DNA from: Bacteroidota bacterium
Lineage (GTDB): Bacteria > Bacteroidota > Bacteroidia > Palsa-948
Assembly: GCA_016213435.1 (NCBI GenBank)
Contig: JACRAL010000066.1
Coordinates: 1 to 41,710, forward strand
Direction of reading: 5' to 3'
Length of the DNA stretch: 41,710 nt
Within the stretch, counting starts at the first letter, position 1, and every line of letters begins with the position of its first letter. The notes under the pieces were generated by a model. That model was not told where the DNA came from. It ran no database searches and saw only the letters and a list, made by a program, of their open reading frames with translations. Below are positions 1-41,710 of this stretch, piece by piece. Made by a program: the position numbers and the translations under genes.

Positions 1-194
1 AGGTTGTTAGTGGATTCATAGCATTTTAATTTTTATGCTAAGAACCTACTTGTTACAATTATTTATTTTGCCGCCCTTCTCTTTTTTTCATCACTCCTAT
101 GTTAATAGAAATCAATGCCGTTTAACCCGATTGCCTTGCGACTTCTTCCCCCTTAGCCTCCATCTCTCCTAAGTCGTCCTTCGAACAAAGATCC

Positions 195-255
195 TGATAA
201 GTTATGCGCAGAGACCCTGAACAGTTCGATCGTAGATTCTTTCTGTAGGAATCCT
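195..255 (-). repeat. Dispersed repeat R, copy 1
   Basis: Read on the minus strand, this stretch matches 12172-12220 on the plus strand. The two share an exact 14-base block (CTCTGCGCATAACT) plus flanking ATTCCTAC and GAAAGAA blocks in the same order. Copy 1 carries about 11 extra bases in the middle. The two copies are 12 kb apart and both lie in intergenic DNA. Confidence 0.7.
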
Positions 256-380
256 TCGGATCGGAAAGGACTCCTTCGGAGGAAACTCTGCTCGGATAAA
301 AATTCTTAAGCACAGAAGATATAGTGACACCCGTTTGAAAAGTCAGTCGGAGGGCAGAAAGCGGCAGAGATGAACTGATT

Positions 381-409
381 AAATAAAATAAAATAAAATA
401 AAATAAAAT
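381..409 (+). repeat. AAAAT pentanucleotide tandem repeat
   Basis: Nearly six copies of a 5-base unit (AAATA) run without interruption and end two bases before the TTG that serves as the -33 element of the lipoprotein gene at 477. Such a tract can change length by slippage, and it occupies the upstream-element position of the promoter. Confidence 0.9.
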
Positions 410-411
410 GC

Positions 412-440
412 TTGCACATGTCAAAATAAATATACTTTTG
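412..440 (+). promoter_or_regulatory. Promoter of the Ala-rich lipoprotein gene
   Basis: A TTG at 412-414 and a perfect Bacteroidota -7 box TACTTTTG at 433-440, spaced 18 bases apart, lie 36 bases before the start codon. Confidence 0.7.
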
Positions 441-476
441 CATCGGTTAACCTAAAACAAACAATTTAATAGTACT

Positions 477-773
477 ATGAAAAAACTACTCACACTCGTT
501 ATTGCAGGTGGAATGTTATCATTCATCGCTTGCGGACCAAGCCAAGCTGAACTCGAAGCGAAAGCAAAAGCTACACAGGATTCTATCCGTGTTGCTGATT
601 CAACAAACGCAGCTGTTGCTGCTGCAAAAGCTGCTGAAGAAGCTGCTGTTGCTGCTGCTGCTGCTGCTGAAAAAGCAAAGCAAGATTCAATTGCTACTGC
701 TGAAGCTGCTGCAAAAGACAAAGGAAAAGCAAAAACCAAACCTGCTGTAAAACCAGGTCAAGGAAGAGGCTAA
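477..773 (+). CDS. Small Ala/Lys-rich lipoprotein, unknown function
   Basis: The 98-residue product starts with a lipoprotein signal peptide: MKK, a hydrophobic stretch, then lipobox SFIAC with the acylated cysteine at residue 19. The mature part is almost entirely Ala, Lys, Glu and Asp with repeated AAA/EAA segments (about residues 25-85), so it is probably a helical, coiled-coil-like rod, ending in a basic Gly-rich tail. It contains a run of six GCT codons near 650-667, which is prone to slippage. It has its own promoter and a strong terminator, so it is a single-gene unit. No family is recognised. By analogy with small abundant helical lipoproteins (Lpp type) it could have an envelope-structural role, but that is a guess. 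Confidence 0.8.
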   Translation: MKKLLTLVIAGGMLSFIACGPSQAELEAKAKATQDSIRVADSTNAAVAAAKAAEEAAVAAAAAAEKAKQDSIATAEAAAKDKGKAKTKPAVKPGQGRG

Positions 774-784
774 TTCCTTCAGGA

Positions 785-832
785 ACACAAATAAAAAAAG
801 GGACGCAATAGTGTCCCTTTTTTTATTTGTGT
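785..832. terminator. Bidirectional intrinsic terminator
   Basis: A perfect 20-base-pair inverted repeat (785-804 with 813-832, 8-base loop) has a GGGAC/GTCCC core flanked by seven A and seven T. It lies between the convergent lipoprotein gene (plus) and rpmE (minus). It has a T-tract in either direction, so it should terminate both. Confidence 0.93.
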
Positions 833-897
833 TATATCGAATTTATCCTAAATGTTATATCTTATTCTCTTTTAAAGAGAACTCAGAAAATAATCTT

Positions 898-1155
898 TTA
901 TTTCTTTCCTTTCTTTTCGTATCGGGTGCGGAATTTATCTACACGACCTGCGGTGTCAATAAGCTTCATCTTACCCGTAAAGTAAGGATGGGAGGTATTT
1001 GATATCTCAAGCTTTACCAATGGATATTCATTGCCATCTTCCCATTTAATGGTATCTTTTGTTTCAGCTGTGGAACGAGTAAGGAATGCATAATCATTTG
1101 ATACGTCTTTAAATACAACAAAACGATAATTTTCCGGATGAATGCCTTTTTTCAT
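898..1155 (-). CDS. rpmE2: 50S ribosomal protein L31 type B
   Basis: The 85-residue protein is the long, zinc-independent (C-minus) form of L31, a component of the large ribosomal subunit that bridges to the small subunit. It starts [17 protein letters not shown], as type B L31 proteins do. It lacks the CxxC pairs of the zinc form and ends with the HPYFTGK segment followed by a basic tail (residues 55-85). Its length is normal for the family. It is transcribed alone from a divergent promoter region shared with the beta-helix lipoprotein gene and ends at the strong terminator at 785-832. C-minus L31 is common in Bacteroidota as the only L31; whether a zinc paralogue exists elsewhere cannot be seen here. 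Confidence 0.95.
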
Positions 1156-1201
1156 TGTTAATTAGATTATACTGATTGATTTTGATTACTTCGGTTTTCG
1201 G

Positions 1202-1265
1202 ATGGCAAATATAATAGAATATTTTTATTCCCGTGTCGTTACGGCCCTGTTATTATATTTGCCAT
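1202..1265. promoter_or_regulatory. Symmetric divergent promoter (rpmE2 / beta-helix lipoprotein)
   Basis: A perfect 15-base inverted repeat (1202-1216 and 1251-1265, 34-base spacer) contains one TATATTTG -7 box in each arm: 1213 to 1206 on the minus strand for rpmE2, and 1254-1261 on the plus strand for the next gene. The plus-strand box ends only 5 bases before the ATG at 1267, so that mRNA is probably leaderless. The minus-strand leader would be about 45 bases. Confidence 0.7.
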
Positions 1266-1266
1266 T

Positions 1267-2721
1267 ATGAATTTTCTCAAAGGAATCCCTGTAATTGCCC
1301 TAGTAAGTTGCTTAATCAGCATAATCTCATGCAAAAAAGACCATCTCATTACCGATTCATCCGCTAAGATTGACTTCTCCACACAATCAATTTTATTTGA
1401 TACAGTTTTTACTACGGTGGGATCCACTACAAAAACGTTCCTTGTTTACAACCGCAATTCTCAACCCATAAAAATATCCTCTATCCGGCTGGCGCGGGGC
1501 ACATCTTCCCATTTCAGGATTAATGTGGATGGGTCGAAAGGCGTTTCATTCAGCGATGTGGAAATAAGAGCAAAGGACAGCATTTTTGTATTTGCGGAAG
1601 TAACCGTTGATCCCAATAATCAGAATAGTCCGCTTATTATCCGCGATTCAGTTGTATTTGAAACAAACGGAAACATTCAGGATGTGGATCTTGAAGCATG
1701 GGGACAAAATTCCTACTTCTATACTCCCAATACTTTTCCGGCAGATGGTTTTCCCGGATATTCAGTAATTCCCTGCAATGCACATTGGACGAATGATAAA
1801 CCTCATGTAATTTATGCGTATGCAGTAGTGCCTGCAGGATGCACACTTACCATTGATCAAGGAGCAAAAGTTTACATGCATCCGAATGCCGTATTATACA
1901 TTGACAGTGGCGCTACACTGAAAATAAATGGAAACAGTTCTCAAAAAGTAATTTTCCAAGGAGATCGGCTTGAACCTGAATATGCCGAAGCCGCAGGGCA
2001 ATGGGGCGAAATCCGTTTATCACCTCAAAGCATTAACAATGTGGTTGACTGGGCAGTCATTAAAAACGGAGCCATCGGAATTCAAGTGGACACAATGGGC
2101 TCATCCGCAAATCCTACTCTCACGATCAGCAACACTATTATAAGGAACATGAGTATTGCTGCCTTGTTTGCACAGGGATCCTATGTAAAAGGATGGAATT
2201 GTGTGTTTGCAAACTGCGGGCAGTATGTTACCGCACTTACCTTAGGAGGAAAATATAATTTTTACCACTGCACCTTTGCCAATTACTGGAGTGGCAACAA
2301 CAGACAGTTACCTGTTTTGCTGCTGAACAATTACTATAAAGATATTAATGGAAACGTTCAAATCCGTACTCTTGACAGCGCGTTCTTTTACAACTGTATA
2401 GTTTATGGAGATTTAAATTCTGGCGATGAAATCAAACTTGATCAAAGCGGAGCGCCTGCTTCTTTCAATTACAAATTTCATTACTCTGTTTTAAGGACCT
2501 CTCTCGACACAACAGGAGCTCAATATGAAAATGTAGTTATCAATAGCCCCCCCTATTTTTACGATACAAGGAATAATGATTATCGGATAAAAAGCCCCTA
2601 TTCTTCCGCTATTGGAAAAGGGAATAATGCTTTTATGAATTTATTCCCTTATGACCTCAGTGGAAATCCACGCCTTGCCAATCCCACCATAACTCCGGGA
2701 GCATATGAATATGCCCCTTAA
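1267..2721 (+). CDS. Lipoprotein with right-handed beta-helix domain
   Basis: The 484-residue protein has a lipoprotein signal (lipobox IISC, Cys22), so it is probably anchored in the outer membrane. Residues about 35-150 resemble an immunoglobulin-like or choice-of-anchor domain (beta-rich, with FDTVFTTVGSTTKTF). Residues about 165-430 show the repeating Gly/Asn/Val pattern of a pectate-lyase-like parallel beta-helix (AVLYIDSGATLKINGN, WAVIKNGAIGIQVD, LTISNTIIRNMS). The C-terminus ends in NPTITPGAYEYAP, a common ending of such Bacteroidota proteins. I see no catalytic signature, so binding of surface polysaccharide or a structural role are both possible. It is a single-gene unit, convergent with the LysM gene and separated from it by one base. 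Function is unknown. Confidence 0.85.
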   Translation: MNFLKGIPVIALVSCLISIISCKKDHLITDSSAKIDFSTQSILFDTVFTTVGSTTKTFLVYNRNSQPIKISSIRLARGTSSHFRINVDGSKGVSFSDVEIRAKDSIFVFAEVTVDPNNQNSPLIIRDSVVFETNGNIQDVDLEAWGQNSYFYTPNTFPADGFPGYSVIPCNAHWTNDKPHVIYAYAVVPAGCTLTIDQGAKVYMHPNAVLYIDSGATLKINGNSSQKVIFQGDRLEPEYAEAAGQWGEIRLSPQSINNVVDWAVIKNGAIGIQVDTMGSSANPTLTISNTIIRNMSIAALFAQGSYVKGWNCVFANCGQYVTALTLGGKYNFYHCTFANYWSGNNRQLPVLLLNNYYKDINGNVQIRTLDSAFFYNCIVYGDLNSGDEIKLDQSGAPASFNYKFHYSVLRTSLDTTGAQYENVVINSPPYFYDTRNNDYRIKSPYSSAIGKGNNAFMNLFPYDLSGNPRLANPTITPGAYEYAP

Positions 2722-2722
2722 T

Positions 2723-4354
2723 TTACTTTACTCTGGTGTAGGAATAATTCTCAAACTTCATAATCCCAACACCTTTGTTTTCATATCCATTTTCGCTGTC
2801 GGCTTGATAAAAGTTAAATTCAGTTTGGATTCCTTTTTGCTTGAGTTCCGGAAGCTTTTTGTTCAGGTAATGCCCGTACTTCCTCAACGCGCTAAGGTAA
2901 TACAGGGCAATGTCAAATCCGCTGAAAACGTGTGAAGTTGGTTCTCCTTTAAATTCCTTTCTATATTTAAGAATAAATTTTTGGGTCTGAGCATTGTTGT
3001 AATCAACAAATGAGCAAGATGCAACATACACATGAAGCGCGTTGAGATAACCAAAATCCAAACTTTCTATATCTTGAAAATTATTCATTCCAAAAACAAT
3101 AATACTGTCCTGATTTTCCTGCTTGTCTAAAAACAATTTATTCACCGCTTCAGTAACAAAAGATTGATTGGAAGATGGGATTACAACAATATTCGGCTTT
3201 GTTTTTCTTGTAAAATCCTGCAGTGTAGTAAAAGTAATTTCTTTCACCGTGTCAGCGTTTGATTTCTGAAGTATGGGATTAGCTACCCTCTTGAACGTAT
3301 TCAGATAAGGTTTGTCTTTGGGATTTGCACTATTAAACAGTATAATATTCTGCCCCGAAAAGTTTTCCGAAACGTATTGCGCCAGTGCATCTGCCTGCGT
3401 AACATAAGATGGTGTAACTTTACTGGCATTAGGATTACCAAGAAGAATATTGTTGTTAGTCAAAAAAGGCGCTATTATACTAATATTGTGCTCTTTTGAA
3501 AATTTCTCCACCGCTTCGAATTTTTTTCCGTGCAAAGGACCAATTATTAGATCCATTTCTTTAAGCTCTGAATTTTTAAGAAGCTTTTCAAACCCGGCAG
3601 AGTCAAGATTATAATCATAAACATGCAGGTAACCTTTGAATCCTTCCCTTCTCAGCGAGTCAAAAGCCATTTTCGCACCTTCGTAAAATTCAATTCCTGC
3701 TTTTACATCCTCCGAAATTTTTTCATCACCCATAGCAATTTTATCTGTATTTATTTCATCAATGCTATTTAATGAAAGCGGAAGAAAAAGAGCAACATGA
3801 AGATCGGCTTCATTTTTCATACTATATTTTACAATTACACCGGTACTGTCTTTTTTCTGAACAGGCAATGAAATATTCATAGTATTTTTCAGATCGAGTG
3901 CAACGGTCTCTTTTTTATATGCTGTGTCCTTCTCTTTCGAAAGAGCATTGGAGACAATTTCTTTTTTCGGAGGTAGTGTTTGCGACTTAGCAGAAACCTG
4001 TTTTTCGATCTCCTTTTTTATCGCCTCGGTATTTTCACTAAAAGGAATTTTGATTTTTTTACCTGATTTCAATCCAGCACTTATATCCTGATTATTGGAG
4101 AGAATAATATCCACCGTTGTGCCATACGCCTTAGCAATAGAGTAAAGTGTTTGCCCTTTTTCAACCAAATGGATATAGAATTTTTTTCCTTCGATGGTTT
4201 CTATCTTATCGGATTTTTTAATTAATGGAGGGGTTGACTGTTGAGAAAAAACTTGCCCCAACCCTAAAGGGAGTAAGAACAGCAAAGCAATCAGTCTCCA
4301 TCCTAAAGTACGTAAATAATAATAAGTATAATATTTCTTTTTCATTTTTTTCAC
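2723..4354 (-). CDS. LysM domain protein with periplasmic-binding-like domain
   Basis: The 543-residue exported protein has a signal peptide with hydrophobic core LIALLFLLPLGLGQVF. One LysM peptidoglycan-binding domain follows (about residues 58-105, with GQTLYSIAKAYGTTVDIIL). After a Lys/Ser-rich linker (about 110-180) comes a type I periplasmic-binding-protein fold (about 180-520: HVALFLPLS, GIEFYEGAKMAFDSL, DLIIGPLHGKKFEAVEKF). This layout recalls LppC/YraM-like and Leu/Ile/Val-binding-like proteins found next to guaA in some Bacteroidota. A role as a wall-bound regulator of peptidoglycan synthesis is an inference. The gene follows guaA by 22 bases and is probably co-transcribed with it. 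Part of the signal peptide is encoded by a short palindromic repeat (4256-4275). The start could also be Met4 (4345). Confidence 0.85.
   Translation of the reverse strand: MKKMKKKYYTYYYLRTLGWRLIALLFLLPLGLGQVFSQQSTPPLIKKSDKIETIEGKKFYIHLVEKGQTLYSIAKAYGTTVDIILSNNQDISAGLKSGKKIKIPFSENTEAIKKEIEKQVSAKSQTLPPKKEIVSNALSKEKDTAYKKETVALDLKNTMNISLPVQKKDSTGVIVKYSMKNEADLHVALFLPLSLNSIDEINTDKIAMGDEKISEDVKAGIEFYEGAKMAFDSLRREGFKGYLHVYDYNLDSAGFEKLLKNSELKEMDLIIGPLHGKKFEAVEKFSKEHNISIIAPFLTNNNILLGNPNASKVTPSYVTQADALAQYVSENFSGQNIILFNSANPKDKPYLNTFKRVANPILQKSNADTVKEITFTTLQDFTRKTKPNIVVIPSSNQSFVTEAVNKLFLDKQENQDSIIVFGMNNFQDIESLDFGYLNALHVYVASCSFVDYNNAQTQKFILKYRKEFKGEPTSHVFSGFDIALYYLSALRKYGHYLNKKLPELKQKGIQTEFNFYQADSENGYENKGVGIMKFENYSYTRVK
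4256..4275 (-). repeat. Palindromic element, CCCTTTAGGG core, inside the LysM gene
   Basis: On the minus strand the core is CCCTTTAGGG followed by TTGGGG. It encodes LLPLGLGQ of the signal peptide's hydrophobic core. The same core and G-rich tail occur at 10495-10517, and the core also at 4352-4371. Confidence 0.5.
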
Positions 4355-4371
4355 CCTTTAGGGACGGGGCG
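4352..4371 (+). repeat. Palindromic element, CCCTTTAGGG core, between guaA and the LysM gene
   Basis: The perfect 10-base palindrome CCCTTTAGGG is preceded by CA and followed by ACGGGGCG. It fills nearly all of the 22-base gap between guaA and the LysM gene. It resembles the cores at 4256-4275 and 10495-10517. Confidence 0.5.
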
Positions 4372-4376
4372 CCTTT

Positions 4377-5918
4377 CTACTCCCATTCTATTGTTGCAGG
4401 CGGTTTAGAACTTATATCATACACCACACGATTTATACCTTTCACCTTATTAATAATCTCATTCGAGATTTTTGCAAGAAATTCATAGGGCAGATGGCAC
4501 CAGTCTGCAGTCATTCCATCCGTTGAAGTTACAGCTCGAAGCGCCACCATATTTTCATACGTGCGTTCATCGCCCATCACACCCACACTTTTAATTGGCG
4601 TGAGTATGACTCCTGCCTGCCAAACCTGATCGTATAATCCGGCATTCTTCAGTCCTTCAATATAAATGTGGTCAACCTCTTGCAAGATTCGTACTTTTTC
4701 TTCGGTGATATCACTGAGAATCCTAATCCCAAGTCCCGGACCCGGAAAAGGATGACGCCCTAAAATAGTTGGCGTAATTCCTAACTCCTTGCCCACCCTT
4801 CTTACTTCATCTTTAAATAAAGTATTGAGCGGCTCCACCACTTGTAATTTCATTTTTGCGGGAAGACCACCTACGTTATGATGTGATTTAATGGTGGCAG
4901 AAGGACCTTTCACCGAAACGCTTTCGATAATATCAGGATAAATGGTTCCTTGCCCCAGCCATTTCACTTTTTTTATTTTGTGCGATTCTTTATCGAAAAC
5001 ATCTATGAACGTTTTCCCAATGGCTTTGCGTTTTTGCTCGGGATCTTTTTTTCCTTTCAGCGCTTTATAAAATGCTTTTTTCGCGTCAACTCCTTTCACA
5101 TTCAGCCCCATATCTTTATAAGAATGCAAAACATTTTTAAATTCATTTTTGCGCAGTAATCCGTTATCAACAAAAATACAAAATAGATTTCTTCCTATCG
5201 ATCTGTGAAGAAGTATTGCAGCCACCGTTGAATCCACGCCTCCCGAAAGTGCCATTACTACTTTATCAGTGCCAAGTTTATGCCTGAGCTCATTAATGGT
5301 AGTTTGAATAAAAGAAGAAGGAGTCCATGATTGTGAGCATTTGCAAATATCCACTACAAAGTTTTTCAGCAAGACAAGCCCTTCGGTGGTATGATATACT
5401 TCCGGATGAAATTGTATGCCGTATGTTTTTTCGCCATGAATATGAAAACCGGCATACTTCACATCATTTGTACTGGCAGTGATCTCAAAATCAGCAGGAG
5501 CCGATGCGATGGTATCCGCATGACTCATCCATACTTGAGAGTTTTGAGAAATACTTTTAAACAGAACAGAATCATTATTCACAAAAGAGAGGTTGGCTCT
5601 TCCGTATTCACGGTGCTTGGATGGCTGAACTTCTCCTCGAGATTTGTGAGCGAGTAATTGAGCCCCATAACATACTCCAAGGAGCGGAACTTTTTTTCGG
5701 ATGCTGTTCAAATCGGGCTGAGGAGAATTTTTCTGACGAACAGAGAATGGACTCCCCGACAAAATAATTCCTTTATAACTTAAAACCTGAAACTTGGAAC
5801 TTGAAACAAAATTATACGGATGTATCTCGCAATAAACATTCAGTTCACGTACTTTCCGTGCGATCAACTGCGTGTATTGTGAACCGAAATCAAGTATGAG
5901 GATAGTTTCTGCAGACAT
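4377..5918 (-). CDS. guaA: GMP synthase (glutamine-hydrolysing)
   Basis: The enzyme converts XMP, ATP and glutamine to GMP in the cytoplasm, the last step of de novo guanylate synthesis. Its 513 residues match the family. The class I glutamine amidotransferase domain (about 1-190) shows nucleophile Cys near 83 in GVCYGAQ and the His/Glu pair in QFHPEVYH near 172. The ATP-pyrophosphatase domain has the PP-loop SGGVDST near 227, and the dimerisation domain ends with the conserved KPPATIEWE. The segment [13 protein letters not shown], after HPYN and before GIILSGSP, is encoded by a 7-base tandem repeat (5775-5809) and replaces the usual loop. The gene lies between rpsA and the LysM gene and has its own probable promoter at 6028-6035. 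Confidence 0.97.
5775..5809. repeat. Heptanucleotide array inside guaA
   Basis: Five consecutive degenerate 7-base units are present (ATAACTT, AAAACCT, GAAACTT, then GGAACTT and GAAACAA). They are translated on the minus strand as the loop [11 protein letters not shown] of GMP synthase. Confidence 0.8.
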
Positions 5919-5952
5919 AGATTAATTGTTATCTACTAAATTACTAATTGAA

Positions 5953-6001
5953 TACTAATCTGCTAACAACAGCCAATTTTGTATTCATTAGCAGATCAGT
6001 A
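5953..6001. repeat. Inverted repeat in the guaA leader
   Basis: TACTAATCTGCTAA (5953-5966) pairs 13 of 14 with 5988-6001 across a 21-base loop. It lies between the predicted guaA -7 box and the guaA start, so it would be in the leader RNA. Further TACTAA repeats sit just beside it at 5933-5957. It is either a leader structure or another AT-rich repeat copy. Confidence 0.6.
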
Positions 6002-6027
6002 CAGATTTTTATTTTAATAGGGACAGA

Positions 6028-6035
6028 CAAATATA
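6028..6035 (-). promoter_or_regulatory. Probable guaA -7 box
   Basis: The minus strand reads TATATTTG, a perfect TAnnTTTG match, just downstream of the rpsA terminator and about 110 bases before the guaA start. No clear -33 TTTG is seen. Confidence 0.55.
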
Positions 6036-6041
6036 AAACAA

Positions 6042-6071
6042 AAACCCCCTCCGAATGAACGAAGAGGGTTT
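6042..6071 (-). terminator. rpsA intrinsic terminator
   Basis: A 12-pair stem (6042-6053 with 6060-6071, 6-base loop) follows rpsA by 20 bases. In the minus-strand RNA the two apparent mismatches become G-U pairs, and the stem is followed by a U-rich tract. That shows it is built for the minus strand. Confidence 0.85.
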
Positions 6072-6091
6072 CCTTATTTTTAAAAAGACAA

Positions 6092-7927
6092 TCAATGTCC
6101 ACCTTCCATCTCTCTTTTCAATTTAGCTAATCCTTCCAGATCCCCCAGCGTGTTGGAGCTGATGCTTTCCTGAACTTTTTTTATTGCTTCTTTTTCTTCT
6201 TTTCTTTCAACTTTTTTCTGCTCCTCGGTAGCTTCCTGGTGCATGCGTGTATGCGAAACAATTATTTTACGTGTTTCTTTGTTGAACTCAAGGACTTTGA
6301 AATCCAATTGTTCATCAGCAGCTGCATTAGAACCATCCGCCTTAACAAGATGTTTTTTAGGAGCAAATCCTTCTACACCATATGGAAGCGCTACGATAGC
6401 TCCTTTGTCAGTTAAACTAGTGATCGTTCCTTTGTGAACGGAATCAAGAGTGAAAACTGATTCGAAAGCATCCCATGGATTTTCTTCGAGCTGTTTTACA
6501 CCTAAACTGATGCGTTTGTTTTCAGCATCCACTTCCATTACTACGCAGTCTATTTTATCTCCAAGTTTAGCAAACTCGGAAGGATGCTTGAACTTTTTGT
6601 TCCAAGACAGATCAGAAATATGAATCAATCCGTCAATGCCCGGTTCTAGTTCTACAAATATTCCAAAACCGGTGATATTCTTGGCAACAGCAGAATGTTT
6701 TGAACCTTTAGGATATTTATCAAGAATGGTAGCCCAAGGATCGGTTGTCATTTGTTTGATACTGAGAGACATCTTGCGTGTTTCTTTGTCAAGCATAACA
6801 ATAACTGCTTCAATTTCGTCACCCGCTTTCAGAAAATCCCCTGCTGAGCGAAGGTGCTGCGACCACGAAATTTCTGAAACGTGAATAAGACCTTCAACGC
6901 CAGGCATTACTTCAATAAATGCTCCGTAATCTTCTATCGCACGAACTTTCCCTTTCACTTTATCTCCGATCTTTAATTCTGTATCCAGTTTATCCCAAGG
7001 ATGTGCTTTCAATTGTTTCAAGCCAAGAGAAATGCGTCTCTTCTCGTTATCGAAATCAAGTATAACAACATTGATCTTATCATCTAATTTAACGATCTCT
7101 TCAGGATGATTGATTCTTTCCCAAGTAAGATCTGTGATATGAATAAGTCCGTCAACTCCGCCAAGGTCGATGAATACACCGTAAGAAGTAATGTTCTTAA
7201 CAGTTCCTTCAAGCACTTGCCCTTTCTCCATTTTTGAGATAATGACTTTCTTTTGCTCTTCAATTTCTGCTTCGATCAACGCTTTGTGAGATACCACTAC
7301 GTTACGGAACTCCTGATTAATCTTCACCACTTTCAATTCCATGATCTTATTTACATACTGATCGTAATCGCGAACAGGTTTCATGTCGATTTGTGAACCG
7401 GGCAAAAAGCACTCTATACCAAATACGTCAGCAATCAGTCCGCCTTTTGTTCTGCACTTGATGAATCCGTTAATGATCTCACCGCTGTTAAGAGCAGCAT
7501 TCATTCTATCCCATCCTTTAACAATACGTGCTTTTTTATGCGAAAGAATTAACTGTCCTTCTTTGTCTTCTTGCTTTTCAATATAAACCTCTACCTTCTC
7601 ACCTAATTCAAGATTAGGGTTGTAACGGAATTCATTGAGCTGGATTACGCCATCAGATTTGTAACCGATGCGAACTATCACTTCTTTTTCATTTTTACCT
7701 ACCACAGTGCCTTCAACAACTTCGTGTTCAGCAATGTTGGTAATAGTAGAAGAGTAAATTCCTTCGAGGCGTGTTTTTTCGGAAGAGTTATAAGAATCTT
7801 GCTTCTTTCCGATTGTAGTCCAGTCAACAGCTTCGTACTGGATGTTTGGTTCTACGTCTTTGTAATTTTGTTTTGGTTCTGCGCCTTCAGCAGTTGCAGT
7901 GGCATTTTGTTCTTTAACTTCTGACAT
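6092..7927 (-). CDS. rpsA: 30S ribosomal protein S1
   Basis: S1 binds mRNA on the small ribosomal subunit and helps start translation, which matters in Bacteroidota because Shine-Dalgarno sites are weak. The 611-residue protein shows six S1 (OB-fold) repeats from about residue 65 onward. The best are VLEGTVKNITSYGVFIDLGGVDGLIH near 235-265, KVKGKVRAIEDYGAFIEVMPGVEGLIH near 325, and AKNITGFGIFVELEPGIDGLIH near 410. An acidic N-terminal extension of about 60 residues and a charged, Lys/Glu-rich C-terminal tail flank them, which is usual in this phylum. It has a structured leader (7928-8027) and its own terminator, and it precedes guaA on the same strand. Confidence 0.96.
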   Translation of the reverse strand: MSEVKEQNATATAEGAEPKQNYKDVEPNIQYEAVDWTTIGKKQDSYNSSEKTRLEGIYSSTITNIAEHEVVEGTVVGKNEKEVIVRIGYKSDGVIQLNEFRYNPNLELGEKVEVYIEKQEDKEGQLILSHKKARIVKGWDRMNAALNSGEIINGFIKCRTKGGLIADVFGIECFLPGSQIDMKPVRDYDQYVNKIMELKVVKINQEFRNVVVSHKALIEAEIEEQKKVIISKMEKGQVLEGTVKNITSYGVFIDLGGVDGLIHITDLTWERINHPEEIVKLDDKINVVILDFDNEKRRISLGLKQLKAHPWDKLDTELKIGDKVKGKVRAIEDYGAFIEVMPGVEGLIHVSEISWSQHLRSAGDFLKAGDEIEAVIVMLDKETRKMSLSIKQMTTDPWATILDKYPKGSKHSAVAKNITGFGIFVELEPGIDGLIHISDLSWNKKFKHPSEFAKLGDKIDCVVMEVDAENKRISLGVKQLEENPWDAFESVFTLDSVHKGTITSLTDKGAIVALPYGVEGFAPKKHLVKADGSNAAADEQLDFKVLEFNKETRKIIVSHTRMHQEATEEQKKVERKEEKEAIKKVQESISSNTLGDLEGLAKLKREMEGGH

Positions 7928-8035
7928 TTTATTTTTCCCATTTATTGTCGGGGGAGACTTTGTTCCTGAGCAGGAGTTGGAACGGATTATGTTTCAGGTA
8001 TCCCTGCATACCTGCTTTTAAGGGGAGCGAATATA
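7928..8035 (-). promoter_or_regulatory. rpsA promoter and structured leader
   Basis: An imperfect -7 box (TATATTCG, minus strand, 8035 to 8028) would give a leader of about 95 bases. The leader holds a hairpin, CAGGTAT/ATACCTG (7995-8001 with 8008-8014), and a second possible stem, GTTCC/GGAAC, near 7954-7976. S1 synthesis is autoregulated in E. coli through its leader; a similar role here is inference. Confidence 0.4.
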
Positions 8036-8068
8036 AGTAAATATTCAACACATTATTTATTTAATATC

Positions 8069-8076
8069 TATATTTG
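8069..8076 (+). promoter_or_regulatory. -7 box of the OmpA-family gene pair
   Basis: TATATTTG is a perfect -7 match 33 bases upstream of the ATG at 8110. It faces away from rpsA. No convincing -33 box is seen. Confidence 0.55.
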
Positions 8077-8109
8077 TAGGAAATTGTACATAGTCACGTA
8101 AGTACCTAT

Positions 8110-9789
8110 ATGAAAAAAATTATTGCAACATGTGTTTTACTTGTAGCTGCCACACACCTTTTCTGCCAAAAAACTCCTTCCAAATCAAGCATCACTGTTA
8201 AACCAAAATTTATTTTAAACGGAAGGACTGATCCTGCTTCCACTATAATTAGAGTTAAGTCACGAATAGTCCGCATAGAAAAAGGAATAATAAAATCAGA
8301 TAAATGGGCATACACCCAACAGATTGCCAGTTCAAGCGATGGAGAATTTATTCTCGTATTGAGCGCCAATACTGATAAGCAATATAATGTCATAAATTAT
8401 TCTGTCGAATTTTATAAAAAAGGATATGCTACTAAAAAGATGCTTCTCAACACATACGTTCCCAAAGACGAATACGATCGTCATCCTTGGCCTAAATACG
8501 ATTATGACCTGGATGTTAGCTTGGTTAGTTTGACAAAGAGTTCAGATTCAACTTATGCGGGAAGAATTTCCTGGAATTCCGATAAACAAGAATTCGTTCA
8601 AACCCAGTACTTAGAAGCAGCCGCAATAAAACAATCCGCTATTGCTGCTGATACAGGATCAATAACTCTTGCCGATTCAATAGCAGACCAGAAGGATGAG
8701 CTTCCTTCTGTAAAAAGATTTTCTATATCGGGTATTTTTTATACAAACGAAGAAAACACTCCTCTTTCAAATTCAAAAGTAAGTCTTGCAGACACCAAAG
8801 GAGAGGTGATACAATCAACAAATACTGATTTTTTTGGTTCTTATACTTTCCTACATCTGACAGAAGGAAAAAACTACACCATTTCCATAGATTCTTTTCC
8901 GCCATCATTTACCGTTAAAAAAGTAATTATGACCACTCGTGATGGAAAACAAATAACAGAGAGTGAAAGCAGTACAACATTCAAGTATGAATTAATCGCT
9001 AACGATTCGAATACAATCTCACACCTTACTGTTGATGAGGGAAACTTGCTGACGGACATAAATGGAAGGATTTTTTCCGATAAAAAGAAACGTACCCCAC
9101 TTGCATACTCTAAACTAATTTTAACCAGCGGAGAAAATAAAATGCGAAAATCTATCGTAACTGACATGAATGGAAATTTTCATTTTAAAAATCTGCCTGT
9201 AAACCAAAATTACACCTTGATGTTGGATGAGAAAGACCCCTCGGTGTTTTCAAAAGAGGTTTTTTTGTCAGACATGAATGGGAACGTCCTGAAAAGGCTA
9301 AAATCACACGACAACCAATATTTTCATTTTTATTTTCTCCCCCCTGATCAAAATGGACTTAGTTCAGTTTATTACAACGACCCATGGCTGAAAGCTTCAA
9401 GTTTACAGGGAAAGAAAAAACTGGACAGTTTAATAATTATCGAAAAAATATATTACGACTTCGGCAAATGGGAAATATCTTCCGAAGCCATGCTTACTCT
9501 TAATAAACCGATAGAAATAATGAAAAAAAATCCCAACATCTCTATCGAAATAATTTCTCATACTGATTCCAGAGGAGATAAAGAATTCAACAAGAAACTA
9601 TCTGCGAAACGGGCATCCGCTGCTGTGGAGTATATTATTTCAAAAGGAATTGACAAAAACAGGATCCATGGAAACGGAATGGGGGAACAACAACTAGTAA
9701 ATCGCTGCAAAGAAGGTGTTGAATGTACAGAAGAAGAACATTCTCAAAACAGAAGAACAGAATTCAGAGTAAGATATTTATCCAAATGA
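8110..9789 (+). CDS. OmpA-family outer-membrane protein with carboxypeptidase-regulatory-like repeats
   Basis: The 559-residue exported protein has a signal peptide (MKKIIATCVLLVAATHLFCQ). Residues about 200-290 and 310-400 resemble carboxypeptidase-regulatory-like beta-sandwich repeats (FSISGIFYTNEENTPLSNSK, then DINGRIFSDKKKRTPLAYSK). The C-terminal about 120 residues form an OmpA peptidoglycan-binding domain: IYYDFGKWEISSEAMLTLNK, SHTDSRGDKEFNKKLSAKRA and NRRTEFRV, which hold the Asp and Arg that bind diaminopimelate. It is probably periplasmic or outer-membrane anchored and tied to the cell wall. The next gene overlaps it by four bases (ATGA), so the two are translationally coupled and may form a pair. 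It lacks TPR and propeller domains, unlike the PorE-like proteins further on. The exact role is unknown. Confidence 0.9.
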   Translation: MKKIIATCVLLVAATHLFCQKTPSKSSITVKPKFILNGRTDPASTIIRVKSRIVRIEKGIIKSDKWAYTQQIASSSDGEFILVLSANTDKQYNVINYSVEFYKKGYATKKMLLNTYVPKDEYDRHPWPKYDYDLDVSLVSLTKSSDSTYAGRISWNSDKQEFVQTQYLEAAAIKQSAIAADTGSITLADSIADQKDELPSVKRFSISGIFYTNEENTPLSNSKVSLADTKGEVIQSTNTDFFGSYTFLHLTEGKNYTISIDSFPPSFTVKKVIMTTRDGKQITESESSTTFKYELIANDSNTISHLTVDEGNLLTDINGRIFSDKKKRTPLAYSKLILTSGENKMRKSIVTDMNGNFHFKNLPVNQNYTLMLDEKDPSVFSKEVFLSDMNGNVLKRLKSHDNQYFHFYFLPPDQNGLSSVYYNDPWLKASSLQGKKKLDSLIIIEKIYYDFGKWEISSEAMLTLNKPIEIMKKNPNISIEIISHTDSRGDKEFNKKLSAKRASAAVEYIISKGIDKNRIHGNGMGEQQLVNRCKEGVECTEEEHSQNRRTEFRVRYLSK

Positions 9790-10478
9790 AAAAAATAACT
9801 CTATTACTTATTCTGCCCTCGCTCTTTGGAATGAGGTTATGTGCTCAGAAATTTGAGCCCACAGAAAAAGATGCCCTCATCACTGCTTCCGTCATCAATG
9901 AGAAAAATAAACCACAAGTTGGCGAGCAGGTGATTTTCGAAAGCATAAAGACAAAGAAAATTTTTTCAGGAGTTACAAAAGAGAACGGAAAATTTGATAT
10001 CCTTATTCCAAAGGGGGATAAATACAATGTAAAGTACAAAGCATTTACCAGCGATGAGAGTTATACCGTAATAGATGTTCCAAACACCAAAGGCGAACTG
10101 CTGAGCTTTGAAGTTACCATTCAATTTGAATTACCAAAGCAATACACCTTAGACAACGTTCTCTTCGATTCAGGAAAAGCAACACTTCGTCCGGAATCAT
10201 ACAAAGAACTGAATGAACTTGTTGAGTATATGCATTTCAAAAAAACTCTTGTGATCGAGATCGCAGGACATACAGATAATGTGGGAAACCCGGATGCCAA
10301 CCTGAAACTTTCGCAGGAAAGAGCAAACACTGTTCGTGATTATCTCATCAAAAAAGGAATTACAGAGAGCAGAGTGCTGGCAAAAGGATATGGCGATACA
10401 CAGCCACTCGCTTCAAACGATACCGATAAAGGGAAACAGAAGAACAGGAGAACTGAAGTAAGAGTGGTGAAGGAATAA
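9786..10478 (+). CDS. Small OmpA-family peptidoglycan-binding protein
   Basis: The 230-residue protein has a signal peptide (MKKITLLLILPSLFGMRLCAQ) and one short carboxypeptidase-regulatory-like domain (about residues 30-115). The OmpA domain (about 120-230) shows NVLFDSGKATLRPESYKEL, GHTDNVGNPDANLKLSQERA, GYGDTQPLASND and NRRTEVRV. The start was chosen at the ATG that overlaps the stop of the preceding OmpA gene. The longer frame from 9723 lacks a signal peptide at its N-terminus and runs through the upstream gene. It probably forms a two-gene unit with that gene. After the stop comes a palindromic repeat rather than a classical terminator. Confidence 0.9.
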   Translation: MKKITLLLILPSLFGMRLCAQKFEPTEKDALITASVINEKNKPQVGEQVIFESIKTKKIFSGVTKENGKFDILIPKGDKYNVKYKAFTSDESYTVIDVPNTKGELLSFEVTIQFELPKQYTLDNVLFDSGKATLRPESYKELNELVEYMHFKKTLVIEIAGHTDNVGNPDANLKLSQERANTVRDYLIKKGITESRVLAKGYGDTQPLASNDTDKGKQKNRRTEVRVVKE

Positions 10479-10479
10479 G

Positions 10480-10519
10480 CACCCCGCCTAAATCCTCCCC
10501 TTTAGGGAAGGTTGGGGGT
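10480..10519. repeat. Palindromic element at the tail-to-tail junction
   Basis: The stretch begins ACCCCGCCTAAATCC, has the core CCCTTTAGGG (10499-10508) and ends GGTTGGGGG. It lies between the convergent OmpA gene and Zn-peptidase gene. The left half matches, in the opposite orientation, the segment of tsaD near 25915-25932. It may also act as a transcription barrier. Confidence 0.6.
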
Positions 10520-10525
10520 CTCGTG

Positions 10526-11230
10526 TTAATCCCTCCTCCTTCCCAAAAACAAAGTAATAAAGTAAAGTAACTGTGCAAGTGCGGCAAGTGCGGCAACAAA
10601 ATACGTCTTGGCTGCCCAGCTAAGTGCATCTTTTGCTTTTTCGTGTTCCGCACCACGCGCAATGCCTGAACCATCCAGCCATACCAACGCACGTTTGCTT
10701 GCGTCTAATTCCACAGGAAGAGTTATTATGGAAAAAGCGGTAATCACTCCTTCGCAAATTATTATTAATACAAGCATCTGATTATACATATGATAAATAG
10801 CCCCAAAGAAAAATGCGGCAAAGAAAATAATATTCATCATCTTTGAACTGATATTAACAATGGGAACAATTGCAGAACGTAAAGAAAGCCATGAGTAAGC
10901 ATGGGCATGCTGAACAGCGTGTCCGCACTCGTGAGCAGCTACTGCGGCAGAGGCAATATTGCGCCCGCCATACACTTCATTGCTGAGATTAACCGTTTTT
11001 GTGAGCGGATTATAATGATCGGTAAGCTGACCTTCAACAGAAGTAATTTTAACATCCATTATACCATTATCGCGCAGCATTTTTTCTGCAACCTCTTTTC
11101 CACTTAGCCCAGAACTGAGGGGAGTTTGAGAGTATTCGGCAAACTTCTTTTTCAGTCGTGAACTCACGAACATACCAATGCCCATGAATACAATTGTGAT
11201 TGCCATTAAAATTGGATCGAACATCATCAT
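10526..11230 (-). CDS. Membrane zinc metallopeptidase, YugP-like
   Basis: The 234-residue integral membrane protein has an N-terminal membrane segment (about residues 5-23). The zinc-binding HECGH motif is near residue 102 in VAAHECGHAVQHAHAY. Two or three further hydrophobic segments follow (about 115-175), and another lies near the C-terminus (AALAQLLYFITLFLG). This is the layout of the putative neutral zinc metallopeptidase family (Zn_peptidase_2, Bacillus YugP). The substrate is unknown. The C-terminus ends GRRRD and its stop codon lies just beside the palindromic element at 10480-10519. The leader region upstream contains a heptamer array. Met1, Met2 or Met3 could be the start. Confidence 0.9.
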   Translation of the reverse strand: MMMFDPILMAITIVFMGIGMFVSSRLKKKFAEYSQTPLSSGLSGKEVAEKMLRDNGIMDVKITSVEGQLTDHYNPLTKTVNLSNEVYGGRNIASAAVAAHECGHAVQHAHAYSWLSLRSAIVPIVNISSKMMNIIFFAAFFFGAIYHMYNQMLVLIIICEGVITAFSIITLPVELDASKRALVWLDGSGIARGAEHEKAKDALSWAAKTYFVAALAALAQLLYFITLFLGRRRD

Positions 11231-11272
11231 AGTTTTAAGTTTAAGATTTGAAATTAAAAGTTAAAAATACAA
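11231..11272. repeat. Heptanucleotide array upstream of the Zn-peptidase gene
   Basis: Degenerate 7-base units (AGTTTTA, AGTTTAA, then GATTTGA, AATTAAA, AGTTAAA) begin directly upstream of the start codon region. They are AT-rich and more decayed than the copies inside genes. Confidence 0.55.
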
Positions 11273-11397
11273 ATATCTGCTTGTCAAAACACATACCATA
11301 CTGTTGTTAACATTTTTTAACGACAGTTTGTCATAAGGAAGGTTTGAAGCCATGAAGAAAACAAAGCATATGTAAAACTTAAAATCAATATACCTTA

Positions 11398-11405
11398 TAC
11401 CTTTG
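11398..11405 (+). promoter_or_regulatory. -7 box adjacent to the Dph6-like gene start
   Basis: TACCTTTG, a perfect TAnnTTTG match, ends five bases before the ATG at 11411. The transcript would have almost no leader. Confidence 0.6.
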
Positions 11406-11410
11406 TCTAT

Positions 11411-12121
11411 ATGATGCCTGCTGTTTTCTGCTGGAGCGGAGGAAAAGATTCCGCACTTTGCCTTTATAAAATTCTTCAACAAAAAGAATATGAGGTAAGA
11501 TATCTTCTTACTACTGTTAACAAACAGTTCAGAAGAGTTTCGATGCACGGAGTGAGGGAAGAACTTTTGGATGAACAGGCAAAACAAATTGGCATTCCGC
11601 TTGTAAAAATTTATGTTAACGAGGGAACAAACGCTGAGTATGAAAAAAAGATGGAGGAAACATTGCTGCGTTTTAAGTCAGAAGGCATCCATCATGTCAT
11701 CTTCGGAGATATTTTTCTGGAAGACCTGCGTAAGTACCGCGAAGACAACCTGGCAAAGGTTGGAATGAAAGCAGTATTTCCTTTATGGAAACAAGATACG
11801 CGCAAGCTGCTTGAAGAATTTCTCGCTTTGAAATTCAAAACAGTTATTTGCTGCACGAACGATGCTTACCTTGGAGAAGAATGGGCGGGAAGAATCATTG
11901 ATAATGAATTTCTTTCTTCACTTCCTGCCAATGCAGATGCCTGCGGAGAGAATGGCGAGTACCACACCTTTTGTTTTAATGGTCCCTTGTTTAAAAACCC
12001 TATCAACATTAGCGCAGGAGAAAAGATATACAAGCCGCTTGTGATAAAAACAACCGATGATTGTAGTTTGTCCGCATCAGCAACAAAGGGCTTTTGGTTT
12101 TGTGAGCTAGTGACTGCCTGA
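11411..12121 (+). CDS. Dph6-like ATP pyrophosphatase (diphthine-ammonia ligase family)
   Basis: The 236-residue cytoplasmic protein belongs to the MJ0570/Dph6 branch of adenine nucleotide alpha hydrolases. The ATP-binding PP-loop SGGKDS is at residues 9-14, LTTVNKQFRRVSMHGV follows near 35, and the signature GENGEYHTF is near 180. In eukaryotes and archaea the family amidates diphthine on elongation factor 2. Bacteria lack diphthamide, so this homologue must do something else, perhaps another ATP-dependent amidation; that is inference. It stands alone between the Zn-peptidase and C69 genes and seems to have a leaderless promoter. ATGs at 11411 and 11414 are both possible starts. Confidence 0.88.
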   Translation: MMPAVFCWSGGKDSALCLYKILQQKEYEVRYLLTTVNKQFRRVSMHGVREELLDEQAKQIGIPLVKIYVNEGTNAEYEKKMEETLLRFKSEGIHHVIFGDIFLEDLRKYREDNLAKVGMKAVFPLWKQDTRKLLEEFLALKFKTVICCTNDAYLGEEWAGRIIDNEFLSSLPANADACGENGEYHTFCFNGPLFKNPINISAGEKIYKPLVIKTTDDCSLSASATKGFWFCELVTA

Positions 12122-12171
12122 TTCCTTTGCTACTAATATGAATTATTAAGGGAGCTTACATTCTCCCCAAA

Positions 12172-12220
12172 AGAATTCCTACGGAAAGAAATCTACAATG
12201 GACTCTGCGCATAACTCATC
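12172..12220 (+). repeat. Dispersed repeat R, copy 2
   Basis: This matches the minus strand of 195-255, with an exact 14-base block CTCTGCGCATAACT at 12203-12216. It lies in the 137-base gap between two convergent genes. Just before it is a small stem, GGGAG/CTCCC (12150-12154 with 12063+100, i.e. 12163-12167), with no T-run. Confidence 0.7.
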
Positions 12221-12258
12221 TAAGTCCTCCGATGTTCATCAGAGAGTGATCTGCTCGA

Positions 12259-13701
12259 TTACTTATAATCCTTAATTTTCCGTTTTGAATTATCTAAAAT
12301 CAGGTTTGCATATTTAGAGAAATAATCTGTTACCATTTGCCTGCCTTTGCCATTATCTGCATTGTAATTTTTCAACACATCTTGCTCAAATGCTTTTTGA
12401 TTGTTAATTAATTCGGATTGTATATTATTCCTATCCTTTTCAATATTACTTATTAATAATGCATAATTATGATCAGTTTTTTCTGCAAACTCATAAAATA
12501 CCAAGGAAGATTGATTTGGAAACAATTTCTTAAAATCCTGCTCCTTATTGAAATGGTCTGCTGCCGCCTTGTCGCCACTTTCTTTTTCGAAGGTCGATGG
12601 GAGTCCAGTGGTTCCAAAATATAAGGGAATAAACGGCTGCACACAAGGTCTTCGGGGAGAAAACCATAATATATTTCCTATATCACTTGGCAGCCAGTTT
12701 CGTAATTGTGCGATACAGCTATACTGATTATACTCAGAACAAACTCTCATAATATTATTTTTATGAGGATTGCCATTATGGCGAATTGATTTTGTTTCAT
12801 ATTTTGTTCCTTCATAGTGGTTCTTCAATATGTAAATCAAATCCTGCAAGGCAACCTTGCTTTTAGGTTTGAAAGAAAAAGGAAAGTCTGATTTGAAATC
12901 ATATTGTTGATTTGAAAAATAATTTAAGGCAACCCATTTTCTGGAAATATTCCATACTGCACTTAGGCGCTTCGGATCTCCATATACGGTTCTAAAATTA
13001 AAGCTCTGAGACTGTTTCTGGTCATACCAGCCTGATTGCATGGCGTAATTAATTAAATCTGAAGAACCCAAATAGTTTGTGGTATCCGAAAGGGTTACCT
13101 CTTTAATTATATAATAGTTGGGTATGATTGCAATTTCATCATCAGGCAATCTTTTCGCAATCCAATGTTTTCCATTAACAATTTCAAGCAACCATGCCTC
13201 ATTGGGATCCGCAATACTGTATGAACGCCCAGAAGATGCGTAGCCGTATTCTTCAATTAATTTTCCCGCAATTTTTACTGCTTCTCTTGCCGACCTAGCC
13301 TCTATTGCCAACGTTTTTCTCAGGTAATAACCAAGGGTGCCATAGCCATTCTTTTCTTTTGATTGCATTCCATTTGAGCATATAGTTACTCCAAATTCAT
13401 TCATGAATTCATCTGCAAAATCCTGAGCTTGCACTTCAATCCACAAATAACTGTTTTGAATATTGCTCTTAATAAACGAGGAATCGCTGATCCTGATCTT
13501 ACTACCAGAAGATCCTCTTGGGACTTTATGCAAATCCACTATTAATTCTCCGGCATCATCTTCATTATGAGCTAAAAAAACAGAACCATCGGTGCTGGCA
13601 TTTTTACCAACAAGTATTGTAAAACAATTTGCTTCTTGTATCTGACAATTAGAAAAATAAAAAGAAAATAAATAGGATATTACTAAAGCTATTCTTTTCA
13701 T
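12259..13701 (-). CDS. C69-family dipeptidase
   Basis: The 480-residue exported peptidase is of the PepD (U34/C69) family of N-terminal nucleophile hydrolases. After a hydrophobic leader (residues 1-19), Cys26 in NCFTILVGKNAS is the expected catalytic nucleophile, exposed by removal of the preceding residues. The following HNEDDAGELIVDLHKVPRG is characteristic. YGYASSGRSYSIADPNEAWLLE near 170-195 and the C-terminal region complete a full-length protein. It probably cleaves dipeptides in the periplasm. It lies 63 bases downstream of the OprB-like gene on the same strand, so co-transcription is possible. It converges with the Dph6-like gene across repeat R copy 2. Confidence 0.9.
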   Translation of the reverse strand: MKRIALVISYLFSFYFSNCQIQEANCFTILVGKNASTDGSVFLAHNEDDAGELIVDLHKVPRGSSGSKIRISDSSFIKSNIQNSYLWIEVQAQDFADEFMNEFGVTICSNGMQSKEKNGYGTLGYYLRKTLAIEARSAREAVKIAGKLIEEYGYASSGRSYSIADPNEAWLLEIVNGKHWIAKRLPDDEIAIIPNYYIIKEVTLSDTTNYLGSSDLINYAMQSGWYDQKQSQSFNFRTVYGDPKRLSAVWNISRKWVALNYFSNQQYDFKSDFPFSFKPKSKVALQDLIYILKNHYEGTKYETKSIRHNGNPHKNNIMRVCSEYNQYSCIAQLRNWLPSDIGNILWFSPRRPCVQPFIPLYFGTTGLPSTFEKESGDKAAADHFNKEQDFKKLFPNQSSLVFYEFAEKTDHNYALLISNIEKDRNNIQSELINNQKAFEQDVLKNYNADNGKGRQMVTDYFSKYANLILDNSKRKIKDYK

Positions 13702-13764
13702 ATCAAAATGGTTTTAGGAGATTGCTTATATTCTTTTACCTTAAAATAAAAAAATCACTTTTGA

Positions 13765-15081
13765 TTAAATCTCTGCATGCACTCTCACCGAGAAAATATT
13801 TACCGGACCTCTGTCTTTGTTGTAGCCGGGATTATTTACAAATTGATATGCGACAGTAAACGCAACGTTATTTTTTAGCAGTCTAAAGGAATAATAAACT
13901 TCTTCAAGAAATTCTGTTCCGTAATTCAGGTTCCCATCGCCAAGAATGAAACCTTTCCCCCCTGCTTGTAAATAATCTCTGTGTGCGCGAGAAAGTCCTG
14001 AATAAACCCAAGCCAAGCCAAATGCATCATTTTTTCTCTTCCATTTTGCTCCTTTCAAAATACATCCTGCTGAAAATGTTTGGTCTATTTCAGTGAACAC
14101 CCATGTTTCGTTATTGCCGTCATTCCACCCTGCGCGAATAAAACCGCCAATTACTTTGTTGGGAGATTCTGCTTCCATATTGAATGCGAACCCGTATTTG
14201 CTTCTGCCGTATTGCCTTGTTTGAATAATGCCCGGTGCAATTGTGTCGGCTGCAAGCGCAATGCTTTGTTTGTAGCTTCCCATATTAGCTGTGTTGTAAA
14301 ATGCCAAAAACCGCAAGATCACTTTTCCTTTTTCCAAATGGGGTTTCAAGCTGTATTCAATGGATTGTCCGCTTGCCTGGGCAATGTTCCAATTCATATC
14401 GCTGCTGTTCGCGCTTTTCGGAAGAAGAGAAGTATGATAACGCAGTTCGTATTGCGGAGTAACGTATTCAAGTATGGCGCTGGGCGTATATCCTTTCACG
14501 TTGGCAGGATAATCCCATGCTCCGTTCGACATTAATCCCCAGCTGAGAAACTGCGAGCGTGGGTCGTGGCTGAAAGAATTAGCGTCAAAATAATCAGCAA
14601 GACTTACTTTGCCAACAGTAAGCGCTAAGAAATGTGTTGAGCGCATTCCTCCAAGCTGGTTCTGGTCTGCATCCATATATTCTTTCTCGCTTCCGAATGA
14701 AAATTGCTGTCTGAAGAAAATCCGTGCAAGAGAAATGGCAGGTTTTGGATCGCCCACGCGATAAGTTTCTCCGTTGGTGGATGCCCCTACTCCCAGCGCA
14801 CCGCTCAATCCGGATCCTCCGGCAATTTCAGGATTCAAATAGGCACTGGCTCCTTGCCACAAACGTGCGCCTAAAAAGAGCGTTGAGGTGATGGATGTTT
14901 GAGTCTCTTCCTGAGAAATTAAACTGTTGATGCCCGAATACTTTGCATGGAAGTAAGGCTTATGCTGCGTGATAACAGTGGTCTGCATGTGAACAGAGAA
15001 CCGTTCATCCTTTGCAGAATCTGATTGTCCGAATAAGACAGATGAGACGAGAAGAATAATAGGGGTAAGGATTCTTTTCAT
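13765..15081 (-). CDS. Carbohydrate-selective porin, OprB-like
   Basis: The 438-residue outer-membrane beta-barrel protein has a signal peptide (MKRILTPIILLVSSVLFGQ). The start at 15081 is preferred because it begins directly at this signal, whereas the longer frame adds 13 hydrophilic residues. The barrel shows alternating aromatic strands, for example LALTVGKVSLADYFDANSFS near 160, and RSQFLSWGLMSNGAWDYPAN near 185, and a C-terminal strand (NIFSVRVHAEI). The SHDPRSQF and WDYPAN region is characteristic of the OprB family. It should allow passive uptake of sugars or similar solutes; specificity cannot be read. A -7 box lies at 15155-15162, and the C69 gene follows downstream. Confidence 0.88.
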   Translation of the reverse strand: MKRILTPIILLVSSVLFGQSDSAKDERFSVHMQTTVITQHKPYFHAKYSGINSLISQEETQTSITSTLFLGARLWQGASAYLNPEIAGGSGLSGALGVGASTNGETYRVGDPKPAISLARIFFRQQFSFGSEKEYMDADQNQLGGMRSTHFLALTVGKVSLADYFDANSFSHDPRSQFLSWGLMSNGAWDYPANVKGYTPSAILEYVTPQYELRYHTSLLPKSANSSDMNWNIAQASGQSIEYSLKPHLEKGKVILRFLAFYNTANMGSYKQSIALAADTIAPGIIQTRQYGRSKYGFAFNMEAESPNKVIGGFIRAGWNDGNNETWVFTEIDQTFSAGCILKGAKWKRKNDAFGLAWVYSGLSRAHRDYLQAGGKGFILGDGNLNYGTEFLEEVYYSFRLLKNNVAFTVAYQFVNNPGYNKDRGPVNIFSVRVHAEI

Positions 15082-15154
15082 AAGAGATAGGGGGAAATTA
15101 TTTAACGCATCAATAAGCAATTAAGCAGATAGTATTATATGATTTCTATCATGA

Positions 15155-15162
15155 CAAAAGTA
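15155..15162 (-). promoter_or_regulatory. -7 box of the OprB-like gene
   Basis: The minus strand reads TACTTTTG, a perfect TAnnTTTG match, about 73 bases upstream of the ATG at 15081. It supports the shorter start. Confidence 0.5.
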
Positions 15163-15208
15163 TATTAAAATCTATCATCGGGAATTAATTATGTCTCGGA
15201 TAAATTTA

Positions 15209-15216
15209 TACTTTCG
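15209..15216 (+). promoter_or_regulatory. Possible mdh -7 box
   Basis: TACTTTCG differs from TAnnTTTG at one base and lies 39 bases before the mdh start. It is a weak call. Confidence 0.35.
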
Positions 15217-15255
15217 TTTCACACTTTTGAAACAATAACCAAAAAAATATTCCAT

Positions 15256-16194
15256 ATGAAAGTAACAGTTGTAGGCGCAGGAAACGTAGGTGCAACTTGC
15301 GCTGATGTTATCGCACAAAGAGATTATGCCAACGAAGTTTGGCTTTTAGACATCAAGCCGAATTTTGCCGAAGGCAAAGCTCTCGACATCTGGCAAGCTG
15401 CTCCCATTCATCTCTATGATTCAAGAGTGAAAGGAAGCACAAACGATTATACAAAAACCGCAAACTCGGATATTGTGGTAATCACTTCGGGACTGCCGCG
15501 CAAACCCGGCATGAGCCGCGATGATCTTATTTCTACCAATGCAGGGATTGTAAAAGGTGTTACTGAAAACATCATCAAACATTCCCCAAATGCCATCATC
15601 ATCATTGTTTCCAATCCGCTGGATGTGATGACCTATTGCGCCTACCTCACTGCAAAAAAACCTTCTTCAAAAGTTTTCGGAATGGCGGGCATACTTGATA
15701 CCGCACGTTACCGCGCTTTCCTTGCTGAAGAATTAAATTGCTCACCAAAAGATATTCAGGCGGTGCTGATGGGCGGACATGGAGACACAATGGTTCCGCT
15801 TCCTCGTTATACCACTGTTGCCGGAATTCCAGTTACTGAACTTATCGCGAAAGATAAATTGGATGCAATTATTGACCGCACTAAAAAAGGCGGAGGAGAG
15901 ATTGTAAATCTACTTGGAACTTCGGCATGGTATGCTCCGGGTGCTGCTGCTGCTCAAATGGTGGAAGCCATTGCGCTTGATCAGAAAAGAATATTCCCTG
16001 TCTGCGCATTGCTGAACGGTGAATATGGAATGAAAGATATTTACCTTGGAGTGCCTGTAAAACTTGGCAAGAACGGAATTGAACAGATCATCGAACTTAA
16101 ACTGAATGCCGAGGAGAAAAAATCTCTGGATGCTTCGGCAAAAGCGGTGAAGGAAGTGATGAGTGTGCTGGATAAGATGCAGGTGGTGGCGTAA
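15256..16194 (+). CDS. mdh: Malate dehydrogenase (NAD-dependent, LDH-like type)
   Basis: The enzyme interconverts malate and oxaloacetate in the citric acid cycle. The 312-residue protein is full length for the LDH-like group. The NAD-binding GAGNVG is at residues 7-12. The substrate-binding loop is PRKPGMSRDD near 80-90, SNPLDVMTY near 118 follows, and the catalytic His lies in GGHGDTMVP near 175. Arg in the active-site loop and the PRK sequence fit malate rather than lactate specificity. It is a single-gene unit with an intrinsic terminator directly after it. The frame continues open past the stop into the retropepsin-like ORF, which is probably coincidence or hints at a lost start codon in that ORF. 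Confidence 0.97.
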   Translation: MKVTVVGAGNVGATCADVIAQRDYANEVWLLDIKPNFAEGKALDIWQAAPIHLYDSRVKGSTNDYTKTANSDIVVITSGLPRKPGMSRDDLISTNAGIVKGVTENIIKHSPNAIIIIVSNPLDVMTYCAYLTAKKPSSKVFGMAGILDTARYRAFLAEELNCSPKDIQAVLMGGHGDTMVPLPRYTTVAGIPVTELIAKDKLDAIIDRTKKGGGEIVNLLGTSAWYAPGAAAAQMVEAIALDQKRIFPVCALLNGEYGMKDIYLGVPVKLGKNGIEQIIELKLNAEEKKSLDASAKAVKEVMSVLDKMQVVA

Positions 16195-16206
16195 TCATAC
16201 CAATTT

Positions 16207-16240
16207 AAAATCCCCTTCCGAAAACGGGGAGGGGATTTTT
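16207..16240 (+). terminator. mdh intrinsic terminator
   Basis: A GC-rich stem (16207-16220 with 16225-16239, one extra base in the right arm, AAAA loop) is followed by TTTTT, starting 13 bases after the mdh stop. Confidence 0.85.
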
Positions 16241-16338
16241 ATTTTCCAATAACAATAAAAATTCCGATAAAGATTCTAAAACTTGATGACGGCTTCCATC
16301 TTCTTATAAATATTCGCATTAACGGAAAGCCGGCAAGG

Positions 16339-16668
16339 ATGCTAATTGATACTGGTGCTTCGAAAACAGTATTTGACAAGAAACGGATCAGTAACTTTTT
16401 AAAAGAAGAAAAGTTTGAAACGCACGATAAGCTATCTACCGGGCTTGAAACAAGCAATATGAAAAGTCATCTTGTTGTGATCAAGAAAATATCTATCGGA
16501 ACACTTGAGATCAAAAACTATAAGTCTGTTGTGATTGATATTTCTCATATGAATGCAGCTTACTCTCACATGAAACAGAAGCCAATAGAGGGTGTTCTTG
16601 GATCTGATATTCTTAAACAACACAAAGCAGTAGTGGATTACGGAAAGAAGACTTTGAGATTGCATTAA
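16339..16668 (+). CDS. Retropepsin-like aspartic protease, start codon uncertain
   Basis: The product contains the retropepsin-like catalytic motif DTGASKTVFD, with the DTG at residues 4-6 from the first ATG, and the second conserved segment IEGVLGSDILKQHKAVVDY near the C-terminus. It is a single-domain soluble protein, probably active as a dimer. The only ATG leaves almost nothing before DTG, although the fold needs about 25 residues there. The same frame is open upstream from 16195 and encodes plausible sequence (KILKLDDGFHLLINIRING, about 16267-16323). The true start may therefore be a rare ATA or ATT codon near 16249-16261, or the start codon has been lost. It follows the mdh terminator and has no recognisable promoter. 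Confidence 0.7.
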   Translation: MLIDTGASKTVFDKKRISNFLKEEKFETHDKLSTGLETSNMKSHLVVIKKISIGTLEIKNYKSVVIDISHMNAAYSHMKQKPIEGVLGSDILKQHKAVVDYGKKTLRLH

Positions 16669-16785
16669 GGTCACACACCTAACATCATGCTTTTTATAGA
16701 ACTACGAAAAACCAATTATCTTGGCATCTTTTTTGTTTCACATTCGCGCGGTATAAAAACTAAATCAAACTCAAAAACCAACACA

Positions 16786-16995
16786 ATGAAAAAAGTAATG
16801 TTAACTGTAGCTGCAGCAGTATTAATGTCAGCACTTTCTTTCGCACAAGATGCTGCAAAACCAGCACAAGAAAAAAAAGAAGCTCCTAAGAAAGACGAGA
16901 AAAAAGCTGACGCAAAAGATGCGAAAAAAGCTGAAAAAAAGGACGAAAAGAAAGCTGAAAAGAAAGACGAGAAAAAACATGAGCAGCCTAAATAA
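16786..16995 (+). CDS. Small secreted Lys/Glu/Ala-rich protein
   Basis: The 69-residue precursor has a clear signal peptide (MKKVMLTVAAAVLMSALSFAQ). The mature part of 48 residues is almost only Lys, Glu, Asp and Ala, including two direct copies of an 8-residue unit (KKAEKKDE). The start at 16786 was chosen for the signal peptide; the longer frame from 16687 is not supported. No family is recognised and it is too simple for homology. A highly charged periplasmic or surface peptide is the most that can be said. It has its own terminator and is convergent with the M1 peptidase gene. Confidence 0.75.
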   Translation: MKKVMLTVAAAVLMSALSFAQDAAKPAQEKKEAPKKDEKKADAKDAKKAEKKDEKKAEKKDEKKHEQPK

Positions 16996-17017
16996 GGCAT
17001 CTGCTTTAGCAAGAATT

Positions 17018-17045
17018 AAAGGGGTTTATGGCCCCTTTTCTTTTT
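17018..17045 (+). terminator. Intrinsic terminator of the Lys-rich peptide gene
   Basis: AAAGGGG (17018-17024) pairs with CCCCTTT (17032-17038) over a 7-base loop and is followed by a T-rich tail, 22 bases after the stop. Confidence 0.85.
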
Positions 17046-17064
17046 ATTCTCTACTCTCTCCCTT

Positions 17065-19023
17065 CTACTGAATAATTATTTTTTTACTCACTGTATTGCT
17101 CCCCGAGTTGAACTGAATAAGATAAGCTCCTTTTTCGTAGCCGCTTATATCAATCGTTAATTTTTTTATTCCGCTGGCAGGAACCTCCTTGAGAATTCTT
17201 CCTTCAATATCCATTAGCTTCAGATTCGTACCTTCAAAACGTTTTGGGAATATGATTTGCAATTTATCCTTCGCTGGATTCGGAAATATACTCACCTGTT
17301 GCCCTGCTTCATTTTCGGAGAAAACCATATTATTTGCCGAAATAAGCCAAAACCCCGGATCAAAATTCACCCTATCAACGGTAAAAGGTAAAGCAACAGA
17401 AAATGTTTGTCCTGAAAAAGTATTGTTCAGCCGGATAATAGTATCGTGTGTCTGATCTTTGAATTCTATCTGTAAAGGAAGTTTAAAAAAAGAAACTGAG
17501 GGATGGGATTGTGTTTGATTCACAGTAAGGTTTACTGTGCTTCCTGTTTGATTCCAAATTATCTCATAAGAAGGAAATCCCTCTCCAGTAAACCAATCAT
17601 TAAAATACCATGAAAGATTTTGTTTTGAGGAAGTTTCGAGATGCGTTTTAAGATCAGATGTATGTGCAAATCCATAGGCAAGGGCTGGATCGTTAAGATA
17701 ATTATTCAGCGCTGCAAAAAAAGCAGAGTCGCCAATAATCCATCTCAACTGATGCAGTATCATGGCTCCTTTATTGTAAGAAAGACGGCTGTCGAAAATC
17801 CTGTACACATCGGTTGTATCGCTGCACCATACCGAACCATCCGGCTGACTGGTGACACTGTTAATACATCTGGTTTTAAAAGGCAGCCAGCCAACACCAC
17901 CAAACATATGTTCTTCTGTTAATCCTTCAAGATACGTAGCAAACCCTTCATTGAGCCAAATGTCTTCCCAACTTGCGCAAGTAACTTTATCTCCAAACCA
18001 GTGATGCGCCAATTCATGTGCAATCAATTCATGCCCAAAACCTCTAACGAAAGTGATCGTTTGATGTTCCATTCCTCCGCCCCAGCCAAACTGAGCATGA
18101 CCATACTTTTCATTTACAAAAGGATAAACGCCAAAAAGGGTGTCGTACAATTGCATCACAGGAATAATATCAGTTGTTTGAGAAGACGCGCTGGCTGAAT
18201 CTTCAGGATAAACATAGTTCTGCACCAGCACATTGCTTGCACCAAAAGGAACATAATGGTTATACTCAACATAATTGGTTGTTGCAAAACAAATTAGATA
18301 AGTGGCAATGGGATAGCGGTGCTTCCAATGAAAAACAGTATTCATTCCGCTTGGTGTTACAGAAACCAGCACGCCATTGCTTGCCACTTTATTTGGCGAT
18401 GGAGTTGTTACTATCACATCAATGGAATCTGCTTTATCGGTCAAACTGTTTTTGCAAGGCCACCAATTACTTGCTCCAAATGGTTCCGAAAGCGTCCATA
18501 TAACAGGTGAGCCATTATGCTTGCTTTGATTGAAGGATCCGAAACCGGTGCTGGGTGGTACTCCTTTATAATATACTGAAACTGAATCAATCGTGTTTAT
18601 CGGAATCACAGAAGAAAGAAAAGCTATGATGATATCACCTGAATGATTAGAGAGCAACAAACTATTATGATATTTTATTGAATCAACAATAAGAGAATCG
18701 CTGAGATTAAATTTGATGGAATCAAAATTTGCAACAAGCGGTTTAAAATAGGTGGTGATTTTTCCGACTATGTATTTCAGGGCAGGATCAACCTGCCACT
18801 CGCAACGGTGATATGTAATATCATAATCTAAAATAGCATTCAAAGGAGCAGGATTTATCTTATACCCATTCGCCTTCCTTTCCGCCTGAACGATTTCCTG
18901 AAAATATTTATCCGATGACATTTGCTCCTGAGACTGCGCATACTTGGTAATAATTAAAAAAACAAAAAAAGATATGAAGCTTAAGCTGTATGTCTTAACC
19001 TGGAAGCAGTTTGTTTTTTTCAT
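17065..19023 (-). CDS. M1-family metallopeptidase with T9SS sorting domain
   Basis: The 652-residue secreted aminopeptidase-like enzyme has a signal peptide (about residues 1-31). The M1 domain shows GGMEHQTITF (substrate-binding, normally GAMEN), the zinc motif HELAHHWFGD near 335, and the second zinc-binding Glu in WLNEGFATYLEG 18 residues on. The last about 80 residues form a type IX secretion type A sorting domain: VSIFPNPAKDKLQI, then GRILKEVPASGIKKLTIDIS, ending with KKIIIQ. The protein should cross the outer membrane by the Por/T9SS system and be attached or released after sorting-domain cleavage. It is 28 bases downstream of the ABC exporter gene on the same strand, so it is probably co-transcribed with it. 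Confidence 0.95.
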   Translation of the reverse strand: MKKTNCFQVKTYSLSFISFFVFLIITKYAQSQEQMSSDKYFQEIVQAERKANGYKINPAPLNAILDYDITYHRCEWQVDPALKYIVGKITTYFKPLVANFDSIKFNLSDSLIVDSIKYHNSLLLSNHSGDIIIAFLSSVIPINTIDSVSVYYKGVPPSTGFGSFNQSKHNGSPVIWTLSEPFGASNWWPCKNSLTDKADSIDVIVTTPSPNKVASNGVLVSVTPSGMNTVFHWKHRYPIATYLICFATTNYVEYNHYVPFGASNVLVQNYVYPEDSASASSQTTDIIPVMQLYDTLFGVYPFVNEKYGHAQFGWGGGMEHQTITFVRGFGHELIAHELAHHWFGDKVTCASWEDIWLNEGFATYLEGLTEEHMFGGVGWLPFKTRCINSVTSQPDGSVWCSDTTDVYRIFDSRLSYNKGAMILHQLRWIIGDSAFFAALNNYLNDPALAYGFAHTSDLKTHLETSSKQNLSWYFNDWFTGEGFPSYEIIWNQTGSTVNLTVNQTQSHPSVSFFKLPLQIEFKDQTHDTIIRLNNTFSGQTFSVALPFTVDRVNFDPGFWLISANNMVFSENEAGQQVSIFPNPAKDKLQIIFPKRFEGTNLKLMDIEGRILKEVPASGIKKLTIDISGYEKGAYLIQFNSGSNTVSKKIIIQ

Positions 19024-19051
19024 ACAAAAAAAATATTCTCAACAGAAAACA

Positions 19052-20875
19052 CTATTGCATCGGTAAAATCTCAGCATCATTCTTCTTTTCCTCGTCCGCC
19101 ATCTGCATCTTGTATAATTCGAAATAATATCCATGCTTATCCATAAGTTGCTGATGCGTGCCCTCCTCTTTTATTCTGCCTTGATCCAACGCAATAATGT
19201 GAGAAGCGTCTTTCACTGTAGAAACCCGGTGACTGATAAGTATGGTGGTTTTTTCCATCATTATCTTTCTCAGACTGCCGAGTATCTCTGCTTCTGTTTC
19301 TGTGTCAACAGCCGAAAGGCAATCGTCAAAAATTAATATCTGCGGAGAACCGATGATGGCACGTGCAATGGCAATGCGCTGCTTTTGTCCACCAGAGAGA
19401 GTAATGCCTCGCTCACCAATCATCGTTTTAAATTTATCAGGGAAGCGTTCTATTTCGGAAAAAATACCAGCAGATTTTGCGGCCTGCTCAACTTGTCCTA
19501 AACTACTTTTCTCATATCCAACCCCAAACGCAATATTATTCTCCACTGTATCCGAAAACAAAAATGTATCCTGTGGCACATATCCAATCTGCCTGCGGAC
19601 AGAATGCAAATCCCACTCCTGCAATTTTTTTCCAGCAACAAGAATTTCACCCTCAGTAACATCATATAACCTGCAAATCAAACTTGCAACAGAAGATTTT
19701 CCGCTCCCTGTTTTCCCGATAATGGCAAGTGATTTCCCGGGTACCACACGAAAAGAAATTTGATCAAGCGCTTTTATTCCTGAATTGGGATAGACGAAAG
19801 AGACGTTTTTAAATTCTACCTCACCCCGCCACTCTCCAAAGGAGATGGAGTTCACGCCCTTTTTCCACTTTCCCATGGGAGAGTGGTTAGGGGTGAGGTA
19901 TGACTTAGTATTTAAAAACTCATTTATTCTTTCCTGAGAAGCCGCGGCTCTTTGCACAAGCGATGTTACCCACCCAAGCGAAGCCACAGGCCAAGTGAGC
20001 TTGCCTATGTAAATGATAAACTCCACAATATTTCCATAGGTAATCTGCCCGTCAATGGCTAGTTTTCCTCCTACATAAATAGTCAACAATGTGCTAAGCC
20101 CCATCAGCAGAAGAATAAATGGGCTGAACAACGCCTCAGTCATAATAAGCCCCAAATATCTTTTCCGATACACTCCGCTTTCAGTTGTAAAATAATTTCC
20201 TGTCGGTTCCTCCTGCGCATACGCTTTGAGCACACGTATTCCCGAAAAAGATTCCTGCGCAATAGTGGAAAGTTTTGATAATTGCTCCTGCACTTTATTA
20301 CTCATTCTGTTAATCAGATCACTAACAAAGTATATCACCACAACAAGGATCGGCAAAGGAAACAGAGCGTATAAAGTGAGCTTGGCACTTACATTGGTCA
20401 TTGTTGCCGAAATAAGAATAATGGTTGCGATTGTACTTGCGAAATACATTACAGCAGGACCTATATACATTCTCACCCTGCTCACATCCTCGCTGATGCG
20501 ATTCATAAGGTCACCAGTGTTATTTCTCCTATAAAAAGACGTATCGAGCGATTGATAATGAGCAAATATTTCATTCTTCAGATCGAATTCAATGTGACGC
20601 GACATTACGATAATCGACTGCCTCATCAGAAACATTAAAAACCCGCTGATAATTGTAGTGCCGAGGATTAACAATCCGTATTTCAAGAGTTCCTCAGCTG
20701 TAGCTTCAAAGGAATAATGTTCGGCAACAGCATGGGTCATAAAATCAGTTGCCTTACGAACAAGAACTGCTACATAAATTCCAAAAAATGTGGAAAGGAC
20801 GGCAAACAAAATTCCGAGAACCAATCTCCACCTGTATTTCCAAAAATATTTATTGAGATGCTGAAGTGATTTCAT
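19052..20875 (-). CDS. ABC exporter, fused permease and ATPase
   Basis: The 607-residue half-transporter has six membrane segments in the first about 310 residues, followed by an ATPase domain. The domain contains Walker A GKTGSGKSS near 390, signature LSGGQKQR near 495 and H-loop ISHRVSTV near 550. Walker B reads ILIFDDCLSAVD, with Asp in place of the usual catalytic Glu. That is typical of the degenerate member of heterodimeric exporters (MdlA/YheI type), but no partner gene is adjacent. The MdlA/MsbA group exports drugs or lipids. Between the two domains (residues about 325-355) a palindromic element at 19817-19900 encodes an extra linker. The gene lies 40 bases after tamB and 28 before the M1 peptidase gene. 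Confidence 0.92.
   Translation of the reverse strand: MKSLQHLNKYFWKYRWRLVLGILFAVLSTFFGIYVAVLVRKATDFMTHAVAEHYSFEATAEELLKYGLLILGTTIISGFLMFLMRQSIIVMSRHIEFDLKNEIFAHYQSLDTSFYRRNNTGDLMNRISEDVSRVRMYIGPAVMYFASTIATIILISATMTNVSAKLTLYALFPLPILVVVIYFVSDLINRMSNKVQEQLSKLSTIAQESFSGIRVLKAYAQEEPTGNYFTTESGVYRKRYLGLIMTEALFSPFILLLMGLSTLLTIYVGGKLAIDGQITYGNIVEFIIYIGKLTWPVASLGWVTSLVQRAAASQERINEFLNTKSYLTPNHSPMGKWKKGVNSISFGEWRGEVEFKNVSFVYPNSGIKALDQISFRVVPGKSLAIIGKTGSGKSSVASLICRLYDVTEGEILVAGKKLQEWDLHSVRRQIGYVPQDTFLFSDTVENNIAFGVGYEKSSLGQVEQAAKSAGIFSEIERFPDKFKTMIGERGITLSGGQKQRIAIARAIIGSPQILIFDDCLSAVDTETEAEILGSLRKIMMEKTTILISHRVSTVKDASHIIALDQGRIKEEGTHQQLMDKHGYYFELYKMQMADEEKKNDAEILPMQ
19817..19900. repeat. Composite palindromic element inside the ABC exporter gene
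   Basis: Both ends carry TACCTCACCCC in inverted orientation (19817-19827 and 19890-19900), followed inward by CCACTCTCC on each side. The inside contains further small hairpins (CTCC/GGAG and CCACTTTCCC/GGGAGAGTGG). The 84 bases are in frame without a stop and encode about 28 residues between the membrane and ATPase domains. Confidence 0.8.
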
Positions 20876-20915
20876 AAATCTTCAAAAACTAGCTTATAAG
20901 AAAAATCCTAAAAGA

Positions 20916-23900
20916 TTAAGGTTGATATTTATTTTCACTCTTTCGCTTAAAAACCCTTTCGAATTCTTTGCGATACAAAATACCAAGTCCCTGCGTATAT
21001 GGTCCTTTCTGAAGATTAAGCAAATCTCCCTCGTTCGCTTTGTCAAATGCTTTCACTCTCCAATTTCCATTGTCCGTTAATTTATAATTCACATTCACAT
21101 CACCCACAATGGCAGAAGTGTTTTGATTGGTAAGCGTATTGGAGTTGTTTGCTACGTTTCCGTCAATGGTTAATTTATTATTGAACAACTGCGTAGAAAG
21201 CGCCAACTCAACTTGTTTACTATTTATTTCATCGCCCGGACGATAATGCACACCCAAGTCAACGGACTTGCTGATCTGCGAAAACCAATTGCTCAACTGA
21301 TTCGAAAGCATTTCAGATGACGTAACTTCCGCACTCATACCGCTGGAAGAAATTTGTGGAGATGATGGCGGAGCCGTCCCTAACCCCGATGGAGTCACGA
21401 AGCTATTCATCACCAGCAATGAAAATACCTGCTGATTCAATTCATTCTCGCTGTTCTTGAATTTTTCCAGTGCCTGCTGGCGGATAAAATCATCTACACC
21501 GGGCATCTTGATATCAAATTTTATATCCGGAGCCATTAACTTTCCTGTTAGATTCATCACACACTCAACGGGATAACGCTTTTTATAAATGTCAGACGTC
21601 TCAGTTGGAGGGAAGAGAGGAGAAATCGATGTTCTCAAGGAATAAACCGCACTGATGTTAATGTCTGCATCTGTAGGATTTCCCGACCATCGAACGGTAC
21701 CGCCATTTTCCATTTTAAATTTTTTATTTACCAAATTCTTCAAGGTAAAAAGATAATCTCCGTTATCTACAAGATACTCTCCATACATTTTAAAATCACC
21801 AAACTCATTTATCAGCAGATCCATATTACCTGTTCCCTTTGCTTTGATAACATCGCCAACTTTTTCATCAAAGATAAGCTGCACTTGTGCATCAGCAGTC
21901 GGCTCCACTTTTAAATTCATAGTAAATCCCGTTGTATTCACCTTGTATTTTGGCTGATTAATTTTCAGAGACGTATCCTGTTTCACAAAAGTGACAAAAC
22001 TGTTAGCTCCAACCTCTTCTGCATTGGAAAGAGGGATAAATAACTGAGAATATTCATTTTTGTTCTGAAAATTTTTAGCCTTATCTGTCTTCACATTAGC
22101 TGAAAGATTAATATTATCAAGAAGACCATACACATTCACAATTCCTGTTGCAAAAACTTTTCCGTAATAAATAGAGTTGTCTTTTTCTGTTGTGTTAAGG
22201 CAAAAAAATTTATTTGCATTAAGGTCAAAGTCCAATTGAAAATCCTTAAAGTTTGCGTGAAATATTTTTCCATTCAGCACATCCGCCACATTATTATTCA
22301 CATCATAAACATGTAGCTTTGAAAAATCGAAAGAGTTCGGCTCTACTTGCACCTCTCCGTTAAAATGATAATCCGTGCCAAGGTAATTTACATGAATATT
22401 ATCCACTTTTGTTTTCACAACACCCGTCAACAGCAACCGGTTAATCGAACCATTAATTTGAAGTTGAGCACTTGCAGTCCCTCTCATGTCTTGAAAATTA
22501 GGCTTTATAAACGGATCAAAAAAATCAAGATGAATATCATTCACGGTCGCATCTACAGTAAGACTACTATCTTTTTTAGAAGGAAAATAGTTTCCTACAA
22601 ATCTCATATTACCCACTTCATCTCTTTTAAATCCCCCCTCGAAGCGTATCCAGTCTTTTTGGCTGTCGTAAACACTCGAAAGATTTCCATTGCCAATCAC
22701 TTCTTTATTCACCTTCAGATTCTCAATATCAATGCTGCTGCCAAAAACAGGTTTATCATACATGCTTGAAAAAGAGCTGTTGCCAGTAATTGTTCCATTA
22801 AGAGACACACCTGTTCCTTTCAATGCTGAATTAAAATTAGAAAGGGAGAAAGAAGAAAGGAAAAGGTACATTTTATCTTCTTTCACCTTTGAGAAACTAC
22901 CTTCCATCTTCACACGCTGGTTCCCGCAGTAAAAATTAAGATGACTAACGCTAACAAAAGAAGAATCTTTCACCACTTCATTGTCGGCATCAATTTTCCA
23001 TGCAGAATCTGCAATAGTAATTTGTGAATCCCGAAGTTTGAGTTTTATTTTTGGCTTCTCCGAAAATGCTATGTAACCCGGAATATTTCCGGAATATTGC
23101 TCAACAGAAATGTTATGCCAATTAAGTTTAAAGTCTAACGTGTCCTTAGCTAAAGTGGACACCAGGGAAATATTGTCGATCCACACACTGTCGGAAAAGG
23201 CAAAGCGCTGACAGGCAGTTTGAATGGAAAGCCGCTTGTCTTTGGAAGATGATGTTATGCTGCAATTATTGAATTTATATTTCTGAATGGAAATAGAAGG
23301 GAAAGAACCCTCTAAAGAAAAATCATTTTTCTCCTCATCGTAATTTCCTTTCATAGAGGCAGGAGTGGCAATGCTGAGTGTAGGCATAAATGCACGGGTA
23401 ACAAAATCAGTGTTTTTAATCTGCACATCAAAAGAAAACTTCTGCAGATGCTCTATATATTTTCTGGACTGGAAAGAATTTCTATTTACTCCCACCGAAG
23501 CTTCTATCCGAGGAATGTATGAAGGCAGGTAGTTACTTAAAAAATCATTCAGGCAGGATGCTACTTCCATCGGCTTAAATTTACCGCTAAGATGAGCATC
23601 GGCAACAAAAGAATGGAGATTCATTGTTTTGTTCCCTAATGTATCAGCAATAGTTAATTCCAAATTCTTAAAATCAAATATACCTACACCTTTCACATAC
23701 GCCACATTGTTCAGAGTAATTTTCCCTATAGCATCATCCAGGTTCGTTCCAACGGCATTGACAATAATCTTTGCAGAAACATCAACATATTCATCCGACT
23801 TAATAAAATTTAACTTGGAAAGATTTGCTTTTGTTATAGTGGAATTAAAATTCACCTGCGTAGGAGATTTACTGAAATCCATGGTGCCGTTAAAATCAAG

Positions 23901-25427
23901 ATCTACATTTTCATCTTTTATGGCGAGTGATCCATCAAAAATATTCTTCGCAAATTTTCCTTTTACATCAATGTTCTTGTAATTATAGCCATTGAATTCA
24001 AAACTGCCTGCTGTGCCATCCATGATTACATTCGTATTATCTTTTCTCAGCCCTTTTCCATCAACATCTACATTCATGCTTATCCGTCCGAAATACCTTT
24101 CACTTGAAAAATATTTTCCGAGATTAAAATCGGCACAGGAAAATTTTCCATGATAGACGGCCATTCCGCTCGCTGAGTCGTTTTTTAGAGAAATGTCTGT
24201 AGAAATTCCCCCAAGTGCTGTATTGAATTTTCCATACGCAACAAAATCATTATAGAAACCCGTAAAGTTCCCTTTGAACTTTATGGCTCCAAAAAGAGAA
24301 ATATTTTCAGGCACGCTGATCGAATGTTGTTCGCTAAACGGTGGGAGTGGAATACTTTCAATCCCCTTTCTTGATGTCATCAATTCCCTCGCATCAAAAC
24401 TCATAAAAGTTTGATCGATGTTGGGAAGACCGGTAATAGAAAGGTCTCCTCTAAAACTTGTTTCTCCGCCAATTACAAGAAAAATATTTTTTCCTTTTAG
24501 GTCGCTCACGGTTCCGCTTGCGTCTCCTTTCAGAAAAACTTTTTTCTTGATTCCGTAAAGTTCATCTGTAAAATAAGCAATGTCTGCCATTTCAATATCT
24601 GAACTATTGAAATGAGCGTTCATTATCACACTGTCATTATAATGATTGAAATTATCGAAGTCCCTATAACTAAGAGAAAAATCAGCAAGTACACGGCTGT
24701 TGTTGGAAATCACTTTCAATTCATCAAAATTCATATACACAGGGCTCACACTCGCTCTGGCATAAAATTCCTTAAGTTGAAATCCGCTTTTTTCTCTAAG
24801 AGAAAAATTTTTAATCACACATCGAATCGTGTCAGCATTAAGCTTTACATCAGAAAATTTTGCTGAAACAGAACTCGCCTGAATATCAGAAAAATTTATT
24901 CCTTTTAGACGAGAGGTGTCTTTTTCGATACGGTACGCAAAGCGAATATTCTCAAGAGAAATCCCTCCCATGCCAAACTTCCATTTTTTTCCTGCGGTGT
25001 GCGAGGTGTCGTTGGAAGAAAATTCATCCACGATAAATTGAAAGTTAAATGCAGAATCATTTTCGTACTTTTTTATTTTAACTGTAGCATTCTGAAAAAT
25101 AGCGTTATTGATAAAAATATTCTGACTGTCCCTCTCAAACTTACCAATATCCAACTTGAGTTTCTCGGCATACAAAAGCGTATCGCGATGTTTGTCTTCC
25201 AGATAAACTCCTTCGAGCACAATTTTTTTCCACAACTCGATATCCACACCTTCCACCCGCACCGTGGTTCCCCATTGACTTGAAAAATATCCAGCTATGC
25301 GATTAGCTGCCCATGTTTGAAAAGCAGGGCTGAGCAGCGCAAAATACAAACTCATGAAAAGCAGCAGCAGTGCTCCAAAGAAATAGAGAACTATTCTGAG
25401 TGCTTTTTTAATAACTTTACTTTTCAT
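20916..25427 (-). CDS. tamB: TamB-like translocation and assembly protein (AsmA/DUF490 family)
   Basis: The 1503-residue protein is anchored in the inner membrane by one N-terminal segment (about residues 10-35). A long beta-rich repeat region of AsmA/TamB type follows, and a C-terminal DUF490 domain (about 1050-1460) contains YPVECVMNLTGKLMAPDIKF near 1300 and FSLLVMNSFVTPSG near 1350. Such proteins span the periplasm as hydrophobic-groove bridges and are implicated in moving lipids or assembling outer-membrane proteins. Only 35 bases separate it from the divergent tsaD gene, an arrangement common in Bacteroidota. The ABC exporter and M1 peptidase genes follow on the same strand. Its size is normal for the phylum. 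Confidence 0.92.
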   Translation of the reverse strand: MKSKVIKKALRIVLYFFGALLLLFMSLYFALLSPAFQTWAANRIAGYFSSQWGTTVRVEGVDIELWKKIVLEGVYLEDKHRDTLLYAEKLKLDIGKFERDSQNIFINNAIFQNATVKIKKYENDSAFNFQFIVDEFSSNDTSHTAGKKWKFGMGGISLENIRFAYRIEKDTSRLKGINFSDIQASSVSAKFSDVKLNADTIRCVIKNFSLREKSGFQLKEFYARASVSPVYMNFDELKVISNNSRVLADFSLSYRDFDNFNHYNDSVIMNAHFNSSDIEMADIAYFTDELYGIKKKVFLKGDASGTVSDLKGKNIFLVIGGETSFRGDLSITGLPNIDQTFMSFDARELMTSRKGIESIPLPPFSEQHSISVPENISLFGAIKFKGNFTGFYNDFVAYGKFNTALGGISTDISLKNDSASGMAVYHGKFSCADFNLGKYFSSERYFGRISMNVDVDGKGLRKDNTNVIMDGTAGSFEFNGYNYKNIDVKGKFAKNIFDGSLAIKDENVDLDFNGTMDFSKSPTQVNFNSTITKANLSKLNFIKSDEYVDVSAKIIVNAVGTNLDDAIGKITLNNVAYVKGVGIFDFKNLELTIADTLGNKTMNLHSFVADAHLSGKFKPMEVASCLNDFLSNYLPSYIPRIEASVGVNRNSFQSRKYIEHLQKFSFDVQIKNTDFVTRAFMPTLSIATPASMKGNYDEEKNDFSLEGSFPSISIQKYKFNNCSITSSSKDKRLSIQTACQRFAFSDSVWIDNISLVSTLAKDTLDFKLNWHNISVEQYSGNIPGYIAFSEKPKIKLKLRDSQITIADSAWKIDADNEVVKDSSFVSVSHLNFYCGNQRVKMEGSFSKVKEDKMYLFLSSFSLSNFNSALKGTGVSLNGTITGNSSFSSMYDKPVFGSSIDIENLKVNKEVIGNGNLSSVYDSQKDWIRFEGGFKRDEVGNMRFVGNYFPSKKDSSLTVDATVNDIHLDFFDPFIKPNFQDMRGTASAQLQINGSINRLLLTGVVKTKVDNIHVNYLGTDYHFNGEVQVEPNSFDFSKLHVYDVNNNVADVLNGKIFHANFKDFQLDFDLNANKFFCLNTTEKDNSIYYGKVFATGIVNVYGLLDNINLSANVKTDKAKNFQNKNEYSQLFIPLSNAEEVGANSFVTFVKQDTSLKINQPKYKVNTTGFTMNLKVEPTADAQVQLIFDEKVGDVIKAKGTGNMDLLINEFGDFKMYGEYLVDNGDYLFTLKNLVNKKFKMENGGTVRWSGNPTDADINISAVYSLRTSISPLFPPTETSDIYKKRYPVECVMNLTGKLMAPDIKFDIKMPGVDDFIRQQALEKFKNSENELNQQVFSLLVMNSFVTPSGLGTAPPSSPQISSSGMSAEVTSSEMLSNQLSNWFSQISKSVDLGVHYRPGDEINSKQVELALSTQLFNNKLTIDGNVANNSNTLTNQNTSAIVGDVNVNYKLTDNGNWRVKAFDKANEGDLLNLQKGPYTQGLGILYRKEFERVFKRKSENKYQP

Positions 25428-25462
25428 CCGATAGATACTAATTGTTACGAATTTACGAATTT

Positions 25463-26593
25463 ATGTCCCACAGGAAGCCAGAAGCTAAAAGCCAAAAGCC
25501 AGTATTAATTTTAGGAATAGAATCCTCTTGCGATGAAACTTCTGCTGCTGTGATAAAAGAATGCAACGTTCTTTCTAATCTTATTGCAGACCAGAAGATC
25601 CATGAGTTATACGGAGGAGTGGTGCCTGAACTTGCTTCGCGCGCGCATCAGAAAAATATTGTCCCCGTTGTTGATCAGGCATTAAAAGAATCCGGAATCA
25701 AAAAAGAAGAACTCAGCGCAATTGCTTTCACGCGTGGCCCCGGGCTCATCGGCTCGTTGCTGGTTGGCTCATCGTTTGCAAAAGCAATGGCGCTTGCCTT
25801 GGATATACCGCTTATTGAAGTGAATCATATGCAGGCGCACGTGCTAGCGCATTTTACTGCCCCAGCCCTCCCCTCCCCATTAGGGAGAAAAATACTACAA
25901 ATCATCCCCGGTGGAGAAGATTTAGGTGGTACAACTCCCTCTTTCCCCTTTTTATGTTTAACTGTAAGTGGCGGCCACACCCAAATCGTCCTCGTAAAAG
26001 ATTATTTAGACATGGAAGTGATCGGAGAAACAATTGACGATGCCGCAGGCGAAGCATTTGACAAGGCGGCAAAAATTTTAGGACTCCCCTACCCTGGCGG
26101 ACCTCTGATTGATAAATTTGCTCAAACAGGAAATCCACATGCATTTAAATTTTCTGAACCAAATATTCCTGAACTTAATTTTTCTTTCAGCGGATTGAAG
26201 ACCTCTATTTTATATTTCGTTAGAGATAAAGTAAAAAAAGACAAAAATTTTATAAAGAAAAATCTAAATGATCTTTGCGCCTCTATTCAACATACGATTG
26301 TAAAAATATTGATGGATAAAATAATTCTGGCATCTAAGCAACTTACTCCTCTCCTGAAGGGGGAGGTAGGGAGGGGGCCACACATCGCCATATCCGGAGG
26401 CGTTTCCGCAAATTCAGGATTAAGAAACGCACTTATTGAAACCGGAAAGAAACTCGGATGGAATACACACATCCCCTCTTTTGAATACTGCACCGACAAT
26501 GCCGCCATGATTGCGATTGCAGGATATTATAAATATTTAAAAAGAGAATTTGCTGATCAGAGTATTGGGGCGAGTGCAAGGTATAAATTGTAA
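25463..26593 (+). CDS. tsaD: tRNA N6-threonylcarbamoyladenosine synthase subunit TsaD
   Basis: TsaD transfers the threonylcarbamoyl group to A37 of ANN-decoding tRNAs with TsaB and TsaE. Diagnostic motifs are LGIESSCDETSAA at the N-terminus, the metal-binding histidines of NHMQAHVLAHF, SGGHTQIVLV, DDAAGEAFDKAAKILGLPYPGG and ISGGVSANSGLR. At 376 residues it is longer than the usual 335-340, because repeats have added sequence in three places: a heptamer array at the N-terminus (RKPEAKSQKP), about 25 residues after AHF (25861-25932) and about 12 residues before HIAISGG (26342-26379). All motifs are intact. The start at 25463 is the ATG after two copies of TACGAATT (25446-25461); a TTG at 25442 is less likely. 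Confidence 0.95.
   Translation: MSHRKPEAKSQKPVLILGIESSCDETSAAVIKECNVLSNLIADQKIHELYGGVVPELASRAHQKNIVPVVDQALKESGIKKEELSAIAFTRGPGLIGSLLVGSSFAKAMALALDIPLIEVNHMQAHVLAHFTAPALPSPLGRKILQIIPGGEDLGGTTPSFPFLCLTVSGGHTQIVLVKDYLDMEVIGETIDDAAGEAFDKAAKILGLPYPGGPLIDKFAQTGNPHAFKFSEPNIPELNFSFSGLKTSILYFVRDKVKKDKNFIKKNLNDLCASIQHTIVKILMDKIILASKQLTPLLKGEVGRGPHIAISGGVSANSGLRNALIETGKKLGWNTHIPSFEYCTDNAAMIAIAGYYKYLKREFADQSIGASARYKL
25474..25501 (+). repeat. Heptanucleotide array in the tsaD N-terminus
   Basis: Four 7-base units (GAAGCCA, GAAGCTA, AAAGCCA, AAAGCCA) encode KPEAKSQKP, upstream of the conserved start of the TsaD fold. Confidence 0.8.
25861..25932 (+). repeat. Palindromic element 1 inside tsaD
   Basis: The left part (CCCTCCCCTCCCCATTAGGG) and right part (CCCCGGTGGAGAAGATTTAGG) resemble the halves of the intergenic element at 10480-10519 in the opposite order. 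In frame it encodes about 25 residues (ALPSPLGRK to EDLGGTTPS) between AHF and FPFLCL, which are normally close together. Confidence 0.65.
26342..26379 (+). repeat. Palindromic element 2 inside tsaD
   Basis: CTCCTCTCC followed by GGGGGAGGTAGGGAGGGGG makes an imperfect palindrome. It encodes LTPLLKGEVGRG, inserted just before the conserved HIAISGGVSANS. Confidence 0.6.
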
Positions 26594-26652
26594 AATACTC
26601 TTTGTGAAGGACCCTGACTCAACCTAATCCCTTCTTCGACTCTGTTTGAGTG

Positions 26653-26681
26653 TTTGGTATTTGTTAGGTTTTGTACTTTTG
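26653..26681 (+). promoter_or_regulatory. Promoter of the DUF1015-yggS operon
   Basis: TTTG at 26653-26656 and TACTTTTG at 26674-26681 are 17 bases apart, a close match to the Bacteroidota -33/-7 consensus. The leader would be about 50 bases. Confidence 0.7.
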
Positions 26682-26737
26682 GTTAAATCTTACTAATTCG
26701 TTATTCCTAAATTCGCATCCATAAAGTTATCAGCACC

Positions 26738-28006
26738 ATGGCTATCGTTAAAGCATTCAAAGGAATTCGTCCGGCAAAAGATAAAGCGCATCTGGTAGTG
26801 TCTAAATCGGTGGACATCTATAATGCAGCTTATCTCACCAGTAAACTTTCTGTAAATCCATTTACTTTTCTCCATATCATTAAACCAGAATTTGGAGAGA
26901 CAGTAAAATCAAAACCCGGTTCTCCGGAACAGCTGCAAAAGATCAAAAAAAAATTCCTTCAGTTCATTGACGAAGAAATACTTTTTCAGGACACCGAAGA
27001 AAACTTCTATGTCTATCAGCAAGTGGTGGAAGGGCATGCACGCACCGGTCTGATTGCTTGCGCGAGCATATGGGATTATTTAAACGGCAAGATAAAAATC
27101 CATGAACAAACTTTTTTAGATCGAGTAGAGAAACTAAAAAACTACCTGGAAGTATGCGACTTCCATGCTGAACCCATTTGCCTTTCGTACCCTGACAACA
27201 AGAGCGTTGACGAAATTATCACAAACATACTATCCTCTGCTCCTGAATATGATTTCAGCACTACCAACCGTGTACGCCATAAACTGTGGAAAATCAGTAA
27301 CAAGAAAACAAAATCGGAGATCGTCTCCGCTTTTGAAAAAATCCCGTTCACCTATATAGCTGACGGGCATCACCGCACCGCATCTTCTGCTCTGCTCGGA
27401 AAAACAAAAAAGGAAAACAACCAGCACCATACCGGAGAGGAATCGTATAATTTTTTCATGGCAGTATTTTTTCCTCAAAGCAGTCTGAAGATCCATGAAT
27501 ACAACCGGATCGTAAAAGATCTGAATTCCCACAACAAAGATTCTTTTCTCAAAAAACTTACTGAAAATTTCATCATTCATGAGGAAGGAGAAATATCTTA
27601 TACACCCGACAAGAAGGGAAATTTCTCTATGTATTTGGAAGGAAAATGGTATTCTCTCGTGGTGAAAAAATCTTCATCCGACAAACTGGATGTAGACTTG
27701 CTCTCTGAACTGGTTCTTTCGCCTATCCTTGACATACATAATCCTCAAGCAGAGAAACGGATTCTATACGTAAACGGATACAAGGGAATCAACGAATTAA
27801 AAAAAATAGTCGACACTGGAAAGGCAGCAGTTGGCTTCGGACTTTATCCTATTACCGTAAGCGATATTGTCAAGGTAGCTGACAGAAATGGAACCATGCC
27901 TCCGAAATCAACTTGGGTGGAGCCAAAGACCAGAAGCGGTCTGGTGATTTATAGTCTAACCTCACCCCTATCATCTCCAAAGGGAGAGGGAGCTAACAGC
28001 CAATGA
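26738..28006 (+). CDS. DUF1015 family protein
   Basis: The 422-residue cytoplasmic protein matches the DUF1015 family throughout: KAFKGIRPAKDKAHLV at the N-terminus, ENFYVYQQVVEGHARTGLIA near 88, and the family hallmark YIADGHHRTASS near 205. The biochemical role is not established; in many genomes it sits near serine biosynthesis genes, which are not seen here. The last about 15 residues (LTSPLSSPKGEGANSQ) lie after the usual end of the family and are encoded by a palindromic element (27959-27992). The stop overlaps the yggS start (ATGA at 28003), so the two are translationally coupled. It is the first gene of a plus-strand operon that probably includes yggS and perhaps comEC. Confidence 0.9.
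   Translation: MAIVKAFKGIRPAKDKAHLVVSKSVDIYNAAYLTSKLSVNPFTFLHIIKPEFGETVKSKPGSPEQLQKIKKKFLQFIDEEILFQDTEENFYVYQQVVEGHARTGLIACASIWDYLNGKIKIHEQTFLDRVEKLKNYLEVCDFHAEPICLSYPDNKSVDEIITNILSSAPEYDFSTTNRVRHKLWKISNKKTKSEIVSAFEKIPFTYIADGHHRTASSALLGKTKKENNQHHTGEESYNFFMAVFFPQSSLKIHEYNRIVKDLNSHNKDSFLKKLTENFIIHEEGEISYTPDKKGNFSMYLEGKWYSLVVKKSSSDKLDVDLLSELVLSPILDIHNPQAEKRILYVNGYKGINELKKIVDTGKAAVGFGLYPITVSDIVKVADRNGTMPPKSTWVEPKTRSGLVIYSLTSPLSSPKGEGANSQ
27959..27992 (+). repeat. Palindromic element at the end of the DUF1015 gene
   Basis: The element has the head ACCTCACCCC, then ATCTCC, loop AAAG and GGAGAGGGAG. It is the same pattern as in queE, ffh and the ABC gene and here forms the C-terminal codons. Confidence 0.75.
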
Positions 28007-28662
28007 GCATTTCAGAAAACATAGAAAAAATTAAGAGCGAAATTCCATCGCAGGTAAAGTTAGTGGTGGTAACAAAAACCCATCCTGCGGAAAAAGTTCT
28101 TGAGGCATACAATGCAGGAGATAAAATTTTTGGAGAGAACCGTGTGCAAGAGCTTGTAAGCAAACACGAGCAGCTTCCTAAAGATATTGAATGGCATCTC
28201 ATCGGCCACCTGCAGACGAACAAAGTAAAGATGATCGCAGCTTTTATAAGTTTAATTCACTCGGTTGACAGCACAAAACTTCTGAAAGAAATAAACAAAT
28301 GCGCTGAAAAAGAAAACAGGGTGATTGATTGTCTTTTGCAAATCTATATCGCGAAAGAAGAAACAAAATTCGGTTTGAGTTTTGAAGAAGCGGAAGAAAT
28401 TCTTCAGTCCGAAGAACTGAAGCAGATGAAAAATATCCACGTTATCGGATTAATGGGAATGGCAACGCTGACTGATAACGAACAACAAATAAGAAGTGAA
28501 TTTAAAAGCTTGAATGATTTTTTTCTAAAACTTCAAACTTTAAACTTTAAGCTTCAAACTTTATCGATGGGCATGAGCTCTGATTACAAAATTGCAATTG
28601 AAGAAGGAAGTAATTTAATAAGAGTTGGAAGTTTGATATTTGGAGAAAGACAAAACAAATAA
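28003..28662 (+). CDS. yggS: YggS-family pyridoxal phosphate homeostasis protein
   Basis: The 219-residue protein belongs to the PLPBP (YggS/PROSC) family, a fold-type III barrel that binds pyridoxal phosphate and keeps free PLP in balance. The PLP-binding Lys25 lies in VVVTKTHPAEKVL. GENRVQEL, WHLIGHLQTNKVK, LMGMAT, LSMGMSSDYKIAIEEGSNLIRVG and FGER complete the fold. It is translationally coupled to the DUF1015 gene. The segment LKLQTLNFKLQTL before SMGMS is encoded by five 7-base units (28531-28565), so the peptide repeats every seven residues. The usual loop length is kept, so function is probably preserved. Confidence 0.95.
   Translation: MSISENIEKIKSEIPSQVKLVVVTKTHPAEKVLEAYNAGDKIFGENRVQELVSKHEQLPKDIEWHLIGHLQTNKVKMIAAFISLIHSVDSTKLLKEINKCAEKENRVIDCLLQIYIAKEETKFGLSFEEAEEILQSEELKQMKNIHVIGLMGMATLTDNEQQIRSEFKSLNDFFLKLQTLNFKLQTLSMGMSSDYKIAIEEGSNLIRVGSLIFGERQNK
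28531..28565 (+). repeat. Heptanucleotide array inside yggS
   Basis: Five consecutive units (CTTCAAA, CTTTAAA, CTTTAAG, then CTTCAAA, CTTTATC) encode KLQTLNF and KLQTL. Because three units make seven codons, the peptide period is seven residues. Confidence 0.88.
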
Positions 28663-28730
28663 AGACCAAAGTCCAAAACTCCAAGTTTCACCTTAGGGCT
28701 TGATTCTTGAGATTTCGGGCTTGAACTTTT
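28661..28730 (+). repeat. Two heptanucleotide arrays between yggS and comEC
   Basis: Units AAAGACC, AAAGTCC, AAAACTC run from 28661 to about 28688. A second set, GGGCTTG, ATTCTTG, then AGATTTC and GGGCTTG, runs from 28696 to 28730. They fill almost the whole gap between the two genes and could otherwise be misread as an N-terminal extension of comEC from a TTG at 28700. Confidence 0.8.
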
Positions 28731-28738
28731 TCAATAAA

Positions 28739-30847
28739 ATGAACATCTGGAGTCAGATACCATTTTTACGTTTACTTATCCCCTTCCTTGCCGGAATTCT
28801 CACAGCAGTTTACAGCGGCTTGCAAATAGTCTATCTTGACTACATCCTCCTTGGGCTTTTTTTTCTCATAACACTCTTTATTCTCATCAAAGGACTGAAT
28901 GTTTCTTACAAATACTCCTGGATATTCGGCACGTTTACCACTATCATGATTTTCCTCTGCGGATTTCAGATTACGGTTCTTAACACTGACAAATTCAATT
29001 CAGATCATTTCAGCAAATTTCCGGACGCAGAACTGTTTTACATAAGAACAACCGGCACCTCTTTGGAAAAAGAAAAATCATTTAAAATTACGGCACATGT
29101 TCTTGCGGTAAAACAAAATGGAAATTGGGTTCCAACATCCGGTAATGTAATGTGCTATTTCAAAAAAGACGGCTTTTCAAAAAATATCGACTACGGAGAC
29201 TGCATGATACTGAAAACAAAATTTACAAAAATAAAATCTCCGCAGAACCCTTCGGAGTTCAATTACAAACGTTTTCTCTCCTTTCACAATATTTATCACC
29301 AGACATATATTTCTTCAGAAAGCTCGAAGTCATTAGGAATAAATGAAGGAAATAAAATCCTCTGTGCCTCTTATTCTCTTCGGGAATATTTACTGAACAT
29401 TTACAAAGAGAATAACATCACAGGTGATGAATTTGCAGTCGGATCGGCTTTAGTGCTCGGCTATACCGACAAACTGGATCAGGATTTAATAACCGCTTAC
29501 GCGAGCAGCGGTGCATTGCATGTGCTTTCGGTTTCCGGTTTGCATGTTGGAATAATTTATATAATCTGCAATTATTTATTATTCTTCCTCGATAAATTCA
29601 AACATGGCAAGTTCATCAAAATGATCTCGCTGCTTTTTATACTATGGTTCTATGCTACGCTCACCGGACTTTCTCCTTCCGTATTGCGTTCGGCAGCCAT
29701 GTTCAGTTTTGTGGTGGTTGCAAAAACATGGAGATACAACACCAACATCTTTAACACGCTTGCTGTCTCTTGCTTTGCATTACTGCTGTATAATCCGTAT
29801 CTCATCATGGAAGTCGGATTTCAACTTTCTTATTTAGCAGTTCTCGGTATTGTCGCCATACAACCATGGATCTACGAAAAATGGCAGCCCAGAACCTGGC
29901 TGACGGATCAAATCTGGCTAATCACCTCCGTTTCTCTTGCAGCTCAATTGGCAACTTTTCCGCTTGGACTTCTGTATTTCCATCAATTCCCGAATTATTT
30001 TTTATTCTCTAACCTGATCGTGATTCCGGTTTCTACACTTATTCTCGGCTATGGAATATTGCTATTTGCTCTTGGAAAGATTTCCGCCATCGGGATGACT
30101 TGCGGAAAAATATTTACCTATATCGTTTGGTTCCTGAACGAATCCGTGCGCGTGGTGGAACAAACTCCCGGAGCGCTCATGCAGGGAATTTCTATAAGCA
30201 TCTTGGAAACATGGATAATTTATCTGCTGGTAATTTTTCTTATGATTTTTATTTACAGAAAACAAGTCAGGTATCTTTTTGTTTCTCTTTCCACCGCAAT
30301 CATTTTTCTTTCTCTTCAAACCATCGAAGCACATTCCATTCGCAGGCAAAAGACAATAATTATTTATGATATTCCAAATATCTCCGCGTATGATTTTATT
30401 AATGGAAAGCAAACTATTTTCCTGGCTGATTCCTCTCTTATTCTTAACCCAGGCAGGATGCTGTTTCACATCAAACATAACTGGTGGGACAGAAACGTGA
30501 TTGATCAAAAGAAACTTACAAATGAGAAAGGAAACAATTTCTCAGATGATGCTGTGACAATTAAGAACAACTTTATTCAATTTAAAAACAAAAGAATTGT
30601 CATCGTAAATAAACTCCCTATCATTAATTCCTCCATTGATAAAAAAATAAGTGCGGACATGATTATTCTTTCCAAAAACCCCAAACTCAGAATCGAGGAT
30701 CTGAAAAAATGTTTTGAATTCAGAAAAATAATTTTTGATTCATCAAATCCTTCATGGAAAACAGAAAAGTGGAAAAAGGAATGCGAGAATTTAAAGATTG
30801 ATTTTTATTCGGTTAGCGATTCAGGAGCATACATAGAAGAAATATAA
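28739..30847 (+). CDS. comEC: ComEC/Rec2-family DNA uptake channel protein
   Basis: The 702-residue polytopic membrane protein starts MNIWSQIPFLRLLIPFLAG. The first ATG at 28739 was chosen because the upstream part of the frame is heptamer repeat. Two N-terminal membrane segments and a soluble DUF4131-like/OB region (about 100-210) come first. The competence domain follows with SGLHVGIIYIICN near 270 and about eight further segments to residue 510. A soluble C-terminal region of about 190 residues lacks the HxHxDH metallo-beta-lactamase motif of the longer form; the short form is usual in Bacteroidota. It should import single-stranded DNA during transformation. It follows yggS by 76 bases. 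Confidence 0.92.
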   Translation: MNIWSQIPFLRLLIPFLAGILTAVYSGLQIVYLDYILLGLFFLITLFILIKGLNVSYKYSWIFGTFTTIMIFLCGFQITVLNTDKFNSDHFSKFPDAELFYIRTTGTSLEKEKSFKITAHVLAVKQNGNWVPTSGNVMCYFKKDGFSKNIDYGDCMILKTKFTKIKSPQNPSEFNYKRFLSFHNIYHQTYISSESSKSLGINEGNKILCASYSLREYLLNIYKENNITGDEFAVGSALVLGYTDKLDQDLITAYASSGALHVLSVSGLHVGIIYIICNYLLFFLDKFKHGKFIKMISLLFILWFYATLTGLSPSVLRSAAMFSFVVVAKTWRYNTNIFNTLAVSCFALLLYNPYLIMEVGFQLSYLAVLGIVAIQPWIYEKWQPRTWLTDQIWLITSVSLAAQLATFPLGLLYFHQFPNYFLFSNLIVIPVSTLILGYGILLFALGKISAIGMTCGKIFTYIVWFLNESVRVVEQTPGALMQGISISILETWIIYLLVIFLMIFIYRKQVRYLFVSLSTAIIFLSLQTIEAHSIRRQKTIIIYDIPNISAYDFINGKQTIFLADSSLILNPGRMLFHIKHNWWDRNVIDQKKLTNEKGNNFSDDAVTIKNNFIQFKNKRIVIVNKLPIINSSIDKKISADMIILSKNPKLRIEDLKKCFEFRKIIFDSSNPSWKTEKWKKECENLKIDFYSVSDSGAYIEEI

Positions 30848-30886
30848 TCTCTGACAGAATTACATAACTTTACAAAAAATATTTCT

Positions 30887-31414
30887 GTGGACTTTAAAAT
30901 TGGCGATAAGATTTCGTTCCTGAATGAAAAAGGCAACGGAGTAATTACAAACATCCTCACTAACTATCAAGTGCTGGTGATGAACAGTGATGGATTTGAA
31001 ATTTCTTATCCAGTAAATGAACTCGTACTACTGTCAAATAAATCAGAGTACAAAATGGATTCAAAGATGAATCCAAAATGGAAAGATGAAAAAGAAGAAG
31101 ACGAAATCAAACCTCCTGCGCATTTAGCCATTGACGAAGCATGGGAAATCGATCTTCACCTTCACGATGTGATGGATTCCTTTCAGCAAAAAGGCGATCA
31201 TGAAAAATTAACTTTTCAGTTAAATTATTTCAGAAAGTGTATGAATGCGGCAATCATGCACAGAATGAAAAAAATAACTTTCATTCATGGTGTTGGAAAA
31301 GGAACACTAAAGCAGGAGATCATACACGCGCTAAAAGATTATGATCGAATCCGACACTATGATGCGCCTTTCAGAAAATATGGATACGGAGCAATTACTG
31401 TAGATTTTTTTTGA
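30887..31414 (+). CDS. Smr-domain protein with N-terminal DUF2027-like extension
   Basis: The 175-residue protein starts at a GTG, giving the natural N-terminus MDFKIGDKISFLNEKGNG. The first about 60 residues form a small beta domain like the N-terminal part of DUF2027 proteins. A charged linker and a C-terminal Smr domain (about 88-175) follow; the Smr motifs are IDLHLHDV and FIHGVGKGTLKQEI. Smr domains, first seen at the end of MutS2, have nicking or RNA-cleaving activity in several families, so a role in nucleic-acid processing or ribosome rescue is likely but unproven. It is 39 bases downstream of comEC. Its end overlaps the upstream element of the rnpB promoter. Confidence 0.88.
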   Translation: MDFKIGDKISFLNEKGNGVITNILTNYQVLVMNSDGFEISYPVNELVLLSNKSEYKMDSKMNPKWKDEKEEDEIKPPAHLAIDEAWEIDLHLHDVMDSFQQKGDHEKLTFQLNYFRKCMNAAIMHRMKKITFIHGVGKGTLKQEIIHALKDYDRIRHYDAPFRKYGYGAITVDFF

Positions 31415-31437
31415 TTCCCGAATTCATAGTATCTTTG
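31410..31437 (+). promoter_or_regulatory. rnpB promoter
   Basis: TTTG at 31410-31413 overlaps the stop region of the Smr gene. A perfect -7 box TATCTTTG lies at 31430-31437, about 20 bases before the RNA's first helix. Confidence 0.65.
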
Positions 31438-31456
31438 TTTCACTTATAAGTTCTTT

Positions 31457-31847
31457 AACATATCAGACCTATCTATCGCTTCGTACATTTTATGTGCGGA
31501 GAGGAAAGTCCGGACAACAGAGAGCATCCTGTCCTGATTTATTTCGGGATCCCTGACAGCAAACGCCAGGGCAAGAAAGTGCCGCAGAAACAAAACCGCC
31601 CCGATGCAAATCGGGGTAAGGGTGAAATCGTGAGGTAAGAGCTCACGCATCGCATAAGTAATTGTGTGGTGATGGTAAACCTCAGGAGTTGCAATGCCGA
31701 ATAGTGAACGACTGCTCGTCTCACTTCAATGTGAGGTTTATTGGTAGGCAGCATAGATAAATGATAGATATATCCCGAAAAATGTTCGGGATGAAACAGA
31801 AACCGGCTTATGCCGAAGGCATTCCTTCGGAAGAGGTCTGATATGTT
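31457..31847 (+). ncRNA. rnpB: RNase P RNA, type A
   Basis: The catalytic RNA of RNase P removes tRNA 5-prime leaders. The ends are defined by helix P1, a perfect 13-base pairing of 31457-31469 with 31835-31847. Universally conserved blocks are visible in order: GGAGAGGAAAGTCCGGACA after P1-P4, ACAGAAACAAAACCGCC near 31584, GGTAAGGGTGAAA and GAGGTAAGAGCTCACG in the specificity region, AAACCTCAGGAGTTGCAATG, and GGTAGGCAGCATAGATAAATG with ACAGAAACCGGCTTA near the 3-prime end. The length of about 391 bases is normal. A hairpin ATCCCGAA/TTCGGGAT (31772-31792) fills a variable helix. Apparent ORFs across this region are not real. Confidence 0.97.
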
Positions 31848-31869
31848 ATTTTTGAAAAGTAAATTGAAA

Positions 31870-34512
31870 TTACTGCACAATCACAATTTCCGTTCTGCGA
31901 TTCTTTGCTCTTCCATGAGGATTATCTGAGCCATCCTGATTTTCATTGGCAGCAACTGGCTTGGATTTACCATAGCCAATTGTCTTAATTCTGCTCTTGC
32001 TAATTCCTTTTGATACAAGATAAGCAGATACGGAATTTGCCCTTTGTTTAGAAAGCGTAAGATTGTATTCATCAGAACCCTTAGAATCAGTATATCCGGA
32101 AACTTCAATCTTTGCTTTCTTATTTACACTCTTCAGAAAATCAACTGCTTTATCCAGTTCAGAAGTAAACTCACTTTTCAAGCTGGAATTGTCGTAATCA
32201 AATAATATATTGTTAATTGAAATAGTAGTTACAGTAGAAATAGTACCACTTGCGGTGGTAGAAGTCGTAGAGATAACGGTACTTGAAGCAGCTTCAGATA
32301 CAGCAGATACAGTTGTTGTTCCAGCAGTATGAGATCCAGATGTTGTTGTGCCTGTTGCAGTCGTTTTTGTTTGGGATTTTGAAACAATCACAACAGAATC
32401 GGTTGGAAGTGCAACAACTTTTTCTTTTACTTCCAATGGAAGTTCTTTTGATTTTTCAGATGAAAACTTGCTGGCTATTGCAGCAGTTTGCAAAGGTGAT
32501 TTTAAAATACTTATAACTTCATCCGGAGGACGGTTGATAATAGATGCCATCACGGTTGGCTCAACCTTGATTATTTTTGCAAGCGAATCGGAGGAAATAA
32601 AATAATCGATCTTATTTGTTTCATTAACGGTGTTCGGCTCTTGTGATTTAGGCGAATCTGCTGTAGCTTGTTGCGACTCAACTTTTTCAACACGGGTTAA
32701 ATATTCAGAATACAGTTTCCCTTTATTCAAAGTAGACTCATCAGGTTCAACTCCAATGATTGAATTAACTGGCGGTTGGGCTGCAAGTTCCTTCTTTAAT
32801 TTTACAGCCATCTCCGTATCTGTATGAAGGGCTTTGTCTATATCAAAGAATGCATTTTGCATTCCCACTTCCTGACCTACTGTTTGCCCATTTGCTGTTA
32901 CAGGCACAAATTTAATTTGCTGATAAAGTTGATAAAAACTTTTTTGATCCGGAATATAAACTTCTTCCTCATGCGGCTTGTATCCTGGGGCAGTTACATT
33001 GAAAAGATATTTTTTGTTTGGCGGAAATATTAGCAAGTACTCACCCGTAGCGCTGTTCGAAGTGCAATTCATCACTTCCTTTCCGGTTTCTTTATCTATT
33101 ATTTTAATACATGCCTGCATTGGTCTCAGTGAATCTCCACCCAACACAATGCCTTTAATCTCAGTAACAGGAACACTAACACCCGGAAAAAGCAATATGT
33201 AAATATCCATATTACCAATTGTTCCATCCCTCATGGATGCAAAATAAGCGTGATCGCCTTTTGCATTGATCACAAAGTAAATATCATCACCGGCCGTGTT
33301 TACAGGATAACCAAGATTTTTTGGAGTTGTCCATCCGGTATTTTCAAAAGAAGATTTAAAAATATCATAAGCACCCATGCCGTTATGTCCTTTTGAAGAG
33401 AAGTAAAGTGTTTTTCCGTCTGCCTGAATGAAAGGAGAATCCTCATCGTAAGGTGTATTGATGGTGGAACCCAAATTCACTGCTTGCCCCCAGTCACCGT
33501 CAGTTTGTTTTTCCGATTTCCAGATGTCGAGACCGCCAAAACCATCTTTGCGATCACTTGAAAAATAAACTGTTTTTTCATCTGCAGAAATACTGATACT
33601 GGGCTGACGACTTTTTTTGTAGTTGATGTTAGAATTTAATTTAATAGGTGCTCCCCATTTATTCCCACTCAATGTTGAAACATAAATATCTTCATGCTTA
33701 TAGATAAATAATTTTTGCCCGTCACTGGATAATGCAATAGATCCCTCGTGACTCGGAGAATTGATATTCAAGTCTAATTTCTTTGAATTAACGATTTTGG
33801 GACTTGAGTTATCAATAGGAAGCGAGTCCAGTTTTTCCGGTTTACCCCATTGCCAATCTACATTTTTAGCAATATAAATATCCTCATAATATTCTCCTTT
33901 CTCATCAAAAAATCCACCGGTACTTCCTTCCCTGCGTGAAGTGAAGATTAAAACAGACTCATCCGCAGAAATAACCGGAGCATAATCAGCATAACGCGAA
34001 TTAACTGAACGAAGTGGAGTGATTTCTACTTTTGTTGGAGTTTCAGCAAGCACCTTTCCAAACTTACACTGATTTATCTTTTGAACAACTTCTTTTCGCA
34101 ACATTATTCCTTCTTCATCCAAAGAGAGATAGGATGAAAATTTCTCATACATCTTTATTGCATCATCAAAACGGCTTGAAAAATGATATGCCTGAGCAAG
34201 GTAATAATACACAAACGGAAATACATCGGATGTGCTGTTGGTATCCTTAATAGCTCTTTCAAAGAAAGGTATGGATTTGTGTTTTTCTGTTGGCGAGTTC
34301 AAATAACAAAATCCGACATTGAAATTATAGTCCGGGTTTTCGGAATGCAATCCCTGAAGTTTGAGATAAACAGACAATGCAGACTGAAAATTAGAGGAAT
34401 TAATATATTTTTCTGCTTCAACAACAAGTTTTTTTTCGCTCTGAGAAAAAGCAAGCGAGCAGATAAAAAAAATATTGAAAATGACGAGTTGAATTATACG
34501 CATTTTTTTCAT
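31870..34512 (-). CDS. PorE-like outer-membrane protein with long Ser/Thr linker
   Basis: The product of about 880 residues has a signal peptide (MKKMRIIQLVIFNIFFICSLAFSQ). The start at 34512 was chosen for that signal; 34533 is also possible. Domains in order are TPR repeats (about 25-145), a PD40/WD40-like beta-propeller (about 170-440, with YFSSDRKDGFGGLDIW and LYFSSKGHNGMGAYDIF), a carboxypeptidase-regulatory-like domain (about 450-530), a long low-complexity linker (about 540-760, very Thr/Ser-rich near its end), and an OmpA domain (about 770-880, ISGYTDS-type motif EVSGYTDSKGSDEYN and NRRTEIVIV). This is the PorE layout of the type IX secretion system, plus an unusual linker. It may tether a T9SS complex to peptidoglycan. 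Confidence 0.9.
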   Translation of the reverse strand: MKKMRIIQLVIFNIFFICSLAFSQSEKKLVVEAEKYINSSNFQSALSVYLKLQGLHSENPDYNFNVGFCYLNSPTEKHKSIPFFERAIKDTNSTSDVFPFVYYYLAQAYHFSSRFDDAIKMYEKFSSYLSLDEEGIMLRKEVVQKINQCKFGKVLAETPTKVEITPLRSVNSRYADYAPVISADESVLIFTSRREGSTGGFFDEKGEYYEDIYIAKNVDWQWGKPEKLDSLPIDNSSPKIVNSKKLDLNINSPSHEGSIALSSDGQKLFIYKHEDIYVSTLSGNKWGAPIKLNSNINYKKSRQPSISISADEKTVYFSSDRKDGFGGLDIWKSEKQTDGDWGQAVNLGSTINTPYDEDSPFIQADGKTLYFSSKGHNGMGAYDIFKSSFENTGWTTPKNLGYPVNTAGDDIYFVINAKGDHAYFASMRDGTIGNMDIYILLFPGVSVPVTEIKGIVLGGDSLRPMQACIKIIDKETGKEVMNCTSNSATGEYLLIFPPNKKYLFNVTAPGYKPHEEEVYIPDQKSFYQLYQQIKFVPVTANGQTVGQEVGMQNAFFDIDKALHTDTEMAVKLKKELAAQPPVNSIIGVEPDESTLNKGKLYSEYLTRVEKVESQQATADSPKSQEPNTVNETNKIDYFISSDSLAKIIKVEPTVMASIINRPPDEVISILKSPLQTAAIASKFSSEKSKELPLEVKEKVVALPTDSVVIVSKSQTKTTATGTTTSGSHTAGTTTVSAVSEAASSTVISTTSTTASGTISTVTTISINNILFDYDNSSLKSEFTSELDKAVDFLKSVNKKAKIEVSGYTDSKGSDEYNLTLSKQRANSVSAYLVSKGISKSRIKTIGYGKSKPVAANENQDGSDNPHGRAKNRRTEIVIVQ

Positions 34513-34557
34513 TTTAGAAAACCTCTTAATCACACATCACCAAGGTTTTGAATAGCA

Positions 34558-34565
34558 CAAAAATA
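34558..34565 (-). promoter_or_regulatory. Possible -7 box of the long PorE-like gene
   Basis: The minus strand reads TATTTTTG, a TAnnTTTG match about 46 bases before the start at 34512. No -33 box is seen, and the gene could instead be read from the upstream operon. Confidence 0.35.
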
Positions 34566-34576
34566 CATTATTTCCA

Positions 34577-35776
34577 TTACTCTGCCTTGAAAAAATCAAG
34601 CTGAGAAAACCGAATGAGGTGAATGTTAGCATAATAATAATTCAAAATCTTTATATAGGAGTAACCAAGCTCCGCCATTCTTTTTGCCCCTTCTTGACAA
34701 AGCCCTACCCCATGACCGAATCCTCTCCCTGTAAAAAGAACATTTTCTCCTTCCTCCCTGATGGTAAAAAAAGTTGATTTGAGTTTCATGTCTTCGCGAA
34801 CAAATTTGAGGGGGATAAAATAATCATCATTCAAAAGATACACTTTGCGATTCGGCTGATCAAAACTCAATACTTTTCTTACCTGCAGCGAATCATTAAC
34901 AGGATAATTATATTTTGTTTTAATGTAATCCAACCACAAGTCTTTCGGAATTCTTTTTTCCCACACTGCATTTGCTCTGCGTAAACAGAAAGTATCGTTA
35001 ACAGAACGAAGACATAAAACTGATTTAGACCACACATCTTCCGAGTTCATCGTCTGGCCTCCGCAGTTGGAATAAAATGCCGCAGTAATAATCCGTGCGC
35101 TGTCATCCACCAGAATATATTCAGAAGTTTCAAATGCAGCACGGTCAATATTCTGACTAAACGTTTTCCCCTTAAAAACCTGACAATGCACTTCATCGCA
35201 CAACTGAAACCCTTCGTCTTCATGTCTGCGCCAATTTCCCAGCGCATAGGTCCGGCAGACGATGGTCTTTACCTTATTAAATTCCTGAGGATTGTTCGTG
35301 CCAACTTCCCACTGAACCACTCCTGCCACATATTTTTCTATATCTACTCGGTTAATTATTCGGAGTGATTTGAACTGAGTCGAAATCTGAAGTTCATCAT
35401 CATAGGTTCTTATTTTATAATCGGGCTGGACAGATTTTATTTTAAAACTTGAAGCAGCCGCCACAGGAACAAATCGCACCGAGCGAAACTTTCCTGAAAA
35501 ATTTGACTTTTGAAGAAGTACAGAATCCCCTGCAAGTAAAACCGAAATGAAAGAAATATCATCTGCTTCAAAAAGCTTTATGCTGTCGCCATAAACGCTG
35601 TAATCTCCCGAAACATGAAAAAAATTAATTGAAGATATATTATAACTATTGAAAAGACGAATTGAGATAGTCTGCTCTTTACCATTTACCTCCCGATATC
35701 TATCGGTATGCGCGCTAGCACTTGTCAAATGACCAACAAAAAACAAAAAAAGAAATAGCCAAAATATTTTCTTCAT
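34577..35776 (-). CDS. SpoIID/LytB-domain protein
   Basis: The exported protein of about 399 residues has a signal peptide (MKKIFWLFLFLFFVGHLTSASA). The start at 35776 was chosen because it begins at the signal; 35788 adds four residues. The SpoIID domain runs from about residue 135 to 385, with NRVDIEKYVAGVVQWEVG, KTIVCRTYALGNW and the conserved end FTGRGFGHGVGLCQEGAKRMA. SpoIID proteins cut glycan strands or stimulate amidases; outside spore formers they are thought to remodel the wall. A small palindrome (CCGATA/TATCGG at 35693-35706) encodes part of the mature N-terminus. The gene follows the PorE-like gene by about 20 bases, which suggests a wall-linked envelope operon. Confidence 0.88.
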   Translation of the reverse strand: MKKIFWLFLFLFFVGHLTSASAHTDRYREVNGKEQTISIRLFNSYNISSINFFHVSGDYSVYGDSIKLFEADDISFISVLLAGDSVLLQKSNFSGKFRSVRFVPVAAASSFKIKSVQPDYKIRTYDDELQISTQFKSLRIINRVDIEKYVAGVVQWEVGTNNPQEFNKVKTIVCRTYALGNWRRHEDEGFQLCDEVHCQVFKGKTFSQNIDRAAFETSEYILVDDSARIITAAFYSNCGGQTMNSEDVWSKSVLCLRSVNDTFCLRRANAVWEKRIPKDLWLDYIKTKYNYPVNDSLQVRKVLSFDQPNRKVYLLNDDYFIPLKFVREDMKLKSTFFTIREEGENVLFTGRGFGHGVGLCQEGAKRMAELGYSYIKILNYYYANIHLIRFSQLDFFKAE

Positions 35777-35797
35777 AAATATCAACAAAGATGGGAA

Positions 35798-37780
35798 TTA
35801 CTTTGAAATCACCTTAAACTCTGTTCTTCGGTTCATCTGGCGGTGTTCGTCAGAATCATTGGCGACAACGGGTTTTGTATCTCCATATCCTTTAAAAGTC
35901 AACCGCTCTTTTGCAATTCCATTTGCAACTAGATATTCCAAAACAGATTTCGCACGATTCTCAGAAAGCACCTGATTCAATTTTCTCTCTCCCACATTAT
36001 CGGTATGACCACCAAGTTCAATTTCAAGTATACTGTTTTTATTCAGGAAGTCAACCAACTTATTCAGTTCGCTTTTTGATTCATCTTTTAAATTGAATTT
36101 ATTCGTCTCAAAGAAAACATTTCTCAACACAACTATAGAATCTTTTGTGATTGGCGAAAGGGGAATGTTCAGCACAAAGGGCTGGTAATCCTTACTTTCA
36201 TTCAGCACAAAATTTTCTGAATAAAACAAATAAGCTGTTTTGGAAGTGTTGAAAGCATAATTCTTATTCACCGGAAGACAGATAAAAAATTCTCCGTTTG
36301 TTTTATTTGAAAGCCATTTTACAACAGAATTTCCCGTTTGCAGATCCACCACATCAATATCTGCATCCAGCGGAAGCTTAGTTACCGCATCGAAAACTTT
36401 TCCTTTCACAAAAATGGTTTTCCCTGGCTGAGCGGCTTCGTACAGATCAAAAGTATAAATGTCAAGTCCTCCGTATCCTCCCGTGCGGTCAGAAGCAAAA
36501 TAAGCAATCTTTCCATCGCGCGACACAAGCAAACTATTTTCATCACTGAAAGTATTTATCGGATAACCCAGATTCACCGACTCGCCCCATTCACCATTCG
36601 GCTGCCTGCGCGACATAAAAATATCAAGCCCTCCCATTCCCGGATGTCCATCGGAAGAAAAATACAATGTCTGATTATCAGGATGAATGAATACCGACTG
36701 TTCATTTCCTTTTGTATTGATCACACCACTCAAGGGAATCGCTTTACCGAATTGCCCGTTCTCTCCCATCACAGCCATATAAATATCCGGATTGCGAATT
36801 TCCATTGAGCTGGCTTCTCTTTTCCCGCGAATGAAATACAATGTTTTTCCATCGGATGAAAAACTCGGCTGTGTTTCCCAATGATACGTATTCACTCCGG
36901 ATCCTGCATTTCTTGGCTTGCTCCAGTCGTTCCCTTCTTTGACCGAACAAAAAATATCGCAGCTTCCATATCCTTTTCGTCCCAATCCGTAATCGTGACC
37001 ATTTGCGTTATCATACATTTCTTCCGAGACAACAAAAAATAACATATTCCCATCGGCAGAAAGCGAAGGTGCGCCTTCGTTGCGCTCTGTATTTATTTTC
37101 GGACCAATACTGTAAGCAGTTCCCCACTTGCCATCAATTTTATCGCTCACATAAAAATCTTCCTGCCAACCATAAGGACTACTCTTGGAAGGCAGATTAC
37201 GGGTGAATAAAAATGTTTGCTCATCCGCAGTCATGCAGGGAAAATATTCATCGTATTGCGAATTAAGTCCTGTACCAGCGTTTACCGGCTTGAAAGGAAC
37301 CGGATTTTCAATTGCCGGAATCGCAAAATCACAATTGGCGCTCCATTGTTCTGCTTTTGCATTTATCTCTTTGTTTTCCGAAGGGTTTTTCAAAAACCTG
37401 AGCAAGTTTTGTTTTGCATCCTTATAATTGCCCGTAGCAATTTGAAATTTTGCAAGCGAATAATAATTCATCGAAGAAAAACCCGGACTTATCTCTATTG
37501 CCTTTTTCATTTCCTCCACCGCTTTCTCCGGCTGTTTCAAATCACCATAAATATATGAAAGCATCATGTGCGCCTCAATGAACATATTATCTTTTTCAAT
37601 TGCTACAAGCAAAGACTTCTTGGCGTTTTCTCCATCACGACTATTAGCAAACTGAACAGCTTCTTCGTAATGCTTAATGGCTTTTTTGTTTTTTGAAGAA
37701 TAGTTCTGCTGCGCATGGCAAATGTAAGATGGCAGATGGCAGATGACAAATACAAAAAGTATTTTTAAAATTTTATTCAT
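35798..37780 (-). CDS. PorE-like outer-membrane protein (TPR, propeller, CRD, OmpA)
   Basis: The 660-residue protein matches the PorE layout closely, including length (Porphyromonas PorE is about 680). It has a signal peptide, TPR repeats (about 28-140), and a five-repeat PD40 propeller (about 170-450, with LYFSSDGHPGMGGLDIFMSR and YFASDRTGGYGGLDIYTFD). A carboxypeptidase-regulatory-like domain (about 455-530) and an OmpA domain (about 545-660, GGHTDNVGERKLNQVLSENRA, NRRTEFKV) follow. PorE helps anchor the PorK/PorN and PorL/PorM parts of type IX secretion to the wall; orthology is likely but unproven, since the long paralogue downstream is similar. The signal-peptide end ICHLPSYICHAQ is encoded by a heptamer array (37715-37756). 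It follows queE by 26 bases. Confidence 0.9.
   Translation of the reverse strand: MNKILKILFVFVICHLPSYICHAQQNYSSKNKKAIKHYEEAVQFANSRDGENAKKSLLVAIEKDNMFIEAHMMLSYIYGDLKQPEKAVEEMKKAIEISPGFSSMNYYSLAKFQIATGNYKDAKQNLLRFLKNPSENKEINAKAEQWSANCDFAIPAIENPVPFKPVNAGTGLNSQYDEYFPCMTADEQTFLFTRNLPSKSSPYGWQEDFYVSDKIDGKWGTAYSIGPKINTERNEGAPSLSADGNMLFFVVSEEMYDNANGHDYGLGRKGYGSCDIFCSVKEGNDWSKPRNAGSGVNTYHWETQPSFSSDGKTLYFIRGKREASSMEIRNPDIYMAVMGENGQFGKAIPLSGVINTKGNEQSVFIHPDNQTLYFSSDGHPGMGGLDIFMSRRQPNGEWGESVNLGYPINTFSDENSLLVSRDGKIAYFASDRTGGYGGLDIYTFDLYEAAQPGKTIFVKGKVFDAVTKLPLDADIDVVDLQTGNSVVKWLSNKTNGEFFICLPVNKNYAFNTSKTAYLFYSENFVLNESKDYQPFVLNIPLSPITKDSIVVLRNVFFETNKFNLKDESKSELNKLVDFLNKNSILEIELGGHTDNVGERKLNQVLSENRAKSVLEYLVANGIAKERLTFKGYGDTKPVVANDSDEHRQMNRRTEFKVISK
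37715..37756. repeat. Heptanucleotide array in the PorE-like signal peptide
   Basis: Units of ATGGCAG type (ATGGCAA, ATGTAAG, then ATGGCAG, ATGGCAG, ATGACAA, ATACAAA) are read on the minus strand. They encode most of the hydrophobic core and cleavage region of the signal peptide (ICHLPSY then ICHAQ, a seven-residue period). Confidence 0.88.
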
Positions 37781-37806
37781 ACGAACAAATAATCAATAAC
37801 TGTTCC

Positions 37807-38466
37807 CTAAGGAATCCCAATATATTTATGCGTTTGCAAAGAAATTCTCCATTGTGAATTTTGCATAACATAATCAACAATCAAAGGAAGCATTGTGTTG
37901 CGTTTGCTCCATTCGGGCTGAAGGAACCTCACCCCCTGCCCCTCTCCCAGAGGAGAGGGGAGAAATGCAGCATTCTGCTCTGCCCAACGGAAATCATCTT
38001 TATTATGCACAATAACTTTCAATTCATTTGCTTTGATAAAATTTTCTTCCAATGCCGGCATTGTTTTTTTGGGAGAGAGACAAATCCAATCCCATTCACC
38101 GGTAATTTTATAAGCACCCGAAGTTTCCAAAAATGTTTGAATGCCTTTTTTTTTGAGTTCTTTTGTAAGATATGTAAGATCAGAAATGCATGGCTCGCCA
38201 CCTGTCACAACCACCGCTTTGGCAGGAAACTTTGCTGCGTTCTCAATAATTTTATCTGTTTCAGTAAGCGGATGAATGCTTGCATCCCAACTTTCTTTCA
38301 CATCGCACCAATGGCAGCCCACATCGCATCCTCCTATGCGGATAAAATAGGCGGGTTTACCGGAATGGAATCCCTCTCCCTGAATGGTATAGAATTCTTC
38401 CATCAGAGGAAGTTTTTCCAGTTTCAAATCTAAAGTTTCAGGTTTAAGGTTAACAGCCAAAGGCAT
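37807..38466 (-). CDS. queE: 7-carboxy-7-deazaguanine synthase (radical SAM)
   Basis: QueE converts carboxytetrahydropterin to 7-carboxy-7-deazaguanine in queuosine synthesis. The 219-residue protein has the QueE-type motif CDVGCHWC (Cys47, Cys51, Cys54), which binds the 4Fe-4S cluster, and FYTIQGEGFHSGKPAYF. VVTGGEP near 90 and the C-terminal LQPEWSKRN and SLQTHKYIGIP complete the fold. Two segments come from repeats. The N-terminal 20 residues (NLKPETLDLKLEKL) are a 7-base array (38411-38459), and FLPSPLGEGQGVR in a surface loop comes from the palindromic element at 37926-37965. Active-site motifs are intact. No other queuosine genes are in the window. Met22 (38403) is an alternative start. 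Confidence 0.95.
   Translation of the reverse strand: MPLAVNLKPETLDLKLEKLPLMEEFYTIQGEGFHSGKPAYFIRIGGCDVGCHWCDVKESWDASIHPLTETDKIIENAAKFPAKAVVVTGGEPCISDLTYLTKELKKKGIQTFLETSGAYKITGEWDWICLSPKKTMPALEENFIKANELKVIVHNKDDFRWAEQNAAFLPSPLGEGQGVRFLQPEWSKRNTMLPLIVDYVMQNSQWRISLQTHKYIGIP
37926..37965. repeat. Palindromic element inside queE
   Basis: The 40 bases begin with ACCTCACCCC and contain a perfect 9-pair hairpin (37939-37947 with 37952-37960, 4-base loop). They match the ffh copy at 37 of 40 positions, with the first 24 identical. On the minus strand they encode LPSPLGEGQGV. Confidence 0.9.
38411..38459. repeat. Heptanucleotide array in the queE N-terminus
   Basis: Units run as AGTTTTT, CCAGTTT, CAAATCT, then AAAGTTT, CAGGTTT, AAGGTTA. 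On the minus strand they encode NLKPETLDLKLEKL between the start codon and the conserved LPLMEEF. Confidence 0.8.
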
Positions 38467-38497
38467 AGTATTGGTAAAAATACAGAAATAGTTTGTT

Positions 38498-38505
38498 TAC
38501 CTTTG
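38498..38505 (+). promoter_or_regulatory. -7 box next to the start of the 226-residue lipoprotein
   Basis: TACCTTTG is a perfect -7 match only four bases before the ATG at 38510, so the mRNA should be leaderless or nearly so. Confidence 0.6.
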
Positions 38506-38509
38506 CACC

Positions 38510-39190
38510 ATGAAACTATTTATACAAGTATTTTTTCTGCTTTTCATTTTCGGATGCAGCGGGAATCAATCTGAAGAAAATAAAACTACTACTTCCTCTT
38601 CTAATTCTGCTTCTTCATTCATGCCTAAGAAATCTCAATTCAAATATTGGAATGCAAAGTTTTTTGGCTACAAAAATGATTCCCAAATAAATCAAATCCA
38701 GAATCACTTTCCAGATACTCTCACAATGAGACAAAGGAAAAGATGGGACTATAATGATGAAGGAATAACCCTCTCAGAAATGTATTACGGGGGAAAACTT
38801 CTTTCTTTTCAAAACCATATTGGAGATATCTCACCAATTGTAATTGAAGGAAGTTCTGATGACTATGGCGCTTATACATTAATCTGTTTAAATAAAAATG
38901 CAGAAATGATCTCATGGATAAACTTAGCTGGAGGACCACAAGGTGGACATGATTCTTCATCCTGTGATTCGTGCATTCCGAGAATTTATTCACATGAAAA
39001 ACATTCTGTATTTCTTAACGATTCCTGTATTAAAACTTATTTTATAAAATCGGTTTATGTTGTCGATACGATTTCGAAAAAAAATGAAACTTTCACTTTT
39101 GATTCCATCGTTTCAACTCATCAGATTTTAAGAAATGGCAAAATAGTTTTACTAAGAAAAGATAGCATTCGAATAAGAAATCCTTTCTGA
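38510..39190 (+). CDS. Lipoprotein of unknown function
   Basis: The 226-residue protein has a short signal peptide with lipobox FIFGC (Cys16), followed by a Ser/Thr/Asn-rich spacer (about 17-45). The rest (about 50-226) alternates short strands with charged turns. Cysteines in SSSCDSCIPR near 160 lie close together and could form a disulphide or bind a metal. No family is recognised. Its stop is one base from the folD stop on the other strand, with no terminator between. It has its own -7 box directly beside the start codon. An outer-membrane or periplasmic location is inferred from the lipobox only. Confidence 0.8.
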   Translation: MKLFIQVFFLLFIFGCSGNQSEENKTTTSSSNSASSFMPKKSQFKYWNAKFFGYKNDSQINQIQNHFPDTLTMRQRKRWDYNDEGITLSEMYYGGKLLSFQNHIGDISPIVIEGSSDDYGAYTLICLNKNAEMISWINLAGGPQGGHDSSSCDSCIPRIYSHEKHSVFLNDSCIKTYFIKSVYVVDTISKKNETFTFDSIVSTHQILRNGKIVLLRKDSIRIRNPF

Positions 39191-39191
39191 T

Positions 39192-40070
39192 TTAATAAAC
39201 CTCTCTCCTACACGCCTTCAACGTATTCATCATTAAAGAAGTGATCGTCATCGGTCCTACTCCACCGGGCACGGGAGTAATGAAAGAACATTTTGGAGCC
39301 ACTTCATCGTATTTCACATCGCCCAAAAGTTTCCAGCCGGTTTTTGTTTTGTCGGATTTCACGCGCGTGATACCAACATCAATAATTACAGCTCCTTGTT
39401 TTACATAATCTGCCGTCAGAAATTCTGCTTTCCCAAGCGCGGCAACAATAATGTCGGCTTGCAGGCAAAGTTCTTTCAAGTTTTTTGTTTTGCTGTGCGT
39501 GATGGTAACCGTGCAATTTCCGGGATTGGAATTTCGCACCATTAAAATACTCATAGGCAAACCAACGATATGGCTTCTGCCGATCACCACGCAATTTTTT
39601 CCGGCAGTTTCTATTTTGTATCGCTCCAAAAGCTGAATGATTCCGTAAGGAGTTGCAGGAAGATAAGTCGGCAGGTTCAGCGCCATTCTTCCCACATTGG
39701 CAGGATGAAAACCATCCACATCTTTTTTAGGATCAATGGCTTCGGTTACTTTTTGTTCGTTGATATGCTTTGGCAAAGGAAGCTGAACAATAAATCCGTC
39801 AATGTCTTTATCGTTATTCAGTTCTGCAATTTTATCAAGCAGTTCTTTTTCAGTTGCTGTTGCCGACATGCGGACAAGCGTGGAAGCAAATCCCACTTTC
39901 TCGCAGGCTTTCACTTTTCCGCCCACATAGGTTTCGCTCGCACCATCGTTGCCCACAAGAATGGCAGCAAGGTGAGGGATTTTCTTTCCGGCAGCTTTCA
40001 GTTTCTGCACTTCCAAAGCGATCTCGCTCTGAATTTCTTCTGATACTTTTTTTCCGTCTATAATTATCAT
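39192..40070 (-). CDS. folD: Methylenetetrahydrofolate dehydrogenase / cyclohydrolase
   Basis: FolD interconverts 5,10-methylene-, methenyl- and 10-formyl-tetrahydrofolate for purine and formyl-Met synthesis. The 292-residue protein is full length. The catalytic Tyr and Lys lie in [16 protein letters not shown] near 50-65. QLPLPKHI near 100, [14 protein letters not shown] near 120, the NAD(P)-binding [14 protein letters not shown] near 165, and [11 protein letters not shown] near 270 are all present. It lies 25 bases downstream of ffh on the same strand, so it may be co-transcribed with it. Confidence 0.97.
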
Positions 40071-40095
40071 AATTTATTGCTTTTGACTTACTAAT

Positions 40096-41466
40096 TTATC
40101 TGCTTGGCTTCGGCATATTCTTCATCAGCTTCGCCATTTGATCTTTGTTGCCCATCATACGCATCATTTTGCGCATGTCTTCAAATTGCTTCATCAGCTT
40201 ATTTACTTCCTGAATATTTGTTCCGCTTCCTTTTGCAATACGCTGCCTGCGGCTGCCATTCATCAGGTCAGGATTCTTTCTCTCGGAGGGAGTCATGGAA
40301 TGAATGATTGCTTCAATTCCGACAAATGCTTTTTCATTTATGTCTATATCTTTTACCGCCTTTCCAACTCCGGGAATCATCCCTATCAGGTCTTTCATGT
40401 TTCCCATCTTTTTTATCTGCTGAAGCTGGCCGAGGAAATCATCAAAGTCAAATACATTCTTGGCAATTTTCTTCTGCAGTTTTTTTGATTCCTCCTCGCT
40501 GAATTGCTCTTGTGCTCTTTCAACCAGTGTAACCACATCGCCCATTCCTAAAATGCGGTCCGCCATACGATCGGGATGGAATACATCGATCGCATCCATC
40601 TTCTCGCCTGTTCCAACAAACTTGATCGGTTTATTCACAACGCTCTTAATGGAAAGAGCCGCACCACCTCGCGTATCTCCATCCAATTTTGTCAGCACTA
40701 CTCCACCGAAATCTAATTTATCATTGAACGCTTTTGCTGTGTTCACCGCATCTTGTCCGGTCATGGCATCCACCACAAATAATATTTCATCGGGAGAAAC
40801 TGCTTTCTTCACCGCTGCAATTTCATTCATCATTTGCTCATCGATCGCCAAACGCCCGGCAGTATCTATAATGACAACGGTGTGATTATTGTCTTTTGCA
40901 AATTGAACTCCGCGCTTTGCAATCTCAACAGCAGTTGACCTCACCCCCTGCCCCTCTCCCACAGGAGATGGGAGGAATGTACGTTCAGAAAAAACCGCAA
41001 CACCAATTTGTTCGCCAAGCACAGCTAATTGATCAATAGCAGCAGGGCGATAAATATCGCAAGCAACCAGTAAAGGATTTTTTCCTCGTTTTGTTTTCAG
41101 AAAATTGGCAAGCTTACCGGAAAAAGTTGTTTTACCGGAACCTTGTAATCCACTCATCAAAATCACAGTGGGATTGCCCGTCATCTTCAGTTCCGCGTTC
41201 TTGCCTCCCATCAGTTCAGCAAGTTCATCGCGGGTGATCTTGGTCATTAATTGCCCGGGGGAAATACTGGTGAGTACATTTTGTCCCAGCGCTTTTTCTT
41301 TTACATTGTCTGTAAAAGTTTTCGCCACTTTAAAATTCACGTCCGCATCCAGCAATGCTTTGCGGATCTCTTTGAGCGTTTCGCTCACATTCACTTCCGT
41401 GATCTTTCCCTGACCTTTCAGTATCTTGAAGGCACGGTCTATTTTATCGGATAAATTTTCAAACAT
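40096..41466 (-). CDS. ffh: Signal recognition particle protein Ffh
   Basis: Ffh (SRP54) binds 4.5S RNA and signal sequences and directs ribosomes to the membrane with FtsY. The 456-residue protein has the helical N domain (about 1-90) and the GTPase G domain with P-loop GLQGSGKTTFSGKLA near 110, DTAGR near 200 and TKLDGDTRGG near 255. A Met-rich M domain (about 320-456) ends with MKQFEDMRKMMRMMG. In the G domain, after GVAVFSE, the loop RTFLPSPVGEGQGVR (near 165-180) is encoded by a palindromic element (40938-40977) and is about ten residues longer than expected. The GTP-binding motifs are untouched. It is preceded by a -7 box and a small palindrome, and folD follows. Confidence 0.96.
   Translation of the reverse strand: MFENLSDKIDRAFKILKGQGKITEVNVSETLKEIRKALLDADVNFKVAKTFTDNVKEKALGQNVLTSISPGQLMTKITRDELAELMGGKNAELKMTGNPTVILMSGLQGSGKTTFSGKLANFLKTKRGKNPLLVACDIYRPAAIDQLAVLGEQIGVAVFSERTFLPSPVGEGQGVRSTAVEIAKRGVQFAKDNNHTVVIIDTAGRLAIDEQMMNEIAAVKKAVSPDEILFVVDAMTGQDAVNTAKAFNDKLDFGGVVLTKLDGDTRGGAALSIKSVVNKPIKFVGTGEKMDAIDVFHPDRMADRILGMGDVVTLVERAQEQFSEEESKKLQKKIAKNVFDFDDFLGQLQQIKKMGNMKDLIGMIPGVGKAVKDIDINEKAFVGIEAIIHSMTPSERKNPDLMNGSRRQRIAKGSGTNIQEVNKLMKQFEDMRKMMRMMGNKDQMAKLMKNMPKPSR
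40938..40977. repeat. Palindromic element inside ffh
   Basis: The 40 bases match the queE copy at 37 positions, in the same orientation relative to the gene and in the same frame, giving FLPSPVGEGQGVR. The hairpin (40951-40959 with 40964-40972) has one mismatch. It is inserted in the GTPase domain of an essential protein. Confidence 0.9.
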
Positions 41467-41496
41467 AGAAGTAAGTCAAAAAATTTTAAAATGAAA

Positions 41497-41522
41497 TCCC
41501 TATAGCGATCGGGACAAAAGTA
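41497..41522 (-). promoter_or_regulatory. ffh promoter region
   Basis: The minus strand has a perfect -7 box TACTTTTG (41522 to 41515) about 49 bases before the start. Directly downstream is an 18-base imperfect palindrome (41497-41514, TCCC...GGGA ends) that would form the start of the transcript. Confidence 0.55.
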
Positions 41523-41664
41523 AAAATAGCGAGCAAATTTAAAATTATTTCGCTGAGAGATACATGACATGCAGGTTTTACGCATTAAATTAACAGTCTA
41601 TAGTTCATTGAAATATGCAGGATGTGTTTGTGTGTGGTTAATAGTTTTGTTGATTGGCAGAAAA

Positions 41665-41710
41665 ATGCAAATCAACAACTACTTTAAAAGCATTGAAGAT
41701 CCACGTATTG
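41665..41710 (+). mobile_element. Start of a probable ISAs1-family transposase (cut by window end)
   Basis: The open frame starting at ATG 41665 reads MQINNYFKSIEDPRI before the window ends. YF..IEDPR is the usual opening of the DDE_Tnp_1-associated domain of ISAs1-type transposases. The insertion-sequence end is not certain; CAGGTTTTACGCA near 41575 could belong to the left terminal repeat. It would lie about 50 bases upstream of the ffh -7 box. Only 15 codons are visible, so the call rests on one short motif. Confidence 0.55.

Follow-up and report, generated by a model that had tools for sequence, protein, structure and literature searches.

Where does translation of a small retropepsin-like gene begin when the conserved part of its protein is preceded by no canonical start codon? 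The question is raised by a frame in the window (the whole stretch of 41,710 nucleotides analysed here), which is open over 16195-16665, ends with a stop codon at 16666-16668, and is the same as that of the upstream mdh gene (15256-16194), being open from the mdh stop onward. A codon scan of the window found no in-frame ATG, GTG or TTG between the mdh stop and 16339, and the frame encodes KILKLDDGFHLLINIRING ahead of the ATG at that position. A sequence-only reading of this DNA had already pointed to this startless extension in the frame of mdh, and both of these observations hold. It had further claimed that the retropepsin fold extends upstream of the ATG, and had left a choice between a rare ATA or ATT start and a lost start codon in a decaying gene, with readthrough from mdh considered unlikely.

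As homology to the orthologues starts at about 16249, the coding part runs from about that position and not from 16195. We delimit the retropepsin-like coding sequence, counted from the ancestral start position, as 16249-16668 on the plus strand (139 codons and the stop), using PF13650, an AlphaFold2 model and a 28-sequence alignment, A1, which comprises the window and 27 of the 29 other loci recovered in a search of 60 genomes, with the distant L031 and L032 omitted. The 139-residue protein matches PF13650 with an E-value of 5.9e-14 and 53.0 bits (cut-off 24.3), and falls below the cut-off for the TIGR02281 clan_AA_DTGA subfamily (38.6 vs 57.95 bits). The catalytic motif D-T-G-A-S (residues 34-38; 16348-16362, plus strand) is placed by A1, across which D34, G36, A37 and S38 are invariant and T35 nearly so. 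The protein shares with the Asp_protease_2 families this DTGA motif, the retropepsin fold (predicted here) and Pfam scores above the cut-offs; it differs from them in its unusual start codon, and as a protease it is known here from its sequence and a model. The proteins of PF13650, PF13975 and PF00077 (retropepsin-like and Asp_protease_2) belong to clan AA of MEROPS. A literature search on retropepsin in a bacterial and Bacteroidetes context found no paper. The gene was matched in 32 of the 60 whole genomes searched, the other 28 either lacking it or having a copy that escaped recognition, and is present in every one of the 7 genomes of the genus, among them the source genome of the window; it is a conserved small Bacteroidota gene and a new representative of a known family. 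Downstream of it lies a short Lys/Ala/Glu-rich ORF (16687-16995) without a credible Pfam match, an inner ATG of which gives a signal-peptide-like start, MKKVMLTVAAAVLMSALSFAQ.

The AlphaFold2 model of residues 1-139 has a mean pLDDT of 90.0 and a pTM of 0.84, with values of 95, 92, 98 and 95 for the first four ten-residue blocks, and predicts strands at residues 3-6, 8-11, 16-24 and 27-33. The 30 residues ahead of Met31 thus form predicted strands, so that in the model the fold begins upstream of ATG16339. Its closest solved folds, in tied rows, are the Ddi1 protease domain 7d66 (Z 12.4, rmsd 2.2, 106 aligned residues), the Ddi1 retroviral-protease-like domain 4rgh (Z 12.2, rmsd 2.5, 111 aligned) and the Rickettsia conorii retropepsin-like protease 5c9b (Z 11.9, rmsd 2.6, 115 aligned), the best matches among the compared chains being Ddi1, Rickettsia and retroviral proteases. 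The alignments with 7d66 and 5c9b extend along the length of the model. The Ddi1 and Rickettsia structures share 20-21% identity with the protein; moreover, the whole ORF here is one protease domain, whereas the Ddi1 entries are domains of larger proteins and 5c9b is the Rickettsia enzyme. Residues 1-99 of HIV-1 protease align with model residues 5-131, and a start at 16249, 16255 or 16261 would therefore keep the fold almost whole. Translation from ATG16339, the first canonical start in the frame, would instead yield a 109-residue protein deprived of predicted strands 3-6, 8-11 and 16-24 and of most of 27-33. A protein begun there falls from 53.0 to 37.5 bits against PF13650, and drops below the cut-offs of PF13975, PF00077 and PF09668, that is, three of its four Pfam matches.

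For the start codons themselves we compared 100 distinct loci (L003-L117, duplicates removed), the window included, to which a contig scan contributed the best 80 of 568 relatives; all counts over these loci given below share this composition. Every one of the 99 other loci has a canonical start 31 codons or more ahead of the catalytic aspartate (95 ATG, 2 GTG and 2 TTG, in this set with the best 80 of 568 relatives), and in 97 of the 99 the distance from the chosen start to the aspartate is 32-38 codons; of the 100 loci, that of the window alone has no canonical upstream start. At the position of the DTG-proximal ATG (16339-16341, plus strand; Met31, within the predicted strand 27-33), an ATG is found in 20 of the 100 loci, again including the best 80 of 568, and other, mostly hydrophobic, residues occupy it elsewhere. 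This codon is hence an internal one and not a conserved start. Taking the alignment, the Pfam scores and the structure model together we rejected initiation at ATG16339, which we regard as very improbable. The same three lines of evidence agree with the earlier claim that the fold reaches upstream of this ATG, and orthologues beginning at the DTG-proximal ATG, the observation set against that claim, did not turn up, all 99 beginning upstream.

Comparison with the sister species (G001), whose protein is 87% identical to that of the window, locates the altered codon. The ATG that the sister carries within TTTTTATTTTCCAATG is ATA at 16249-16251 (plus strand) in the window: the sister DNA reads GGGAGGGGATTTTTATTTTCCAATG, and the window is identical to it through CCA and then has ATA, with the flanks of the start codon otherwise matching. 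The two codons after the start also differ from the sister by private changes, at residues that are variable across the family. According to the alignments the codon is ATG in the sister and all six congeners, the ATG in 6/6 other congeners being two codons upstream of the aligned reference position. A near-cognate start shared by relatives was found neither in these six (all ATG) nor in the 99 other loci (all ATG, GTG or TTG, the best 80 of 568 relatives included). These comparisons indicate that a one-base change, ATG to ATA at 16249-16251, is confined to the lineage of this genome. The alternative of a rare ATA or ATT start or a lost start codon drawn by the sequence-only reading accordingly still stands, sharpened to these three nucleotides.

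The frame shared with mdh allows, in principle, a fusion of malate dehydrogenase and retropepsin by readthrough of the mdh stop. The mdh gene (15256-16194, plus strand) codes for a 312-residue malate dehydrogenase (Ldh_1_N, E 3.1e-41; Ldh_1_C, E 3.8e-34), of which 305 residues are identical in the sister, and lies directly upstream of the protease on the same strand in 60 of the 100 loci, spanning many Bacteroidota lineages (best 80 of 568 relatives included). Among the 20 of these mdh-linked loci that are in frame, 4 are open all the way from mdh, which speaks for readthrough. However, over the 60 loci, the window among them and the best 80 of 568 again included, the start is in frame 0 relative to the mdh stop at 20 loci, in frame 1 at 19 and in frame 2 at 21, and this even spread leaves the common frame without information; the sharing of a frame by mdh and the retropepsin is a coincidence. 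The start of the sister, 53 nucleotides past the mdh stop, is moreover out of frame with mdh, and an intrinsic terminator intervenes between the two genes. We rejected readthrough on the frame statistics and find it hardly credible, in line with the low opinion of it held earlier.

That terminator, which had also been claimed from the sequence, is a hairpin at 16207-16239 (plus strand) with a 13-bp stem and a 7-nt loop in the RNA fold; behind it a T-rich run reaches about 16245. The 106-nt stretch containing it folds at -22.3 kcal/mol (z -1.95; 7 of 200 shuffles fold as well or better), and the hairpin and T run of the sister align at the same place. The hairpin pattern occurs at one place only in the genome, and the terminator stretch has an 84% match on contig 154. 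An Rfam match to L10_leader (20.1 bits against the 44 required) was taken as chance. A simple terminator search recovered a hairpin and T run between mdh and the protease in 39 of the 60 loci (best 80 of 568 relatives included), compared with 35 of 600 shuffles. The hairpin ends at most 27 nt ahead of the start codon in 35 of these 39; L031 and L032 are omitted from the terminator and frame counts. For control tandem gene pairs of this genome and the sister with gaps of 40-200 nt, terminators were found in 48 of 382, of which 10 end within 27 nt, a share that becomes 10 of 18 when the gaps are limited to 110 nt, so the closeness of terminator and start is partly due to the short gap. The mdh terminator is a conserved neighbour of the protease gene, not peculiar to this genome. 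Separately, in 19 of the 40 loci without an upstream mdh (best 80 of 568 relatives included), the upstream gene ends in ...PNF and by eye resembles a LOG/lysine-decarboxylase-like protein; at L096 (2279-3417), the one such locus tested against Pfam, it matches PF03641 with E 3.1e-32. In 9 of these 19, within the same set, there is an overlap between its stop and the start of the protease gene, an arrangement suggestive of translational coupling.

Has the gene decayed after the change of its start codon? No in-frame stop or frameshift is present in the retropepsin-like frame, and comparison with the sister gives dN 0.071, dS 1.50 (near saturation) and omega 0.047. Residues 2-30 show 14 synonymous and 4 nonsynonymous differences, so the segment ahead of Met31 shows purifying selection; the locus thus combines the lack of a canonical codon at the ancestral start position with an ORF under selection. 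Polarising the residue changes with five congeners assigned 10 derived changes to the window branch (the start codon and residues 2, 3, 45, 67, 85, 98, 101, 114 and 129) and 5 to that of the sister, with 4 further changes ambiguous. None of the 10 falls in residues 4-30, where about 30 would be expected had the segment been neutral over the branch (total dS 1.0; P 5.7e-14). To judge from these patterns, decay is not visible, and this part of the earlier reading is not supported.

These data bear on the possibility that the start codon was lost very recently, and that the allele of the sampled strain, though null or greatly weakened, is still too young to have decayed. Such a loss would fit the privacy of the altered start codon to this genome among the 100 loci (best 80 of 568 relatives included) and the 9 window-derived changes, leaving out the start codon, against 5 in the sister. 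One of the 9 is Gly67 to Glu, at 16447-16449 (plus strand), which gives STGLET for the STGLGT of homologues: glycine occupies this position in 96 of 98 aligned sequences (best 80 of 568 included) and the glutamate is private to the window. In the flap region this change may be harmful or harmless. A further alignment, A3, was built from the window together with 56 of the 80 contig-scan loci (best 80 of 568 relatives). Yet the excess of 9 over 5 is not significant (P 0.42), nor does it become so when all four ambiguous changes are assigned to the window (13 vs 5, P 0.10), and the frame is without a stop or frameshift. A simple Poisson bound, which depends on its assumptions, limits any neutral phase to about 3-10% of the branch; hence, if the gene is dead, its inactivation falls in about the final 3-10% of the branch that separates it from the sister species, a period that the data allow but that is a small slice of the whole. 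We consider this recent loss unlikely, though far from negligible. The intact frame and the short neutral time permitted mean that the gene is functional, or died very recently, or that the base is wrong.

The last of these would be a sequencing, assembly or strain-mixing error in the draft genome, the true codon being ATG. A single base explains the finding, the assembly is a 216-contig draft, and the species is known here from one genome. We therefore bring in a screen of about 800 kb of this genome (G000, window included) against 1.43 Mb of the sister, which yielded 106 orthologous pairs, 104 of them testable, with about 35,000 aligned codons. In these 104 pairs, 13 rows were flagged because the aligned residues began ahead of the first canonical start that this genome offers, and on inspection two of the 13, infC and the retropepsin, leave a conserved N-terminus without a canonical start. 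Most of the other 11 are conserved leaders before a start common to both genomes; one matches part of a longer protein of the sister and was judged by eye to be a transposase remnant, another is antisense to a 716-codon frame, and three (L179, L251 and L133:642-851), being short frames with low scores, are hard to judge. One early 3' end was flagged, within a short low-scoring frame. No broken conserved gene was seen among the 104 pairs, and the assembly is thus not full of errors, such errors being uncommon, while a single wrong base could still occur. Against an error there is also the private change of the next two codons relative to the sister, albeit at residues that vary in the family. 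An error strikes us as distinctly unlikely.

With only infC and the retropepsin startless in 104 pairs, a genome-wide recoding of AUA as a start was rejected. The infC frame (L133:865-1470, minus strand; TIGR00168, E 2.9e-52) has IF3_N at residues 39-107 and its first canonical codon at residue 62, inside that domain. It opens AAA GCC ATC GCA in this genome and AAA GTC ATC GCA in the sister, both startless, and from these sequences its start is probably ATC, common to the sister species. infC is a classical gene with a non-canonical start, ATT in E. coli and ATC in Streptomyces (PMC5472188). The retropepsin differs from it in that infC lacks a start in both genomes, whereas the loss in the retropepsin is private to this one.

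We tentatively favour, at a little under an even chance, a reading in which a full-length or near-full-length protein would still be made at a low rate from the near-cognate cluster AUA16249/AUA16255/AUU16261. The ancestral ATG at 16249-16251 has become ATA in the lineage of this genome alone and the remaining frame is intact; initiation at these three codons within an unstructured leader would result in weak production. The RNA from the terminator hairpin to about 16284, the start region included, is predicted to be unpaired. Shine-Dalgarno motifs are missing in Bacteroidota. In Flavobacterium, adenines at -3, -6, -12 and -13 favour initiation without a Shine-Dalgarno sequence (PMC6847099). 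By their adenine positions ATA at 16255-16257 and ATT at 16261-16263 (both plus strand) are near-cognate candidates: AUA16255 has A at -3 and -6 and AUU16261 has A at all four positions, while AUA16249 has C at -3 and T at -6 and no adenine at any of the four. An A at -3 is found in 30 of 98 loci (best 80 of 568 relatives included), and is hence no rule in this retropepsin family.

Several observations weaken near-cognate initiation, namely the private nature of the change, the glutamate at the near-invariant Gly67, and the C and T at -3 and -6 of ATA16249. In addition, of 61,358 ancestral AUG starts 363 changed to GUG, 113 to UUG, 2 to CUG and 1 to AUU, AUA being unmentioned in the available text of that study (PMC5622118). 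AUG-to-AUA switches must be rare, which counts against the near-cognate reading, though such switches would probably often be masked by annotation. In S. aureus, infC, ccpN and citZ have AUA starts with about 10% of the reporter expression of AUG, and these depend on extended Shine-Dalgarno motifs (PMC13009471). The retropepsin resembles the non-AUG starts sensed by IF3 (AUU of E. coli infC, GTC of Streptomyces sigR, and AUA of S. aureus infC, ccpN and citZ) in having a putative start codon other than ATG, GTG or TTG before an intact ORF under selection. It differs from them in that its start is not common to relatives and is without help from a Shine-Dalgarno sequence; further, the starts of E. 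coli, Streptomyces and S. aureus were tested experimentally (PMC5472188, PMC13009471), whereas that of the retropepsin is proposed here from sequence. That initiation fidelity has lately begun to control the retropepsin, whose level would rise when IF3 is down as with the genome's own infC, is a doubtful extension of the near-cognate proposal.

As bacterial AUA starts are already documented for S. aureus infC, ccpN and citZ (PMC13009471), the start described here would be an unproven case of a known rarity. It is also an annotation trap, because a gene caller restricted to ATG, GTG and TTG starts would report a 109-residue fragment without the first protease strands. If initiation at AUA or AUU is not real, the locus would present an unusually fresh start-loss. 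If it is real, the locus would be a natural test of non-AUG start choice in a phylum without Shine-Dalgarno sequences, and near-cognate starts could work in Bacteroidota by context and lack of structure alone.
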